DNA from: Thalassotalea sediminis | GTDB taxonomy: Bacteria > Pseudomonadota > Gammaproteobacteria > Enterobacterales > Alteromonadaceae | DNA length: 64,000 nt | Assembly (NCBI RefSeq): GCF_030295915.1 | Contig: NZ_AP027361.1 | Coordinates: 1,736,001 to 1,800,000, forward strand | Direction of reading: 5' to 3' | Shown: positions 1 to 64,000 of the stretch, piece by piece | How the letters are laid out: each line of letters opens with the position of its first letter | Numbering within the stretch: the stretch's first letter is position 1 | The notes under the pieces: generated by a model | Databases searched by the model: none | Seen by the model: only the letters and a program-made list of their open reading frames with translations | What the model was told of the DNA's origin: nothing | Translations under genes and position numbers: made by a program

Positions 1-865
1 AGCCGTTTAACGTTAATGCTCGCTCGGTCATAATACGTAAACCACCAGTTAGGTCTTGCTTGGTTTCATTTTCTAAATCAGCAGTAGTTACTATTTGCGA
101 TAATGACTCTCCAATAGACGCTATTGGTGCTAGCGAATTATTAATTTCATGGCTGAGCACGCGTAACAATCGTTGCCATGCTACACGTTCTTCATTTTGC
201 AATAATTTTTGCACATCGTTGAGAAATAATAAGGTATAGGTTTTGCCATAAAGTCGATAACTATCTGTTTGTAAATAGACACGTTTTTGGCCTCTATCTG
301 TGGTTAAATTAACTACTTGTTGTAACGGCTGAGCGAGTAACGTTTTGTCAATTCCCAAACTTCTCAATGGCATGCCTATCATGTCGTCTTGTAATGAAAA
401 CAGTTGCTTGGCTTTCGGGTTTAGCAGGGTAACAACGGCATGGTCGTCTAAACAAATCACCGCGACATTAATATGTTCTAATACTTTTGCCATCGCGATG
501 TGGTGTTCTTTCGATACCAACCGCTGTTCTGCTAATTGCAGCGCTGCGGTATTTATCACGTTATTAAGTTCAGCTAATGCGCCAGTGTTAACTGATGAAC
601 TGGGCCGCATTGTGGTATCACCTGTAATAAGGGCTTCAACGACATTGGTGGTTGTTCTTAATTGATTACGTATACGTCGCCATACCAGTAAGTTACCGAT
701 TGCGATAAACGAAACAGTAAACACGACAATAATAATTTTTAAATACAATGATATAGCGCTAAAGCTCAGTAAAATGAACAGTAATGCACAGGGAATAAGA
801 GAAATGAATAAACTTTGCTGAGCAAGTTTATTTTCAAACGATAAGGCAGTTGGTTTATGAGTCAT
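1..865 (-). CDS. NtrY-like sensor histidine kinase (partial, runs off left edge)
   Basis: Partial sensor kinase. The start codon (863-865) overlaps the stop of the upstream response-regulator gene by one base (TAATG), so translation is probably coupled. The translated N-terminus has two hydrophobic segments with almost no loop between them (about residues 20-60), then a PAS-like region, then an H-box reading LRVLSHEINNSLAPI. This H-box type is that of NtrY-like kinases that pair with NtrC regulators. The catalytic ATPase domain lies outside the window. The likely role is to phosphorylate the neighbouring regulator at Asp60. The short loop suggests that the signal is sensed within the membrane or through PAS; this is inferred. 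Confidence 0.88.
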   Translation of the reverse strand, partial: MTHKPTALSFENKLAQQSLFISLIPCALLFILLSFSAISLYLKIIIVVFTVSFIAIGNLLVWRRIRNQLRTTTNVVEALITGDTTMRPSSSVNTGALAELNNVINTAALQLAEQRLVSKEHHIAMAKVLEHINVAVICLDDHAVVTLLNPKAKQLFSLQDDMIGMPLRSLGIDKTLLAQPLQQVVNLTTDRGQKRVYLQTDSYRLYGKTYTLLFLNDVQKLLQNEERVAWQRLLRVLSHEINNSLAPIASIGESLSQIVTTADLENETKQDLTGGLRIMTERALTLNG

Positions 866-2250
866 TATTCAGTGTTTAGTTGATACTTTTCAAGTCGACG
901 ATAGTACGAACTACGAGATAATCCAAGAGACTTTGCAGTATTATGTGGATCATTTTTAAAGCGTTGTAAGCGCTCGATAATTATTTGCTTTTCTATGTCT
1001 GCTAATGTTTGCTCGTGAAGGTGTTGACTAACAGGCGTAGCCGTTATAGGTAAGTTTAAATCTTTCACTTGAATATTATCTTGAGTCGATAAAAATAAGG
1101 CACGCTCAATAGTATGGCTAAGCTCTCTAATGTTACCTGGCCAATGATAAAATGTGATGGCTTGACTCGCTTCTTGGCTTAATGCTTTTGCCGGTATACG
1201 GTATTTTTGGCAAAATACGTTTATAAAATATTCTGCCAGTGGCAGTATATCTTCTACGCGCTCTTTTAACGCGGGAATACGTATTTCTACGGTATTTAAT
1301 CGGTATAGTAAGTCTTGTCTAAATTGTTGATTCGCCACTAATTCATCGAGGTTTGCATTGGTAGCCGAAACAACCCGTACGTCAGCGTCAATGGTAATAT
1401 GGCTTCCAACACGCTCAAATTTTTGTTCTTCTAAAATATGTAACAATTTAGCTTGCTGATTTAAGTTTATATTGGCAATTTCGTCTAAAAATAGTGTCCC
1501 TTGCGAGGCAAGCTCAAAACGACCAATGCGATCTTCTTTGGCATCAGTGAAAGCGCCTTTAATATGACCGAACATTTCACTTTCGAATAGTGATTCGGTG
1601 ACTGCCCCCATATTAACGGAAATAAAGCTATTATGTTGTCGCTCAGAATGTTGATGAAGGTAACGGGCGAGCATTGATTTACCCGTACCATTTTCGCCAG
1701 TAAAAAGTACATTCATGTTACTTAACGCAATGCGCTGGATTTGTTCAAGCACTTCGCGCATTAATGCCGAGTGTGCGATAACATTTTGATTTTTTTCACG
1801 GCTAAGTAACGCGTTTTCTTGCGCGAGTTTTTCATTACTACGTAAGGTATCAACATGTGCTATTTGTTGTCTTACTTTGTTAAGCAGTTGTGCATTTCGC
1901 CATGGCTTTTCAATAAAGTCACTTGCGCCGAGTTTCATCATTTCTACAGCAATATCAACGCTACTGTATCCTGTCATTGCAATGATCGGTACATGACTAT
2001 CAATGTCTCTTATCGCTTTAACTAGCTGCATACCCTCTGAGCCCGACGTTGTATCTTGGGTGTAGTTAAGGTCTAGCAACAAACAAGAGAACTGTTTACG
2101 TGATAACAGCGTTAGTACTTGATGTGGCGTACTTGCAGTGATTATTTTTACGTTTTCGTGTTTTAACGCTAACGATAACGCTGAGATAACATTTTCATCA
2201 TCATCGGCAATTAAAATACTAGGAATTGATCGTGTCATGTTTGTTTTCAA
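865..2250 (-). CDS. NtrC-family sigma-54-dependent response regulator
   Basis: 461 residues with the full NtrC layout. The receiver domain (about 10-130) has acidic residues DDD near 16-18, phosphoacceptor Asp60 and Lys115 in EKPW. The AAA+ domain (about 160-390) has Walker A GENGTGKS (185-192) and the sigma-54 contact loop. The Fis-type helix-turn-helix at the C-terminus includes NTAKSLGLSRSSYYRR. The contact loop reads GAFTDA (232-237) instead of the usual GAFTGA. The gene follows the exporter permease by 125 bases with a hairpin between them, and it overlaps the kinase gene downstream. It is the obvious candidate to activate the sigma-54 promoter in front of the exporter operon. Confidence 0.93.
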   Translation of the reverse strand: MKTNMTRSIPSILIADDDENVISALSLALKHENVKIITASTPHQVLTLLSRKQFSCLLLDLNYTQDTTSGSEGMQLVKAIRDIDSHVPIIAMTGYSSVDIAVEMMKLGASDFIEKPWRNAQLLNKVRQQIAHVDTLRSNEKLAQENALLSREKNQNVIAHSALMREVLEQIQRIALSNMNVLFTGENGTGKSMLARYLHQHSERQHNSFISVNMGAVTESLFESEMFGHIKGAFTDAKEDRIGRFELASQGTLFLDEIANINLNQQAKLLHILEEQKFERVGSHITIDADVRVVSATNANLDELVANQQFRQDLLYRLNTVEIRIPALKERVEDILPLAEYFINVFCQKYRIPAKALSQEASQAITFYHWPGNIRELSHTIERALFLSTQDNIQVKDLNLPITATPVSQHLHEQTLADIEKQIIIERLQRFKNDPHNTAKSLGLSRSSYYRRLEKYQLNTE

Positions 2251-2292
2251 TCACTCTACGGTGACATCATTATACAGTGAGTTAACATAAAA

Positions 2293-2309
2293 GGCGGTCA
2301 ATGACCGCC
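2293..2309 (-). terminator. Hairpin between permease and regulator genes
   Basis: GGCGGTCA and TGACCGCC form an 8-bp stem with a one-base loop. Read on the minus strand the stem is followed by TTTTATG, so it could act as an intrinsic or attenuating terminator between the exporter genes and the two-component genes. The U-run is short, so partial read-through is likely. Confidence 0.55.
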
Positions 2310-2375
2310 CAATTATTTTTACATTTAAGCTATCTTTTTTGTCTTTATAGCTAATACATAAAGATAAAAGCTTTA

Positions 2376-4880
2376 TTAATCATAGTGTAAGGCATCACTT
2401 GGTTCCAAACGCAAAATAGCACGCGTAGGAATAAACGTGGCCATAAGCACCATAAAAACAATTAACAGTGGAATACCCACAAGCGCAATGCCATAGCTTT
2501 CATTGTTGATGACAATGGTGTTAGACATATAACTTGATAAAGCTATTGATAGCGTAACACCAAGCGCCAAACCGATAAACAGTTGAATTCCTGCTTGTTT
2601 TAAAAACATCGCCATAATTTTAGCGTCGGGTGCTCCAATCGCGCGGCGCACGCCTATTTCTTGCGTGCGAGTCAAAATATTATTTGATGCCATGGCATAA
2701 ATACCACTTGCCGCAAGGATAACGGCAACAATACCGCAAAATAAGAATATTTTACTGACTGACAGTAATAGCATCATTGGTTGCTGTATTAAACTGTCGT
2801 AAGATTGCACATGATAAATACCTACATCAGGGTCTACATTGTTTACCGCTTGCATCAAAGCTGCGGTTGCTGCTTGCATATCACCTGAGTAATGAACCGC
2901 AACATATTGACGCATAACGCCGATATTATCCATTGCATGATAACTGTTGTATGACGCACTTGAGGTACGCATGGTAGAACCATGATAGGTATCAGACACA
3001 ACACCAACAATGGTATACCAGTCACCTCGATAGCCACCACGACCAGCACGACGAACGCGTTTACCTACTGCGTCACCATCGGGGAAAAACGCTTCTGCGA
3101 TGGATTGGTTAACAATAATGCTGAGCGCGCCTTCTGCGCCATCTCTATGATCAAAGTCACGCCCTTGAATAACACGCATACCGAGTGCTTTCCATGAGTC
3201 ACGAGAAATCACTTCATTATTACTATATGGGTTTTCGTTGTAAACAGCAGCAGGGCGGCCTTCTATTTCAAAAAAGCTTGTACCTTCACCAGTGCCCGGC
3301 AATTGTGTCATCATCGCGCTTGCTTTTAAATTTGGCATTGCATCAATGGCTGCTTTAATGCGGTAGAACACTTGTGAACGATTATAACGGTCTTGATACT
3401 CATGCTCTGTATTTCTGCGAATAGGGTATTTATCAGGTGGTATCTGTAATTGCGCTGTGATGCGATTTTCCGTTTCAACACCGTAATCTGCTTGGCTCGC
3501 AAAATAACCGGTTGATAATAAAACGGTTGCCATAACAAGCACTACACAAGACAACACTATTTCTGAGATAACCAGTGCTTTGCCAACCGTTGCCGCTTTT
3601 TTACCTAATGCGCCGCGTGTTCCATCACGAATAACGGCATTAAAATCATTGTTAAGCGACTTGTAAGCAGGAAACAAACCGGTAATTAATACCATTGCGA
3701 TTATTGAAATAACTAAAATAGCAATGGCTTGGCTGTCTATTGTTAATGTCCACCAAAAGGGTTTTTCATTATTTATTGCAAACGTTTGGTTAAACATCTG
3801 GTTTGTTAATTCAATACCGTAAGCGGCAAATAGCAGGGCAAGTAAGCCACCAATGGCACAGATAAATATACTTTCCCATAGCATTTGTATCATTAGTTTT
3901 TTGCGTGGAATACCTAACGCGACACGAATAGCAATTTCTTTGATACGTTCATTAACACGCGCTAACAATAGGTTGCTTACGTTAATACAGGCAAGTAATA
4001 AGATAAGGAACACAACGATCAATAAGGCAATAAAGATATTGTAATACTGTACAATACTAGCCTGTTTATAAGGCATAACATTTAAATATCTGCCGTTGTC
4101 AGGTATACGAAACTTGAAATCTTCTTTTAATGTTGCTGCAATTTGTTGGTTTACGGTATCTAAACCTGCCTGTGCTTCTTCAATACTTACGCCATCACGT
4201 ATTCGAGCATAGGCAAATAAACTGCTATAAGAGGCTTCTGTTGGGTTTACTGTACGCTCACTTAGTGGTTGCCAAATTTGTGCTTTATCAGGAAAGGAAA
4301 AACCTTCAGGCATAACACCAATAATTCTTCCTGGCACAGCATCAAGAGCAAGTTGTTGGTTAATAACACCGGGATCAGCACTGAAATATTGTTGCCAGAT
4401 TTCATAACTTAGCACAACAACAGGCTCTGCACCTTCAACAAAGTCATCTTGGATAAACCCTCTGCCTAAATGAGGTTGAACACCTGCCATGTCAAAAATG
4501 TTAACGCTTGTGTAACTTGCGTTCATTTTCTTAGCTGAAAACAAAGCTGCATGTTTGCTGTTGTTTCCACCAATAAATGTAGTACCTTCTGTATAGAAAC
4601 CGTGATCATCAAAAATATCAAGTTGCTTTACCGCAAGGTTTACGTGAAAAGGATCGGCTGACCGTCGAAATAAATGATTGCGATCGAACTGCGCTTCTAT
4701 GGCGACAACTTCTGTGTCTCCATTAAGGTACATTGGCTTAAAAACTAAACTGTTTAACAATGAAAAGGTGTAAACAGTTAACCCTAAGCCAATCGCAACA
4801 ATTAGTATGGTTAATGCGGTAAATAACGGCTTTTTCAGCAGCATTCGCATAGAGTATTTTAACTCGATAGATAAGCTCAT
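2376..4880 (-). CDS. MacB/FtsX-type ABC transporter permease
   Basis: 834 residues. An N-terminal membrane helix (about 15-38) is followed by a large periplasmic MacB-type core domain, three helices (about 280-430), a further helix, a second periplasmic domain and three C-terminal helices. This is the duplicated FtsX permease form with two MacB periplasmic regions. It lacks its own ATPase domain; that is the separate gene just upstream (19-base gap). Such systems act with a membrane fusion protein to drive export from the periplasm or inner membrane, often of antimicrobial peptides, lipids or lipoproteins. The substrate cannot be read from the sequence. Confidence 0.9.
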   Translation of the reverse strand: MSLSIELKYSMRMLLKKPLFTALTILIVAIGLGLTVYTFSLLNSLVFKPMYLNGDTEVVAIEAQFDRNHLFRRSADPFHVNLAVKQLDIFDDHGFYTEGTTFIGGNNSKHAALFSAKKMNASYTSVNIFDMAGVQPHLGRGFIQDDFVEGAEPVVVLSYEIWQQYFSADPGVINQQLALDAVPGRIIGVMPEGFSFPDKAQIWQPLSERTVNPTEASYSSLFAYARIRDGVSIEEAQAGLDTVNQQIAATLKEDFKFRIPDNGRYLNVMPYKQASIVQYYNIFIALLIVVFLILLLACINVSNLLLARVNERIKEIAIRVALGIPRKKLMIQMLWESIFICAIGGLLALLFAAYGIELTNQMFNQTFAINNEKPFWWTLTIDSQAIAILVISIIAMVLITGLFPAYKSLNNDFNAVIRDGTRGALGKKAATVGKALVISEIVLSCVVLVMATVLLSTGYFASQADYGVETENRITAQLQIPPDKYPIRRNTEHEYQDRYNRSQVFYRIKAAIDAMPNLKASAMMTQLPGTGEGTSFFEIEGRPAAVYNENPYSNNEVISRDSWKALGMRVIQGRDFDHRDGAEGALSIIVNQSIAEAFFPDGDAVGKRVRRAGRGGYRGDWYTIVGVVSDTYHGSTMRTSSASYNSYHAMDNIGVMRQYVAVHYSGDMQAATAALMQAVNNVDPDVGIYHVQSYDSLIQQPMMLLLSVSKIFLFCGIVAVILAASGIYAMASNNILTRTQEIGVRRAIGAPDAKIMAMFLKQAGIQLFIGLALGVTLSIALSSYMSNTIVINNESYGIALVGIPLLIVFMVLMATFIPTRAILRLEPSDALHYD

Positions 4881-4898
4881 ATTATGTTCCTCTGCTTA

Positions 4899-5621
4899 CT
4901 AAATTGCGATAGCGCTTGGTGTTTCAGAAGGGCGATCGGCAACGACTTTGCCATCGAATACTTCAATTATACGATCCGCTCTACTGGCTGAACGAGGATC
5001 ATGTGTTACCATACAAATTGTTGCGCCATTAGCGTGCAATTTATCTAATAACTCCATAACCGCCCCGGCATTCTTGGAATCTAAGTTACCCGTTGGCTCA
5101 TCGGCAAGTAGAATATCAGGTTTTCCTGCAATGGCTCTGGCAACCGCAACACGTTGTTGTTGGCCCCCTGATAATTGTGAAGGAAAATGATTGGCACGAT
5201 GTTGCATATCAACCTGTTCAAGCGCTTGCTTAACTAACGTTTGGCGCTCATGTTTACTAATGTCTGAGCGGTATGATAACGGCAGTTCTACATTTTCTTG
5301 TACGGTGAGGTCACTGATCAAATTAAATGCTTGAAAAATAAACCCGATTTTTTCATTTCTGATCAATGCTCGTTCATCTTTGTTTAAGCTTGTAACATCA
5401 TGACCTGCTAATTGATAGGTGCCATTTGTGGGGGTATCAAGTAACCCTAAAATCGATAATAGTGTGGACTTTCCGCAGCCCGAAGGCCCAGAAATTGAGA
5501 TGAACTCGCCTTTATTGATGGTAAGATTTATACCTTCTAATGCATGCGTTTCAACGTCGTCAGTATAAAAAACTTTATCGAGCGCATTAAGCGCGACTAG
5601 GGTATTTACTTGGTCTTGCAT
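4899..5621 (-). CDS. ABC transporter ATP-binding protein (MacB/LolD class)
   Basis: 240 residues, the usual length for this class. Walker A GPSGCGKS (45-52), Q-loop IFQAFNL, signature LSGGQQQR, Walker B ILLADEPTGNLDS and the H-loop THD are all intact. It supplies ATP hydrolysis to the permease encoded 18 bases downstream and is preceded by the membrane fusion protein gene with a 24-base gap. The order fusion protein, ATPase, permease is typical of tripartite MacAB-like pumps. No outer-membrane channel gene is present in the operon, so a general TolC is probably used (inference). Confidence 0.94.
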   Translation of the reverse strand: MQDQVNTLVALNALDKVFYTDDVETHALEGINLTINKGEFISISGPSGCGKSTLLSILGLLDTPTNGTYQLAGHDVTSLNKDERALIRNEKIGFIFQAFNLISDLTVQENVELPLSYRSDISKHERQTLVKQALEQVDMQHRANHFPSQLSGGQQQRVAVARAIAGKPDILLADEPTGNLDSKNAGAVMELLDKLHANGATICMVTHDPRSASRADRIIEVFDGKVVADRPSETPSAIAI

Positions 5622-5645
5622 TGGATTTTCCTTATTATTTTTTGG

Positions 5646-6896
5646 CTATTGTATCGCTTTAATTTGCTTTTCTTTCCATGACGAGACGTCAGAGATTACC
5701 ACGTTTTCGCCAGGGGTAAGGCCCGAAAGCACTTGGATTTGAGTTTGTGAAGAACGGCCAAAGGTAACTTCACGCATTGTTACTTGTTTGGTTTCAGGGT
5801 TCACGATATAAACATTACTGGTCACGTTGGCCTTAGCAAACATGGGGCGTTTGACATAAAGTGTGTCAGTTAAATGCGCAACATGAATAATGCCGTCTAC
5901 GCTTAGTTCTGGGCGCGCTTCCTTAGGAAGTGTTCCCGTTATTGCCACATCAACCTGTACAGAACCGTTAACGACCGAGGGATCAATTCGAATAACTTCA
6001 CCGCTTACTTTACTTGTTTTAGTATCAAGGGTGACGGCCTGTGTTAAGCCTATTTGATAAATTTGTTTTTCAGGTACGCGAATCTCAGCAATAAACTCGT
6101 CATTGCGTGCTAAACGCGCAACATTCGTTCCTGCGGTTATTTGTTGCCCCATCTCAAGAGGCATTTCTTGTACAATACTGTCGATTGAGGCACGTATTTG
6201 TAAACTATCGACCAAATGTTGAATTCTTGCTGTGCTGCGTTCCATACGTTTTAAACGCGCATTAAAAGCTCTTTTTTGTGCGATTAAATTCTCTTGTGCT
6301 TTGGCTAATCGCTTTTTTTCTAACTGCCAGCGTTGTAAAAGCTGTTCAACTTCAATTTTTACTTCTTCGTGCTCAACCTTTGAAATTGCCACAATGCCTT
6401 GTTGTAATAGTCGTTTTTGTGCACTTAAAGTGAGTAGGGCGCTTTCATAGTTTAATTTACTGTGAATCACTAATGTTTCTTGGTCGAGTACTTGCGACTC
6501 AAGTGCGACGCGTTGTGCATTTAATTGTGCTTGTGTTTCTTCAAGTTCCCATTGACTTTCTTCTAGCTGCTGAGAAAGTGTTGGGTTTTTCATAGAGATG
6601 ATTAAATCACCTTTTTTAACGGCTGCGCCTGCTTTTATATAGACTTTATCTACCCGGCCATTGGTTTCTGTGGCAACCCAATAAACTTCTTTAGGGACTA
6701 ACACGCCAATACCGCGTACATCTAATGTTAGATCACCCGCTTTTACGGTATCCATCATCACATTGCTTGCGGAGATTTTATTGTTTGCGGTACTCGCATA
6801 TACAAGCGCCCAAAGGCAACCAATTACAATGACACTGATAACAAGCCATTTACCGGAAATTATAGGTTTGTTTTGTTTTTTTCTAACGATATCCAT
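5646..6896 (-). CDS. Periplasmic adaptor (HlyD/MacA-like membrane fusion protein)
   Basis: 416 residues and first gene of the exporter operon. One N-terminal membrane helix (about 18-36) anchors the protein. A biotinyl-lipoyl half-motif around GRVDKVYIKAGAAVKKGD follows. A long alpha-helical hairpin rich in Gln, Leu and Glu (about 105-220) follows, then the second lipoyl half and beta-barrel domains. It should bridge the inner-membrane ABC transporter to an outer-membrane channel. The start at 6896 lies about 46 bases after the predicted transcription start of a sigma-54 promoter. Confidence 0.91.
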   Translation of the reverse strand: MDIVRKKQNKPIISGKWLVISVIVIGCLWALVYASTANNKISASNVMMDTVKAGDLTLDVRGIGVLVPKEVYWVATETNGRVDKVYIKAGAAVKKGDLIISMKNPTLSQQLEESQWELEETQAQLNAQRVALESQVLDQETLVIHSKLNYESALLTLSAQKRLLQQGIVAISKVEHEEVKIEVEQLLQRWQLEKKRLAKAQENLIAQKRAFNARLKRMERSTARIQHLVDSLQIRASIDSIVQEMPLEMGQQITAGTNVARLARNDEFIAEIRVPEKQIYQIGLTQAVTLDTKTSKVSGEVIRIDPSVVNGSVQVDVAITGTLPKEARPELSVDGIIHVAHLTDTLYVKRPMFAKANVTSNVYIVNPETKQVTMREVTFGRSSQTQIQVLSGLTPGENVVISDVSSWKEKQIKAIQ

Positions 6897-6953
6897 CGTT
6901 GTCCTTTTTAGTAGTGGTCACGATTAAATTTAATGTTGTTGATACTACGAAAA

Positions 6954-6968
6954 GCGAAGTTAATGCCA
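6954..6968 (-). promoter_or_regulatory. Sigma-54 (-24/-12) promoter of the exporter operon
   Basis: On the minus strand the sequence reads TGGCATTAACTTCGC. GG and GC are separated by exactly 10 bases, the strict spacing of sigma-54 promoters (consensus TGGCAC-N5-TTGC). The -12 element is TCGC rather than TTGC, one mismatch. The predicted start site is near 6942, upstream of the fusion-protein ATG. An NtrC-family activator encoded in the same cluster and two palindromes upstream support the call. Confidence 0.72.
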
Positions 6969-7032
6969 AAATGATAAATTCAATATTTATCAATGGATTA
7001 TGTTTTTGTTGTGTTTTTGGTATGTTGTTGTT

Positions 7033-7048
7033 GTCTCGAAATCGAGAC
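7033..7048. promoter_or_regulatory. Palindromic activator site 1
   Basis: GTCTCGA-AA-TCGAGAC is a perfect 7-bp inverted repeat. It lies about 98 bases upstream of the predicted start of the exporter operon, the usual place for an NtrC-type enhancer. A near-identical palindrome is centred 34 bases further upstream. Confidence 0.68.
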
Positions 7049-7066
7049 GGGAAAATATCTATTAAA

Positions 7067-7082
7067 GTTTCGAATTCGAGAT
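7067..7082. promoter_or_regulatory. Palindromic activator site 2
   Basis: GTTTCGAATTCGAGAT matches the first palindrome at 13 of 16 positions and keeps the core TCGA-N2-TCGA. The centres of the two sites are 34 bp apart, about three helical turns, so two activator dimers could bind the same face of DNA. Confidence 0.62.
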
Positions 7083-7408
7083 CTACGGTTTTAAATGAGA
7101 ATGCGGCTAAAAAGAAAAATTACCGTGTTTATAAAACTTGACATATCGCAACGTCGACCCAATACATAGCACCTGGGTAACGCTACTCATCAATAACTAA
7201 ATGTTGTAGGATAGCGTGCTTTTTTATAAGAGCGTGTTGGCCTTTTAGTGTTAATATTTGCTCGATTTTGGCGCGAACTTTTTGTATTACGAAGTCTTTA
7301 GCAACGTTTATTGGTAAAGCAACAAAGCATTCAACGCTCTAGCTTTATACAGTGAAATCTTGTGTTAAATCATGGTTTCCTTTACTATGCGCGCGCAATT
7401 ATTTTTTT
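7083..7408. other. Intergenic stretch, no gene seen
   Basis: No convincing coding frame, RNA gene or terminator is visible between the exporter promoter region and the isocitrate dehydrogenase leader. A CCAAT pentamer occurs at 7158-7162, but nothing else supports a function. Confidence 0.5.
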
Positions 7409-7459
7409 CAACAAAATGAATGTTAATTTTTAATTTGCGGGTTTTTATTCATTTTGTTG
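7409..7459 (+). promoter_or_regulatory. 13-bp inverted repeat in the isocitrate dehydrogenase leader
   Basis: CAACAAAATGAAT (7409-7421) and ATTCATTTTGTTG (7447-7459) are exact reverse complements separated by 25 bases. The second arm ends 30 bases before the ATG at 7490. It could be two half-sites of an operator or a stem in the 5' leader. No U-run follows, so it is not an obvious terminator. Confidence 0.55.
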
Positions 7460-7477
7460 CATACTCGCTGATAATAA

Positions 7478-9724
<2,247 letters not shown>

Positions 9725-9747
9725 GCGCGAAAAGAGCATTGTATTAT

Positions 9748-9773
9748 TAAGCCCGCTTAACGCGGGCTTTTTG
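9748..9773 (+). terminator. Intrinsic terminator after icd
   Basis: AAGCCCGC and GCGGGCTT form a strong GC-rich stem with a short TTAAC-type loop, followed by TTTTT. It lies about 25 bases after the icd stop codon. Confidence 0.9.
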
Positions 9774-9902
9774 TAATTGATGTGTTGATTTGTGACACAA
9801 AGATGAATTTAGTTGTGTTTTTCTGCAATTTTTGCAGTAAAACTTGCTTGTAACGAGCTATAATATGTTTACATTCACCTTCATCAAAAAAAGGATTTTT
9901 AG

Positions 9903-10013
9903 ATGTTAACTGCGTTAGTAGTATTTCTAGTTGGCGGCTTGGCGATTGTTATTCACACGCTTGCTAAGAAAATAAACCCAATAAAACAAATTAATAACCA
10001 CTTTATTTATTGA
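9903..10013 (+). CDS. Small predicted single-helix membrane protein (36 aa)
   Basis: ATG at 9903 and stop at 10011-10013 give 36 residues. The first 20 are a hydrophobic helix (LTALVVFLVGGLAIVIHTLA), followed by a short basic and polar tail. AAGGA lies eight to nine bases before the ATG, a reasonable ribosome site, and the icd terminator is upstream, so it would be its own unit. The stop is one base away from the convergent integrase gene. No family is recognised. Length and composition are plausible for a real small membrane protein, but chance cannot be excluded. Confidence 0.5.
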   Translation: MLTALVVFLVGGLAIVIHTLAKKINPIKQINNHFIY

Positions 10014-10014
10014 G

Positions 10015-10977
10015 CTATAAGTCTGACAAGGGGCTTCTTACACCGTTTGCACCTTGTTCAATTACGTGTGTATAAATTTGTGTAGTTCGCACATCTGTAT
10101 GTCCTAACTGTTCTTGTACTGTTCTAATATCAGCCCCTCGCTGCAATAAATGCGTTGCAAAAGAGTGGCGCAATGTATGGCAAGTGACCTGTTTTTTGAT
10201 GTTTGCTAAATGAGCTGTTTGCTTTACAGTTTTTCGTAAGGCTGATTCATGAATATGGTGTCTTCTTAGTTGATGGGCTTGTGGGTCTTCATTTAGACGA
10301 TTAGACGGAAAGATGTAGTGCCAACCTAATTCTTTTTTAGCACTCGGATATTTTCTCGCTAATGCAAAGGGCATATAAACACCATTGTATGCGGGGTTTC
10401 GCATATCTCGCTGATAAAAAACACTGGCAAATCGTATTTGTTCTTTTAGTGGTTTTCTAAGCTCTTTTGCTAAGGTTACTCTTCGATGCTTGCCGCCTTT
10501 ACCATTCCATACTTGAATGCAATTAAAATTAAAGTTTATATCATGTATTCGTAACCTTACGACCTCCATTAGGCGTAACCCACTTCCATACATTAACTGA
10601 CACGGCAACTTATAGTCTGGTGTGATGGTGTCGAAAAATAGTTTTATTTCTGATTTTGTTAATACTTCTGGCAGTTTCGGTTGTACTCGCGATTTATTAA
10701 ACCTTAACTCTAACGATAGCGGTAATTTTAAAAAGTCTTTATAAAGAAAGTGCAGGGCATTTAATGCAACTGCTTGGGTTTTTGGCGCCACATTCATGCT
10801 ATTTGATAGATAGCTAAGAAACTTTTCTACGTCCTGATCGTGACAATTTTTGGGATGTTGCTTGTTGTTAAAGTGAATGAAGTATTTTATCCAATAAAGG
10901 TAAGTTTCAATTGTTCTTTTGGCGTAGCGCCTTGTCCACATATACTCTTTTACTGCAGTTAAAAATGGTGATGACAT
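10015..10977 (-). CDS. intI: Integron integrase (tyrosine recombinase)
   Basis: 320 residues. An N-terminal SAM-like DNA-binding domain (about 5-85) is followed by the catalytic domain with Arg135 (GSGLRLME), His267 and Arg270 (CHTLRHS), His293 (LGHTD) and the nucleophile Tyr302 (TTQIYTHV). The stretch around 203-225 (ALARKYPSAKKELGWHYIFPS) is the extra domain found only in integron integrases, which separates it from XerC/D. It recombines attC with attI to capture or shuffle cassettes. AAAGGA lies just before the ATG, and a LexA box sits about 25 bases upstream, so SOS control is expected. Confidence 0.97.
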   Translation of the reverse strand: MSSPFLTAVKEYMWTRRYAKRTIETYLYWIKYFIHFNNKQHPKNCHDQDVEKFLSYLSNSMNVAPKTQAVALNALHFLYKDFLKLPLSLELRFNKSRVQPKLPEVLTKSEIKLFFDTITPDYKLPCQLMYGSGLRLMEVVRLRIHDINFNFNCIQVWNGKGGKHRRVTLAKELRKPLKEQIRFASVFYQRDMRNPAYNGVYMPFALARKYPSAKKELGWHYIFPSNRLNEDPQAHQLRRHHIHESALRKTVKQTAHLANIKKQVTCHTLRHSFATHLLQRGADIRTVQEQLGHTDVRTTQIYTHVIEQGANGVRSPLSDL

Positions 10978-11001
10978 TTGATAATCCTTTATCTCTCTAT
11001 G

Positions 11002-11017
11002 CTGTATATTTATACAG
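11002..11017 (-). promoter_or_regulatory. LexA box of the integrase gene
   Basis: CTGTATATTTATACAG matches CTGT-N8-ACAG exactly and is almost fully palindromic. It is 25 bases upstream of the integrase start, overlapping the expected promoter. SOS control of integron integrases is established in vibrios and class 1 integrons. Confidence 0.88.
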
Positions 11018-11023
11018 TTTAGT

Positions 11024-11210
11024 CGAGGATGAACTTTCTACAAGAAAGAGAGAAAAATCCTCGCTTTCTACAAACGGTGTGCATAAGTAAAAGCGTTATC
11101 TTATTGATTAATTGGTAATATCAGGGTAGTTTGTAGTTGATTTTTAATGAAGTAGAGGGAATGACTTCGTGTAGAAAGCGAGAATTATTCCTTCTAATAA
11201 GCTGTTAGGC
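11024..11210 (+). other. attI recombination site and flanking repeats
   Basis: The crossover box GTTAGGC lies at 11204-11210; the first cassette starts after its G. CTTTCTACAA occurs at 11034-11043 and again at 11064-11073 (30 bp apart). The longer CTCGCTTTCTACA (11060-11072) returns inverted at 11170-11182. CGAGGAT (11024-11030) pairs with ATCCTCG (11057-11063). These repeats are good candidates for the extra integrase-binding sites of attI. No clear sigma-70 cassette promoter could be picked. Confidence 0.75.
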
Positions 11211-11238
11211 TTGCTACTAGGCTAGAGTTGAATCGAAT

Positions 11239-12051
11239 ATGAAAATAACTTCTGTCGAAGAGTTTACAACGATAGTAACCCAATATGAAAACTCTTGGTT
11301 TAGAGGCGTATCTTCTCCTATATATGACCTTAGACCTCGAATTCACTGGGATAATATAGATATATTTAGTGAAGATGACTTAGTTTATGGTTTTTTGAGA
11401 GAACAATTTAAATATCACTCATCAATTAATAGTAACCCTTGGTATTTATATGCACTAATGCAACATCACGGTCTACCAACAAGGCTTTTAGATTGGAGTA
11501 AATCTCCTTTAATTGCTTTATATTTTGCTTTAACACAAAAAGCGGTAAATGAAGATGACCATAGGGTTTGGATAATAAACCCATATAAACTTAATGGTTT
11601 CTTTACTGGTGTCGAGAGAGTCTTTTGTCCCTCTCAGGTAGATACTCAAATGAGATATATTGAAACTAATACATATTTTAGTGCTGAGAAAAGAAGCTTA
11701 GAAAAATATCCACAGGATATTAAAGTGAAATTGTTATTTGATTCATATTTACCAGCTAACCTTACCGTTTCAGAAAAGCACTTATTACTTGATTTTCCAA
11801 TGGCAATTGAAACTATTCCGCTAGATTCAAGAATGTCTGCTCAACAAAGTGCATTTACCGTTCACGGAAAATGCACTAAAACTCTCGAAGAACAGGTGGC
11901 TTCAGGTATTGTGGAGTATATTGATATTGATTTTCATAGTAGAAATAAATTGTTACAGCAGTTACATCGGCTAGGCATTGTTGAAGATACAATTTATTGT
12001 GATCTCGATTCTTTAGCTAAGAGATTACGTCGTGAAAAAGGTTATTTGTAA
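11239..12051 (+). CDS. Cassette 1: FRG-domain protein
   Basis: 270 residues. The FRG domain is visible at the N-terminus: WFRGVSSPIYDLRPRIHW (about 19-36) followed by the conserved QHHGLPTRLLDWSKSPLIAL block (about 74-93). The C-terminal half is less conserved and ends with a predicted helical DLDSLAKRLRRE segment. FRG domains are common in integrons, prophages and defence islands but their biochemistry is not established. The gene is closest to attI and so is the cassette most likely to be expressed. Its cassette spans 11205-12151. Confidence 0.85.
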   Translation: MKITSVEEFTTIVTQYENSWFRGVSSPIYDLRPRIHWDNIDIFSEDDLVYGFLREQFKYHSSINSNPWYLYALMQHHGLPTRLLDWSKSPLIALYFALTQKAVNEDDHRVWIINPYKLNGFFTGVERVFCPSQVDTQMRYIETNTYFSAEKRSLEKYPQDIKVKLLFDSYLPANLTVSEKHLLLDFPMAIETIPLDSRMSAQQSAFTVHGKCTKTLEEQVASGIVEYIDIDFHSRNKLLQQLHRLGIVEDTIYCDLDSLAKRLRREKGYL

Positions 12052-12056
12052 TACAA

Positions 12057-12157
12057 GCCTAACAAGGCCTTAAAGTCGGATTCGTAACGGTTGGCTCGGT
12101 TCCGCTTCGCTTCACATTTTAGCCAACCATTATTCACCGCTTAAGGCGGCGTTATGT
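12057..12157 (+). repeat. attC of cassette 1
   Basis: R'' is GCCTAAC (12057-12063), the reverse complement of the attI-side GTTAGGC. R' is GTTATGT (12151-12157). GTTGGCT and AGCCAAC form the inner arms. Confidence 0.93.
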
Positions 12158-12513
12158 TTACATTTATGACCGATAGATCTGAGTTAATAAAAGGAATAGC
12201 TCAAATAGGGGCTAACTACAGCGACTACAAGAAGGAAATTCAGGAGTACCCTTGGGACTGCGATTCAGAATTGTACTTTCTTACTAAACAAGATCTGTTG
12301 TCAGTCTTTAGTCGCTTCGAATCAGGAGAATTAGATAGCGATGCTATTGAAAATTGGGCAAACTTTTTAGAGTGCCGAGACGACCTTGGTTATGAATCTG
12401 ATTATGAAGATGAATTAAGAGATATGATTTTTCTTCTAGCTAATCCCGTTATCAATTACAGTATTGATGTTAAGTTGATAAATGAACTCGCTGAGAAAAT
12501 TCGAGCTTTGTAA
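12154..12513 (+). CDS. Cassette 2: small acidic protein of unknown function
   Basis: 119 residues, strongly acidic, all alpha by appearance, no signal peptide. The centre (FLTKQDLLSVFSRFESGELD, then ENWANFLECRDDLGYE) resembles a family of small proteins that I have seen in integron cassettes and immunity-like settings, but I cannot name it safely. The first ATG (12154) lies inside the R' box of the preceding attC, where AAGG of that attC could serve as the ribosome site. A second in-frame ATG is at 12169. The cassette spans 12152-12609. Confidence 0.75.
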   Translation: MFTFMTDRSELIKGIAQIGANYSDYKKEIQEYPWDCDSELYFLTKQDLLSVFSRFESGELDSDAIENWANFLECRDDLGYESDYEDELRDMIFLLANPVINYSIDVKLINELAEKIRAL

Positions 12514-12615
12514 ACATAACAAGCGCCTAAACTCCGACAATGTAATGTTGTCATGGTTTTGGCAAATAACGCAAAAAGCCATGCCAACACATTGCGTGTT
12601 AGGCGGGCGTTAGGT
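12514..12615 (+). repeat. attC of cassette 2
   Basis: R'' ACATAAC (12514-12520) is the reverse complement of the cassette's own start GTTATGT. R' is GTTAGGT (12609-12615). The centre differs from the common core, with ATGGTTTTGGC and GCCATGCCAA-type arms. Confidence 0.92.
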
Positions 12616-12624
12616 ACCTCACGG

Positions 12625-13092
12625 ATGAATCGAAAATCTGAAGCATTATTAATAGTTGCAAGTATTGGCGGAGGCTTTATGGGAGTTTCTATTGTACTTG
12701 CGGAGTTGTTAAAAGTTTCCTACTTCACGTTAGGACATTTTTTAATTTTTGGATCAGCGCTAGCTTTTTTTGGTTACTTTATTTATGCAGGCTTGGTTTT
12801 CGCGTCAAACAATGAAAATAATAAACACCTTAAAATTACCTTTTTACTCCAAATACCTTGGGTGTCCTCACCAATCTTAGTTTATAAAATTGCTGCTGGT
12901 TTCTCTTTATCAGGTCTTTTTCATGCGGGTGGTTTTAATTTTCTATACAATATGGGTAGTGACTTTAATTTTGGTATCTTTAATGGTCAATCGTGGGGGC
13001 TGGGTTTAAATATTGCTGCTGTTGGTTTATATTATTTAGCGTCTAACCAAGTCGCAACGGTACCTAACAAGAAAATAAACAAGGACACGTAA
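12625..13092 (+). CDS. Cassette 3: four-helix membrane protein, unknown function
   Basis: 155 residues from the ATG at 12625; a longer in-frame reading from 12553 would begin inside the attC and is not preferred. About four hydrophobic helices (LLIVASIGGGFMGVSIVLAE, FLIFGSALAFFGYFIYAG, LLQIPWVSSPILVYK, and a C-terminal LGLNIAAVGLYYLA). No family is recognised. The last nine codons lie inside the cassette's own attC, so the C-terminus (NKKINKDT) is attC-encoded. The cassette spans 12610-13158. Confidence 0.75.
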   Translation: MNRKSEALLIVASIGGGFMGVSIVLAELLKVSYFTLGHFLIFGSALAFFGYFIYAGLVFASNNENNKHLKITFLLQIPWVSSPILVYKIAAGFSLSGLFHAGGFNFLYNMGSDFNFGIFNGQSWGLGLNIAAVGLYYLASNQVATVPNKKINKDT

Positions 13093-13164
13093 CAGTTGGC
13101 TACGTTTCGCTTCGCTACACAATTTTAGCCAACCATTACTTAGCCTGTTATTTGGGCGTTAAGT
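13062..13164 (+). repeat. attC of cassette 3
   Basis: R'' ACCTAAC (13062-13068) matches the cassette start GTTAGGT. R' is GTTAAGT (13158-13164). CAGTTGGCT and AGCCAAC form arms around a TTCGCTTCGC core. Confidence 0.93.
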
Positions 13165-13177
13165 TACCAAGGATAGT

Positions 13178-14080
13178 ATGAGTTTAAATTCTATTTCGGT
13201 TAAAAAATTAGTTTTAGCATATTTTGCATGCATAATATTTTTCGCTGTTGTCTATTTTTATTGCTCACCTACAGCGTTGCAAAACTTCAACCAAGAGTTA
13301 TCGCCAATAAACGCTCTATATTTTAGTATTGTTACAATAACAACCCTTGGCTATGGAGATATTCTTCCAACTTCTGAACCCATGCAATTAGTTATCTCGG
13401 TCCAAGCATTACTAGGGATTGTTATTCTAGGTATGCTCATTAACGCGGCTTGGTCAAACTATGCTGAAAAAGTTGAAAAGAAGACAGAAACTGCATTAAA
13501 ACATCAAGCTCAATTAGAAAATGACCGAAAGCTAAAAGCCTATTCTAATGCTATTTCATGGGTATTTAACAACATGAGACATTCGTTTTTTGAAGTTACA
13601 ACTCCTGTTGTAGATAGGGAAGGAGCATCATTGGAATTGAATCAAGATTTCAAGGAAAAAGATCTCGTCGGTATGTTTGATATCTCATTAAAATATAAGA
13701 ATGGTTTTACCACTTCGATTGAAGCATTTTACAATAACGAAGATGAGCTTGTAAGCGAACTCAAATTTATATTAGCAAACTTTGATTTGGACCATCATCA
13801 AAGCTTGCAAAAATCGATAGTAGACTATATCGGTTTTTATTTCTCAGACCAGTCTAGAGGTGCGCTATTGTTACATAGTGCCAACTGCACAAATGGCAAA
13901 GACATAGAAACAATAAGGCAGTGCATAGAAAACCATGGAGATGGTGACCAATTCAAGGAAGGGTTTAGTAGTACTATTTTGAATCCAATACTCATCTTTT
14001 CACTAACGGTTAAAACAAAGTATAAACATCTGACGAGCATTAGTGATGAACTGCAAAATATAAGTTTAAAGGTAACTTAA
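13178..14080 (+). CDS. Cassette 4: two-helix potassium channel with cytoplasmic domain
   Basis: 300 residues. TM1 is at about 10-30, the pore helix and selectivity filter TLGYG are at 56-60 (TITTLGYGDI) and TM2 is at about 68-90. This is the Ion_trans_2 layout of two-helix K+ channels such as KcsA. The cytoplasmic part begins with a charged coiled coil (about 90-125) and continues as a mixed alpha/beta domain that I do not recognise; it is not an RCK domain by eye. It should conduct K+ across the inner membrane as a tetramer. The cassette spans 13159-14170. Confidence 0.88.
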   Translation: MSLNSISVKKLVLAYFACIIFFAVVYFYCSPTALQNFNQELSPINALYFSIVTITTLGYGDILPTSEPMQLVISVQALLGIVILGMLINAAWSNYAEKVEKKTETALKHQAQLENDRKLKAYSNAISWVFNNMRHSFFEVTTPVVDREGASLELNQDFKEKDLVGMFDISLKYKNGFTTSIEAFYNNEDELVSELKFILANFDLDHHQSLQKSIVDYIGFYFSDQSRGALLLHSANCTNGKDIETIRQCIENHGDGDQFKEGFSSTILNPILIFSLTVKTKYKHLTSISDELQNISLKVT

Positions 14081-14176
14081 CAAACGCTTCAACCAAGGAC
14101 GCAAAACAGCAGGCTTGCGCTCCTTCGTCGCTAATTTTAGCCTGCTATTTTGCGTCGGTTAAGCGAGGCGTTAAAT
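14075..14176 (+). repeat. attC of cassette 4
   Basis: R'' ACTTAAC (14075-14081) matches the cassette start GTTAAGT and overlaps the channel stop codon. R' is GTTAAAT (14170-14176). Arms CAGCAGGCT and AGCCTGCT. Confidence 0.93.
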
Positions 14177-14192
14177 TGCAAAGGAAGGTTCC

Positions 14193-14957
14193 GTGAAAGA
14201 AGTCCGATTAGATCCGTTTATGATATACGCAATGTACTCCTCTTATTTGAGTAACGATTGTATTCAAGAATCTTTGGTTAAAGAAACTGCAATTAAGCAC
14301 TTACGGGATTTAATATCTAATTTTGATGACATTGATTTTAATTATACGAAAAGGCTTGGCCTAAAAAACTTAAATAACAATATAGATTGCCTAGAGTCAG
14401 AACTAGAAAATGATAGAGATGAATTGCTAAATAAACACTATAAGGAAATTAGGAATTCATTAAATGTCATTTCCGCTATTATTCAAGAAGAAATGAATGA
14501 CTTTCCACTATTTACAACAGTAGATAATAAAAAATTCAAAATTTCTGATTTACAGTCAAACGCAAAGAGTATTGTTGGTGAAAGCACATTTAATAAATTG
14601 CCAACCTTGAGCCAAGTTGACTTTAAAGAAGGTTGCAAATGCCTCGCATTTGAATGCTATACAGCATCCGCATTTCATATTTTAAGGTCCGTAGAGGATT
14701 TATTAAAAAAAATTCATCTAGATAAACTAGATACAAATTGTGAAAACATGACATGGGGTAACTTAATTCATAGCCTGAAAGATAATAATTGCATCAGTGC
14801 AATGCAGTTTAAACATTTAGACTATATTAGAGATTTATATAGAAACCCTACGAATCACCCTGAAAAACAATACTCTTCTTCTGAGGCGGAAAATCTATTA
14901 GCATTATGCATAGAGGTTCTCAATGTTATGTCTGAGCTTCTAACTGAAGAGGATTAA
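14193..14957 (+). CDS. Cassette 5: HEPN-motif protein, possible RNase
   Basis: 254 residues, GTG start at 14193 preceded by AAGGAAGG. The protein is alpha-helical and soluble. The C-terminal part (about 145-250) looks like a HEPN or DUF4145 domain: CLAFECYTASAFHILRSVEDLL, then YRNPTNHP, where Arg217 and His222 fit the R-N-x3-H motif of HEPN ribonucleases. The N-terminal half has a coiled-coil look (about 55-100). HEPN proteins often serve in toxin-antitoxin or phage-defence systems. No partner antitoxin is in the cassette, so its role is open. The cassette spans 14171-15054. Confidence 0.7.
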   Translation: MKEVRLDPFMIYAMYSSYLSNDCIQESLVKETAIKHLRDLISNFDDIDFNYTKRLGLKNLNNNIDCLESELENDRDELLNKHYKEIRNSLNVISAIIQEEMNDFPLFTTVDNKKFKISDLQSNAKSIVGESTFNKLPTLSQVDFKEGCKCLAFECYTASAFHILRSVEDLLKKIHLDKLDTNCENMTWGNLIHSLKDNNCISAMQFKHLDYIRDLYRNPTNHPEKQYSSSEAENLLALCIEVLNVMSELLTEED

Positions 14958-14961
14958 TGCA

Positions 14962-15060
14962 ATTTAACAAGTTGCTTAAACGGACAAAAAACAGTTGACT
15001 TTTGCTCGTTCCTCGCTAATTTTAGCCAACAATTTTTTGCCGCTTATCGTGGCGTTATGT
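14962..15060 (+). repeat. attC of cassette 5
   Basis: R'' ATTTAAC (14962-14968) matches the cassette start GTTAAAT. R' is GTTATGT (15054-15060). Common core TCGTTCCTCGCTAATTTTAG. Confidence 0.93.
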
Positions 15061-15099
15061 TTTAATCTAATATCGAGTGCATTTTACAAGGAGTTATTA

Positions 15100-15387
15100 A
15101 TGTTTATTGTTTTACTTAAGTTTTCAGAGAACAAATCACAAGCTAGCGAATACATGGCAAGTCATAATGATTGGATAAAGAAGGGCTTCAATGATGGAAT
15201 TTTCCTGTTAGTTGGTAGCCTTCAACCTGGCTTAGGTGGTTCAGTTATTGCGCACAATACATCAAAGGAAGCTTTAGAGGTTTTAGTTAATGCTGACCCT
15301 TTTGTAAAACATAATGTTGTATCTGCTGAAATTATAGAAATTGATCCGAAGAAAGCGGACGAGAGGTTAAGTTTTCTTGTTTCATAG
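15100..15387 (+). CDS. Cassette 6: YciI-family protein
   Basis: 95 residues from the ATG at 15100, which has AAGGAG seven bases upstream; longer in-frame readings begin inside the attC. The sequence (FIVLLKFSENKSQASEYMASHNDWIKKGF, with GIFLLVGSLQPGLGGSVIA and DPFVKHNVVSAEIIEI) fits the YCII/YciI ferredoxin-like fold. The function of this family is poorly defined. A different YciI homologue is present at 37328-37630. The cassette (15055-16847) carries the IS insertion in its attC. Confidence 0.87.
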   Translation: MFIVLLKFSENKSQASEYMASHNDWIKKGFNDGIFLLVGSLQPGLGGSVIAHNTSKEALEVLVNADPFVKHNVVSAEIIEIDPKKADERLSFLVS

Positions 15388-15397
15388 GAGCTTAAAA

Positions 15398-15492
15398 ACA
15401 TAACAAGCACTTCAATAGGGACAAATAAAGCTTGGCTCCTGTCGCTGCGCTCCATATTATAGCCAAGCTAATTATTTGCCCATTAAGTGGGC
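15398..15492 (+). repeat. attC of cassette 6, left part, split by the IS
   Basis: R'' ACATAAC (15398-15404) matches the cassette start GTTATGT. The site runs normally to GTGGGC at 15492 and then stops. Its R' box GTTATAA resumes at 16847-16853 after the insertion sequence. Confidence 0.92.
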
Positions 15493-16846
15493 TACATGGA
15501 CTCCCCTTTGTCAAGCACAAGCAGTCTATGACAACAAGAAGATCTGACAGCAGCTCTACATTCGGCGTTTATTAGCTATATACGCTATCGCCCTGATGAT
15601 TTGCGCTTGCGCATGGCCTCATTCGTTAAACAGTATTTAAATACTTCCCGACTAAACAGGCTTTAATGCGCTCGGTCTGACCGTGTTATCGTCAATTGCT
15701 AATGCTACGACTCGGTGGGGTTAACCGTTTGGTTTAACCTTTTCTATTTTACATAATCAATCTGATATTCTTTTTCTGAGTGTAATAATGCCCAAATTAA
15801 TCGGGCATTTTTTGCCGCTAATGCCACGGTGGCACGCTTAAACCCTCGTCGCTCGATAAGGTCTTTTATCCATAAACTGGTTCTGTCAGTTTTGTGCCTG
15901 CAGTTAGCAATCACGGCTCGCGCGCCATGAATGAGTGAGGTGCGAATATGTTTTTCGCCACGTTTGGATATTCTTCCTAACTTTACCTGTCCACCTGTAG
16001 TGTATTGCTTTGGTACTAAACCAATCCATGCACTAAAGGCACGAGAGGTGTCGAAGTCTTTGGCATCACAGACAGTAGCAACTACCGCGGTTGCGGTCAC
16101 TTCGCCGACACCAGGAATACTCATTAAGCGTTTAGCGGCATGCATTTGATGGGCTAATTGATACAGTTTTCTGTCATGTTTAAGGATTTGTTCGTTTAAC
16201 CCTTTTATCTCTTGCCATAAATCATGCAATAGCTCTCTGGCGAGCATAGGTAAGCCGTTCTCTGCATCTTCTAAAATACTGGTGATAGCATGTTGTGCTG
16301 GGTATCTACCTTTAGGCATAACAATACCGAACTCAGCGAGTAAGCCTCTAAGGCGATTAATCAGTGCTGTTCTGTCTTTGATAGCCCCATGGCGAATACG
16401 ATGTAAACACAATACGGCTTGTTGCTCTTCACTTTTAATACTCACAAACCGTGTTTTAGGACGTGTTACCGCTTCGCATATGGCTTCGGCGTCATTGGCA
16501 TCATTTTTCTCATTTTGGCGATATGGGATAACAAACCTAGAGGCCATGATACGCACGTCATGACCAAGCTTAGTAAATTCTCTTGCCCAGTAATGAGCGC
16601 CAGAGCAAGCTTCCATGCCGATAATACATGGTGGCAATTTAGCAATTTCAGGTAACAATTTGTTTCGCTTAACAGTTTTACGTAATTTACACTTGTCATG
16701 AGCATCCACACCGTGGATACTAAACACAGATTTGGCTAAATCAACGCCAATTGCTTTAATTAGTGACATATGGACTCTCCTCAATTGAAGCTCTTTATCA
16801 ACTTCACTATGGCACATTGATGCTGAGTGGGGAGTCCATATCATTC
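15493..16846 (-). mobile_element. IS1111-group insertion sequence inserted in an attC site
   Basis: The element is about 1354 bp, bounded by subterminal inverted repeats ATGGACTCCCC (15496-15506) and GGGGAGTCCAT (16829-16839), 11 bp and perfect. Three bases lie outside the repeat on the far side of the transposase and seven on its start side, the layout known for the IS1111 group. Removing it joins GGGC to GTTATAA and restores a normal attC. No target duplication is seen. A subgroup of IS1111 elements that targets attC sites is described, and this fits. The 240 bases between transposase and left end hold no gene. Confidence 0.93.
15744..16769 (-). CDS. IS110/IS1111-family transposase
   Basis: 341 residues from the ATG at 16769, which is preceded by GGAG; the longer frame to 16844 crosses the inverted repeat and is unlikely. 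The N-terminal DEDD (RuvC-like) domain starts AIGVDLAKSVFSIHGVD and contains YRQNEKNDANDAEAI. The C-terminal Transposase_20 domain has LMSIPGVGEVTATAV and FSAWIGLVPKQYTTGG. The frame is complete, so the element may be active. Confidence 0.95.
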   Translation of the reverse strand: MSLIKAIGVDLAKSVFSIHGVDAHDKCKLRKTVKRNKLLPEIAKLPPCIIGMEACSGAHYWAREFTKLGHDVRIMASRFVIPYRQNEKNDANDAEAICEAVTRPKTRFVSIKSEEQQAVLCLHRIRHGAIKDRTALINRLRGLLAEFGIVMPKGRYPAQHAITSILEDAENGLPMLARELLHDLWQEIKGLNEQILKHDRKLYQLAHQMHAAKRLMSIPGVGEVTATAVVATVCDAKDFDTSRAFSAWIGLVPKQYTTGGQVKLGRISKRGEKHIRTSLIHGARAVIANCRHKTDRTSLWIKDLIERRGFKRATVALAAKNARLIWALLHSEKEYQIDYVK

Positions 16847-16853
16847 GTTATAA
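16847..16853 (+). repeat. R' box of the split attC of cassette 6
   Basis: GTTATAA directly follows the right end of the insertion sequence. Its reverse complement TTATAAC is the R'' box of cassette 7. Confidence 0.9.
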
Positions 16854-16876
16854 GGCTAATCAAACTCAGGTGATGC

Positions 16877-18004
16877 ATGAATAAATCTAAGATTGCGCTA
16901 TTTTTTTTAATCAATTCATTAAGTTGTTTTTACCAGCCTAGAGCGAACGCAATAGATGTCACAACTTATTCGCACTCATTGCTAAACGTTGGGTCAGGCC
17001 AACCCTCTATATCAGTTTGTGATTTTGATTCAGATGGCAATTTAGATGTTATTGTTGCAAATTACTCTGATAATAATATTATCACTTTTAAAGGGAATGG
17101 AAATGGTGATTTACTGGAGGTAGGTCGCTTCCCTGTTGGTGAAAACCCTACCGGCATAGCTGTTTCGGATATCAATGATGATGGAAATGTTGATGTCGCC
17201 ATAGCTAATCATGAAACATCGTATGTTACCTTACTTTTTGGTGATGGAAAGGGCGGCTTTAAAACATCGTCTCATTCCGTTTTTAAAACCGATTTATCAC
17301 CGCATCCACATCTCGTTCGATTAGAAGACCTAGATGGTGATAGTAAAATTGATCTCATTGTAGATAGCCGTATTCATAATGGATTACGTTTTTATAAAGG
17401 ACACGCTAATGGACGATTCGAATCGGTAAGTACGCTTATTGACACTGGTGGAGATCCGTACAGAGGATTTGCCATTAATGATATAAACGCTGACGAGTTA
17501 TTAGATATAGTGACACCGAACCAACGTGAAATAGGAATAGCTACTAACACTAGTTCAAATAAGCTGTCATTTAATTTGAAAACGCTTGCACCATATGATG
17601 CTCCATTTGCTGTTGAACTGGCTGAAATGAATGGTGATGGTAAGATAGATTTAATTGTTGCATCTAATGGTAGCTTAATCACTATAATCCCTGGTGATGG
17701 GATTGGAAATTTTCTAGAAAAAAATAAAACAGAAATCAAAACGGCAACAGGGGCAAAACAAATAGCCATTGGAGATATTGATGGCGACGGTCTTAAAGAC
17801 GCATTGGTTAGTAATTGGTCTGGAGAATTATATGCTGTTTTTGGTGGAAAGACTAAAGTTGAAGCTTCTAGTTTCAAATTGCCAAGTATTCCAAATCCTT
17901 GGGGAGTTGCATTAGCTGATCTAAATGAAGATGGTAAAAGTGATCTTATAATAGCTGATGGTAATACTAAATTAGCGGCTGTGTATATCAGTAAAAAAGA
18001 GTGA
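16877..18004 (+). CDS. Cassette 7: secreted FG-GAP/VCBS beta-propeller protein
   Basis: 375 residues. A signal peptide (about 1-25, cleavage near ANA) is followed by seven repeats, each with a calcium-loop motif: DFDSDGNLD, DINDDGNVD, DLDGDSKID, DINADELLD, EMNGDGKID, DIDGDGLKD, DLNEDGKSD. This is the pattern of a seven-bladed FG-GAP or VCBS propeller exported to the periplasm or beyond. One blade (DINADELLD) has lost the typical Gly. Such proteins bind ligands or other proteins. It is one of the largest cassettes here (16848-18108). Confidence 0.87.
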   Translation: MNKSKIALFFLINSLSCFYQPRANAIDVTTYSHSLLNVGSGQPSISVCDFDSDGNLDVIVANYSDNNIITFKGNGNGDLLEVGRFPVGENPTGIAVSDINDDGNVDVAIANHETSYVTLLFGDGKGGFKTSSHSVFKTDLSPHPHLVRLEDLDGDSKIDLIVDSRIHNGLRFYKGHANGRFESVSTLIDTGGDPYRGFAINDINADELLDIVTPNQREIGIATNTSSNKLSFNLKTLAPYDAPFAVELAEMNGDGKIDLIVASNGSLITIIPGDGIGNFLEKNKTEIKTATGAKQIAIGDIDGDGLKDALVSNWSGELYAVFGGKTKVEASSFKLPSIPNPWGVALADLNEDGKSDLIIADGNTKLAAVYISKKE

Positions 18005-18012
18005 TAGTCGCC

Positions 18013-18114
18013 TTATAACAAGGGTTTTCAAGTCGGATTCATAATAGCTTGCTCGGTTCTGCTTCGCTTCACATTTTAGCAAGCTATTACTCACCGCTTA
18101 AAACGGCGTTATGT
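18013..18114 (+). repeat. attC of cassette 7
   Basis: R'' TTATAAC (18013-18019) matches the cassette start GTTATAA. R' is GTTATGT (18108-18114). The centre is very close to the attC of cassette 1 (shared AAGTCGGATTC and TTCGCTTCACATTTTAG). Confidence 0.93.
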
Positions 18115-18120
18115 GTTTAA

Positions 18121-18546
18121 ATGGAGTTGGGTATGATTTCACAAGTACTATTTATAATTGGAGCTTCAATCTTCGGTTTACTTGGTTTTATACATCTCTT
18201 TTATACTTTCTTCACTAACAAGTTTAATCCGTATCAATCTGATGTTATAGACGCTATGAATAGTACTTCACCTAGACTCACAAAAGAAACGACTATTTGG
18301 CGTGCATGGATAGGTTTCAATGCTAGCCATAGTTTAGGTGCAATAACTTTTGCTGCTATTTACATTCCTTTAGCTTTCTCACATTTTCAGTTTCTTTCTA
18401 GTCATAATTGGTTTGCTGTTTTACCTTCTATTGTTGGTTTTTCATATTTATTCTTAGCAAAAAACTATTGGTTTAAAATTCCATTTTTTGGCATCCTATG
18501 CTCAACACTATTTTTTGTTGGGGCTTTTGTGTTAATCAACACATAA
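18121..18546 (+). CDS. Cassette 8: four-helix membrane protein with TSPRLTKETTIWRAW block
   Basis: 141 residues from 18121 (an ATG at 18133 is also possible). There are four hydrophobic helices. A conserved-looking cytoplasmic block, AMNSTSPRLTKETTIWRAW then GFNASHSLGAI, lies between the first and second. I recognise the pattern as a small conserved membrane family with no known function. The stop codon lies within the R'' box of its own attC. The cassette spans 18109-18633. Confidence 0.8.
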   Translation: MELGMISQVLFIIGASIFGLLGFIHLFYTFFTNKFNPYQSDVIDAMNSTSPRLTKETTIWRAWIGFNASHSLGAITFAAIYIPLAFSHFQFLSSHNWFAVLPSIVGFSYLFLAKNYWFKIPFFGILCSTLFFVGAFVLINT

Positions 18547-18639
18547 CAAGCCATTGCTGTGTGAGACTTTTAACAGTTGGCTCTCCTCACTACATTCGTT
18601 ATTTTAGCCAACTATTAACAGCCCCTGAGGGCGTTATGT
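18541..18639 (+). repeat. attC of cassette 8
   Basis: R'' ACATAAC (18541-18547) matches the cassette start GTTATGT. R' is GTTATGT (18633-18639). Arms CAGTTGGCT and AGCCAACT. Confidence 0.93.
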
Positions 18640-18661
18640 GTATGAAGGGAAGATAAACCAG

Positions 18662-19063
18662 ATGAGTACATCAGGTTCTTGTTTATGTGGTGAGGTTAAT
18701 TTCGAAATCCATGGCGACTTTGAAAGTTTCTATCTTTGCCATTGTAAGTATTGCCAAAAAGATACAGGCTCTACACATGCATCAAATTTATTTTCTTCTG
18801 TAGCAAAACTCGTTTGGGTAACTGGAAAAGATAAAATTAAGATTTATGAATTACCTTCAACGAGACATATAAAAAGTTTTTGTTCTAACTGTGGTTCGGC
18901 AGTACCAAGCTTGCAAATGGATGGTAAGCTGCTCGTTGTACCTGCTGGTAGTATCAATCAAGATATATCAATTAAACCCAATGCACATATCTTTATATCA
19001 AGTCGTGCAAACTGGGAGTGTGGCCTAGAAAAAATTCCATCATATGAAAAATTACCACAATAA
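18662..19063 (+). CDS. Cassette 9: GFA/CENP-V-family zinc-binding protein
   Basis: 133 residues from the ATG at 18662 (GAAGGGAAGA upstream); an earlier in-frame start at 18638 overlaps the attC. The motifs CLCGEV (near 8-13), CHCKYCQK (near 29-36) and CSNCGSAV (near 76-83) are the zinc ligands of the GFA fold, named for glutathione-dependent formaldehyde-activating enzyme. Most members, including this one, have no proven activity. The cassette spans 18634-19120. Confidence 0.9.
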   Translation: MSTSGSCLCGEVNFEIHGDFESFYLCHCKYCQKDTGSTHASNLFSSVAKLVWVTGKDKIKIYELPSTRHIKSFCSNCGSAVPSLQMDGKLLVVPAGSINQDISIKPNAHIFISSRANWECGLEKIPSYEKLPQ

Positions 19064-19065
19064 AC

Positions 19066-19126
19066 ACATAACAAGTGCGTCAATAAGGACGCTCATTAAT
19101 TCGTGCCTATTACACAGGCGTTATGT
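19066..19126 (+). repeat. Short 61-bp attC of cassette 9
   Basis: R'' ACATAAC (19066-19072) and R' GTTATGT (19120-19126) are intact, but the site is 61 bp while its neighbours are about 100 bp. The common central core is missing. Confidence 0.88.
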
Positions 19127-19144
19127 AAAAAGGAATTTTTAACA

Positions 19145-19441
19145 ATGGCTCTGTTTTCGATTTCAATGGGAGTTATTTTCTTTTGTGTAGCTTTCGCTTG
19201 GTTTTTGTTCGTTATGCTAACTTCACAAACAGAAAGTTCTGGATTTGCCTTTAGGTTTATCTTGGGAGGCTTACCTGCGATACTTGGGATGGTTCTAGTA
19301 GTACCTAGTACGTTCTATAGAGTTGTTTTTGTTTTATTACAAAAGCCAGAGCAAACTTTAAAGGAAAAATTTATTTTATTTCTGGGGTTAGTAGTGAGTG
19401 TAATTTATTGTAGTGCTCTTTTAGGAGGCATTTTCATATAA
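19145..19441 (+). CDS. Cassette 10: small three-helix membrane protein
   Basis: 98 residues from the ATG at 19145, with AAGGAAT upstream. Three hydrophobic helices cover most of the protein (FSISMGVIFFCVAFAWFLFV, LGGLPAILGMVLVV, FLGLVVSVIYCSALLGGIFI). No family is recognised. The stop overlaps the attC R'' box. The cassette spans 19121-19534. Confidence 0.7.
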   Translation: MALFSISMGVIFFCVAFAWFLFVMLTSQTESSGFAFRFILGGLPAILGMVLVVPSTFYRVVFVLLQKPEQTLKEKFILFLGLVVSVIYCSALLGGIFI

Positions 19442-19540
19442 CAAGCCAAATTTAGAAATGGGGCTGCTAACAGCTTACTCGGTTCCGCTTCGCTGCACAT
19501 TTTTGCAAGCTATTATCACCGCCTGAGTGGGGCGTTATAA
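19436..19540 (+). repeat. attC of cassette 10
   Basis: R'' ATATAAC (19436-19442) differs by one base from the expected ACATAAC. R' is GTTATAA (19534-19540). Core GGTTCCGCTTCGCTGCACATTTTTGC. Confidence 0.9.
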
Positions 19541-19597
19541 CTACTTGAATGTCAGTGAAAGTCTCCCCATATGTTTTTATAACGGGATGTTTGTTAG

Positions 19598-19873
19598 ATG
19601 GAACTTTATGATTTTACTATTTTGATAGATCTTAATTTCCACTTTGCACTCATATTACTTGTCTTTCTTATAAGTCGAGGGCTGTATAGGCTAGTTGTGT
19701 GGAGTAAAAGAATGCCAAAAGGAGCATTTATATTTTTGGCAGTTTTTCCTATTTTGTTTGTATTTCCTATCCCTCCACAGGAGATTAAGAAGATAGAAAG
19801 AATAAAGCAGGAGCAATTAAAAGAAGAAGATGAGAATGGTGATCCCAAAGACAAAGAAAGCGGCGAAAGGTAG
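19598..19873 (+). CDS. Cassette 11: small membrane protein with charged tail
   Basis: 91 residues. Two hydrophobic segments (about 15-30 and 42-58) are followed by a highly charged tail rich in Lys and Glu (KKIERIKQEQLKEEDENG). There is no clear ribosome site, although GGGATG lies upstream. No family is recognised. The cassette spans 19535-19967. Confidence 0.62.
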   Translation: MELYDFTILIDLNFHFALILLVFLISRGLYRLVVWSKRMPKGAFIFLAVFPILFVFPIPPQEIKKIERIKQEQLKEEDENGDPKDKESGER

Positions 19874-19973
19874 CTATAACAAGTTACTCAAAAGGACGTA
19901 AAACCCTTGGTTTGCGCTCCTTCCTCGCTAATTTTAGACAAGTATTTGTGCGCCCTATATGGCGGCGTTAGGC
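19874..19973 (+). repeat. attC of cassette 11
   Basis: R'' CTATAAC (19874-19880) differs by one base from the expected TTATAAC. R' is GTTAGGC (19967-19973). Common core TCCTTCCTCGCTAATTTTAG. Confidence 0.9.
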
Positions 19974-19996
19974 ATATAAACAAGGATAGTGATAAT

Positions 19997-20686
19997 TTGA
20001 AATTTATAAGTATTATTCTAATTTTTATTTTTTTGAATGGGTGTTCCACAACAAAAGTATATTTATATAAACGGTACTTATCAGATGAAGATGTGCTTTT
20101 AATCACTCAAAAACTAGAAGCATTAGATTATAAAGTTGAAAATAATACTCTTGCTTTTCCTGATGAAATTCAAAAGTCTACAATACTTTATTCACCTTTC
20201 GTTGAAGGTAAAGATAACCTAGATGATTTTATAAGCGTAATCAACCAACTTGGTTGGCCTGATGTAGACGTACAACCTCTTTTTAAAGGTAATCATTGGT
20301 ATTCAAAAAACAGCATTGGGTTGTTTTTGATTACTGAGGGGATGGAGCAAAATGATAAAGTGCTCAGTCAAGATTTAGTTAATCAATATATGAGTGACAA
20401 ATGTGATCTTTCAGCCAAACTAATACTTAACCAAGATAACACTTACCAAATATCCTACGAAAATGATCCTAATAATAAAACCGAACATAAAAGTGGTAAA
20501 TGGGAGTTAACTGGTTACCCATATATTCAATTAACCTCATCAAATGGCTATTGGACTTTTTATTTTGAAATTCATAAAAACATCATCACTGATTTAATAG
20601 GTAAAGTAGAGTTGCTAGAGCTAAAACCATTAAGCTCACATAGTGTTTACCCACATTGCAGTTTTGTTTATGGAGTAAGAACATGA
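19997..20686 (+). CDS. Cassette 12: predicted lipoprotein
   Basis: 229 residues if started at the TTG at 19997, preceded by AAGGATA; longer in-frame readings run through the attC and are unlikely. From there the sequence is a lipoprotein signal: hydrophobic stretch FISIILIFIFLNGC with lipobox LNGC and mature start CSTTK. The C-terminal third (KLILNQDNTYQISYE, then GKWELTG) looks like a lipocalin-like stress-protein beta fold. No family is assigned. The cassette spans 19968-20793. Confidence 0.7.
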   Translation: MKFISIILIFIFLNGCSTTKVYLYKRYLSDEDVLLITQKLEALDYKVENNTLAFPDEIQKSTILYSPFVEGKDNLDDFISVINQLGWPDVDVQPLFKGNHWYSKNSIGLFLITEGMEQNDKVLSQDLVNQYMSDKCDLSAKLILNQDNTYQISYENDPNNKTEHKSGKWELTGYPYIQLTSSNGYWTFYFEIHKNIITDLIGKVELLELKPLSSHSVYPHCSFVYGVRT

Positions 20687-20701
20687 CCTGCGACAAAGTA
20701 T

Positions 20702-20799
20702 GCTTAATAAGCCACTCAAGCAGGAAAAAAAATAGTTGGTTTTGCTTCTACGTCGCTAATTTTAAACAACTATTTTTTGCCTATATTGCGGCGTTAGGC
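20702..20799 (+). repeat. attC of cassette 12 with degenerate R''
   Basis: The R'' position reads GCTTAAT instead of the expected GCCTAAC, with loss of the conserved final C. R' GTTAGGC (20793-20799) and the core GTCGCTAATTTTA are intact. Confidence 0.82.
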
Positions 20800-20845
20800 G
20801 ATCAAAGCGTTTACCAATTACTTTATCTACTAGGACGAGAATGAA

Positions 20846-21295
20846 ATGAACAGAAATCTAATTATTTATGTTTTTATTTTCTTGACTTTAACTTTTACAT
20901 TTTCAGTTAAAGCTGAACCTTCATCTGATTTGATTAAAGCATTTATTTCGGCCTCTGAAAAAGCACGCCAGCCAGATTTTAAAGCCAAAGACTTAGAATA
21001 TTATCTTTCTTTTTTTACGGATGACTTTACAGATCACCATATCGCATATGGAGTTTCTTTCACTGGAAAAGATAACCTGAGAAAAGGGATTATTGGAAAA
21101 AGTGCCTCAATGGTTTCAGTAGTTGAGACTATTGAAGATATTGTTTTAGGAACTGATACGGCCGTTGTGGTTGTAAACGAAGACTCTAAATATTATAAGA
21201 ATGGTAAATTAAAACATTTTAAAGGAAGAAATATTCTTGTTTTAGAGTTTAACGATCAAGGCTTAATTACTCAAATGAGAAGGTATTTAGATTAA
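20846..21295 (+). CDS. Cassette 13: exported NTF2/SnoaL-like protein
   Basis: 149 residues. A signal peptide (about 1-23, cleavage near VKA) is followed by an NTF2-like cone-shaped domain: KDLEYYLSFFTDDFTDHHI, FTGKDNLRKGI, and the final strand NILVLEFNDQGLITQMRRY. SnoaL-like proteins range from enzymes to binding proteins; the signal peptide suggests a periplasmic site. The cassette spans 20794-21400. Confidence 0.82.
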   Translation: MNRNLIIYVFIFLTLTFTFSVKAEPSSDLIKAFISASEKARQPDFKAKDLEYYLSFFTDDFTDHHIAYGVSFTGKDNLRKGIIGKSASMVSVVETIEDIVLGTDTAVVVVNEDSKYYKNGKLKHFKGRNILVLEFNDQGLITQMRRYLD

Positions 21296-21301
21296 TAGTT
21301 C

Positions 21302-21406
21302 GCCTAACAAGGCGTTTTAAAAAAGTTAGACACATAAAAGCTTGCTGTGCTTCTTCGTTGCCAATTTTAGCAAACTTTTATTTAGCCGCTTAACGCGGCG
21401 TTAGTA
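21302..21406 (+). repeat. attC of cassette 13
   Basis: R'' GCCTAAC (21302-21308) matches the cassette start GTTAGGC. R' is GTTAGTA (21400-21406). Core GCTTCTTCGTTGCCAATTTTAG. Confidence 0.93.
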
Positions 21407-21422
21407 GCCTTAGGAGAATTAG

Positions 21423-21911
21423 ATGTTAATTCGTACATTTGAGCCAGCAGACTATCCTTTTGTAAAAATAATTTATCAACAAGGAATTGATACTGGAAAT
21501 GCAACATTTCAAATTACGGCTAAAAACTGGGAAGAGTGGAATGCCTCAATGCTATGTCATTCTCGAATCGTTGCAGTCGAAAATAACAGTATTTTAGGTT
21601 GGGCAGCTCTTTCTCCTGTATCAAGTCGAGAAGTCTATTCTGGTGTTGCAGAGGTTAGTGTTTATGTTGCGAAGTCTGCTCAAGGAAAAGGCGTAGGTCA
21701 GAAATTATTATCTAGTTTAATTAAGGAATCTGAGAAAAATAACATCTGGATGCTGCAAGCAGGTATTTTTCCTGAAAATATTGGAAGTCTACAACTTCAC
21801 AAAAATAACGGTTTCCGTCAACTTGGCATTCGTGAAAAGCTTGGTAAAATGAATGGTGTTTGGCGAGATGTTGTGCTTATTGAAAGGCGAAGCAGTGTTG
21901 TAGGTGTATAG
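21423..21911 (+). CDS. Cassette 14: GNAT acetyltransferase, phosphinothricin-acetyltransferase type
   Basis: 162 residues with AGGAG before the ATG. The whole GNAT fold is present: acetyl-CoA loop QGKGVGQKLL (near 92-101), ENIGSLQLHKNNGFRQLGI and the C-terminal VWRDVVLIER typical of the Pat/YncA group that acetylates phosphinothricin, methionine sulfoximine or related amino acids. The substrate is not known. The cassette spans 21401-22008. Confidence 0.9.
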   Translation: MLIRTFEPADYPFVKIIYQQGIDTGNATFQITAKNWEEWNASMLCHSRIVAVENNSILGWAALSPVSSREVYSGVAEVSVYVAKSAQGKGVGQKLLSSLIKESEKNNIWMLQAGIFPENIGSLQLHKNNGFRQLGIREKLGKMNGVWRDVVLIERRSSVVGV

Positions 21912-21912
21912 G

Positions 21913-22014
21913 TAATAACAAGCGCATTAAAAATGGACGTCTTACACTTGGCTGACGCTCATTCTTTGGTAATTTTTAGCCAAGCTTAATGCGCCCCATA
22001 TGGCGGCGTTAAAT
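21913..22014 (+). repeat. attC of cassette 14
   Basis: R'' TAATAAC (21913-21919) differs by one base from the expected TACTAAC. R' is GTTAAAT (22008-22014). Confidence 0.9.
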
Positions 22015-22030
22015 GCTGAAAGGAGAGTCT

Positions 22031-22627
22031 GTGAAAATCTACGGAGATATTCAGTCTGGGAATTGCTACAAAATTAAGCTGCTATGCTCGTTACTGGGTG
22101 TTGAGCACGAATGGATTCATGTAGATATAATGGCAGGCGACACAACGAAATCTGAGTTTTTAAAGAAGAACCCTAGTGGGAAGATTCCTCTTCTTGAGTT
22201 AGAAGACGGGCGATGTCTGTCAGAGTCCAATGCCATACTCAATTATTTGTCTGTAGGGAGTGAGTTGCTTCCGTCAGACATCTTCAAACTTGCGAAAGTG
22301 CAGCAGTGGCAGTTTTTCGAGCAGTACAGCCACGAACCATATATAGCGGTTGCGCGCTTTATCGCTAAGTACCTTGGTTTACCTGACGAACGTAAGGCCG
22401 AGTATGAGGCTAAGCAGTCTGGGGGGCATAAGGCACTAGCAGTTATGGAGAATCAGCTTTCAACTTCTCCATATTTAGCTGGTGATTCCCTGACTACAGC
22501 AGATATCAGTCTATATGGGTACACCCATGTTGCTCATGAAGGTGGCTTTGATCTTAAAGCGTACCCGTCAGTCTTGGCATGGATTGACAGAATACAGAAA
22601 AATCAGAACTACATTGGTATGGTGTAG
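22031..22627 (+). CDS. Cassette 15: glutathione S-transferase
   Basis: 198 residues from the GTG at 22031, with AGGAG six bases upstream; the longer frame from 22013 begins inside the attC. The N-terminal thioredoxin-like domain has SGNCYKIKLLCSLLG and the cis-Pro motif GKIPLLELEDG followed by LSESNAILNYL (the ES glutathione contact). The helical C-terminal domain has LTTADISLYGY. It probably conjugates or exchanges glutathione on small electrophiles. GC content looks higher than in neighbouring cassettes. It is the last cassette with a recognisable attC in the intact array. Confidence 0.93.
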   Translation: MKIYGDIQSGNCYKIKLLCSLLGVEHEWIHVDIMAGDTTKSEFLKKNPSGKIPLLELEDGRCLSESNAILNYLSVGSELLPSDIFKLAKVQQWQFFEQYSHEPYIAVARFIAKYLGLPDERKAEYEAKQSGGHKALAVMENQLSTSPYLAGDSLTTADISLYGYTHVAHEGGFDLKAYPSVLAWIDRIQKNQNYIGMV

Positions 22628-22635
22628 CGGGCGAC

Positions 22636-22708
22636 ATTTAACAAGTTGCTTCACCGGAAAAGTAACTCGCTGGCGCTTGCCATATTGCACCATCTATTAG
22701 CATTAAAT
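22636..22708 (+). repeat. Degenerate terminal attC of cassette 15
   Basis: R'' ATTTAAC (22636-22642) matches the cassette start GTTAAAT. At the 3' end the R' position reads ATTAAAT with the crossover G lost. The site is shortened to about 73 bp. This ends the intact array. Confidence 0.75.
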
Positions 22709-22977
22709 GTAAGAGCACTACTATCTTTATGTTACAGCTATCAAACGTATTACCCTCATTCGATTTTGGGGCAGTTTTGGTGTATTGAAACTGTTCATTC
22801 TCTACAAGTGTAGAATATCTAAGTTATTGTCATTAATGAAAATGCAGGTAAACTATGCGCAATAACTCGCGCCTAAGTATATAACTAATTTCGAGCATCA
22901 TATCTGCATCATATACTATTTTTACTTATATAAAGGTGTTTTACCTCAGCCAAATCAATTAAGGAAACCGCGTTCCA
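22709..22977. other. Intergenic region after the array, no gene seen
   Basis: No coding frame, strong terminator or complete attC is visible. CTCTACAAGTGTAGA near 22800 is a small inverted repeat. Confidence 0.5.
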
Positions 22978-24456
22978 ATGTTTAGGAAAAGCATTCGTCA
23001 CCACTTACAAATTCTCTCATTAAGCACATTACTACTAACGATCGCACTGCCACAGATAAAAGCCGATGAAATAGACGAATTTCTGCTAGAGAAAATGCGC
23101 AGAGCCAATATCCCTGGGTTACAACTGGCAATCGTCAAAGACAATAAATTAATAAAAAAAGCTAGTTACGGTCTATCAAACTTGCAAGACCAAGTCACAG
23201 TAAAAAATCATACCCCTTTTCCTATTTTTTCAATGACCAAAGCTTTTACTGGTGTCGCCATTATGCAACTTGTCGCAGAGAACAAGTTATCTGTTAACGA
23301 TCCTGTTTCAAAGCATTTAGATAACTTGCCGAAAGCATGGCAACCGTTAACTATCCGTCAACTGTTAAGCCATACCTCTGGGCTACCAAAAATATTAAAT
23401 GGCCATTGGGTTGATTTGATTGCCAATGGTCAACCTGACCAAGCGTGGCAGGAGGTACTTACCTTACCGATGCGTTATAAAAGCAATACCAAGTTTGAAT
23501 ACAACCAAACAGGTTACATTTTGTTAGGTAAAATTATTGATAAATTATCGGGCCAGCCATTTACAGACTATATTCAGCAAAATCAGTTAGCTAAACTAGA
23601 TATGCCAATTACTTCAGCGGCAGGATTTGGCCATACTGAAAACATAGTTCCCAATCAAGCTCGTCCTTACGTTGCAGGCAATCAAGGTGAGCTAAAGACA
23701 TTACAAATTACTTTCGATCCATTTTTTAGAACTGCAGCTGGAATGAGTGCAACCGCGACAGAACTCGCGAATTACGTAATAGCGCTTCAACAACAAAAAC
23801 TCCTTGATAAGGAACATCTTAAAGCGTTGTGGACACCTACACTTTTAGATAATGGTAAAACCGCAGGCTTTAGTAAATTAGAAAATGGCTATGCCCTTGG
23901 CTGGCAAACGATTGGACGAGTTCAGCATCCAGCTGTGAGTGCCAGTGGTGGTGACTCCAATTCGATGGTGATTTATCCTGACGATAACTTAGCCATTATT
24001 GTATTAACCAATAAATTAGGTAGCTTACCGATTTTCTTTATCGATGAGATTGCCGGCTTTTATTACCCAGAGATGAAGGCTGAAAATGGCTGGGGACTGT
24101 CAAAAGGGTTATTCACACTGTTCCAAGGAATGAAAAAACAGGGCTTTAACCAGGCCATTGTGCTAGCAGATAAAATAAAAGCAAGCGTTCAATTTGATGT
24201 ACAAGAAATTAACCTTTTGGGTTATCGCTATGTGGCTAAAAATGAACTAGCAAAGGCTATAGAGATATTTAAGCTAAATGTTCATCTGTTTCCTGACAAT
24301 GCCAATGCCTATGATAGCTTAGCTGAAACTTATGCTGCGCTTGGAAATATAACAGAAGCGATAATTAATTACGAAAAAGTACTCGAGTTATTACCGAACA
24401 ATCAACATGCCCTTAAGCAGCTAGCTTGGTTGAAACAAAAAGTTAGTGAAGGGTAG
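22978..24456 (+). CDS. Exported serine hydrolase (class C beta-lactamase fold) with C-terminal TPRs
   Basis: 492 residues with AAGGAAA upstream. A signal peptide (about 1-29, cleavage near IKA) is followed by the beta-lactamase/PBP4* domain with catalytic SMTK (85-88), HTSGLP and FEYNQTGY in the YxN position. The KTG-like third motif is weak (ASGGDSNS). A helical C-terminal region (about 390-490) has TPR-like repeats (FKLNVHLFPDNANAYDSLAETYAALG). It probably acts as an esterase or peptidase in the periplasm. Nothing argues for antibiotic resistance. Confidence 0.88.
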   Translation: MFRKSIRHHLQILSLSTLLLTIALPQIKADEIDEFLLEKMRRANIPGLQLAIVKDNKLIKKASYGLSNLQDQVTVKNHTPFPIFSMTKAFTGVAIMQLVAENKLSVNDPVSKHLDNLPKAWQPLTIRQLLSHTSGLPKILNGHWVDLIANGQPDQAWQEVLTLPMRYKSNTKFEYNQTGYILLGKIIDKLSGQPFTDYIQQNQLAKLDMPITSAAGFGHTENIVPNQARPYVAGNQGELKTLQITFDPFFRTAAGMSATATELANYVIALQQQKLLDKEHLKALWTPTLLDNGKTAGFSKLENGYALGWQTIGRVQHPAVSASGGDSNSMVIYPDDNLAIIVLTNKLGSLPIFFIDEIAGFYYPEMKAENGWGLSKGLFTLFQGMKKQGFNQAIVLADKIKASVQFDVQEINLLGYRYVAKNELAKAIEIFKLNVHLFPDNANAYDSLAETYAALGNITEAIINYEKVLELLPNNQHALKQLAWLKQKVSEG

Positions 24457-24626
24457 GCGAAAAATAGAATAACAACACGCTGTTTTATGTCGCTAATGCA
24501 GCGTTTAATTAAGTTGGTTAAAGACGACGCAACTTTAGCTACCCGATAAGTTAGATCGCGGATGTGGGAAATACAGCTAACTAACGTATTGATATAGTAG
24601 TTAAGCTGTTAAAAATAAAATATAAA

Positions 24627-24717
24627 AAGTAACTAAAGCAGGAAAAATAGCAGTTGATTTTGGAGTATTGTCGCTTATTCTAACTAATATCTATAGCCTT
24701 TAAGCAGGATCTGAGCA
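24627..24717 (+). repeat. Decayed attC-like sequence
   Basis: AAGCAGGAAAAATAGCAGTTG, then TTTTG and GTCGCTTATTCTAACTA, line up closely with the attC of cassette 12 (AAGCAGG, AAAATAG, GTTGG, GTCGCTAATTTTAAACAACTA). The R'' is AAGTAAC (24627-24633) and the R' is lost. It reads as a fossil attC. Confidence 0.62.
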
Positions 24718-24730
24718 GCAGGAGCAAGTT

Positions 24731-25180
24731 TTGAAAATAAGCGTAACAGAACTATTGACTTTACTTTGGTTGTTAGTGGCATTTGTAACATGGTTACTTA
24801 CCCATTTGAAAACAAGAAAAGATCAAAAGGTGAGTAATACGGTGCAGGTTGTAAATAATCTCTCTATTGTTAGTCATTTACTCGATGCTGACTTGAAGAT
24901 CAGAAATGAACTCAAAAAAAATAATGATTTTAAACCCAATGAGTTAAGTGAAGAGCTCGAAGAAAAGTTAATCATTATATTAGATTATTACGAATTTCTT
25001 GCGCGTCTCTATTGGGAAGGGGTCGCTGATAGAAAGTCGATTGAACATCTTAGAGGAAGGTTAATATTGGAGCTTTATAAAGCTTCTTCAAACTATATTA
25101 ACTATTGGCGAGATAATTTGGGCAGAGACGACTTATATAAACAGCTTGAAAAATTGAGCAATGAGATCGCCGCTAACTAG
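24731..25180 (+). CDS. DUF4760-like membrane-anchored protein
   Basis: 149 residues. The start is a TTG at 24731 preceded by GCAGGAGCAAG. One N-terminal membrane helix (LLTLLWLLVAFVTWLLTHL) is followed by an alpha-helical cytoplasmic domain (VSNTVQVVNNLSIVSHLLDADLKIRNEL, LDYYEFLARLYWEG) that resembles DUF4760. The function is unknown. A decayed attC lies just upstream, so it may be an old cassette. Confidence 0.7.
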   Translation: MKISVTELLTLLWLLVAFVTWLLTHLKTRKDQKVSNTVQVVNNLSIVSHLLDADLKIRNELKKNNDFKPNELSEELEEKLIIILDYYEFLARLYWEGVADRKSIEHLRGRLILELYKASSNYINYWRDNLGRDDLYKQLEKLSNEIAAN

Positions 25181-25231
25181 CCAATAATTAAGACGCTATC
25201 ATTAGGGCTTATGTTCTCAGTAGGAGTTTTT

Positions 25232-25720
25232 ATGATTAGGGAAATCACAACATCAGATTTCGCTGCGTTTTGGCCAACATTTTCTGAGGTTATACAGGAG
25301 CAAGAAACCTATGCATTTGATCCTGATATGACGCAAGAACAGGCGTTCAATTTATGGTGTGAAACACCGCTTAAGGCTTATGCTTTTGTTGAAAATAACC
25401 AAGTGCTTGGTACTTATTATATTAAGCAAAATGCGATGGGCCCAAGTAGCCATATTTGCAATTGTGGTTACATGGTTTCAAATGAAGCAAGAGGCAAAGG
25501 CATTGCACGTAGCATGTGTGAGCATTCGCAAAGGAAAGCTATTGAACTTGGTTTTGATGCAATGCAATTTAATAGTGTAGTATCAACCAACAACGTTGCT
25601 ATTAGACTATGGAAAAAGTTAGGTTTTTCGATCATAGGTACAATACCTAAGGCTTATAACCATCCACAATTAGGGCTTATTGATAGTTACATTATGTATA
25701 AATGGTTAGGAACTTCATAA
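25232..25720 (+). CDS. GNAT-family acetyltransferase
   Basis: 162 residues from the ATG at 25232, with AGGAG upstream; the earlier in-frame ATG at 25211 lacks a ribosome site. The acetyl-CoA loop is EARGKGIARSMCEHSQ and the C-terminal signature is NNVAIRLWKKLGFSIIGTIPKAY. It belongs to the general N-acetyltransferase group with unknown substrate and resembles eukaryote-like L-azetidine/Mpr1-type members. Confidence 0.9.
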   Translation: MIREITTSDFAAFWPTFSEVIQEQETYAFDPDMTQEQAFNLWCETPLKAYAFVENNQVLGTYYIKQNAMGPSSHICNCGYMVSNEARGKGIARSMCEHSQRKAIELGFDAMQFNSVVSTNNVAIRLWKKLGFSIIGTIPKAYNHPQLGLIDSYIMYKWLGTS

Positions 25721-25794
25721 ACCCATTAGCAGCCTGAATTTTTAATATACCTGCCTTAACGTGCTTTATAAATTACTCAGGGATAGGAGTTATT

Positions 25795-26223
25795 ATGCGA
25801 AAATATATCTTTTTAATCGGTGTTCTTTTTAGTTTGTCATTGTATGCTAAACAAGCAACAGATGATGATGCTATTGGTTTATCTACGTCTGAATTTCCTT
25901 GGCAACTGGTAATTGATAACGGGAAAATAATGGGGTGTATTTATAATAATAAATATTACTCTTTAGGCTCAATACTTATTACAGAGTTTTTACCGAGAAA
26001 ATGCACGTTGAATTCTGCTAGAGAGGGCGTTTGGTCGAAGCTTACCGAAACTGAATTAGTCGCTTTTGAAGAGGCGCGTCGTGAAGCAGAAAATAAAAAT
26101 AAAGCTGGCGGTTCAACCGCTATTGGCAACCAAGCGCTTAGTAAAGATGAAGCCATTATTATTCGTATGATCAGGCGTCAAATAAATAAACATGTTAGTA
26201 AGCAAAATAGACCGGATAATTAA
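25795..26223 (+). CDS. Exported DUF1496-like protein
   Basis: 142 residues with TAGGAG upstream. A signal peptide (about 1-18, cleavage near LYA) is followed by a short region like DUF1496 (GCIYNNKYYSLGSILI, with a later Cys at PRKC) that may form a disulfide in the periplasm. The C-terminal half is charged and helical (EEARREAENKNK). The function is unknown. A decayed attC follows its stop. Confidence 0.68.
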   Translation: MRKYIFLIGVLFSLSLYAKQATDDDAIGLSTSEFPWQLVIDNGKIMGCIYNNKYYSLGSILITEFLPRKCTLNSAREGVWSKLTETELVAFEEARREAENKNKAGGSTAIGNQALSKDEAIIIRMIRRQINKHVSKQNRPDN

Positions 26224-26291
26224 CAGTTGGATTTTGCACTGATGCTGTTTATTTTAACAAATAGTTAAAAGCTCTTTAATGGGCGCTAGGT
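26221..26291 (+). repeat. Decayed attC-like sequence
   Basis: TAACAGTTGG, ATTTTAACAA and TAATGGGCGCTAGGTTG line up with the attC of cassette 3 (TAACAGTTGG, ATTTTAGCCAA, TTTGGGCGTTAAGTT). The R' has changed from GTTAGG to GCTAGG. Confidence 0.6.
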
Positions 26292-26305
26292 TGAGAGGAA
26301 ACATA

Positions 26306-26512
26306 ATGTCGGATTCAACTAAATTAGCAAAGTTCACCGCATATTTGGCTATTTTTTTAGCGGCATTTTCAAGTGTCGATTTTATTATGGATTTTGTGAG
26401 ATTTGACCTTGGGCTTGCTACCTTTAAAAGTGTTGGAATGTTGGCCTTATCAATTTTTCTATATTTATCGATTACCAAGCCTAAATTATTTAAAAAGAAG
26501 CCGTCAATCTAG
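26306..26512 (+). CDS. Small two-helix membrane protein
   Basis: 68 residues from the ATG at 26306 (GAGAGGAAA upstream); the frame could start at 26279 but without a ribosome site. Two hydrophobic helices (FTAYLAIFLAAFSSVDFI and FKSVGMLALSIFLYLSI) are joined by a short loop and followed by a basic tail. No family is recognised. It follows a decayed attC. Confidence 0.62.
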   Translation: MSDSTKLAKFTAYLAIFLAAFSSVDFIMDFVRFDLGLATFKSVGMLALSIFLYLSITKPKLFKKKPSI

Positions 26513-26624
26513 ATCGTGTTGAACGTTAAAAAGTGAGATAGGTTTAAATTAAATAAATAATTGTGTAATGAAATGCGAAAGTTAAAGACTAATACTTGCA
26601 ATGGTCACTTTCAATGGAATATTT

Positions 26625-26798
26625 ATGTCTCATTTGAAAAAAGCCCTTATCGTAGCGCTCATTATTATTGGGCTTGGAACAATAGCAAAAGGTTTTAATG
26701 AGCGTCGTCATATGGAAATGGCGCTGACTGAGTGTGGTTCACAAGACAATATTGCTAACGTTAATGCGAAAGGCTTTAAGTGTAAGAGTGCACCATAA
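26625..26798 (+). CDS. Small exported or membrane-anchored protein (57 aa)
   Basis: 57 residues from the ATG at 26625 (weak GGAA upstream); an alternative start at 26601 adds eight residues. One hydrophobic helix (KALIVALIIIGLGTIAKGF) is followed by a polar tail with two cysteines (ECGSQD and KCKSAP) that could form a disulfide. No family is recognised. Confidence 0.58.
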   Translation: MSHLKKALIVALIIIGLGTIAKGFNERRHMEMALTECGSQDNIANVNAKGFKCKSAP

Positions 26799-26913
26799 TA
26801 ATTGCATGTGGGATTGTTAATAGGTTACTTGGTTTTAACACCATTAATAAAGTAAGCAAATTGGTTTTTTGCTCTATTCAATGGGCAAATGTTTTAGGAA
26901 GTAGTGAATAAAG

Positions 26914-27216
26914 ATGAGAAAAGAATTCGAATTTACCGTTAAAGCACATAATGTAAAAATTATTAATTCATGGTTTCGTGGCGCTAAATTATATATTGAT
27001 GGTGAATGTCGCGATCAAGATTATACTTTCCTGGCATCAGGTAAGCGTGCGTTGCTGTCTGCTAATCTTGGTGAACATGGAATGTTAGAAATTTTTCCTG
27101 TGTCTGCACTCATTTCAGTCGAAATGGATGCGTTCCTAATTAGTGGTACTGAAAGACAACATGTTTATAGTTCACATAAGCGTTTAAGCTTAAAAGAACA
27201 ACGACTGGCAAGATAG
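26914..27216 (+). CDS. Hypothetical soluble protein (100 aa)
   Basis: 100 residues with AGGAAG upstream of the ATG. The sequence is mostly beta by pattern (EFEFTVKAHNVKIINSWFRGAKLYIDGE) and is probably a small beta-sandwich. I recall similar conserved hypotheticals of marine gammaproteobacteria but cannot name a family. No signal peptide. Confidence 0.66.
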   Translation: MRKEFEFTVKAHNVKIINSWFRGAKLYIDGECRDQDYTFLASGKRALLSANLGEHGMLEIFPVSALISVEMDAFLISGTERQHVYSSHKRLSLKEQRLAR

Positions 27217-27318
27217 GTGTTCAATCGTAATTGAATGGACACAGCTCAAGGGTTTAGTAAAAGGGAATTATAATTAACCACGTTGGTAAACCTACGTTAA
27301 ATTAGCATTGGAGCTTTC

Positions 27319-27516
27319 ATGAAAAAATATGACTATAAAATAGTAGATACCCGAGATGTGGAATCAGCAGGACTCTTTAAAGGCAGAAAACGTGAAGATG
27401 TTGAAGCTTACTTAAGTTCGTTAGGTGCGAAAGGTTGGGAGCTTGTTAATGTTGATTTTCGTGAACTTGAAGGTGGTTTAGAGTTTGCCGGTATTATGAA
27501 AAAAGAAGTGGAATAA
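27319..27516 (+). CDS. DUF4177-family protein
   Basis: 65 residues, the usual size of DUF4177 proteins. The pattern YDYKIVDT, LSSLGAKGWELVNVDF and a closing FAGIMKKE strand fits. The function is unknown. GGAG lies before the ATG. A decayed attC follows. Confidence 0.8.
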   Translation: MKKYDYKIVDTRDVESAGLFKGRKREDVEAYLSSLGAKGWELVNVDFRELEGGLEFAGIMKKEVE

Positions 27517-27614
27517 GTAACGGTATTAAACGTTGAAGCTGTTTCGCTTGTTCGGAGTCAGCTTAAATTACAGTGTTAGCAAGCATTAAATTGCCGTATA
27601 CAGCGGCGTTATCG
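27515..27614 (+). repeat. Decayed attC-like sequence
   Basis: An R''-like AAGTAAC (27515-27521), a core with GCTGTTTCGCTTGTTC, and TTGCCGTATACAGCGGCGTTATCG at the 3' end resemble the array attC 3' ends (GCCGCTTAACGCGGCGTTAG). R' GTTATCG is at 27608-27614. Confidence 0.58.
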
Positions 27615-27639
27615 TTTTAATCAAACATTGGAGTGTCAA

Positions 27640-28011
27640 ATGGAATTAGGTGCATTTTCAGTAAGTTTAGCGGTTAGTAATATTGAAGAATCTAAAGTGT
27701 TCTACCAAAAGTTAGGGTTTAAAGTGGTTGGCGGTGAGCAATCTCAACATTGGTTAATACTTAAAAATGGTGATCATACGTTAGGGTTGTTTCAGGGAAT
27801 GTTTGAAAACAATATCATGACGTTTAATCCTGGTTGGGATAAAGACTGTAACACATTAGAATCGTATACGGATGTAAGAGATCTTTTAAAAGCATTTGAA
27901 GCTCAAGGCATAACGATTGCTCAACAATCGATAAACGGTGAAAGCGGTCCTTCAAGTTTTTCAATCAAAGATCCTGATGGTAATGCGATACTCTTTGACC
28001 AGCATGTTTAA
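27640..28011 (+). CDS. VOC-family (glyoxalase-like) protein
   Basis: 123 residues from the ATG at 27640 with TTGGAG upstream. The two beta-alpha-beta-beta-beta modules of the vicinal oxygen chelate fold are visible: FSVSLAVSNIEESKVFYQKLGFKVVG and PSSFSIKDPDGNAILFDQ. The conserved N-terminal metal His of true glyoxalase I is Ser here, so it may be a non-metal or divergent member. It follows a decayed attC and may be a former cassette gene. Confidence 0.86.
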   Translation: MELGAFSVSLAVSNIEESKVFYQKLGFKVVGGEQSQHWLILKNGDHTLGLFQGMFENNIMTFNPGWDKDCNTLESYTDVRDLLKAFEAQGITIAQQSINGESGPSSFSIKDPDGNAILFDQHV

Positions 28012-28052
28012 AGCAAACGAGTAAGCATAATGATGAGCCGAACTTATCAGTT

Positions 28053-28562
28053 ATGAATGAAAATGCAGTGGCATTGGTTAAGTATGATCCAAATTGGCCG
28101 TCTTTGTTTGCGCTGGAAAAGGCGTTTTTAGCAAGGGTAATCAAGCCTTGGATTTTTAGTTCAATTGAACATGTTGGCAGTACATCTGTTGTAGGGTTAG
28201 ATGCAAAACCTGTTATCGACATTATGGTTGGTGTTAAATCTTTACAATCATCAAGTGGCGCTATCGATGTGTTAACACGCAATGGCTATTGTTACTATCC
28301 TTATAAAAAAGAGGTAATGCATTGGTTTTGTAAACCAACGCCAGCGTTTCGTACTCATCATTTGCACTTAGTCCCTTTTGAAAGTGCATTGTGGCATGAG
28401 AGAATTAACTTTCGAAACTGTTTACGCGAAAACCCATCGATAGCAAAAGAGTACGCGCATTTAAAATATAAACTTGCTGCTCAATTTAAAGATGATAGAG
28501 AGCGATATACGATAAATAAGTGGCCGTTCATTCGTAAGGTATTACAAGCTGCGAGTCAATAA
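28053..28562 (+). CDS. GrpB-family (UPF0157) nucleotidyltransferase-like protein
   Basis: 169 residues. The family blocks are clear: VKYDPNWPSLFALEK, SIEHVGSTSVVGLDAKPVIDIMVGV (the nucleotidyltransferase-like core with D-x-D), and HHLHLVPFES. GrpB domains occur alone or fused to CoA-kinase or acetyltransferase domains. The activity is not established. No strong ribosome site; the ATG at 28053 follows AGTT. Confidence 0.9.
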   Translation: MNENAVALVKYDPNWPSLFALEKAFLARVIKPWIFSSIEHVGSTSVVGLDAKPVIDIMVGVKSLQSSSGAIDVLTRNGYCYYPYKKEVMHWFCKPTPAFRTHHLHLVPFESALWHERINFRNCLRENPSIAKEYAHLKYKLAAQFKDDRERYTINKWPFIRKVLQAASQ

Positions 28563-28680
28563 TGCCGTTAATAAAGCCTTAAATGAAGAAGCTAGCAATA
28601 TTTAGCTTAGTTTCGCAGTGGATTATTGCCAGTCGTTTTCACTCATTTAATTGAATGTTAGTGTTTAAAAGGAAAGTAAA

Positions 28681-29046
28681 ATGACAAGAAAACCGATAAA
28701 TTTAAACGAAAAATATGCCAAATTCACGGAACACTGGTCGCCAAAAGTGGTTGCTGAAATGAATGACTATCAGTTTAAGCTCGCTAAAATTCAAGGGAGT
28801 TTTGTCTGGCATAGTCATGCAGATACAGACGAGGTTTTTATTGTTATTGAAGGGCAAATGAGCATCGATTTTCGTGATGGCAAGGTTGATCTTAAAGAAG
28901 GCGAAATGTTCGTTGTGCCAAAAGGGGTTGAACATAAGCCATTTGCCGAAGACGAATGTAAAATAATGTTTGTAGAACCTAGAGGTGTTGTTAACACCGG
29001 CGATGCTGGTGGCGAGCTTACCGCTGAAGAAGATGTTTGGGTGTAA
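28681..29046 (+). CDS. Cupin-domain protein
   Basis: 121 residues with AAAGGAAAG upstream. The cupin motif 1 reads [24 protein letters not shown], with metal ligands His, His and Glu, and motif 2 is [21 protein letters not shown]. It is a single-domain mannose-6-phosphate-isomerase-like cupin. The substrate is unknown. Confidence 0.9.
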
Positions 29047-29176
29047 GCTTATAATTATTGAGACTAAAAATGGGGTGGTTTGAGAGTTTAAGACAGGTGC
29101 CAAATACCAATCTTGGCTGTTAGTAAAAGATCACTGGTTGTTGAAAGGAATACATCGAAATTAAATATTTGAACTT

Positions 29177-30079
29177 ATGAAAAACGTTATCTATTTACTC
29201 TTATTACTCTACGTCACTAATATTGCTGCAAATGAAATTGCAATTACATTTGATGATGGGCCTCGTGCTGACACAAGGTTATTTACTGGTAAAGAAAGAA
29301 CAGCAAAGCTGATTAAAAATTTGCAAAAAGCAAAGGTTGAAGATGCGTTGTTTTTTATTACTACAGGTCATATAAATGAACAATCTAAAGCACGAGTGAA
29401 CGCCTATACCAATGCTGGATTTCATTTAGCAAACCATAGCCACAGTCATTTTTCTGCGCACAACACAGCGCTTGACACTTATTTACATGATATCGCTAAA
29501 GCGAAAAATATATTAGCGGGGTTTGACAATGTTTTACCTTATTATCGTTATCCTTACTTGCATGAAGGCAAAGACAGGAAGACTCGAGACCGTATTCGAC
29601 AACACTTGCAATCGCTAGGTTACAAAAATGGTTATGTAACGGTTGATAATTATGATTGGTACATGGACCGCTTATTACAAAATGCGCTAGCAGACGGGAA
29701 AAGTGTTGATTATGAGAAATTAAAGCAGGCGTATGTTTCGATATTATGGGAAGCAATTCGCTTTTATGATGATATTGGTCAGAGTGTATTGGGTAGATCG
29801 CCTAAACATGTACTGTTATTGCATGAAAATGATATAGCTGCGTTGTTTATTGGAGACTTGGTTGCCAAGCTCAGAGCAGAAGGGTGGCAGATTATTTCTG
29901 CACAAGAGGCGTTTCAAGATCCTATTGCAACCGAGGTGCCAGATGTATTGTTTAATGGTCAAGGCAGAGTGTCAGCCATTGCTAAAAGTAAGGGATGGGA
30001 AAATAACCGTTTAAGAGATAACTCTTCAAGCGAACAATACTTAAAGACCTACTTTGAAAAGCAACAAATCTTTCAATAA
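29177..30079 (+). CDS. Exported polysaccharide deacetylase (NodB domain)
   Basis: 300 residues. A signal peptide (about 1-18, cleavage near IAA) is followed by the NodB motifs: TFDDGP (24-29, catalytic base and metal Asp), HSHSHFS (metal histidines) and RYPYLHEG (R-x-P-Y). The last 60 residues are less conserved. It removes acetyl groups from a carbohydrate in the periplasm or on the cell surface. Which glycan is unknown. Confidence 0.92.
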   Translation: MKNVIYLLLLLYVTNIAANEIAITFDDGPRADTRLFTGKERTAKLIKNLQKAKVEDALFFITTGHINEQSKARVNAYTNAGFHLANHSHSHFSAHNTALDTYLHDIAKAKNILAGFDNVLPYYRYPYLHEGKDRKTRDRIRQHLQSLGYKNGYVTVDNYDWYMDRLLQNALADGKSVDYEKLKQAYVSILWEAIRFYDDIGQSVLGRSPKHVLLLHENDIAALFIGDLVAKLRAEGWQIISAQEAFQDPIATEVPDVLFNGQGRVSAIAKSKGWENNRLRDNSSSEQYLKTYFEKQQIFQ

Positions 30080-30216
30080 TTGCTTAATATGTTACATTGT
30101 TCATCAAAAGATAATCTGAAAATATAGTGAAATGAAAACGTATCGCACTCAACAAAGCACATTAATTATTATCATACCTTAGGTATGGTGGGATTGTTGT
30201 TGCGACGTTGATTTTT

Positions 30217-30242
30217 AAACCCACCACTAAGGTGGGTTTTTT
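30217..30242 (+). terminator. Intrinsic terminator
   Basis: AAACCCACC and GGTGGGTTT form a 9-bp stem with an ACTAA loop, followed by a run of T. It separates the deacetylase from the P-loop gene. A second small hairpin CATACC-TTA-GGTATG lies at 30173-30187. Confidence 0.85.
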
Positions 30243-30279
30243 ATTCCTGCCTTCTAGTAAATACTTTTAAGGATGTAGG

Positions 30280-30807
30280 ATGAACAAAGTAGCTGTTTTT
30301 GGAAAGCCAGGAAGTGGCAAGTCGATGCTTAGCAAGTTGTTAGCTGAGGCAACAGGTTTGCCGTTGTATCAGCTTGATTTGATTGCTTATCAACACAATG
30401 GGCAACGTGTTGAGCGTGATGTTTTTGAGCAAAACCATAACGACATTTTGGCTGAAGATAGCTGGATAATTGATGGCTTAGGTCCACTAAATACATTTAA
30501 TGATCGGTTAACTAAGGCTGACACGCTCATTTATATCGACCTTCCTTATCGTGTTAGTTATTGGTTTGTTACTAAACGCTTATTTAGAGGAATAATATGT
30601 ACACCTGATAGCTGGCCTAAGGGGTGCTCAGTTATCAATGGCTCGTTGCAAAGTTATCGCACATTAAAACGATGTCCTGCTTTTTGGAATGCTAATTTTA
30701 TGCGAGAACTTAACGCGCTTTCTCATGGAAAAACATTGCATGTAATTCGGTCAACTAAGGCGCTTAATCAGTTTATTGTAAAGTGTAATAAATTAAGCAA
30801 AGTGTAG
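30280..30807 (+). CDS. P-loop NTPase of the adenylate-kinase/FlaR type
   Basis: 175 residues. Walker A GKPGSGKS (8-15), then LPLYQLDLIAYQ and DSWIIDGLG match the family once called DNA topology modulation protein (FlaR), which are adenylate-kinase-like P-loop proteins. The phosphorylated substrate is unknown. The weak AAGGAT lies close to the ATG. It is the first gene after a strong terminator, so it has its own promoter. Confidence 0.88.
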   Translation: MNKVAVFGKPGSGKSMLSKLLAEATGLPLYQLDLIAYQHNGQRVERDVFEQNHNDILAEDSWIIDGLGPLNTFNDRLTKADTLIYIDLPYRVSYWFVTKRLFRGIICTPDSWPKGCSVINGSLQSYRTLKRCPAFWNANFMRELNALSHGKTLHVIRSTKALNQFIVKCNKLSKV

Positions 30808-30847
30808 ACTAGTTCTAATGAAACCTTACACAATTAGTGAGCTATAC

Positions 30848-31105
30848 ATGAAAAAAGTATTTAGATTTCTTTTATTGTTAACGATAGTCATCGCATTATT
30901 TGTCGGAGTTGCAACCAAAGCATGGGATTTACCGATAGGGGTTATTGCCTTATCTACATTGTGCTTGATTGTCACGTTCGCAAAAAGGCGTGCTTCAAAT
31001 TCAACAAGAAGTAAAACAGATGCTAGTGTAATTAGTGTTGTGGGGAGCAGTAGTGCTTCTTCTAGTGCCGACTGCGGAAGTTCTGGTGCAGATGGTGGTT
31101 GTTAA
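30848..31105 (+). CDS. Small membrane protein with Ser/Gly/Cys-rich tail
   Basis: 85 residues from 30848 (a start at 30818 would add ten). Two hydrophobic helices (FLLLLTIVIALFVGVA and IGVIALSTLCLIVTF) precede a basic patch and a Ser-Ala-Gly-rich tail ending in SADCGSSGADGGC. Such tails are known in YrhC-like or other small envelope proteins but no family is assigned. Neither start has a strong ribosome site. Confidence 0.6.
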   Translation: MKKVFRFLLLLTIVIALFVGVATKAWDLPIGVIALSTLCLIVTFAKRRASNSTRSKTDASVISVVGSSSASSSADCGSSGADGGC

Positions 31106-31213
31106 TATTTCGTCATAAATTATGCGTACAATATCTAATGGTTACCGTTACTAATACAAGCGATATTGTTATACAATTATAGTGGAAATTTAACCATTAA
31201 TAAGGACGTTTAC

Positions 31214-31609
31214 ATGGCAATGACAGCAGGTATTCACCACCTAGGTTTAACCGTTTCGCGGTTGGAGGCTAGCGCTGCTTTTTTTATTGATATTTTGGGG
31301 TGGCATGAAGTAAAAAGGAACCTCGATTATCCGGCAATATTCGTTAGCGATGGTAAGGTAATGTTAACCTTATGGCAGACTAAGAGTGATTTTCCTGTGT
31401 CATTTGATCGCCACGCTAATATTGGCCTTCATCACTTAGCATTGCAGGTGGATACAGAAGCAGAATTAATGTTAGTAGAGCAGGCGTTAATCAGAGCTAA
31501 TATTGATCTTGAATTTAAACCTGAATTTGTTAAAGAAGGACCTGCTAAACACCTTATGTGTTTTGAACCCAGTGGAATTCGTATCGAGTTTTTTTGGCAA
31601 GGGGATTAA
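31214..31609 (+). CDS. VOC-family (glyoxalase-like) protein
   Basis: 131 residues from the ATG at 31214 with AAGGACG upstream. The fold is clear: GIHHLGLTVSRLEASAAFFIDILGW, GLHHLALQVDTEAELM and a closing EPSGIRIEFFWQ. The metal-ligand positions His (GIHH), His (LHHLA) and Glu (IRIEF) are kept, so unlike the VOC protein at 27640 it can bind metal. The substrate is unknown. Confidence 0.9.
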   Translation: MAMTAGIHHLGLTVSRLEASAAFFIDILGWHEVKRNLDYPAIFVSDGKVMLTLWQTKSDFPVSFDRHANIGLHHLALQVDTEAELMLVEQALIRANIDLEFKPEFVKEGPAKHLMCFEPSGIRIEFFWQGD

Positions 31610-31671
31610 ATCGGTGCAATATTGCATGATTGAAAAGGTGTTAGAAGCGTACAATAAGGAAGTATAACGTT

Positions 31672-32088
31672 ATGAATTATTTAATGATTGCCGGTGTGTT
31701 AAGCGCGGTCGCGGCTGTTATGCATATTGGTTGTATTTATTTTGGTGCATCTTGGTACCGCTTTTTCGGAGCGGGTGAGCACATGGCAGTACTTGCAGAA
31801 AAGGGCAGTATACAGCCAACTTTGATCACCACTGGTATTATTATTATGTTATCTGTTTGGGCTGCATATGCGTTTTCTGGAGCAGGTGTTATCACCCAAT
31901 TACCTTGGTTGCGTATTGGGTTAGTAGTGATTACTGGTATTTATATGTTGCGCGGTATCGCAGGCTTGTTTTTAATTTATGCGCCTATGGGAAGAACCCC
32001 AGATTTTTGGATATGGAGTTCTCTTATTTGTTTATCTGTTGGTATTATTCATATACTCGGCCTTTACCAGCAGTGGCAGCACTTATAG
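31672..32088 (+). CDS. Four-helix membrane protein
   Basis: 138 residues, four hydrophobic helices with short loops (LMIAGVLSAVAAVMHIGCIYFG, ITTGIIIMLSVWAAYAF, LRIGLVVITGIYMLRGIAGLFLIY, LICLSVGIIHILGLY). It has the pattern of a conserved small membrane family found in many proteobacteria. The function is unknown. AAGGAAG is placed well before the ATG. Confidence 0.8.
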   Translation: MNYLMIAGVLSAVAAVMHIGCIYFGASWYRFFGAGEHMAVLAEKGSIQPTLITTGIIIMLSVWAAYAFSGAGVITQLPWLRIGLVVITGIYMLRGIAGLFLIYAPMGRTPDFWIWSSLICLSVGIIHILGLYQQWQHL

Positions 32089-32178
32089 GTTAATGAATAA
32101 TAGGTATTACTGCGTTATAAGTGGGTAGTTTGAATATCAACCTTGATCGTATTGTTATTTTTTAAGAAGTAGTTATTT

Positions 32179-32517
32179 ATGTCTTTTCCTCCATGTCCTA
32201 AATGCCAATCTGAGTTTGTTTATCAAGATCAAAATCATTTTATTTGTCCTGAATGTGCATATGAATGGAACCCTACAGAACAACTTAGCGATGAAAGTGA
32301 CTTTAAAGTACATGATGCCAATGGCACCTTATTAGGAGAGGGCGATAAAGTTACACTAGCTAAAGATTTAAAAGTAAAAGGCAGTTCTTTGGTACTGAAA
32401 ATAGGCACTAAAGCGATTATAAAGCGTATTAAAGAAGGCAAAGATCATCAGTTAGACTGTAAAGTAGACGGTGCAGGTGAAATTTTGGTTACTGCAAAGT
32501 TTGTTAAGAAAGCGTAG
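32179..32517 (+). CDS. yjdM: YjdM/PhnA-family zinc-ribbon protein
   Basis: 112 residues, the typical length. The N-terminal zinc ribbon has CPKCQSEF and CPECAYEW. The C-terminal PhnA domain has the SH3-like pattern VHDANGTLLGEGDKVTLAKDL and KGSSLVLKIGTKAIIKRI. Despite its old name, the family is not proven to act on phosphonates. It is the last plus-strand gene before the strand changes. Confidence 0.93.
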   Translation: MSFPPCPKCQSEFVYQDQNHFICPECAYEWNPTEQLSDESDFKVHDANGTLLGEGDKVTLAKDLKVKGSSLVLKIGTKAIIKRIKEGKDHQLDCKVDGAGEILVTAKFVKKA

Positions 32518-32678
32518 TGAGCCCGCTAAAACAAAAGTATAGTCAAAAGCCGCATTGGTAAACGTTGCGGCATTTGAATATTCGACGCCAACAGTTAGCG
32601 ACATACTTATTAAAAGCCGCTTTTTAATTACATTCGACAAATAAAATGATTAGCGCTACCTGAAATCGTTAGCTGATA

Positions 32679-34043
32679 TCATCGTTTTGATGGTGCATGA
32701 AAACTTGATTTACGCGTAATAAGTACTTTTTTGGTTTTATTGTCTTGAATGTTAAATTTAAAATTTCGTATTACATCGTGATAATTCACGGGTGATTTGA
32801 TGACAAGTGTTTTGTGATAACTTTGTTGACTCGTCAGGTGAATAATTTTTTCCCCCGTTACTGAAAAGCTAGGTGCGAGGGTGGTTGTTAATTTTACGCT
32901 AATTGGTTGTGTTGACTTATTGATAAGTTTAACTTGAAATACATTCTCCGTTTCCCCTGTATCAAGTTGGCGGTAGAGGGAATTTCTATCTTTCATTACC
33001 GTTAATTCTAGCGCGTTTCTATTCGCTAACCATAGTGAAAAAGCGATGGTTAATAATACTATCGTGAATGCATAGCATATCATGGTAAGACTTTTAGATT
33101 GCTTGGCTGAATATGCAAATGCAATAAGTCTTTCTTTATAGCCAAAGCGAGCCATTACTTGATCGCACGCATCAATACACAAGCCACAACTAATACATTG
33201 ATATTGTAAGCCCTCTCTAATATCTATCCCTACAGGGCAAACGTGTACGCATAAATTACAGTTTACACAATCGCCTAAGTCATCTGGCTTGGTTTGATTG
33301 AGCTTACGTGCTCCTCGCTTTTCACCTCGTGTTCGGTCATAGGTTACTATTTTAGTATTATCATCAAACATAACGGATTGAAAACGTGCGTACGGACACA
33401 TATGCTCACACATTTTTTCACGTATCCAACCTGCATTTATATAAGTACACAGCAAAAAAAATAATACCCAATATAAGGTTATGCTAGGTAATTGGCCATT
33501 AAATATCTCAACATAAAGTCGGTGCGCAGGATAAAAATAAGATATAAAAACCAAACTTGTCAGTAATGAAATGGTAAGCCAAATAATATGCTTTGTAGTT
33601 TTAATCGCGATTTTATTCAAACTTAAAGGCGCTTTAGTTAGCGCGATCCTTTTTGCTCTAGTGCCTTCAATTCTGTGTTCAACCCATATAAAAAGTAATG
33701 TCCATACAGTTTGAGGACATGTAAAACCACACCAGACACGTCCATATTTTTTTGACACAACAAAAAGTAAAAATGCGGCAATGATGAAGATAAAGACAAA
33801 CAGTAAAAGATCATGAGGATAAAAAACGAATGAAAATACATGTAGTTTTTGGCGTGGTAAATCAAAGCGTATCGCTTGTTCGCCCTGATGTTGCAAAAAT
33901 GGTATTACAATAAAGAGCATCATTAAAAAAACAGATATAAGGCGTCTAACGCGTTGGTAATGTCCTTTTTGCTCTTTTACATAAATTGCATTATCAGTAT
34001 TAATTGTTTGAAAAATAACTTGGTTTTTTGCAGGTTGTGACAT
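32679..34043 (-). CDS. ccoG: Cytochrome cbb3 oxidase accessory protein CcoG (RdxA)
   Basis: 454 residues. Several membrane helices, the CGFTCPQTVWT motif and two [4Fe-4S] clusters of ferredoxin type (CVNCNLCVHVCPVGID and CISCGLCIDACDQVM) define CcoG. The C-terminal part is an Ig-like domain. In Rhodobacter it is linked to copper reduction for assembly of the CuB site of cbb3 oxidase. The ccoNOPQ genes are not next to it here. It is divergent from the MocR-type regulator, with 114 bases between the two starts. Confidence 0.95.
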   Translation of the reverse strand: MSQPAKNQVIFQTINTDNAIYVKEQKGHYQRVRRLISVFLMMLFIVIPFLQHQGEQAIRFDLPRQKLHVFSFVFYPHDLLLFVFIFIIAAFLLFVVSKKYGRVWCGFTCPQTVWTLLFIWVEHRIEGTRAKRIALTKAPLSLNKIAIKTTKHIIWLTISLLTSLVFISYFYPAHRLYVEIFNGQLPSITLYWVLFFLLCTYINAGWIREKMCEHMCPYARFQSVMFDDNTKIVTYDRTRGEKRGARKLNQTKPDDLGDCVNCNLCVHVCPVGIDIREGLQYQCISCGLCIDACDQVMARFGYKERLIAFAYSAKQSKSLTMICYAFTIVLLTIAFSLWLANRNALELTVMKDRNSLYRQLDTGETENVFQVKLINKSTQPISVKLTTTLAPSFSVTGEKIIHLTSQQSYHKTLVIKSPVNYHDVIRNFKFNIQDNKTKKVLITRKSSFHAPSKR

Positions 34044-34057
34044 TTCTTTACACTCAA

Positions 34058-34071
34058 CAATTACGTAATTG
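34058..34071. promoter_or_regulatory. 14-bp perfect palindrome near the ccoG start
   Basis: CAATTACGTAATTG is fully palindromic and lies 15 bases upstream of the ccoG start codon. It is a candidate repressor or activator site. It does not match the FNR/Anr consensus. Confidence 0.45.
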
Positions 34072-34095
34072 CAAAATTGTAAAGATGAATATCAA

Positions 34096-34137
34096 ATGGT
34101 TACAGATACAGAATAGTTAATTATAATGGTTACAGAT
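34096..34137. promoter_or_regulatory. Direct repeat in the ccoG/mocR intergenic region
   Basis: ATGGTTACAGAT occurs twice (34096-34107 and 34126-34137), identical and 30 bp apart, near three helical turns. MocR-type regulators such as GabR and PdxR bind direct repeats, so these are likely sites of the adjacent regulator. Confidence 0.6.
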
Positions 34138-34157
34138 TTGGTTGTTATGATGTTAAT

Positions 34158-35564
34158 GTGCACAAATATAAACAGTTAGCGAATTCGCTTAAACGTGAAA
34201 TTAATCAACAACGCTGGTTAGCTGGTGAGAAATTACCGTCTATTCGCGCATTGTCATGCAAGTTTGGTTTTTCGATAAATACGGTCGTACATGCACTTCG
34301 AGAGCTAGAAGCGCAGTCAATCGTAGAAGCCTCGGTTAAACGTGGTTACTTTGTCAAAAGTAAAGTTAATCAAGGGGCAAACTCCATGTCTTTAGCTCAT
34401 GAAGTTGCTCTGGTAAAAGTGAGTTTACCGGTGCTTTTTTACGATATTATGGCAACCGGTGCTGCGTTTGACATTTTACCCAAAAGTGAAAGGGCAAAAC
34501 CTGATAATGCTTTATTGTCGTTAAATCGTGCTATCAGAAGGGTAACGAGAAGCCAAGCACATGATCTAGCAATGTATTATGATGCTCCACTCGGTGATAT
34601 ATCACTACGGCGTCAACTTAGCCTACGATACCGTCAACGTGGTGCTTTACTCAACGAAGAGCAGTTTTGTATTACGTCTGGTTGCCAACATGCTTTATTT
34701 TTAGCATTACTCTGCATTACAAAACCAGGTGACAATGTGGCGGTGGAAAGCCCTGCATTTTACGGGGTATTGCAATCACTTGAGCAGCTAAGTTTAAACA
34801 TCATTGAAATACCTTCTTGCGCAGAAACAGGAATGGACATAAATGCGCTAGAGCAGGCTCTTAATAAGTGGCCAATTAAAGCATGTATTGTTACACCGAG
34901 TTTTGCTACACCAACAGGCGCACGCATGCCATTAAACAAGCAGAAAATGTTACTGAACTTGGCGACAAAATTTGACTTTACCATCATTGAAGATGATATA
35001 TATGGAGATATGTCGTTTAATGGAACATTAAGCCCACTAAAGGCATTGGATGAAACAGGTAATGTAATACTGTGTGGATCAATGTCTAAAGCGTTATCAA
35101 AAGATTTACGTATTGGTTGGATTGTTGGTGGAAAGTATCAGGACAGACTTATTCGTTTGAAGCTAGCGACTAGTTTGGCTTCAAGTAAAGCTCATCAACA
35201 AGGATTAGCCATGTTCATGGCTGAAGGAGGATATCGTCGACATTTACAGCAATTAGTTTCAGCGTTGGTTCGTCATAAACAGCAGCTTATTCAAGCGATT
35301 ACCTCTTATCTACCAGAATATATAGCTTATACAAACCCTGAAGGTGGAAACAGCTTATGGATAGCATTACCGAAAGAGGTTGATAGTTATCAGTTGTATT
35401 TAAACGCGAAAAAGCAAGGTATTACATTAACACCCGGTCAACTATTTTCAGTTTCAGGACATTATACACATTATCTTAGAATGAGTTTTAGTCATCCTTT
35501 AACGGGTAAAAGGCTTGAGGCATTTAAGTGTTTATCACATCTTATTACCACAGCTGTAAAATAA
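34158..35564 (+). CDS. MocR-type GntR regulator with aminotransferase domain
   Basis: 468 residues with GTG start at 34158; the nearby ATGs are out of frame. The N-terminal GntR winged helix (about 1-70) has GEKLPSIRALSCKFGFSINTVVHALRELE. The C-terminal fold-type I aminotransferase domain has CQHALFLALLC, EDDIYGDMSF and the PLP-lysine motif GSMSKALSKDLRIGW. Such proteins use PLP as cofactor or ligand sensor and usually control an adjacent gene. Here that is ccoG, an unusual neighbour, so the target may be its own promoter or something elsewhere. Confidence 0.93.
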   Translation: MHKYKQLANSLKREINQQRWLAGEKLPSIRALSCKFGFSINTVVHALRELEAQSIVEASVKRGYFVKSKVNQGANSMSLAHEVALVKVSLPVLFYDIMATGAAFDILPKSERAKPDNALLSLNRAIRRVTRSQAHDLAMYYDAPLGDISLRRQLSLRYRQRGALLNEEQFCITSGCQHALFLALLCITKPGDNVAVESPAFYGVLQSLEQLSLNIIEIPSCAETGMDINALEQALNKWPIKACIVTPSFATPTGARMPLNKQKMLLNLATKFDFTIIEDDIYGDMSFNGTLSPLKALDETGNVILCGSMSKALSKDLRIGWIVGGKYQDRLIRLKLATSLASSKAHQQGLAMFMAEGGYRRHLQQLVSALVRHKQQLIQAITSYLPEYIAYTNPEGGNSLWIALPKEVDSYQLYLNAKKQGITLTPGQLFSVSGHYTHYLRMSFSHPLTGKRLEAFKCLSHLITTAVK

Positions 35565-35606
35565 CATTGAGGTAACCAGCAATATTTGTTTTGAACTTTG
35601 CTTAAA

Positions 35607-36116
35607 CTAACCTATACAGCAACGCTTGTATTTTTTCCCACTACCACAAGGGCATGATGTATTGCGCGTCAGTTTAACACATGCTTTTTGCTCAATTACG
35701 TCACCGTCGTAGTAGCGCCACTGACCATTTTCAACAATAAAACGTGACTGTTCGGTCATTTGACAATAGGTATCATTATAAATGTAGTAGGCAGTAAAGT
35801 TCACTATTGGATACTTTAGTGCTGTGTTTTCATTTTCAACAGTGCAATTAACATTATCAATTGCTACAGCATCAGCTCGATGTATATTAAGTTTTATCCA
35901 ACGACTTTGTTGACACCAATCTGCAATTTCGCTTTTTAACGTCGCGCTTTTGGCATGATCTGCATAAGTTTCATAGAGGTAATCAACGTTATTATGTGCA
36001 TAGCTATAATATCGAGAACGCATTAACTGTTCTGGAAATACTGCCACGCGTTTTTTTTCTATAATGCTTTTACAGCATACATCTTCATCAAGGCCACTAC
36101 CGCATATACAAAGCAT
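35607..36116 (-). CDS. ychJ: YchJ-family SEC-C domain protein
   Basis: 169 residues. SEC-C metal-binding motifs lie at both ends: CICGSGLDEDVCC at the N-terminus and CPCGSGKKYKRCC at the C-terminus. Between them is the YchJ domain (LMRSRYYSYAHNNVDYLYETY) with an NTF2-like look. UPF0225/YchJ is widespread and of unknown function. Confidence 0.93.
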   Translation of the reverse strand: MLCICGSGLDEDVCCKSIIEKKRVAVFPEQLMRSRYYSYAHNNVDYLYETYADHAKSATLKSEIADWCQQSRWIKLNIHRADAVAIDNVNCTVENENTALKYPIVNFTAYYIYNDTYCQMTEQSRFIVENGQWRYYDGDVIEQKACVKLTRNTSCPCGSGKKYKRCCIG

Positions 36117-36187
36117 GTTTTGAGCTCACTCTATCAAACAGGCTGCCATTTTATGGAGATGATAAATATTTGCAATAATACTTTCAC

Positions 36188-36592
36188 TTAATGCAATGTA
36201 TTCTGTTTTGTTAAAACGACACATTCTGTTTTCCCTAATCGCGCATACTCTTGTAATTCTTTTATTTCTTCTTGTTTTAAGCAAGGGTTACATAAAACCA
36301 CAGCAGAGCAGTTACCTTTACGCAGGGCTGACTTAATATTGTCTAAACTCACGGGCGTTTTTGCGGTATTTACTTTTAGTATTTTACTTGTGTCTAAGTG
36401 CTTAAGTTCATTTAATGCTGTTAAAGAAGCGCCTTCAGGATTTACTAACAATACCCACTTCTTATCTAACGCATGACGCTGACAAATTTCGACATATTGC
36501 ATCGACGCTTGATGACTCTCATCGACTGATTGGACGTTAAGCCAGTGAAAACGTGATTTATTGTTTTTTGATGTTAAAGAGATATTATTCAT
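36188..36592 (-). CDS. sulA: SulA-like SOS cell-division inhibitor
   Basis: 134 residues from the ATG at 36592, which has AGGTGA upstream; the longer frame to 36625 would cross the LexA box. The RecA-like SulA core shows KKWVLLVNPEGASLTALNELKHLD and SAVVLCNPCLKQEEIKELQEYA. The protein should bind FtsZ and stop division during the SOS response. A LexA box overlaps the expected promoter, which strongly supports the call even though SulA proteins diverge quickly. Confidence 0.8.
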   Translation of the reverse strand: MNNISLTSKNNKSRFHWLNVQSVDESHQASMQYVEICQRHALDKKWVLLVNPEGASLTALNELKHLDTSKILKVNTAKTPVSLDNIKSALRKGNCSAVVLCNPCLKQEEIKELQEYARLGKTECVVLTKQNTLH

Positions 36593-36612
36593 ACTGTTCA
36601 CCTGTACATATA

Positions 36613-36628
36613 CTGTATAAAACAACAG
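36613..36628 (-). promoter_or_regulatory. LexA box of the sulA-like gene
   Basis: CTGTATAAAACAACAG matches CTGT-N8-ACAG and is flanked by TA on both sides, giving the TACTGT...ACAGTA outer palindrome. It is 20 bases upstream of the chosen start. Confidence 0.9.
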
Positions 36629-36911
36629 TATATGTATTTTTATCTTAAATCAAGCAAAATTTTAATTAAAAATAAACAAAAGGTGTTTAATGTTTGTACA
36701 GGCATAAAAGATAGGTGGGAAGTTAATGCAACAGAGTATCGTAATGTTTTGACTATGTATTACTCAACGATATGACTGTATTTAAATAATCTTTGGCGGT
36801 AAATTGGTAGAACGCATTTAGCTTGTGAGTGGTTATTTCACCAAGCATTTGTCGTGAGGAATATGAAGTTACTGGGTTACACAACTGAATGCATAACCCT
36901 TCATGACGAGG
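36629..36911. other. Intergenic stretch, nothing clear
   Basis: No coding frame is convincing. Near 36880-36900, GGGTTA and TAACCC form a small stem without a U-run, possibly a weak end signal for the minus-strand gene that stops at 36912. Confidence 0.5.
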
Positions 36912-37328
36912 TTATTTAGCTAAACGGCTTAGCTCTTTAATTCTGTCTCTCGTCATCAATATATAACATTTTTTATAAGCAGAAGCTGCTTTTGTGTCAG
37001 GAGATATATGTAAATATTGCCAACGGCAGTTATTTTCTCGGTAGGTAATAAAGTTACGTTGAGAGCGTTTAAACATATCTAAGGCTGCTCTTCGGCCTGT
37101 AACAATAGCAAATTCTTCAAGTACAAATGTTTGGTTATTAATCCATGTTTGCATTTCTTTATCTACCGCTGTTTTTACATTATCAAAACACATTGATAGT
37201 TCACTTACTGCATTATAGTTTTTCTCGCATACAGCAATTGATTTTTCATTGACAGCGATTGCACTTTGGCTAAATAAGCATGCAAAACTAATACATATGT
37301 AAAAAGCATAAATGGTTAGTTGCTTCAT
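36912..37328 (-). CDS. Exported DUF1311/LprI-like protein
   Basis: 138 residues. A signal peptide (about 1-25, cleavage near AIA) is followed by a cysteine-containing helical domain with CEKNYNAVSELSMCFDN and RNFITYRENNCRWQY, the pattern of LprI N-terminal (DUF1311) proteins, some of which inhibit lysozyme. Its start overlaps the stop of yciI by one base (TAATG), so it is translated as part of the yciB-yciI operon. Confidence 0.8.
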   Translation of the reverse strand: MKQLTIYAFYICISFACLFSQSAIAVNEKSIAVCEKNYNAVSELSMCFDNVKTAVDKEMQTWINNQTFVLEEFAIVTGRRAALDMFKRSQRNFITYRENNCRWQYLHISPDTKAASAYKKCYILMTRDRIKELSRLAK

Positions 37329-37630
37329 TACGCTGGAAGTACCTTTTTATATGGTTTAACGGTAACGTTTTTATAAACACCAGCCTTAATATAGGGGTCT
37401 TGATCAGCCCAATTTTTTGCACTTTCAAGGTTTTCAAATTTGGCAATTATCAATGAACCAGTGAAACCTGCCTCTCCTGGGTTTTCACTGTCAATGGCTG
37501 GACAAGGGCCAGCAACGAGCAATCTACCTTCATTTTGCAATTCAGATAATCGTGCTAAATGCTTATCTCTCACTGTCATTCTTAAAGAAAGGCTGTTCTC
37601 TACATCTTCACTATAGATCAAATAATACAT
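37328..37630 (-). CDS. yciI: YciI-family protein
   Basis: 100 residues, a standard Yci[28 protein letters not shown], the [10 protein letters not shown] turn with conserved His in the helix, and [18 protein letters not shown]. It forms a ferredoxin-like dimer. The gene sits 8 bases after yciB, a conserved neighbourhood in gammaproteobacteria. It overlaps the next gene by one base. Confidence 0.93.
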
Positions 37631-37638
37631 GTTAACTC

Positions 37639-38196
37639 TTACTTTGGATCTTCTGGGGTTTCTGATTCTTCTTGTGGTAAATATTTATAAATAGCAAATA
37701 CCGTTGCAATGGCAAATATAAAGGTCATGCCCATCAAGCCAAAAACCTTAAAATTCACCCAAAATTCTTGAGAATAATTATACGCAATGTAAATGTTTAA
37801 CACTGCACAAAGGGCAAAAAAGCCGACCCAAGATAGATTTAATTTTTGCCAAATATTATTAGGTAACTCTAGAGACTCACCCATCAATTGTTTAATGATA
37901 TTCTTATTAAAAAACTTATCACTAACAAATAATACAATAGCAAATAGCCCATTTATAATGGTGACTTTCCACTTTAAAAACTCATCATTTTGGAAAAAGA
38001 TAGTGAGACCACCGAATACCGCAATTAATGCGAAAAAAATCCATTGGCGTTTTGGTATTGGCTTTTTTCTTACTACAAACGATAAAAGATGGATCGCAGA
38101 CGCCACAATTAATGCGCCTGTTGCCCAATAAATGCCTGCCACTTTCCACGCGATAAAAAAGACAATAAGCGGTAAATATTCTAAAAAAGCGTGCAT
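37639..38196 (-). CDS. yciB: Inner-membrane septation protein YciB (IspZ family)
   Basis: 185 residues from the ATG at 38196; the longer frame to 38256 adds twenty residues not seen in the family. Five to six membrane helices are visible. The blocks [22 protein letters not shown] and [25 protein letters not shown] are characteristic. It is linked to cell-envelope synthesis and septation. It leads an operon with yciI and the DUF1311 gene. Confidence 0.95.
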
Positions 38197-38321
38197 GTTA
38201 AAACTTATTGATAATTGGTGGTAGATGATTCTAACGAATGCGGGAAAGATCTCCAAACTTTAATTCTAGAAATCCTTCCACTTATTCGGCAAGTTGTATT
38301 GAGGTTGCGATAAGCTGCTAT

Positions 38322-39557
38322 TTAAATGACGTTTTGTTGATAACCAAATGGATCATCAATACTATGCGCAGGTACAGTAAACCATTTGGCTCCTTCATCA
38401 GTCATGTAGAAGTGATCTTCTAGTCGAATACCGAACTCTTGAGGGAATACCAGCATTGGTTCATTAGAAAAGCACATACCACGAGCCAATGGTGTTTGTT
38501 CACTGCGAACTAAATAAGGCCATTCATGAATATCTAAACCAATGCCATGTCCTGTGCGGTGAGGGCAACCTGGTGTTTGATAGTCAGGACCAAGCCCTTG
38601 GTTTTTTAAGTATTCTCGAGCTGCAATATCAACGTCGCCACACGGTTTACCTATGTGTGCGGCATTAAATGCAGCGATTTGTGCGTTCTTTTCAACTTGC
38701 CACATTTCTCGTTGCTTATCTGTTGCTTCGCCAAATACGTATGACCTTGTGATATCAGAGTTATAGCCGTGTAATTGATAGCCGGTATCAATTAAAACCA
38801 TATCATTTTGTTCGAGGTTCTTAGGTGTTTTTACACCATGGGGGTATGAAGAGTCTGAGCCAAACAAAACGATACAAAAATAAGAGCCATTAACGGCACC
38901 AACTGCGCGGTGCGCTTGATCAATAAATGATTCAACTTCTTTTGTTGATATTCCTACTCTAAGGATTCTTGCGACTGCTTTGTGAACTTCTAACGTCATA
39001 TTCATTGCGGTTTGCAAAATGGCAATTTCATGCTCAGATTTCTGCATTCTACAACCAGCGGTGACTGGTTTTGCATCAATGAGGTTTAAGTTTTCAGCAA
39101 GATTTTGAATACCGTTTGAAATGAAAAAAGCTGTCGACTCATCAATGGCGAGCGTTTGGCAGTTAGGTACCTTTTTATAAAGTGTTTCTATACAGCAATG
39201 AAAGGGGCTCTCATGCTCATGCCATCCCTGTACATCGCCTGCAATAACCATGTGTTGTTTTAAGGTGTCTATTTCAAAATGTGGAGCAATATAAGTAATG
39301 GTGCCATCTTGCGTCATAATAGCCCCCACTAATCGCTCACTAGCGTACCATTTTGTACCGGTAAAATAATAAAGGTTTGTTCCTGCATTTAAATAAACAG
39401 CATCAATGTTGTTTAGCGACATCAACTCTGTGGCTTTTTGTATACGCGTTTGGTATTCCTCAGCTGAAATACTTGCAATGTCTGGTGCTAGTTTTTTAAG
39501 TTTTTTGAGTTCAATATCTGCCGTTGAACCACCAATTCCTATCATCACTTTACTCAC
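38322..39557 (-). CDS. M24-family Xaa-Pro peptidase
   Basis: 411 residues. An N-terminal creatinase-like domain (about 30-170) precedes the pita-bread catalytic domain. The five metal ligands are visible: Asp in LIDTGY, Asp in NSDITRSY, His in RTGHGIGLDIHE, Glu in SNEPMLV and Glu in GIRLEDHFY. It probably releases N-terminal residues before proline or splits X-Pro dipeptides. It is a single gene, oriented away from the chemosensory cluster. Confidence 0.93.
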   Translation of the reverse strand: MSKVMIGIGGSTADIELKKLKKLAPDIASISAEEYQTRIQKATELMSLNNIDAVYLNAGTNLYYFTGTKWYASERLVGAIMTQDGTITYIAPHFEIDTLKQHMVIAGDVQGWHEHESPFHCCIETLYKKVPNCQTLAIDESTAFFISNGIQNLAENLNLIDAKPVTAGCRMQKSEHEIAILQTAMNMTLEVHKAVARILRVGISTKEVESFIDQAHRAVGAVNGSYFCIVLFGSDSSYPHGVKTPKNLEQNDMVLIDTGYQLHGYNSDITRSYVFGEATDKQREMWQVEKNAQIAAFNAAHIGKPCGDVDIAAREYLKNQGLGPDYQTPGCPHRTGHGIGLDIHEWPYLVRSEQTPLARGMCFSNEPMLVFPQEFGIRLEDHFYMTDEGAKWFTVPAHSIDDPFGYQQNVI

Positions 39558-39813
39558 TTTTTTATCTATTTGGGTAAATCGGAATTATGCCATGACAAAA
39601 GCAATAATGAAATATCGTATACAATATATTGGTGGCCGTTTGGTAGTTTGGATAACCGCGCCAATAAGAAATATTTACGTTAAAAAAGGTCGGTGTTTGT
39701 TACGTTATTGTTAACCTAGTGATATTTATCAAATATTTTAGTCGTAAACTTGCGATACCCCAATTTTGTTATATCTTTCAAAGTAATGAGAAAAATGTCT
39801 AGGGAAAGCGCTA
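39558..39813. other. Promoter region of the chemosensory cluster
   Basis: This 256-base stretch separates the divergent peptidase gene from the cluster. No gene is seen and no promoter element could be assigned with confidence. Confidence 0.5.
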
Positions 39814-40086
39814 ATGTTTAAATTACCCAGTGATTTAACAATCGCACAAGTTGAAGCATGTAGAGAACAATATTTAACGTATATTGATAAGCATGACGAC
39901 ATAGAACTTGACGATAGTGACGTTAATCGTATTGATACTGTTGGTGTTCAACTTTTGCTTGCAATGGTTGTTCATAGCGTAGCGTTAAAAAAGTCTCTTA
40001 CCTGGCAAAACAAATCATCTGTTGTAAATTCTAGCTTTAAGCAGCTTGGAATTCATGATCCCTCATTGCATCAATACCTTGATTGA
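39814..40086 (+). CDS. STAS-domain protein, first gene of the chemosensory cluster
   Basis: 90 residues. It has the anti-sigma-antagonist fold (LTIAQVEACREQYLTYI, IELDDSDVNRIDTVGVQLLLAMV). The usual phosphorylated Ser in DSxG is Thr here (IDTVG), which can still be phosphorylated or may be locked. STAS proteins are known at the head of che2-like clusters in Shewanella, Vibrio and Pseudomonas relatives. The partner may be the HATPase domain encoded at 50606. GGAAAGCG is upstream. Confidence 0.87.
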   Translation: MFKLPSDLTIAQVEACREQYLTYIDKHDDIELDDSDVNRIDTVGVQLLLAMVVHSVALKKSLTWQNKSSVVNSSFKQLGIHDPSLHQYLD

Positions 40087-40141
40087 AAAGATAAAAAATA
40101 AGTACTTATTTTAAAAATAAAAATTTTAGAAGGAAAAAAGT

Positions 40142-40504
40142 ATGCCCAAAATTCTAGTTGTAGACGATTCTAACTCTATACGCGATATGGTTAGCTTTAC
40201 TCTGAAAAGTGCGGGCTATGAAACCGTAGAAGCTAAAGATGGTAAGGAAGGGTTAACGCGTGCACAAGCGGGCACTTTCGACCTTGTGATTTCAGATGTC
40301 AATATGCCAATAATGGATGGTATTACCTTGTGCCAAGAGTTACGAAAATTACCCTCATTTAAGTTCACGCCTATTCTCATGTTAACGACTGAAAGCTCAG
40401 GTGATATGAAAATGCGTGGTAAAGCGGCTGGCGCAACAGGATGGCTAGTAAAACCATTCAATCCTGAGAAGTTATTGGCCACAATTAAACGTGTCGTTAG
40501 GTAA
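40142..40504 (+). CDS. cheY: CheY-type response regulator
   Basis: 120 residues, a single receiver domain. Acidic pair at 8-9 (VVDDSNS), phosphoacceptor Asp52 (VISDVNMP), Thr in LTTES and Lys in WLVKPF are all present. The Trp in GATGWLVKPF at the Tyr106 position is usual in CheY proteins of this cluster type. It is followed 6 bases later by cheA. AGGAAAAAAG is upstream. Confidence 0.93.
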   Translation: MPKILVVDDSNSIRDMVSFTLKSAGYETVEAKDGKEGLTRAQAGTFDLVISDVNMPIMDGITLCQELRKLPSFKFTPILMLTTESSGDMKMRGKAAGATGWLVKPFNPEKLLATIKRVVR

Positions 40505-40510
40505 CATGCC

Positions 40511-42646
40511 ATGAGCGTAGATCTTTCTCAATTTATCCCTAATTTCTTAGCTGAAAGTTTCGAAGGACTTGAACTAATGGAGTCAAGTTTATTGAACCTA
40601 GAGCAAGGTGATGACGAAACAATGAATGCTATTTTTCGTGCAGCTCACTCAATTAAAGGGGGAGCAGGTACGTTTGGTTTTGATCATGTTACTGAGTTTA
40701 CTCATTTAGTTGAGACTTTATTAGATGAAATGAGAAATGGTCAACGAGCGATAAAGCAGGATGACGTTGAATTGCTATTGGTATCAGTTGATTGCATGAG
40801 AATGTTAATCGAAGCAATTCGAGACGAAGGTGATTATGACAAGGATAAAATTGACGAAACTTATCAACTCTTGCTCGTCGCATTAAAGGGAAAAGAACCC
40901 GATTTACTGCCAACAACGAATAATAGCACTGATAAAAGTGTTACAAGCACCGATGGTATGACGGAATGGAATATATCGTTTATTCCAGAACACCACCTAG
41001 TACAAACAGGCAATGACCCTTTATTATTATTTAACGCCTTAGCAGAACTCGGTGAGTTGAAAGTTGAGGCTAATTGTAACAACTTACCTTCGATCTTAGA
41101 TGCAGATCCACAAGAGCTTTATTTAAGCTGGAACTTGACCTTGCATTCAAAAAACGCATCTGAAGCGCTTATCAGGGAAGTATTTGAATGGGTAGAAGAT
41201 GAATGTGAACTTACTATTACCCAAAATAAACCCGCCGAATGTGACGTCGAATCAGCAAACCTAGAAGAAAAGCTTACTGCCTCTCAACCTGCTGATAGTA
41301 ATGATACTGCAAACCTTGATGAAAGCCTTACAGTTGAAAAAGTTGCAGAAAATACTCAACAAGAAAAGCAAGTTATAAAAGCGCCAACTAAATCAACGTC
41401 TAAAACTAAAGTTGATGCTGGTTCAATTCGTGTGGGTGTTGATAAGGTCGATAGTTTAATCAATCTTGTTGGCGAATTGGTGATCACGCAATCTATGCTT
41501 TCAGAGCTAGGCTCTGATTTTGATCTGTCAAAAGTTGAGCGTTTAACATCGGGCTTAGAACAATTGTTGCAAAACACAAAAGAGCTCCAAGAAAGTGTGA
41601 TGCGTATTAGAATGTTACCCATTAGTTTTGCTTTTAATCGCTTTCCTCGATTGATTCATGATCTGGGTAAAAAAACAGGTAAAGATATTGAGTTAGTGCT
41701 TAAAGGAGAACAAACCGAACTCGATAAAACGGTGATGGAACAAATTAGTGATCCTTTAGTTCATCTGGTACGAAATGCGGTAGATCACGGCATAGAGACT
41801 GCTGAAGTTAGAGCTGCGAATGGAAAAGCAACCAAAGGTAAAATTGTCCTTGATGCCTATCATCAAGGGGGCAATATTGTTATTGAAATCAAAGATGACG
41901 GCGGTGGTATTAATCGAGATGCTGTTTATAACAAAGCTGTTGAAAAAGGTATTGTCGATGCGGGTACTTCATTAACCGATAACCAAGTTTTCGAATTGAT
42001 TTTTGAACCTGGCTTTTCAACCGCACAAGAAATTAGCGATATTTCTGGACGTGGCGTCGGGATGGATGTTGTTAAGAAAAATATCCAAGCACTGGGGGGG
42101 CGAATTCAAATTGATTCGACGCCAGGCGAAGGCTCAACGTTTAAAGTTAACTTACCATTAACACTTGCAATACTCGATGGTCAACTCGTTAAAGTAGGCT
42201 CTGAAACTTACATTGTACCGCTAATTACTATTGTTGAATCATTGCAAACAAAAGCTGAATTAATCAATCGTGTTTCAGGCGATATGGTGTTGTATCGTTT
42301 ACGAGAAGACAATGTACCTATTATTCCTATTTATAAACTTTTTGGTATTGCAAGCGATGCCGATGCGGACTCTTTAGAAGAAGCATTATTAGTTGTTGTT
42401 GAAGCTGATGGTCAAAAAGTTGGGTTACTTGTAGATGATTTACTTGCTCAACAGCAAGTGGTTATAAAAAGTCTAGATGAAAATTACCAACAAGTGGAAG
42501 GAATTTCAGGAGCAACAATATTAGGCGACGGTTCTGTCGCCATGATCTTAGATATTCCAGGATTGATCGAGTTAGCGATGCAAAATGCTAATCATCGACT
42601 TTCATCGAAAACGCATAGTCCAAGTGCAGAAGGAGCTATGATTTAA
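40511..42646 (+). CDS. cheA: Chemotaxis histidine kinase CheA
   Basis: 711 residues. The Hpt domain has His46 (AAHSIKGGAGTFGF). A middle domain follows (about 155-250, WNISFIPEHHLVQTGNDPLLL) like the P2-like module of this CheA type, then a Ser/Thr/Lys-rich linker, the dimerisation domain (VDSLINLVGELVITQSML), the HATPase (LVRNAVDHGIE, DDGGGINRD, GRGVGMDVV) and a CheW-like domain at the end. It signals from the receptors to CheY and CheB. Its stop overlaps the cheW start by one base (TAATG). Confidence 0.96.
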   Translation: MSVDLSQFIPNFLAESFEGLELMESSLLNLEQGDDETMNAIFRAAHSIKGGAGTFGFDHVTEFTHLVETLLDEMRNGQRAIKQDDVELLLVSVDCMRMLIEAIRDEGDYDKDKIDETYQLLLVALKGKEPDLLPTTNNSTDKSVTSTDGMTEWNISFIPEHHLVQTGNDPLLLFNALAELGELKVEANCNNLPSILDADPQELYLSWNLTLHSKNASEALIREVFEWVEDECELTITQNKPAECDVESANLEEKLTASQPADSNDTANLDESLTVEKVAENTQQEKQVIKAPTKSTSKTKVDAGSIRVGVDKVDSLINLVGELVITQSMLSELGSDFDLSKVERLTSGLEQLLQNTKELQESVMRIRMLPISFAFNRFPRLIHDLGKKTGKDIELVLKGEQTELDKTVMEQISDPLVHLVRNAVDHGIETAEVRAANGKATKGKIVLDAYHQGGNIVIEIKDDGGGINRDAVYNKAVEKGIVDAGTSLTDNQVFELIFEPGFSTAQEISDISGRGVGMDVVKKNIQALGGRIQIDSTPGEGSTFKVNLPLTLAILDGQLVKVGSETYIVPLITIVESLQTKAELINRVSGDMVLYRLREDNVPIIPIYKLFGIASDADADSLEEALLVVVEADGQKVGLLVDDLLAQQQVVIKSLDENYQQVEGISGATILGDGSVAMILDIPGLIELAMQNANHRLSSKTHSPSAEGAMI

Positions 42647-43200
42647 TGGATATTCAAGAACTTGTTAGTGATATACCCGTTGAGGGAGAGTATTCACTTG
42701 AAGGTATTGATTTTATTACTAGTGGTGAACAATACCTCACATTCACACTTGCAAAAGAGCAATACGCTGTTGATATTTTATGTGTCGAAGAAATACGCAG
42801 TTGGGAAAAACCAACGATTATTCCAAATTCTCCCTCGCATGTTTGCGGTGTTATTAATATGCGGGGAGTTATTGTCCCCATCATTGACTTACGGTTGAAA
42901 TTTACTATTGGAGAAGCCGTATACACAGAAACAACCGTTGTGATTGTTTTATCCATCGAAGGCAATGAACGTTCGAAAACCATAGGTTTTGTCGTAGATG
43001 CTGTTTCCGATGTTTTAAATGCCGAAGATACGGATATAAAAAATGCACCGGCCTTCGGTGGGTGTGTACCTCAGCATTTCATCGCAGGTCTTGTAAATGT
43101 AGGTGACAACGTTGTTACCTTACTTAATGTTGAAGCACTTAAACAATTAGAACCACACTCGTCAAAAGTAAGGGGGGAGCAATGGATCAAGAATACCTAA
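42646..43200 (+). CDS. cheW: CheW coupling protein 1
   Basis: 184 residues. A 23-residue N-terminal extension (MDIQELVSDIPVEGEYSLEG) precedes the CheW fold with YLTFTLAKEQYAVDILCVEEIR, INMRGVIVPIIDLRLKF and VDAVSDVL. It couples CheA to receptors. It overlaps both cheA and the second cheW (19 bases), so the three are translationally linked. Confidence 0.94.
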   Translation: MDIQELVSDIPVEGEYSLEGIDFITSGEQYLTFTLAKEQYAVDILCVEEIRSWEKPTIIPNSPSHVCGVINMRGVIVPIIDLRLKFTIGEAVYTETTVVIVLSIEGNERSKTIGFVVDAVSDVLNAEDTDIKNAPAFGGCVPQHFIAGLVNVGDNVVTLLNVEALKQLEPHSSKVRGEQWIKNT

Positions 43201-43691
43201 CCTTTATGCTTAATGGCGAAGAGTACGGTGTCGATATTCTTTGTGTTCAAGAGATCAGAGTTTGGTCAAATGTGACTGAATTACCTAACAAGCCCGACTA
43301 TTTAAAAGGCGTGATAAACCTGCGAGGTGTCATCATTCCTATCATTGATCTAAGGCAACGCTTTGGTCTGCAACCTTTAGAGTATGATGAACAGACTGTT
43401 ACTATTATTTTAAAAAGCCAATCAACAGAACAACCTATGGTTGTAGGTATTGTCGTAGACGCTGTTTCTGAAGTGTATAAATTTGACTTGAATGCGATTA
43501 GAACACCACCAAAGTTTGGCAGTAAAGTTGATGACTGTTTTTTAAAGGGATTAGCAAATATAGAGAATAAACTCATTATTCTTTTAGATAGCAATGCATT
43601 ACTCGATCAAGATGAACTCTATAGTTTATCACCATCCTCTCATTCTAAAGCGTCGACACAGCCGGTAAACGAATGCCAAGCAGCTGATTAA
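43182..43691 (+). CDS. cheW: CheW coupling protein 2
   Basis: 169 residues, about 45 percent like the first CheW by eye ([47 protein letters not shown]) but without the N-terminal extension. A strong GGGGGGAG ribosome site lies inside the first cheW gene. The pair probably arose by duplication and may serve different receptors (the soluble one and the small membrane one). The C-terminal tail is polar and Ser-rich. Confidence 0.94.
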
Positions 43692-43704
43692 AGGAGCAAT
43701 ACAT

Positions 43705-46461
43705 ATGACACCAAAGCAAATTAGTCTGGTACAGGAAAGTTGGAAAAATGTCTTACCAATTGCCCCTCAGGCAGCTGAAATTTTTTACAGTAATTTATTT
43801 GAGTTAGATCCATCGTTAAAACCTATGTTTAAAAACGATATGAAAGCTCAAGGTAAAAAATTAATGGCAATGTTAGATACCGCAGTAAAACTTTTGAATG
43901 AACCCGATAAATTGCTACCAGCGGTAGAAAAGTTAGGTGAGGGACACGTTAAGTATGGTGTAAAACCTGAGCATTACGACACGGTTGGAGAAGCGTTAAT
44001 TAAAACGTTGGAAATTGGATTAGGTGATGACTTTAAAGCGCCCGTTAAGCGAGCTTGGCTCGCAGTTTATAAAAAACTATCGACAACCATGATTGCAGCT
44101 GCGAATGCAGTAGATGAAAAAGATAACTCGACAAGGAAACCTAAAGCTATGAACCGTAAAACTGACGACCAAGGGCTATTTATTAGTGCTGCGATAGAGC
44201 AGTCTGGCACTGCTTTTATGATGATAGATCGAGACTTCATTGTTAATTATGTTAATGAATCCACGATGAAATTATTGAAAAAGCATGAAGCTATATTTCA
44301 ACAAAAATGGCCAGGTTTTAAAGCAGAGAAAGATGAAATTTTGGGTACATGTATTGATGTTTTTCATGTTAACCCAGAACATCAACGTAAACTATTATCT
44401 GATCCAAGTAACCTGCCTTATGTTACTGATATTACAATTGAACACTTGATAATAGAGTTGAATGTAACGGCGATAAATGATGCAGAGGGTAATTATATAG
44501 GTAATTCGTTGGAGTGGAGTGATGTCACCGCAACAAGGGCTGCTGAAGATAAAGCGGCACAATTACAAGGTGCTATAGATCAATCTGGCACGCCTAGTAT
44601 GCTTATTGATCGAGATTTCAATATTACTTATGCCAACTACGCGACACTAGCACTTTTGAAAAAACATGAGGCGACCTTTGCTAAAAAATGGCCAGGTTTT
44701 AAAGCAGATGAAGAATCAATTCTAGGTACCTGTATCGATGGTTTTCATAAAAACCCAGCACATCAACGCGAGTTATTAAGTGATCCTAATAACCTGCCTT
44801 TTAAAACTGATATTAGAATCGAACACCTGATCTTTGAATTGAATGTAACAGCAGTGATGGATGTGCGTGGTAATTACATTGGTAATAGCCTTGAGTGGCA
44901 AGACGTCACGGTAGCACGCGCAAAATCAGTTGAAGTAGGGCGTTTAACATCTGCGGTAGAAGGCATGTCGACTAATTTAATGATGGCTGATTTACAAGGC
45001 AATATTGTTTATGCAAATCCCGCTGTAAAAGCAATGCTTAGAAGGCGCGAAACTAGGTTAAGAGCAGTTTTACCGTCATTTAGTGTAGACACTATGATTG
45101 GTACCAATTTTGATAGTTTTCATCAAAACCCCGCACATCAACAAAACTTGCTTGGTAACCCTGATAATTTACCTTATAAAACGGAAATATCAGTGACAGG
45201 GTTAACTTTTGAACTTATTGCTATAGCGTTAAAAGATGAAGATGGTAATCACGTAGGAACCGCCGTTCAATGGCTAGATTTGACCGAAGAAAGAGATGCG
45301 CAAAATCAAGTAGAGAAGCTGATTAACGACGCGATTTCAGGAAAGTTAGATAGTCGTATTGCCACAGAAGAATACTCGGGCTTCATGAAAGGCTTAGGTG
45401 AGTCAATTAATAATTTGATGAATGCGATTGTTGAGCCAATCACTGAGGCAATTAATGTTGCGCAAGCACTTTCTGATGGCGATCTTACGCAAACTATGGA
45501 TGGTGAATATGCAGGTGAGTTTTTAGCCTTATCGAATGCCATGAATGGTTCTATTAATAATTTAAATAATATGGTGGACGCAATTAGAGCTGCTTCGACT
45601 AATGTATTCGATTCTGCGAGAGAAATAGCTGAAGGCAACAACGAACTAAGCCACCGTACAGAGTCCCAAGCTTCTAGCCTTGAAGAAACAGCATCGGCAA
45701 TGGAAGAAATTACCAGTACTGTTCAACAAAACGCCGATAATGCCACTGAAGCGAGTAAGCTGTCGCTCGAAGTTATGGATAAAGCGACAAATGGTGGTGC
45801 TGTTGTTAAAAATGCCATTACAGCAATGAGTGATATTAATAAGTCGAGTAAGAAAATTGCCGACATTATAAGTGTTATTGATGAAATTGCTTTTCAAACG
45901 AATTTGTTGGCGCTTAATGCCGCGGTTGAGGCTGCAAGGGCTGGTGAACAAGGTAGAGGCTTTGCTGTGGTAGCTGCAGAAGTACGTAACTTAGCACAGC
46001 GTTCAGCTGGTGCTGCAAAAGAGATTAAAGGCTTAATTAATGACAGTGTTGAAGCTGTAGGTCAAGGTACCAAGCTTGTAGACGAAACAGGACAAACGTT
46101 TACAGAACTTGTGTCATCTATCGAAGAAGTTGGCAAAATGATCAGTGATATTGATAGTGCAGGTAAAGAGCAGGCTGCCGGTATAGGTGAAGTGAGTGCA
46201 GCTGTCAGTCAAATGGATGAAATGACGCAGCAAAATGCAGCCTTGGTTGAAGAAGCTGCTGCTTCGAGTAAATCAATGGAAGACCAAGCACAAAGCTTAT
46301 TAGAACAAGTTTCTTTCTTTAACAACAATGAGCATGAAGCAGCGCCAGCCAATGTTGCGCCAGTAACTCGCATTACGCGAAAAGCGATCGAAAAACCGGC
46401 GACTAAAGCGCGGGTGAGACGTGATCCAATTGCGTCTGATCAGGAATGGGAAGAGTTTTAA
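43705..46461 (+). CDS. Soluble globin-PAS-PAS-PAS chemoreceptor
   Basis: 918 residues, no membrane helix. The N-terminal globin domain (about 1-140) is of the flavohaemoglobin/Vitreoscilla type with CD1 Phe42 (KPMF) and proximal His81 (GEGHVKYGV). Three related PAS domains (about 150-275, 285-405, 410-530) each have CIDxFHxNPxHQ-like or [11 protein letters not shown] blocks. A HAMP-like linker and the MCP signalling tip ([31 protein letters not shown]) follow. It ends in EWEEF, an xWxxF pentapeptide that tethers CheR and CheB. The likely role is to sense O2, NO or another haem ligand and control the CheA of this cluster. AAAGGAGC precedes the ATG. Confidence 0.95.
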
Positions 46462-46470
46462 GCGGCATCT

Positions 46471-47316
46471 ATGAGTCAAGTTAGGGAGAAGGCGTTTAGG
46501 TTGACGGATAAAGAATTCAATTTTATCTGTCAATTTGTCTACCAAAACACGGGAATTGTGCTCAACGATAGTAAGCGAGAGATGGTTTATCGTCGTTTAA
46601 CGCGAATTGTCAGAGAACGTAAATTGCCGTCTTTTAGTGATTACTGTCGTTTATTGAGAGATAACAGTGAACAAGAAACGCCGTTCTTTATTAATGCGAT
46701 CACGACTAATTTAACAAGTTTTTTTAGAGAAAAGCACCACTTTGATTATTTGTTAAGCCATGAATTGCCTCAGCTAGTGCAGAAAAATGCTAGCAGTAAA
46801 AGAATACGGATTTGGTCTTCCGCCTGTTCTACAGGTGAAGAGCCGTACAGCATAGCAATGACACTTTATAAAGTGCTGAAGCCTTATTTCTCTTCATGGG
46901 ATGTGAAAGTGCTAGCAACTGATATTGATAGTGAAGTATTGGCAAAAGCTAAATCGGGCATTTATGCACAAAACCGTATCGAGGATTTACCTGACGACTA
47001 TAAGAAAGCGTTTTTTAAACGTGGAACAGGAAAAAATAGCGATAACGTTATAGTTGATGGTTGTATCCAACAGCTTATTACATTCAAACAACTAAATTTA
47101 CTTAATGGTTGGCCTATGTCTGGCCCATTTGATGTGATTTTTTGTCGTAATGTCATTATTTACTTTGATAAACCAACACAACTTGAATTGTTTGAGCGTT
47201 ATTATGAAATGTTAGCACCTGGTGGTTTATTAATACTTGGACACAGCGAAAACTTAGGAAGTTATCAGCAATACTTTACTAATGTGGGGCGAACTATTTT
47301 TCGTAAACCGGAGTAG
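46471..47316 (+). CDS. cheR: Chemotaxis methyltransferase CheR
   Basis: 281 residues. The N-terminal helical domain includes GIVLNDSKREMVYRRLTRI. The SAM-binding domain has IWSSACSTGEEPYSIAM, LATDIDSEVLAKA, VIFCRNVIIYFD and GGLLILGHSE. It methylates receptor glutamates; the receptor next to it ends in a pentapeptide that should dock to the beta-subdomain. The gap to the receptor stop is 9 bases. Confidence 0.96.
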   Translation: MSQVREKAFRLTDKEFNFICQFVYQNTGIVLNDSKREMVYRRLTRIVRERKLPSFSDYCRLLRDNSEQETPFFINAITTNLTSFFREKHHFDYLLSHELPQLVQKNASSKRIRIWSSACSTGEEPYSIAMTLYKVLKPYFSSWDVKVLATDIDSEVLAKAKSGIYAQNRIEDLPDDYKKAFFKRGTGKNSDNVIVDGCIQQLITFKQLNLLNGWPMSGPFDVIFCRNVIIYFDKPTQLELFERYYEMLAPGGLLILGHSENLGSYQQYFTNVGRTIFRKPE

Positions 47317-47340
47317 CAACAATGTATATGGGCAATATTT

Positions 47341-48003
47341 ATGAGCTTAGTTAGCCATCAACATGAGGTACAGCAATGCATCATCCATTGTTTGCCTGAG
47401 TTTGAGCATATTAATCATTACTGGGATAAACACCGACAAACCGTGGTTGCAAAAATACTACCTGGTGAATTTTATATGACTCAGGATAACGTCATGATTG
47501 CTACGACGTTAGGCTCCTGTATTTCAGCATGCATTTGGGATGATAAAGTCGGCTTGGGAGGCATGAATCACTTTATGTTACCGCTGACAGATAAAGAAGC
47601 TCATGAAGTAGATTGGGGACAAAGAGGGCAAGCGAGTGATGCGACGAGGTATGGTAATTTTGCTATGGAACACCTCGTTAATACCATATTGAAAAACGGT
47701 GGCCGAAGAATAAATTTACGCGCTAAGGTTTTTGGTGGCGGTAAGGTATTAAAGCAAATGTCAGATGTCGGACAAAAAAATATTACCTTTGTTTTAGATT
47801 ACTTAGAGAAAGAAAACATAAAAATACTGGGATCAGATATCGGCTCATATTACCCAAGAAAAGTATTGTTTGATCCGAAAAGCGGCCGCGCGTTTGTCAA
47901 GAAACTTGATAATTTACATAACGATACAATTGCCAAGCGTGAAACTAATTACAGGTCTAGTATTGATACACAACAGGTTGATGGTGAAATTGAACTCTTT
48001 TAA
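47341..48003 (+). CDS. cheD: Chemoreceptor deamidase CheD
   Basis: 220 residues. The CheD core has ATTLGSCISACIWD with the catalytic Cys, GGMNHFMLP with the catalytic His, and RINLRAKVFGGGKVLKQM. It deamidates receptor glutamines and can help CheC-type control, though no cheC is seen here. The C-terminus ends in VDGEIELF, an acidic ELF tail that recurs in two other proteins of the cluster. An earlier in-frame start is not evident. Confidence 0.95.
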   Translation: MSLVSHQHEVQQCIIHCLPEFEHINHYWDKHRQTVVAKILPGEFYMTQDNVMIATTLGSCISACIWDDKVGLGGMNHFMLPLTDKEAHEVDWGQRGQASDATRYGNFAMEHLVNTILKNGGRRINLRAKVFGGGKVLKQMSDVGQKNITFVLDYLEKENIKILGSDIGSYYPRKVLFDPKSGRAFVKKLDNLHNDTIAKRETNYRSSIDTQQVDGEIELF

Positions 48004-48014
48004 AGGTTGTATTA

Positions 48015-49103
48015 ATGAATAAAATCAAAGTGCTAGTCATTGATGATTCGTCCGTTATACGCAATATAGTGACAGAAATTCTAAACCAAGACGAGTTCAT
48101 TGAGGTTGTAGGCGAGGCGAAAGATCCTTTTGATGCTCGCGAGAAAATTAAATTGTTAAACCCTGATGTGTTAACACTTGATGTTGAAATGCCCAAAATG
48201 GATGGGATTACATTTTTAAGTAATTTGATGCGGTTAAGACCAATGCCTGTCGTAATGTTATCGACGTTGACTACACATGGCGCCGATATAACGTTAGAAG
48301 CACTTGAATTAGGTGCTGTAGACTTTATTGCCAAACCTACCTTTGAGGAATTATTAAGTAGCAAAGACAGTTTTGAAACCTTGTTACTGGAAAAAGTTAA
48401 ATCTGCTGTAGCGGTAGATCAAAAAAACTATGCGTTAGCAAAAGCTTCTCTGAAGCGAGAAGGAAACACTGCGATTCGCTTTACAGGTGTTAAAAGAGCG
48501 AATCATCTTATTGCGATAGGTGCATCTACTGGCGGTACTGAAGCGATTAAACAGGTTTTAATGTCTATGCCTTCTAATGCACCGGGTATTGTAATAACAC
48601 AGCACATTCCTAAAACATTCAGTGAAAGGTTCGCCAACCGATTAAATGAATGTTGTGAGATTCAAGTACAAGAAGCCAAGCATGGCCAAAAAATAAAGGA
48701 CGGTAACGCCTATATATCGCCAGGTGATCTACACTTAACTATTGCTCATAAAGGTGGAGGTTTATTCTGTGTACTAGAAGATTCACCACCGGTTAATCGT
48801 CATAAACCATCGGTTGACGTATTGTTTTCCTCATTAGTAGACATTGCTGATAATGTGCAAGCGGTATTACTAACTGGGATGGGACAAGATGGCGCGCAAG
48901 GTATGTTGTCTTTAAAAAAATTGGGTGCAAGAACGGTCATTCAAGATAAAAAAAGTAGTCTTATTTGGGGCATGCCAGGCAGTGCTTATCGTTTAAATGC
49001 ACAGTGCGAAGCGTTTGATTTAAACGAGATTGCTAGACAACTTTTAATGTATGCAGGTTTAGATCGTATCAAAATGCAGGAGATGTACCCTCATGATCAA
49101 TAG
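48015..49103 (+). CDS. cheB: Chemotaxis methylesterase CheB
   Basis: 362 residues. The receiver domain has Asp56 (LTLDVEMPKMDG). The methylesterase domain has the catalytic Ser in IGASTGGTEAI, His in TQHIPKTFSERF and Asp in GMGQDGAQGM. It removes methyl groups from receptors and sets adaptation with CheR. The start follows AAAGG, 11 bases after cheD, and the gene overlaps the next by 11 bases. Confidence 0.96.
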   Translation: MNKIKVLVIDDSSVIRNIVTEILNQDEFIEVVGEAKDPFDAREKIKLLNPDVLTLDVEMPKMDGITFLSNLMRLRPMPVVMLSTLTTHGADITLEALELGAVDFIAKPTFEELLSSKDSFETLLLEKVKSAVAVDQKNYALAKASLKREGNTAIRFTGVKRANHLIAIGASTGGTEAIKQVLMSMPSNAPGIVITQHIPKTFSERFANRLNECCEIQVQEAKHGQKIKDGNAYISPGDLHLTIAHKGGGLFCVLEDSPPVNRHKPSVDVLFSSLVDIADNVQAVLLTGMGQDGAQGMLSLKKLGARTVIQDKKSSLIWGMPGSAYRLNAQCEAFDLNEIARQLLMYAGLDRIKMQEMYPHDQ

Positions 49104-50274
49104 AGAACCTCTATTTATTTCATTGTTACTGTCAACAATATTATTGAGTATTAATTTACTGCTATTGAACTGGGGAATACTCAGCATTTTATGTTTGGCC
49201 ACAAATTTTATTTGTTTAATGGGGCTGTTTTGGCTAGAAAAACAGCAAGAAAAAGTTACGTTAGCGCATAAGACGCCACAGATTATACACGATGACGCTT
49301 CGATTAAAGATGCTTTGAATAAAGTTGAGCAAGTTATTGAGTTACAAGTAAGTGTTATAGAAAAAGAAATCTCTCGTACTAAAACATTGGTGAAAGATGC
49401 CGTCGCAGGTATTTCTGATAGCTTTCATTATTTGCAAAGTCTTAGTGTTGAGCAACAACAAATGATTAATTCAGTATTAGAGAATAGCCAAGGTATCGGA
49501 GATGATCATTCAACGACGTTGGAAGAGTTTGTTCTAGATTCTGGTAAAACATTAGAAAGTTTTGTTGAAGTGATTGTTAATACGAGTAAGCAAAGTTTAC
49601 AAACGATGTCTTATACTGATGACATGGTTGAACAATTTGACGGTATTTTTAACTTGATCAGTCAGGTTGAGAACTTAGCAAGTCAAACGAATTTGTTAGC
49701 GCTTAACGCTGCTATAGAAGCTGCACGTGCGGGTGAAGCTGGGAGAGGTTTTGCGGTAGTTGCTAATGAAGTGAGAACGCTGTCTGTTAGCTCAACCGAA
49801 CTAAACAATGATATACGTCTGCAAATAAGTGATGCAAAAGCCATTATTGAGAAATTGCGAGGTTCTGTTGAACAAATGGCTTCTGCGGATATGACATCGA
49901 CCTTAGAAGCTAAGAACAATGTCAGTGTCATGATGCAGCAAGTGCGAGATATGAACGAGCAAAGTGCGCACATCGTTGAAGAACTGGCTACAATTTCACC
50001 AAAAATTTCAGAGACGGTAGCATTAGCGGTAAGATCACTACAGTTTGAAGATTTAACCTATCAATCTTTAGCGTCACTTGAGCATAATCTAGCGAGTTTA
50101 AAACAATTATCTACGCGTATTGAATCATTTGATGCGCAAAGTGATGATGCGTCTAGTCAACTAATTGCACTCGCAAATGATTGTCAAACTATTATCGACA
50201 ATACACATGAAATGGATAGTAAACGCAGTGTTTCTCAGTCTTCAATGGATGAAGGCGATGTAGAATTATTTTAA
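49093..50274 (+). CDS. Membrane-anchored minimal chemoreceptor
   Basis: 393 residues. Two adjacent hydrophobic helices (about 8-30 and 34-52) form a hairpin with almost no periplasmic loop. A helical cytoplasmic rod and a signalling tip follow ([37 protein letters not shown]). There is no ligand-binding domain, and the rod is short compared with a full receptor. It ends in EGDVELF. It may work as a signalling adaptor or membrane sensor within the cluster. It overlaps cheB by 11 bases. Confidence 0.92.
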   Translation: MINREPLFISLLLSTILLSINLLLLNWGILSILCLATNFICLMGLFWLEKQQEKVTLAHKTPQIIHDDASIKDALNKVEQVIELQVSVIEKEISRTKTLVKDAVAGISDSFHYLQSLSVEQQQMINSVLENSQGIGDDHSTTLEEFVLDSGKTLESFVEVIVNTSKQSLQTMSYTDDMVEQFDGIFNLISQVENLASQTNLLALNAAIEAARAGEAGRGFAVVANEVRTLSVSSTELNNDIRLQISDAKAIIEKLRGSVEQMASADMTSTLEAKNNVSVMMQQVRDMNEQSAHIVEELATISPKISETVALAVRSLQFEDLTYQSLASLEHNLASLKQLSTRIESFDAQSDDASSQLIALANDCQTIIDNTHEMDSKRSVSQSSMDEGDVELF

Positions 50275-50295
50275 GTAACCGATGTAGGAATTAAA

Positions 50296-50604
50296 ATGAA
50301 CGTAAAAAAACAAGTGTCAGCCGATAACAAAACAATCACCATTTCGATCGATGATCGATTTGACTTTTCTTTGCATCAACAATTTAAAGAAGCTTATGTT
50401 GATGCAAATGAGTCAGGTACTTCATTTATACTCGATTTGTCAGGTACTTCATATATGGATAGCTCGGCTTTAGGGATGATTTTGTTATTAAAAGACCACG
50501 CAGAAAAGGTGACAGGGCAGTTGAAAATCGTAAACCCTAATGAAGCCGTTAATAAGATTTTAGAAATTGCGCAATTTCATCGATTAATGACCATAGAGCT
50601 CTAA
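50296..50604 (+). CDS. STAS-domain anti-sigma-factor antagonist (partner-switch)
   Basis: 102 residues. The fold is ITISIDDRFDFSLHQQFKEAY, and the phospho-acceptor region LSGTSYMDSSALGMILLLKDH carries the usual Ser in DSSALG. It lies one base before the REC-PP2C-HATPase gene, the usual arrangement of a partner-switch pair (HsbA/HsbR in Pseudomonas aeruginosa, CrsA/CrsR in Shewanella). It should be phosphorylated by the HATPase domain and dephosphorylated by the PP2C domain of that neighbour. Confidence 0.93.
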   Translation: MNVKKQVSADNKTITISIDDRFDFSLHQQFKEAYVDANESGTSFILDLSGTSYMDSSALGMILLLKDHAEKVTGQLKIVNPNEAVNKILEIAQFHRLMTIEL

Positions 50605-50605
50605 C

Positions 50606-52330
50606 ATGAATGAAGCGTTCGGTAACGAGAAACTTGCTTTAGTTGTTGATGACTCTGAAATGCAATGCAAAGTGTTAGGGATATTGTTAAAAGAAGAAGG
50701 CTACCGAGTATTAAGTGCAAATGATGGTGCGCAAGGTGTTTCAATGTATATCAAATATCAACCTGATTTGGTATTGATGGACATTAATATGCCAATAATG
50801 AATGGTCATGAAGCGGCAAGAAAAATAAAAGCATTGTCTAAAGATAATAGCCTTTGCCCGTTGATCTTTATTACCAGTATGGCGACTGATCAGGCTTATA
50901 TCGACAGTATAGAAGCGGGCGGCGATGGTATTTTAGTGAGACCCTTTTCACCTGAAGTGTTTAAAGCAAAAATAAAGTCAATTCAACGTATTAGCGATCT
51001 AATATTAAAGAATAAAGCCTTGCAACAAGCGCAACAAAAGGATGCAGAACTGGCTGAGCAATTGATGTCAGGTGTTATAGAGTCTAGGAATTATGCAAGG
51101 GATAAAATTGGTATTCTTAAAAAGGCCGCAACGTTATTTAGTGGCGATATTCAACTGACAGCGCTATGCCCTAATGGTGATGTTAATGTGATGCTAGGCG
51201 ACTTTACTGGTCATGGATTACGTTCATCAATAGGGGCAATACCGTTGTCTGAAACGTTTAGAACGATGACGAAGAAGGGGTTTTCTTTAATAGAAATTAT
51301 TAGTCAGGTTAATCAACAATTACATCAACTTTTACCGCCTGATCTTTTTCTCGCTGCGGCTTTTGTAACAGTATCAAGTAATGACAATACGGTTTATATT
51401 TTTAATGCTGGCATACCTGACGTTTATATTTTTGGTCAGTCAGGCAGCATTAAGCACCGCGTTTCATCAAATCATCCCCCTATAGGTGTTATGCCTGCAT
51501 TATTAGACGATATTGGGTTAAGTGTTTTTTCTGTCGCGGAAACAGACCGTGTGGTATTGATCAGCGATGGTATTGTTGAAGCGCGAAATGCACAGGGCGA
51601 AATGTATGAATTCGAACGTTTTGAACAGGCTGCTTCCAAAGGGATTATACAAAATAACATTAAGGATGAAGTGTTATCAAGTGTTGAACAATTTTGTCAA
51701 AATATGCAGCAGGAGGACGACATTTCACTTATTGATATTCCATGCGATGGGTGGCAACAAACATTTGCTGTTAGTGCAGCTCCTGTAACCGATCAAGGTC
51801 ATGATTATTCATTTGATGTTGAAGCCGCTTGGCAATGGCGTTTGAAGTTGACCGGTAGTCGACTTTCTCATGTTAACCCTATCCCGCTTGCAATGAACCA
51901 AATCCAAGAGATTGAGGGTAATGAAGATCATCTACAAAGTTTATTTACTATCTTAACAGAGCTTTTTGTTAATTCACTAGATCATGGTGTGTTGGGGCTT
52001 GACTCCACAATGAAGTCTTGTGCGGATGGTTTTGCAGAATACTTTATGGAAAGAGAGCGCCGTTTAAAAGTTATAACTGATGGTTTTGTAGAGATTAATT
52101 TGAGTTTTTATCCGAATGCATCGGGTGGTCGTGTCGTTATTGGTATTGCTGATAGTGGTAATGGTTTTAATGTTAATAAATACAATGACATGATTCGTGA
52201 CCATCAAATGCAACAAGAAGAAAGGTCAAAGTTAAGTGGTAGAGGTATTCATTTAGTGAGTCAGCTTTGTGAATCGTTACAATATTTTGACCAGGGAAAT
52301 CAAGTACAAGCAAGTTACGTATGGAATTAA
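50606..52330 (+). CDS. REC-PP2C-HATPase partner-switching regulator (HsbR/CrsR-like)
   Basis: 574 residues. The receiver domain (about 8-125) has VVDDSEMQC and LVLMDINMPIMNG. A helical linker (about 130-165) leads to a SpoIIE/PP2C phosphatase (about 170-375; VMLGDFTGHGLRSSIGA, VLISDGIVEARN) and then a serine-kinase-type HATPase (about 410-574; LTELFVNSLDHGVLG, GIADSGNGFNV, LSGRGIHLV). It fuses kinase and phosphatase for the adjacent STAS protein under control of phosphorylation, as in HsbR and CrsR. Output in those cases is sigma-S or FlgM; here it is not known. Confidence 0.93.
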   Translation: MNEAFGNEKLALVVDDSEMQCKVLGILLKEEGYRVLSANDGAQGVSMYIKYQPDLVLMDINMPIMNGHEAARKIKALSKDNSLCPLIFITSMATDQAYIDSIEAGGDGILVRPFSPEVFKAKIKSIQRISDLILKNKALQQAQQKDAELAEQLMSGVIESRNYARDKIGILKKAATLFSGDIQLTALCPNGDVNVMLGDFTGHGLRSSIGAIPLSETFRTMTKKGFSLIEIISQVNQQLHQLLPPDLFLAAAFVTVSSNDNTVYIFNAGIPDVYIFGQSGSIKHRVSSNHPPIGVMPALLDDIGLSVFSVAETDRVVLISDGIVEARNAQGEMYEFERFEQAASKGIIQNNIKDEVLSSVEQFCQNMQQEDDISLIDIPCDGWQQTFAVSAAPVTDQGHDYSFDVEAAWQWRLKLTGSRLSHVNPIPLAMNQIQEIEGNEDHLQSLFTILTELFVNSLDHGVLGLDSTMKSCADGFAEYFMERERRLKVITDGFVEINLSFYPNASGGRVVIGIADSGNGFNVNKYNDMIRDHQMQQEERSKLSGRGIHLVSQLCESLQYFDQGNQVQASYVWN

Positions 52331-52463
52331 TAGGATGCTATCAATATAAGCAATTAAGTTGGCTATACTGAGGTAAGGCAGGATTCAGCAAATAGCTCAA
52401 TAAATGATGTAATTATCGCCTATTTTTTTATTTTAATGCTATTAAATAAAAAGGAGTTTAAAA

Positions 52464-53630
52464 ATGTCTAAGCCTACAGTGCTGGTGATTGATGATGATA
52501 TTAGTTATTTGGAGTTATTAGCAGAAGCTCTTGAGGATACCTTTCAAGTTGTTACTGCTTCTACGTTATCTCAGGCAGAGTCTTTCGTTCAAGATTATGA
52601 TGTTTTTGATATTGCACTTGTCGATGAGAATATAGGTGAAGAAAAAGGTTCCGCATGGATAAAAAATCACTCTGCAACCGGTAATGTCGCGCGATCATTT
52701 GTTTTATACTCGGGTTTGGCTACTGAAGAAGCTATTTTAAAAGGTTTAGAGTGTGGTGCTGATGACTTTTTAGCAAAACCAATCTCTTTGCTAGCACTTA
52801 CCAATAAACTCGAAAAATTAATCACCTACCAACAGCAGATTAGTCAATTCGAGCATGAGATTTCATCAAAAGAGCATGTCATTAATGTATCAATGGCACA
52901 AGCGTCTAAATATGGTGCCTGTATGCAACTTACTTCACGATTGAATAGTTGCTTTTCTATTGAGAAAATTCGCGATGAAATCTTTTCTTTTTTTTATACC
53001 ATGTCACTAAAGGGGTGTATTGCCTTTTATCCACTAAATAAAGAGGCTGAATACTTTAGCTCAACAAATGGCTTTTGCTCGCCCGTTGAAAAAAGCGTAA
53101 TGGAATTACTAAAGATAAAGCCTAGATTACATCGCTTTGGTAATCGCACCATATTCAATCATCCTTTGGTATCTATTCTTGTTTTAAATTTAGAAGAAGA
53201 CAGTATAGATACTGACATTTATGTTGATGCATTTGCTTCTGTTATTGAGTGCGTGGGCGCGCGAATGGAATTTCTTATTTATAAGGAATCACTTATTAAT
53301 GTACAAGAACAAATCCAGCAGGCTGTGTCAAAAACTAAGAAAATGATTGAAATATCTAAGCATCATAACCAAGAAGTTATGAATGAAATTGTGCAAAGTA
53401 TTGGTATGAGTTTTCATGTTTTAGATATGACGATTGAACAAGAGGAATATTTAACTGAACTCGTTCATAATGCGCTTAAAAAGCATACGCAAGATGATGT
53501 AAACTTTTTTGAAGTTTCAAATTTACTTGATGGTGCATTAGAGAAAGTTGATGAATTAAAAGCATTAAATCGAACAGAAGAAGAGGGAGAGGACGACAAC
53601 GAGTTTAACGATGAAGATGTGTTGTTCTAA
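52464..53630 (+). CDS. Receiver-domain protein with novel C-terminal region
   Basis: 388 residues with AAGGAG upstream. The receiver domain (about 5-120) has VIDDDISY, an Asp in IALVDENIG, Ser in LYSGL and Lys in FLAKPIS, so it looks phosphorylatable. After a coiled coil (about 125-150) comes a domain of about 230 residues that I do not recognise, partly like a GAF or a CheC/CheX-type alpha/beta fold. The acidic tail ends in NDEDVLF. Its stop overlaps the next gene (TAATG), so it probably works with the kinase downstream. Confidence 0.85.
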   Translation: MSKPTVLVIDDDISYLELLAEALEDTFQVVTASTLSQAESFVQDYDVFDIALVDENIGEEKGSAWIKNHSATGNVARSFVLYSGLATEEAILKGLECGADDFLAKPISLLALTNKLEKLITYQQQISQFEHEISSKEHVINVSMAQASKYGACMQLTSRLNSCFSIEKIRDEIFSFFYTMSLKGCIAFYPLNKEAEYFSSTNGFCSPVEKSVMELLKIKPRLHRFGNRTIFNHPLVSILVLNLEEDSIDTDIYVDAFASVIECVGARMEFLIYKESLINVQEQIQQAVSKTKKMIEISKHHNQEVMNEIVQSIGMSFHVLDMTIEQEEYLTELVHNALKKHTQDDVNFFEVSNLLDGALEKVDELKALNRTEEEGEDDNEFNDEDVLF

Positions 53631-55762
53631 TGACCCAGTTAAACTTACATAGCATCCCTTTTGCTGTTATACGTGTAAACAATGACTTATTGATTGTTGA
53701 ATGCAACTCTGCCACAGAAAAGTTAACTGGATATACGTCAAAAGAATTAGTTGGTCTTCCTATTAAGCATCTTGTCGCAAGTGGGTTAGAAAATCTGGAA
53801 CAGCTATTGAAAGGAGCGGTAGCTGAATACTCTGACGTAGATGTTACCCATACGACAAATATTATTAGTAAAAATAAACAAACAGTACGTTGTAGCGTTA
53901 ATGTAGGACAGTATGATGCTGACGTAATACTTTATTTCGCTCAGCTATCAAATGTTTCCAGTAGTAGTGAATCAACCCTGCAAAGTGCGTATTTAAAGTT
54001 AACTGAAAAACTGTTCAACTCTGGGCATTGGCGCCTAGATCTTATTAACGAACAGGTTTATTGGTCAGATGGTATTTATGAAATACATGGTGTAAACAAA
54101 CAAGATTATTCACCCACGTTAGCAACAGCAATTGATTTTTATGAAATTAGTGAACGCCCGAAGGTAGAACACTTTATTAACCAAGCCATTGAAGGAAAAT
54201 GTGGCTTTCATTTTAAAAGTTCGATCATTCACGCACTTGGTAAAAAAGTAAAAGTAGAAGTCATTGGCGATATTGAAACGAATGCTAAAGGCGATGTCGT
54301 GGCGGTATATGGCGTGTTTAGAGATATAACAAAAAATGAAGAAGTATTTGAAAAGCTTAAACTATTAGCTCTGGTAAACTACACCATAACAGTACCGATA
54401 TTTTTTATCGATGATAAAGACAATGTGGTTTATCAAGATTTATCTCCACAAAAGGGCAATCAAAATGCCGTATTATTTAACTATATTAATTTCAGTATTA
54501 AAGACTATTTATACTTTAAACGATTAGCCAAAGAAAAAGGTCAGGTTATAGAAAAAGACATTAGTTTTGATAAATATAATTCTGTTTTTTCCTTATCTGT
54601 GACTTATGAACCCGATGAAGGTATTTATATCTGGATAGTAGAAAATACTACAGAACAGTTTCGTCAAGACCAACAACAGTTTATTAGTAACAGATTGGCG
54701 TTATTAGGAAATACCTTTGGTAATGTTTCTCACGATATTAATAATGTTCTTGGTGTTGCGCTAGGTGCAACAGAGATGTTGGAATTAAAAGCGGCGAAGG
54801 GTGAAGGAGATATATCAAAATATATTGAACGTGTAAAAAATGCCATCGATAAAGGTAAAACAGTGACAGAGCGATTGCTCGCCTTCACACGTAAACCTAC
54901 TGTTAAGGTTGTTGAGTTTGATCCAATAAAGGAAATTGAGGATAACTTATATCTTTTTAAACAATTATTATTAAATACAATAACGTTTAACGTTGAACAT
55001 AGTGATGTTAGGTGTGTTGTTATGTTTCCCCAAGGGGAATTTATTAATATTTTATTGAATGTGGTATTAAATGCACAAGATGCTATTAGAGAACAAGGAC
55101 CTAATGGCACGATTCAGTTAACCGCTCATATTATCGATTCCAATAAACTGCGCCTTCGTATCAAAGATAGTGGTGTGGGGATTAAACAAGAAAACCTATC
55201 GAAAATTTTTGACCCTTTCTACAGTAGTAAATCATCAAATAAAGGTAATGGCATTGGCTTAGCTAATGTTTATAGCACAATGTACAAGTATGACGGAGAA
55301 ATACAAGTTGCAGGAACATGTGATTTAGGTGGTGCTGAATTCTCTTTATTATTTCCATGCAAACTTTTAGATGGAAAGAATGACTTCGTGAAAACCGGCG
55401 CTAATGACATTGGAATCGCAGGAAAATCAATTCTGATATTAGATGATGAAGTAAGTATTGCTGAATTTGTTGCCTTATTTTTAGCAGGCGAGGGGGCAAT
55501 AACCGAATTTGTAACTAATAAAGCCGAACTAGAGGCCAAGCTTAACGGTAAACAACAATATGATGTTTTTATTACCGATATGATTCTACCCGATTTATCA
55601 GGTCGAGAAGCGGTTGATATGGTTGAAGCTGTTTACCCCGATATTAAAGTTTATTCGATGAGCGGCTACATTGCTGAAGAAAATAACGAATGGCACTATC
55701 CAGTATTACGAAAGCCATTTAACTCAAAGGAGCTTGCTAGCTTTCTGAAAGAGCATAAATAA
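53630..55762 (+). CDS. PAS hybrid histidine kinase with C-terminal receiver
   Basis: 710 residues. An N-terminal PAS domain (about 5-110), a second PAS (about 125-245; GHWRLDLINEQVYWSDGIYEIHGV) and a third variable region precede the kinase. The H-box reads GNVSHDINNVLGV, followed by N-box LNVVLNAQDAI, G1 box IKDSGVGI and G2 GNGIGLANV. A receiver domain (about 590-705) carries TDMILPDLSG and the Lys in LRKPF. It is cytosolic. The start overlaps the preceding REC gene by one base. Confidence 0.92.
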   Translation: MTQLNLHSIPFAVIRVNNDLLIVECNSATEKLTGYTSKELVGLPIKHLVASGLENLEQLLKGAVAEYSDVDVTHTTNIISKNKQTVRCSVNVGQYDADVILYFAQLSNVSSSSESTLQSAYLKLTEKLFNSGHWRLDLINEQVYWSDGIYEIHGVNKQDYSPTLATAIDFYEISERPKVEHFINQAIEGKCGFHFKSSIIHALGKKVKVEVIGDIETNAKGDVVAVYGVFRDITKNEEVFEKLKLLALVNYTITVPIFFIDDKDNVVYQDLSPQKGNQNAVLFNYINFSIKDYLYFKRLAKEKGQVIEKDISFDKYNSVFSLSVTYEPDEGIYIWIVENTTEQFRQDQQQFISNRLALLGNTFGNVSHDINNVLGVALGATEMLELKAAKGEGDISKYIERVKNAIDKGKTVTERLLAFTRKPTVKVVEFDPIKEIEDNLYLFKQLLLNTITFNVEHSDVRCVVMFPQGEFINILLNVVLNAQDAIREQGPNGTIQLTAHIIDSNKLRLRIKDSGVGIKQENLSKIFDPFYSSKSSNKGNGIGLANVYSTMYKYDGEIQVAGTCDLGGAEFSLLFPCKLLDGKNDFVKTGANDIGIAGKSILILDDEVSIAEFVALFLAGEGAITEFVTNKAELEAKLNGKQQYDVFITDMILPDLSGREAVDMVEAVYPDIKVYSMSGYIAEENNEWHYPVLRKPFNSKELASFLKEHK

Positions 55763-55765
55763 AAA

Positions 55766-58700
55766 ATGACGAGTCCAAAATCACAATCAAATGTGGCTGA
55801 AAAACTTGAAATTGGCAAAGTGAAGCGTCCTTTAACGGTAAAATTACCGTTAATTGGCTTTTGTTTTGTTTTATGTATCACGTTAGCGAGTAGCTTATTA
55901 TTCTATTTTGAAAGTCGAAATTTATTAATCGAACAAGAGATGGACGAGCTTTCATTGAAAGTTGCTGTTATTACGCCGTTAATAAATCATTTGCTTAAAC
56001 AAGCAGAACAAGATGTTACTTTCTTATCTTCAATTGATGCTACGAAAAATATCATTAAGCACGCTTATCACGAGTCAAATATAGTGATAGCGCGCGATAA
56101 AGATTATGTATCTAGGTTAATTACACAACGACTAGACACGTTTAGCTATTATAAGAAAATTTCAATATTTCAACTGGATGATAATGTAAATGTGGTGTTT
56201 AGTGCATTACATATTGAGGATAGTGTTAGTGTGGTCCCTCAAGCAAATCTTGCCAAAAATGTAACACTAGAAGCACTTGCCGGTGTGTTAGATATGAATA
56301 CGTCGCAAGTGTTTTTTTCCAATATTGAGTTTAATCGTCAGCAATACAATAATCGACTCGCTTATTTCTACGCAGCTATGCCTATTTTTAACGAATCAAA
56401 TAAACTAGTTGGTATGGTGGTTATCGACATAGACTTTTCTGATTATATTGATACGCTTAGAAAAGATATTCTTGCAAACATTTCGATGTATCTAGCCGAC
56501 AATCAGGGAAGGTTAATTAGTTCATATTCAAATAAGCCAACGCAGTTTGATACCTTTCCAATTAAAGACTTTGAGCAAAGAATGTTCACTAATCAGTTTC
56601 AAATTCGTGAATATCAACATGGAGAAAATGATTCCAGTTTGGCGTATTATTCGCCGATTACGATGCCAATGTTTCCCAACCTATCACCATTACATTTGTT
56701 GTTAGAAAACCGAAATGAACTTTATCTTAACCGTATCAACGAGATTAAGAATGATGCTGTTTTTCTCTCTTTAGGTCTAGCTTGTTTAGGGTTTATTCTG
56801 ACTTTTTATTTGAGTAAAAAAATAACTAAACCGCTAGTTGAAATGACGAAGTATGTAAGGTCGTTTAGCCAGCAACAAGTAAAAGGACTGTTACCTACAC
56901 TTAAACAAGATGAGCTTGGTGTGTTAGCGAGAAGCTTTCATAATCTCGTGTTAACTATAGAGGAACAGGTAGAGCGTCAAAGATCTTTGATGGTTGAGGC
57001 AGAAAACACCTCGTTACGCCTGCAAGCAATTCTAAATTCAATTATTGATGCCGTGATCACGATAGATGAAAAAGGTCGAATTTTATCTTTTAATAAAGCA
57101 GCAGAAAGTATGTTTGGCTATACAGAAAATGAAATGTTCTATGAAAATATCTCGGTATTGATGCCCGAAGAATATGCACATTCTCATGATGGGTATTTAG
57201 CGCGTTATGCTCGAAATAATGTCGCTCATATTATTGGCATTGGTAGAGAGTTACCTGCGGTAAGAAAAGATGGTGAAATTTTTCCAATGCATTTAAGTGT
57301 TAGTGAAGTAAAAACTGAACATGGTGCAATTTATACTGGGTTGATCCGCGATATTACGGAAGTAAAAATTATCGATGCTGAAAGAAAGCGAATGTTTACA
57401 GAAGCACAGAATGCAGTTTGGCGGTTAAACTTTGCTTTATCGGCCCCTAAAATTGGTGTCTGGGAACTTGAATTAAGTACTGGGCATTTACACTGGGATG
57501 ACCGAATGTACCAATTATTCGATATTGATCCTGCGGAGTGTCAATCAGCAAGAGATGCTTTGCATAAACGAGTACATAGTGAAGATATCTCATCGGTAGA
57601 ACGTAAGTTGGCTCAGCTCTCTAAAGAGGGACAGGAATTACACTATAGCTTTAGAATAGTCTTGGATAACGGTGAGGAAAAGTACATTGAAAGTCATGCG
57701 CAAGTTATTTTTGATGCAAACGGCATACGTTCACATATTGTTGGCACTAATCAAGATAATACTGAGCAAGTTCAACTGCAAAAATTAAAACAAACTGCGC
57801 TAGAAAACGCGGAAAGTTCATTGCGATTAAAGTCAGAATTCCTAGCAAGTATGAGCCACGAAATTCGAACACCAATGAATGGAGTGTTAGGTATGTTAGG
57901 ATTGCTTGAAAGCAGTGAATTATCAACACAACAAATGCATTATGTGTCGTTAGCATTATCAAGTGCACAATCGTTATTAACCTTGATAAATGATATTTTA
58001 GACTTTTCTAAAATTGAAGCGGGTAAATTGGAGCTAGAGCTAGTAGATTTTGATCTACGTAGTCAAATAGGGGAATTCGCTGAATCCATGGCATTTAAGG
58101 CTGAGGACAAGTGCATTGAATTGATCCTTGATTTGACGCATATAGAGTATTCAGTTGTTAAAGGTGACCCGAGTAGATTACGACAAATTTTAACTAATTT
58201 AGTCGGTAATGCGATCAAGTTTACAAACAAAGGTGAGATTGTCATTAGTGCCTCTGTTAAAGAGGAAGGCGAAGGGCTGATGTTATATTGTGATATTAAA
58301 GATACTGGTATTGGTATTCCACCTGCAAAAGTACCATCGCTTTTTGACTCGTTCACGCAAGTAGATGCATCTACAACAAGAAAATATGGCGGCACTGGTC
58401 TGGGCTTAGCAATTGTAAAGCAATTGTGTGAATTAATGGGGGGAAAGGTCAGTGTACAAAGTGTTGAAGGTAAAGGCAGTACATTTTCTTTTCATATTAG
58501 CCTAGCAAAAAGTAACAAATCAAAAATCGTAGTACCTGATATCGATATTTCAGATAAAAAAATATTAATAGTAGATGACAATAAAACGAACTTAGAAGTG
58601 TTGAAAGGGCAGTTAGAGCAATGGGGGGCTATTGTCATTGAAGCGACCAGTGGAAAAGAAGCATTGTCTATCGTGGCGAATGCTGATAAAGGGGATTTTT

Positions 58701-59821
58701 CGGCGGCAATACTTGATGGTCAAATGCCCGAAATGGATGGCGCAATGCTCGGTAAAAAGTTAAAGCAAGAGCCAGTAAGTGAGGATGTGCCGCTCATTAT
58801 GATGACATCAATGAATGAGTTTGGTGATGCCACATATTTTAATCAGCTAGGATTTTCAGCGTATTTTCCAAAGCCGGCAACCACCGCTGATTTAATTAAC
58901 GTATTAGCAATTGTTATGGATGATAGAAGCCGTTTAAAAGAGAGTAAAATCATCACACAAACACAACTACTTGGTATGCATAGAATGTCACCTGAAGTAA
59001 ACCAACCTAGACAAGCCAGAATAATGGTGGTTGAAGATAACCGTATTAATCAAGTTGTACTTAAAGGAATGTTATCAAATATAAATTTATCAGCAGATAT
59101 AGCTGGAAATGGTGAAGAAGCGTTAGATTTATTAAAAAACTGCCCTGATAATGCGCGATATGAACTTATTATTATGGATTGTCAAATGCCTGTTTTAGAC
59201 GGCTATAAGACTACTGCCGCCATTAGACAAGGAGAAGCTGGAGACCATTATCGGGAGATTGTGATTATTGCTATGACCGCAAATGCAATGAAAGGTGATA
59301 TGGAAAAATGCTTAGCTGCGGGCATGAATGATTACGCTGCAAAGCCCGTTGATGCAGATTTGCTACAAGAAAAATTATGTCGTTGGTTAGGTGTTGAAGA
59401 CCAACAAATAAGGTACACCGGTAAAACCGTGAAAAATAATAACGAAGGGGATAAAACAGCGCATAATCAAATCGACGATGAACATTTTGGTGATGAGGTT
59501 TGGGCCAAAACGCAATTTTATGCAAGAGTTCGTCACAACACTAAATTGGCTAAAAAATTGATTCATTTATTTTTGTCTGAGGCACCTCAATTAATTCACG
59601 AGATAAACTTAGCGATAAAAGAGCAAAACTTAGATAAAGTGCAAGCTCTAGCACACAAACTTAAAGGCAGTAGTTTTAATTTAAGCGCGAATAAACTTGG
59701 CAACCTTGCAAAAGCTATTGAGTCAGAAGTAATAGATGAAAATCTTGAAAAAGTTAATATGCATGTCGAATCTTTAATCGATGAATTTGAAATACTATGC
59801 AAACAAGTAAATGATAAATAA
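55766..59821 (+). CDS. Membrane hybrid kinase: Cache-HAMP-PAS-PAS-HisKA-HATPase-REC-REC-Hpt
   Basis: 1351 residues, BarA/EvgS-like phosphorelay kinase. TM1 (about 31-48), a periplasmic Cache-type domain (about 50-320), TM2 (about 328-346), HAMP (about 347-400), PAS (about 420-530; INSIIDAVITIDEKG), PAS/PAC (about 550-670), HisKA with MSHEIRTPMNG near 696, HATPase (about 790-915), receivers near 932-1050 (ILDGQMPEMDG) and 1085-1205 (MDCQMPVLDG) and an Hpt near 1260-1345 (AHKLKGSSFN). It lies 3 bases after the previous kinase gene and should feed the cluster's cyclase or response regulators. Confidence 0.95.
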   Translation: MTSPKSQSNVAEKLEIGKVKRPLTVKLPLIGFCFVLCITLASSLLFYFESRNLLIEQEMDELSLKVAVITPLINHLLKQAEQDVTFLSSIDATKNIIKHAYHESNIVIARDKDYVSRLITQRLDTFSYYKKISIFQLDDNVNVVFSALHIEDSVSVVPQANLAKNVTLEALAGVLDMNTSQVFFSNIEFNRQQYNNRLAYFYAAMPIFNESNKLVGMVVIDIDFSDYIDTLRKDILANISMYLADNQGRLISSYSNKPTQFDTFPIKDFEQRMFTNQFQIREYQHGENDSSLAYYSPITMPMFPNLSPLHLLLENRNELYLNRINEIKNDAVFLSLGLACLGFILTFYLSKKITKPLVEMTKYVRSFSQQQVKGLLPTLKQDELGVLARSFHNLVLTIEEQVERQRSLMVEAENTSLRLQAILNSIIDAVITIDEKGRILSFNKAAESMFGYTENEMFYENISVLMPEEYAHSHDGYLARYARNNVAHIIGIGRELPAVRKDGEIFPMHLSVSEVKTEHGAIYTGLIRDITEVKIIDAERKRMFTEAQNAVWRLNFALSAPKIGVWELELSTGHLHWDDRMYQLFDIDPAECQSARDALHKRVHSEDISSVERKLAQLSKEGQELHYSFRIVLDNGEEKYIESHAQVIFDANGIRSHIVGTNQDNTEQVQLQKLKQTALENAESSLRLKSEFLASMSHEIRTPMNGVLGMLGLLESSELSTQQMHYVSLALSSAQSLLTLINDILDFSKIEAGKLELELVDFDLRSQIGEFAESMAFKAEDKCIELILDLTHIEYSVVKGDPSRLRQILTNLVGNAIKFTNKGEIVISASVKEEGEGLMLYCDIKDTGIGIPPAKVPSLFDSFTQVDASTTRKYGGTGLGLAIVKQLCELMGGKVSVQSVEGKGSTFSFHISLAKSNKSKIVVPDIDISDKKILIVDDNKTNLEVLKGQLEQWGAIVIEATSGKEALSIVANADKGDFSAAILDGQMPEMDGAMLGKKLKQEPVSEDVPLIMMTSMNEFGDATYFNQLGFSAYFPKPATTADLINVLAIVMDDRSRLKESKIITQTQLLGMHRMSPEVNQPRQARIMVVEDNRINQVVLKGMLSNINLSADIAGNGEEALDLLKNCPDNARYELIIMDCQMPVLDGYKTTAAIRQGEAGDHYREIVIIAMTANAMKGDMEKCLAAGMNDYAAKPVDADLLQEKLCRWLGVEDQQIRYTGKTVKNNNEGDKTAHNQIDDEHFGDEVWAKTQFYARVRHNTKLAKKLIHLFLSEAPQLIHEINLAIKEQNLDKVQALAHKLKGSSFNLSANKLGNLAKAIESEVIDENLEKVNMHVESLIDEFEILCKQVNDK

Positions 59822-59896
59822 GTTAATATTAGACAATGTTATGGGTTGTAGTATTATTCAATTTAAAAGTTATTGTACATAACTATAGGATCAAAT

Positions 59897-61243
59897 GTGA
59901 ATAAAGACGGTCAATATGCGATTTTAACGGTGGACGATGCCAAAGATAGTCTAATGTTGTTAGATTTTGATTTGTCTGAATCTGGTTATCAGGTCTTAAC
60001 AGCAGAATCTGGTGAACAAGCATTGTTATTACTTGAGGACATTAATGTTGATTTGATTCTACTAGATATGCATATGCCCGGTATGTCTGGGTTATCTTTG
60101 CTTGAATTATTAAAATCAACGGCAGCCTATAAAGATATACCCGTTATAATGCTTTCCGCATCAGGGCAAGAAGAAGCGATAGTGTCAGCATTAGAGATGG
60201 GGGCAGATGATTACGTAACAAAACCCTATATCCCTAGAGTACTATTAGCTCGCATTAGAAATTCACTTCGTTTTATGGAAAAAACAAAGCAGCTAGAATT
60301 GCTAGCTAAAACAGATAGCTTAACCGGTTTGAATAATCGTGGTAGCTTCAATGACCTAACCAGCGCCGCACTTAGTCAAGCAAAAAGAAGCAATCAACCT
60401 GTATCTATTGCTATGTTTGACCTTGATCACTTTAAACGTATTAATGATAACTATGGACATGAAGCGGGTGATCTTGCTTTAGTAGAATTTGCTAAAATTA
60501 TGAAAGATTGTTTTCGTGACTATGACGTAATCGGGCGTGTAGGTGGCGAAGAGTTTGCGGTTTGTATGCCAGAAACAGATATTGATGAAGCGTTTCTAGC
60601 ATGTGAACGTTGCCGCACTACCTTAGAAAAACATTCAATAAAGATTGATCATCAAGGGAGTGTGAAAGAATTTACGCTTACGGTTAGTATCGGTATTAGC
60701 GCTCAAAACGAGCAAGTGATGAATTTTGAGCAGTTATTGCGACGTGCTGATAATGCATTATACAATGCAAAACAAAGCGGCAGAAACCAATCAATATTAG
60801 ATGAAGATATTAAAGGTAGTACAAATAATATGACGATTGATGCAAGTGAATTAATGTCGAGTGTAACCTCTGATGTAAACGCAGACGATAGTAACGCTTA
60901 TCCGGGTATAAATTACAGTATTGGTGTAAAAAATGTATTAGGAGATGATGCGTTATTTGAAGAAATTCTCGTCATGTTTTATCAAGATCATGGTCAAGAT
61001 AAACAACATATTGCAAACGCGATTAATGATAAAGACTATGCGTCGCTTAAATCACTCGTGCATACGCTTAAAGGTGTGGCATGCTCCATTGGTGCAATGA
61101 ATCTATTTGAATACTGTAAAGCATTAGATGTTGCAATTAATACGCAAAATGACGCGCAGTATGCTGAATTATTTTCTCCTGTGGAGAAAGAACTTGAGAC
61201 GGTGATTGAGGGTATCGTGAAAAACTTAAGTGAAAAGCTTTAG
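59897..61243 (+). CDS. REC-GGDEF-Hpt diguanylate cyclase
   Basis: 448 residues from the GTG at 59897, which has AGGATC upstream; the longer frame from a TTG at 59873 is less likely. The receiver domain (about 8-125) has LTVDDAKDS and LILLDMHMPGMSG. The GGDEF domain (about 145-300) has GGEEF and, five residues before it, RDYD, the inhibitory RxxD site. The C-terminal Hpt domain has LVHTLKGVACSIGA (about 395-409). Active c-di-GMP synthesis is expected, with product inhibition. A C-terminal Hpt on a cyclase is uncommon. Confidence 0.94.
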   Translation: MNKDGQYAILTVDDAKDSLMLLDFDLSESGYQVLTAESGEQALLLLEDINVDLILLDMHMPGMSGLSLLELLKSTAAYKDIPVIMLSASGQEEAIVSALEMGADDYVTKPYIPRVLLARIRNSLRFMEKTKQLELLAKTDSLTGLNNRGSFNDLTSAALSQAKRSNQPVSIAMFDLDHFKRINDNYGHEAGDLALVEFAKIMKDCFRDYDVIGRVGGEEFAVCMPETDIDEAFLACERCRTTLEKHSIKIDHQGSVKEFTLTVSIGISAQNEQVMNFEQLLRRADNALYNAKQSGRNQSILDEDIKGSTNNMTIDASELMSSVTSDVNADDSNAYPGINYSIGVKNVLGDDALFEEILVMFYQDHGQDKQHIANAINDKDYASLKSLVHTLKGVACSIGAMNLFEYCKALDVAINTQNDAQYAELFSPVEKELETVIEGIVKNLSEKL

Positions 61244-61314
61244 GGTCTGTTTATCTTTCGCGTTTATTTTTGCAGCAGTTTATTGGTATTTAGACAAGGC
61301 AGTGCGATTAATAT

Positions 61315-61431
61315 ATGGTTATTCCACATGAAAAAGCAATAACGACGTATAAATGACAAAAAACGCTGCCCTGTGGGTTCAGCTAAACGCTATTTCTTCA
61401 TCGTTGTTCGCAATTTACATGGAATAACCAT
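61315..61431. repeat. Inverted-repeat element, candidate MITE or dispersed repeat
   Basis: ATGGTTATTCCA (61315-61326) and TGGAATAACCAT (61420-61431) are perfect 12-bp inverted repeats, 93 bases apart. The inside (GACAAAAAACGCTGCCCTGTGG and TTCTTCATCGTTGTTCGCAA) looks like a repeat family that I recall from Alteromonadales genomes, but this needs a genome-wide search. No gene lies in this stretch. Confidence 0.5.
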
Positions 61432-61495
61432 GCGACATTGCTCACGCCTTGAACAAAAAGTGTTTAGTTCGAACAAAATTTAATCTCAAAAGACC

Positions 61496-61765
61496 CTAGT
61501 CAATTTCTATTTCGATATTACTTACGGGAATACAACAGCAGGGTAGTATTTCATTGTCACCGACAAAAGCAAGTGGCTCACCTTGTGGGTACATAACTTG
61601 CCCCTTTTTTAAGGTAACTCTACAGGCACCACAAAAACCATCTCTGCAATGGTAGTGTACTTCTACGTCGTGTTTTTCTAAACAATTTAGTAGCGTTTTA
61701 TCTTGATCTTGAAAGTCGATCTGATGGTTATTGGCGGTTACTTTTTTAGTGGCTGATGCTGACAT
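61496..61765 (-). CDS. yfaE: YfaE-type 2Fe-2S ferredoxin for ribonucleotide reductase
   Basis: 89 residues from the ATG at 61765; the frame to 61789 adds eight residues. The plant-type [2Fe-2S] motif reads CRDGFCGACRVTL with a later CCC. The gene follows nrdB at a short distance on the same strand, the position of YfaE, which helps maintain the di-iron tyrosyl-radical cofactor of NrdB. Operon order nrdA-nrdB-yfaE is conserved in gammaproteobacteria. Confidence 0.92.
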   Translation of the reverse strand: MSASATKKVTANNHQIDFQDQDKTLLNCLEKHDVEVHYHCRDGFCGACRVTLKKGQVMYPQGEPLAFVGDNEILPCCCIPVSNIEIEID

Positions 61766-61819
61766 GTGAAAGGCAAGGCATGTAATCACTGTTTTAAACA
61801 GTGATTACACAAATGATAT

Positions 61820-62950
61820 TTACAGGTCAAAGTCATCAAAGTCATCACTGGATACGGAAGAATCAACCTGACCAACTAAATAACTTGATATTTCCGTTTC
61901 TTGCGGTGCAACTTGAACGTTATCACTAACAAGATAAGCATTCATCCACGGTAATGGATTACTTTTTATATTAAATGGCATATCGTAACCAATTGCAGCT
62001 AATCGTTGGTTACTTATATATTCAATATACTGATCCAATATTTGTGCATTCAAACCAATCATTGAACCATCTTTAAATAAATATTGCGCCCATTCTTTTT
62101 CTTGTTCAACAACATCTAAAAAGATCTGTAAACCTTCATTTTTTAATTCATGTGCAATTTCTTTCATCTCTGGATCATCTTTTCCAGAAAACCAGTTATT
62201 TAATATATGCTGAGTGCCTGTTAAATGTAATGCTTCATCACGAGCAATGAGCTTAATGATTTTTGCATTACCTTCTAAAAGTTCACGCTCAGCAAATGCA
62301 AAAGAACAGGCAAAACTTACGTAAAAGCGAATTGCTTCGAGGGCGTTAACGGAACATATCGCTAAAAATAATCGTTCTTTAAGCTTACGCATACTAACTT
62401 CGTATGGCTTACCTTCAACGTCGTAGCTCCCTTCACCTTGCGCTTGCATAAGTTGCGTGGTCAAAATAACATCGTCGAAATATTTTGCGATACTTGTTGC
62501 TCGCTTAAGTATTGCTGGATTAACAACAATATCATCGAACACTTCACTAGGGTCGGTGAATAAGTTACGTAATATGTGCGTGTAAGAGCGAGAGTGAATA
62601 GTTTCACTAAAGGCCCAGGTTTCTATCCAAGTCTCTAATTCAGGTAACGAAACAATTGGCAATAATACGGCATTGACAGAGCGGGCAGCAACACTATCTA
62701 GTAGTGTTTGATACTTCAAATTAGAAATGAAAATATGCTTTTCTGAGTCGGTTAACCCTTGCCAATCAGCACGATCTTTTGAAACATCAATTTCTTCAGG
62801 GCGCCAAAAGAAAGAAAGTTGCTTTTCTATAAGCTTTTCAAAGGCAGAAAATTTTTGCTGATCATAGCGTGCAACATTAACACTGTTTCCAAGAAACATT
62901 GGCTCTAGCAATGGGTTATTGGGAACTTGGTTAAAGGTACTATAGGTCAT
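61820..62950 (-). CDS. nrdB: Class Ia ribonucleotide reductase beta subunit
   Basis: 376 residues, standard NrdB. The radical tyrosine is Tyr123 in RSYTHI, with di-iron ligands Asp85, Glu116 and His119 (one residue later than in Escherichia coli). The second ligand set is in [10 protein letters not shown]. The protein donates the radical to NrdA. The C-terminus ([12 protein letters not shown]) resembles the tail that docks onto NrdA. A 109-base gap separates it from nrdA. Confidence 0.97.
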
Positions 62951-63059
62951 TTATCGCTCCTTGAAGCAGCTTTTAGCATTGTTAGTCGTAAACTGCTTCG
63001 TTAAATTCTTCTGAAAAATTTAAATTATCATGTGCCACGATAATGGTGGCAACTGCGTC

Positions 63060-64000
63060 TTATATTTTACAAGCACCGCCTTCGCAGTCTTCGTCTGCTG
63101 CTTCAACTTGACCATCGGCAGCTCCATCTCTTGTATTGTGGTAATAAAGCGTTTTTACGCCTAGTTTATACGCAGTCAGCATATCTTTAATGATTTGTTT
63201 TACTGGTACTTTACCACCTTCATATTTTGCCGGATCATAATTGGTATTTGCAGAAATAGTTTGATCGATGAACTTCTGCATTATGCCAACAAGTTGAAGG
63301 TAGCCGTCGTTATTTGGAATGTTCCAAAGCAACTCATAGTTATCTTTAAGCGTGGCAAACTCAGGCACTACTTGTTTCAAAATACCATCTTTACTAGCTT
63401 TAATACTGATCAAACCGCGCGGTGGTTCAATACCATTTGTAGCATTTGATATTTGTGAAGAAGTCTCTGAAGGCATTAATGCCGATAATGTTGAGTTTCT
63501 CACACCATGTTGTTTAATGTTTTCGCGTAATGTTTCCCAATCTAAATGGAGTGGCTCAGCGGTAATATTATCGATTTCTTTTTTGTAAGTATCGACAGGT
63601 AAAATACCTTGGGCTAAACGTGTCTCGTTAAACTTGGGGCATGCGCCTTGCTCTTGTGCCAGCTTATTAGAAGCTTGCAACAGGTAATATTGGATAGCTT
63701 CAAAAGTGCGGTGTGTTAAGTTATTTGCACTACCGTTTGAGTAATACACACCGTTTTTCGCAAGGTAATATGCATAGTTAATTACACCGATACCCAGCGT
63801 TCTTCGTCCCATGGTCGCATTGTATGCAGCAGGTACAGGATAATCTTGATAATCTAATAAGCTATCTAAAGCTCTTACTGCAAGCTCTGCGAGCTCTTCT
63901 AGTTCGTCTAAGCTCTCAATGGCACCCAAATTAAAAGCTGATAACGTACAAAGTGCTATTTCACCGTCTGGATCATTAATCTCTTTTAATGGTTTTGTTG
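63060..64000 (-). CDS. nrdA: Class Ia ribonucleotide reductase alpha subunit (3' part)
   Basis: The C-terminal roughly 313 residues are visible; the frame stays open to the right edge. The beginning of the visible part, TKPLKEINDPDGEIALCTLSAF, carries the redox Cys equivalent to Cys462 of Escherichia coli NrdA. NATNGIEPPRG, GIMQKFIDQTISANTNYDP and KTLYYHNTRDGA are highly conserved. The C-terminal tail CEGGACKI carries the two redox cysteines that pass electrons from thioredoxin. Confidence 0.97.
   Translation of the reverse strand, partial: TKPLKEINDPDGEIALCTLSAFNLGAIESLDELEELAELAVRALDSLLDYQDYPVPAAYNATMGRRTLGIGVINYAYYLAKNGVYYSNGSANNLTHRTFEAIQYYLLQASNKLAQEQGACPKFNETRLAQGILPVDTYKKEIDNITAEPLHLDWETLRENIKQHGVRNSTLSALMPSETSSQISNATNGIEPPRGLISIKASKDGILKQVVPEFATLKDNYELLWNIPNNDGYLQLVGIMQKFIDQTISANTNYDPAKYEGGKVPVKQIIKDMLTAYKLGVKTLYYHNTRDGAADGQVEAADEDCEGGACKI

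What the first reader, a model, noticed from the sequence alone, without database searches (positions are those of the whole stretch)
43705..46461. Soluble chemoreceptor with a flavohaemoglobin-type globin and three PAS domains
The globin part has Phe42 and proximal His81 and resembles single-domain haemoglobins more than the HemAT globin-coupled sensors. Together with three PAS domains and an EWEEF tail in a che2/Aer2-type cluster, it looks like a multi-haem gas sensor with several input sites.
Basis: partly seen in the sequence, partly recalled or inferred. Interest (0 to 1): 0.65.

Follow-up and report, generated by a model that had tools for sequence, protein, structure and literature searches.

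The report
Globin-capped oxygen receptor with hidden start
A marine bacterium carries an oxygen-sensing chemotaxis-type receptor with three haem-type PAS domains plus an extra haemoglobin at its front end, and the gene appears to hold a second start signal that would also make the same receptor without the haemoglobin.

Summary
In detail: window 43705-46461 (+) is a 918-aa soluble receptor: 3/3 globin (1-135), low-confidence linker, three haem-type PAS domains, HAMP, Tsr-like signalling domain, EWEEF tail, inside a CheY-A-W-W-receptor-R-D-B cluster. It is a tri-PAS Aer2 with an added globin, closest to Hell's Gate globin I (Z 22.3, rmsd 1.1 A), not to HemAT.

New points. (1) 35 of 37 close Aer2 genes in 295 sampled genomes of the family have the cap; 28 keep five haem-pocket residues, 7 are degenerate. 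(2) In 37 full-length capped receptors haem-type PAS number runs from 1 to 7 at a near-fixed 127-residue pitch, while the globin-PAS linker runs from 18 to 92 residues. (3) 36 of these 37 keep an in-frame ATG in that linker; in 29 of 36 its Shine-Dalgarno-like site is as strong as at most real starts. This predicts a second, globin-less Aer2.

So the several-input sensor is partly supported: the PAS array is very likely the O2 input; the globin looks like a tethered accessory. New variant of a known kind. I have no haem, gas or translation data.

The parts
43705..46461 (+). whole receptor gene, 918 aa, globin-capped Aer2
43705..44109 (+). N-terminal 3/3 globin cap (residues 1-135): Tyr28 B10, Phe42 CD1, Gln49 E7, Lys52 E10, His81 F8
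   Evidence: model mean pLDDT 95.1; closest fold 3s1i
44110..44169 (+). linker of low predicted confidence between globin and PAS1 (residues 136-155)
44133..44137 (+). Shine-Dalgarno-like AAGGA inside the linker (11 bases between it and the ATG, a longish spacing)
44149..44151 (+). in-frame ATG, codon 149: predicted internal start of a globin-less receptor of 770 aa
44170..44538 (+). haem-type PAS1 (His221, Trp271)
44551..44919 (+). haem-type PAS2 (His348, Trp398)
44932..45294 (+). haem-type PAS3 (His473, Trp523), next to HAMP, 35% and 40% identical to PAS1 and PAS2
45394..45567 (+). HAMP (HAMP_2, residues 564-621)
45763..46227 (+). MCP signalling domain, same length as E. coli Tsr over the 1qu7 region
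46444..46458 (+). EWEEF C-terminal tether for CheR
   Evidence: motif x-[HFYW]-x2-[HFYW] from PMC7184735 (passages)
40142..40504 (+). CheY-type response regulator
40511..42646 (+). CheA kinase
42646..43691 (+). two CheW genes (42646-43200 and 43182-43691)
46471..49103 (+). CheR, CheD, CheB
49093..50274 (+). second MCP, at the place of McpA-like receptors (label by place and domain only)
50296..52330 (+). STAS protein and REC-SpoIIE phosphatase-HATPase protein, like Shewanella CrsA/CrsR by domains and place: candidate output to the stress sigma factor
   Evidence: description of the che1 locus in PMC9855816 (passages)

Best explanation
The gene is an F7-class Aer2 oxygen receptor to whose N-terminus an HGbI-type single-domain haemoglobin has been added. 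The three haem-PAS domains are stacked in line and, as reported for V. vulnificus and V. cholerae Aer2, pass O2 binding through PAS3, HAMP and the Tsr-like stalk to the cluster's CheA (inferred from family). The globin, with a Tyr-B10/Gln-E7 pocket, binds O2 (and probably NO) but hangs on a length-variable, probably disordered tether, so it acts as an accessory (local O2 store or NO guard) rather than a rigid in-line input. A second ribosome start at codon 149 makes a globin-less tri-PAS Aer2 from the same message, so the array is a mixture of capped and uncapped receptors. Shown: sequence anatomy, conservation, linker and start-site statistics. Inferred: haem binding, ligand, tether role, existence of the short protein.
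For: Anatomy and haem residues. Globin fold: mean pLDDT 95.1, best match HGbI 3s1i, Z 22.3, rmsd 1.1 A over 131 residues. Same length as Tsr over 1qu7 (223 and 223 residues). Cluster order the same in the 14 capped loci listed, as far as each stretch reaches. Tether: linker 18-92 residues in 37 capped receptors, PAS pitch 127 in 88 of 92, last PAS to hairpin 198 residues in 41 of the 42 receptors listed, 38 capped and 4 cap-less, linker pLDDT about 34-35. Internal start: in-frame linker ATG in 36 of 37 capped receptors; best anti-SD energy averages -5.0 against -1.5 for 1006 other internal Met codons and -5.1 for the 37 real starts; at or below -4 in 29 of 36, against 10.5% of the 1006 and 34 of 37 starts. 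Codon-order shuffles of the same linkers predict 7.2, not 29; one per genus code, 8 of 11 observed, 1.46 expected, P 2e-5. Met is 45 of 1155 linker residues but 5 of 1990 C-tail residues. mRNA round the last linker ATG is less folded (mean -3.7) than at all linker codons (-5.9) or other internal ATGs (-8.2). The SD is spelt by different residues in different receptors (KG, KE, EE, EGD, RK). Globin-less tri-PAS Aer2 exists on its own in 7 of the 8 matching genomes of other families of the order.
Against: No haem, gas, kinase or protein-product data. In the window the AAGGA lies 11 bases before the ATG; better-spaced sites are in relatives. Seven of 36 sites are weak (-2.1 to -3.3); in L158 the strong one is not the ATG next to PAS1. 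L037 and L045 are weak too (-2.1, -2.4). L088, a separate fusion, has no linker start; L088 and L037's genus were not in the one-per-genus test, so counting them would give 8 of 13. Synonymous resampling gives nearly as good sites (-4.2 vs -5.0), so the SD is carried mainly by the amino acids and a peptide-level reason cannot be excluded. Relatives are not independent. In the full-length model (mean 63, pTM 0.27) the PAS-PAS joints also dip (281-290: 48; 411-420: 35). Cap constraint in the window pair (dN/dS 0.026) would also fit a direct sensor; another intact pair, L035/L133, gives 0.122.
Confidence: 0.55

Rival explanations
1. The globin is a direct input site: ligand binding to its haem changes helix H and is passed to PAS1 and on to CheA, giving a receptor with two ranges of O2 (or O2 plus NO) sensing.
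For: Five pocket residues intact in 28 of 35 capped close relatives, the window included; strong constraint on the cap (dN/dS 0.026); [quoted passage not shown] PMC4476040, parts 1-2 of 4).
Against: Variable linker of low confidence; degenerate caps kept in 7 of 35; HGbRL's site-swapped shape is not what the monomer model shows, best fold is HGbI; predicted cap-less form.
Confidence: 0.25
2. The cap is now mainly structural: an assembly, spacing or targeting domain of the tall F7 array, with haem kept in some lineages only.
For: On the receptor tree the degenerate caps fall most simply in three places, two label changes being forced by starred branches, while the domain stayed (residues); array layers track receptor domains in cryo-ET of relatives (PMC7184735, passages).
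Against: In the window and 27 other relatives all five pocket residues are kept.
Confidence: 0.15
3. The linker ATG and SD are a fossil of the aer2 start left by the fusion and do nothing.
For: A globin gene beside a separate aer2 exists in one che cluster (L094), so fusion by read-through is plausible.
Against: The linker changes fast (6 non-synonymous, 0 synonymous differences in 21 codons between window and G002) and its length varies five-fold, yet the ATG persists in 36 of 37 and a strong SD in 29 of 36.
Confidence: 0.25
4. An ordinary tri-PAS Aer2 with no special meaning to the globin (random domain acquisition).
For: Tri-PAS Aer2 is known from V. vulnificus (review PMC13401364, passages).
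Against: Cap present in 35 of 37 close relatives over 12 genus codes, and fused globins in more than one place on the globin tree.
Confidence: 0.08

Closest known systems
Vibrio vulnificus Aer2, tri-PAS-haem O2 sensor (Stuffle et al. 2022; paper not held, seen only through passages of the review PMC13401364)
   Same: three N-terminal haem-PAS domains, O2 sensor; NCBIfam Vibrio Aer2 model aligns to residues 136-918
   Different: no globin is described for it in the passages read; the window protein has one plus a predicted internal start
Vibrio cholerae / P. aeruginosa Aer2 (PDB 6ceq, 3vol)
   Same: haem-PAS with His and Trp; F7 cluster; pentapeptide tail
   Different: two or one PAS; no globin described in the passages read
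HemAT and other globin-coupled chemoreceptors (e.g. Atu1027)
   Same: N-terminal globin on a soluble MCP (PMC10851874, passages)
   Different: HemAT's domain is Protoglobin PF11563 (PMC6194562, passages); no PF11563 match here at E 0.1; no haem-PAS array described
Methylacidiphilum infernorum HGbI and HGbRL
   Same: Tyr-B10, Gln-E7, Lys-E10, no D helix; closest fold HGbI, closest sequence HGbRL
   Different: free globin, or fused to Roadblock/LC7, not to a chemoreceptor
Corallococcus coralloides Cc_4972 (PMC6194562, passages)
   Same: one MCP with PAS and globin domains, proposed in silico as an aerotaxis receptor
   Different: Bac_globin (PF01152) domain in a different cluster; haem-PAS array not described in the passages read

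Membership tests
Aer2 (F7-class soluble haem-PAS chemoreceptor) | PAS domains with haem-ligating His and O2-stabilising Trp | tested here: met
   His221/348/473, Trp271/398/523; PAS3 aligns to 6ceq and 3vol. Sequence only
Aer2 (F7-class soluble haem-PAS chemoreceptor) | class 36H signalling domain | tested here: met
   equal length to Tsr over 1qu7, 223 residues each; heptads were not counted by a dedicated model
Aer2 (F7-class soluble haem-PAS chemoreceptor) | C-terminal x-[HFYW]-x2-[HFYW] tether | tested here: met
   EWEEF; rule from PMC7184735 (passages)
Aer2 (F7-class soluble haem-PAS chemoreceptor) | HAMP between PAS and signalling domain; no transmembrane segment | tested here: met
   HAMP_2; highest 19-residue hydropathy mean 1.24
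Aer2 (F7-class soluble haem-PAS chemoreceptor) | gene in a CheA/CheW/CheR/CheD/CheB cluster | tested here: met
Aer2 (F7-class soluble haem-PAS chemoreceptor) | binds b haem and signals O2 | not testable with these tools
   needs purified protein
NCBIfam equivalog NF041847 (Vibrio Aer2) | score at or above 1200 bits | tested here: not met
   1091.4 bits over residues 136-918: a relative, not that equivalog
Globin-coupled sensors of HemAT type | S-family/protoglobin sensor domain (PF11563) | tested here: not met
   no PF11563 match at E 0.1; PF00042 instead
HGbI-like single-domain F-family globin | Tyr-B10, Phe-CD1, Gln-E7, His-F8, no helix D | tested here: met
HGbRL site-swapped globin | fused helices E and F | tested here: inconclusive
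   monomer model breaks between helices E and F; TM 0.46-0.48 to 3wfw/3wfx; a dimer was not modelled
Flavohaemoglobin | C-terminal FAD/NAD reductase | tested here: not met
   no such domain in the Pfam list for the 918 aa

The most novel reading that the evidence does not exclude
One gene makes two oxygen receptors: a globin-capped one and, from a conserved internal ribosome start in the linker, an ordinary tri-PAS Aer2. Mixed arrays then carry a tunable number of tethered high-affinity globins, and lineages tune the same array further by changing the number of haem-PAS modules from one to seven.
Probability: 0.5. Interest if true: 0.75.

Novelty: new variant of a known kind. Interest (0 to 1): 0.62.

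Why it matters
Why Aer2 receptors carry several haem-PAS domains is, to my knowledge, open; here nature offers a series with 1 to 7 modules at one pitch, with intact, haem-degenerate and absent globin caps, in otherwise similar receptors. That makes the roles of module number and of the cap directly testable in one E. coli assay. If the internal start is real, it is a simple way for a bacterium to set the mix of two sensors from one gene. The downstream STAS and REC-phosphatase-HATPase pair suggests that oxygen may feed the general stress response rather than, or as well as, swimming.

Tried and rejected
HemAT-type globin-coupled sensor: rejected, PF00042 and HGbI fold, no PF11563 match. Flavohaemoglobin: rejected, no reductase. 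A site-swapped HGbRL-like dimer: not supported by the monomer model, not excluded. A general link of this globin family with chemotaxis genes: not found. Of 31 loci with a globin outside a receptor listed, only L094 lies in a che cluster; L041, L042 and L176 have an MCP-type gene (71-76 bits) within the stretch, in L176 about 1 kb away on the same strand, not followed. Of 29 loci of the class search and 3 of the order search (about 1.5 kb each side) none lies between che genes; L183 has CheB and CheY pieces on the other strand, L181 a weak CheB match (33 bits). In the family of G962, 4 of 20 genomes have the globin, with no second che-linked case seen. Plasmid search: 21 records, all under 60% identity; in the 20 listed the feature under the match, where one is given, is a globin protein. 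The full-length model is too poor for domain packing. Foldseek against the viral library was not run. Print: ten paper searches listed nothing that I recognised as a globin-capped Aer2; the library is open-access only, so 'not in print' is not claimed. The globin tree has only 133 columns and several long branches; fused globins need most simply 3 changes, at least 2 by starred branches, so the number of fusions is unsure. Of 103 aligned globins 74 were in that tree; left out were 9 degenerate or divergent caps, 9 flavohaemoglobins, 7 actinobacterial rows and 4 globins of incomplete receptors. L037, L038, L045 and L174 were not in the 37-receptor statistics (start mis-trimmed, no haem-PAS, or incomplete); they are told apart. 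L038's cap is found by the profile made here, not by Pfam at E 0.01.

Full report
What is there. Window 43705-46461 (+) is one open frame of 918 aa. Pfam finds Globin 27-129, PAS_8 413-464, HAMP_2 564-621 and MCPsignal 687-841. NCBIfam's Vibrio Aer2 model aligns to residues 136-918 with 1091 bits, under its cut-off of 1200: what follows the globin is an Aer2 relative, and the globin is extra. A PAS profile made here finds three units, 156-278, 283-405, 410-530. Each has the haem His motif FHxNPxHQ and the Trp that holds O2 in Aer2 (roles as stated in PMC9855816, passages). The best solved relatives, matched at PAS3, are the haem-PAS domains of V. cholerae and P. aeruginosa Aer2. The signalling part has the same length as E. 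coli Tsr over the 1qu7 region, 223 residues each, as expected of class 36H; the tail is EWEEF. The highest 19-residue hydropathy mean is 1.24, too low for a membrane helix by the usual rule (the rule is recalled).

The globin. It carries Tyr28 (B10), Phe42 (CD1), Gln49 (E7), Lys52 (E10) and His81 (F8). Closest by sequence are HGbRL (6e-27) and HGbI (1e-23) of Methylacidiphilum, then neuroglobins (from 3e-14), then single-domain and flavohaemoglobins (about 3e-10). The predicted fold (mean pLDDT 95.1) matches oxygen-bound HGbI best, Z 22.3, rmsd 1.1 A over 131 residues. In HGbI Tyr-B10 and Gln-E7 hold O2 and affinity is very high; HGbRL shows Lys-E10/His hexacoordination (PMC4476040, parts 1 and 2 of 4). 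The window globin therefore should bind O2 tightly and may be Lys-His hexacoordinate when empty; both are inference. In HGbRL helices E and F fuse and swap; here the model breaks between helices E and F and TM to HGbRL is 0.46-0.48. It is the only PF00042 match of the genome at E 0.001.

Relatives. Among 295 genomes of the same family sampled, I count 37 with a close Aer2 (64% identity or more over PAS3-HAMP; G012's match is in two pieces). From, 35 of these 37 carry an N-terminal globin and 2 (G003, of the same genus, and G105) do not: these have about 390 other residues ending in a HAMP before a single haem-PAS. In G012, G126, G192 and G270 the receptor is broken over contigs or masked stretches and the cap was read from the N-terminal piece. 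Of the 35, 28 (window included) have all five pocket residues; 7 (G005, G012, G130, G157, G176, G195, G212) have lost Phe-CD1 and Gln-E7, and three of those (G005, G012, G176) also the proximal His in the alignment. On the tree of PAS3-HAMP-MCP the degenerate caps fall most simply in three places; starred branches force two label changes (G012 not in that tree). Nearest named organisms are Thalassotalea, Colwellia and Litorilituus. In other families of the order, 8 of the genomes matched have an Aer2-like receptor; none of the 8 has a globin by the profile used, and 7 are tri-PAS with the first strong start 29-36 residues before PAS1. A separate capped Aer2 with one PAS is in a Spongiibacteraceae bin (L088). 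Receptors with a related cap but non-haem PAS lie at the same place of the cluster in G007 (L038: PAS_3) and G073 (L174).

Modules. In 37 capped full-length receptors the number of haem-type PAS units is 1 (1 receptor), 2 (6), 3 (15), 4 (8), 5 (4), 6 (2) and 7 (1). The step from one PAS to the next is 127 residues in 88 of 92 cases (126 in 3, 125 in 1). From the last PAS to the hairpin it is 198 in 41 of the 42 receptors listed (38 capped, 4 cap-less; L088 274). Middle units can be near-copies: 99.7% identical DNA in L074, 98.4% in L076, 93.2% in the seven-PAS L033. The PAS next to HAMP stays distinct, 33-42% identical to the others in the 11 receptors compared. By the pattern used, 5 of 129 units lack the His motif (in L079, L116, L135, L157, L158). 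By contrast the stretch from globin to PAS1 runs from 18 to 92 residues and is unconfident in the model (the PAS-PAS joints dip there too). A near-fixed pitch among PAS and a free tether for the globin argue that only the PAS array is mechanically in line.

A second start. While reading the linkers I saw an in-frame ATG in nearly all, the last one 6 to 14 codons before PAS1. Of 37 capped receptors tested 36 have one; L088 has not. The upstream bases pair with the 16S tail as well as at the real starts: best site -5.0 on average, 37 real starts -5.1, 1006 other internal Met codons -1.5. With the last linker ATG taken without choice, the mean is -4.9 and 28 of 36 are at -4 or better. Shuffling the codon order of each linker gives 7.2 of 36 expected, 29 observed; with one receptor per genus code 8 of 11 against 1.46, P 2e-5; L088 and G005, which would count against, were not in that test. 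Met is about fifteen times commoner in the linker than in the C-tail (45/1155 against 5/1990). The mRNA round the ATG is less folded than at linker codons in general (-3.7 against -5.9). Against: synonymous resampling keeps most of the strength (-4.2), 7 of 36 sites are weak, and relatives share descent. In the window itself the site is AAGGA, 11 bases before the ATG at 44149; no other of its 27 internal Met codons has as strong a site. L038 and L174, with other PAS types, have very strong sites (-8.2, -7.8); L037 and L045 weak ones. The simplest reading is that the gene makes a capped receptor and a plain tri-PAS Aer2 of 770 aa.

Separate globin gene. In L094, a contig of a metagenome bin, a stand-alone globin of the same family sits between cheW and cheR of an Aer2 cluster. 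It is the only such case found, but shows that the partnership exists without fusion.

Cluster and output. Order CheY-CheA-CheW-CheW-receptor-CheR-CheD-CheB is kept in the 14 capped loci listed as far as each stretch reaches. Elsewhere the genome has a 707-codon frame with a CheW domain, probably a second CheA, and 22 MCP-domain matches in all. Downstream, 50296-50604 is a STAS protein and 50606-52330 a receiver-SpoIIE phosphatase-HATPase protein. [quoted passage not shown] the domains here suggest the same output. This is by domain and place only.

Mechanism. Most likely O2 binding to the PAS haems changes CheA activity through PAS3 and HAMP, as reported for V. vulnificus Aer2 (review PMC13401364, passages). 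The globin supplies a tethered O2- or NO-binding site whose number per array depends on the ratio of the two start sites. The rival that the globin is itself an input keeps a fair chance, since its pocket is strongly conserved in this lineage.

Novelty. Aer2 with several haem-PAS domains is known; a globin and PAS in one MCP has been noted in print, with a Bac_globin domain (PMC6194562, passages). I saw no report of an HGbI-type globin on Aer2, of up to seven haem-PAS units, or of an internal start, in the listings of ten searches of an open-access library and the passages read. New variant of a known kind.

Noticed in passing
L033 8335-12678 (G028), L074, L076, L084: Globin-capped Aer2 receptors with 5 to 7 haem-PAS modules; best DNA identity between middle modules 93.2, 99.7, 98.4 and 86.4%: recent tandem copying in some.
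   Followed up: partly
L094 4989-5450: Stand-alone HGbI-type globin gene between cheW and cheR in an Aer2 cluster of a metagenome bin: unfused version of the same pair.
   Followed up: partly
L014, L015, L142, L136, L137, L129, L131: Caps that have lost haem-pocket residues, three of them (L014, L015, L142) the proximal His, in otherwise normal haem-PAS receptors.
   Followed up: partly
L132, L130 (G003, G105): Close Aer2 relatives in which globin and PAS1-2 are replaced by about 390 residues with a HAMP and hydrophobic stretches, probably a membrane sensor.
   Followed up: partly
L086 4536-5465, L098 4917-5873: Tandem double globins in Aquimarina bins, both copies with the full pocket signature.
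   Followed up: no
window 50296-52330: STAS plus receiver-phosphatase-HATPase pair like Shewanella CrsA/CrsR behind the che genes.
   Followed up: partly
L176 5353-6378: A more distant stand-alone globin with an MCP-type gene (73 bits) about 1 kb away on the same strand.
   Followed up: no
L099 4002-5384, L101 4050-5384: Bacteroidota proteins of about 450 aa with a related globin at the C-terminal end of a longer protein.
   Followed up: no
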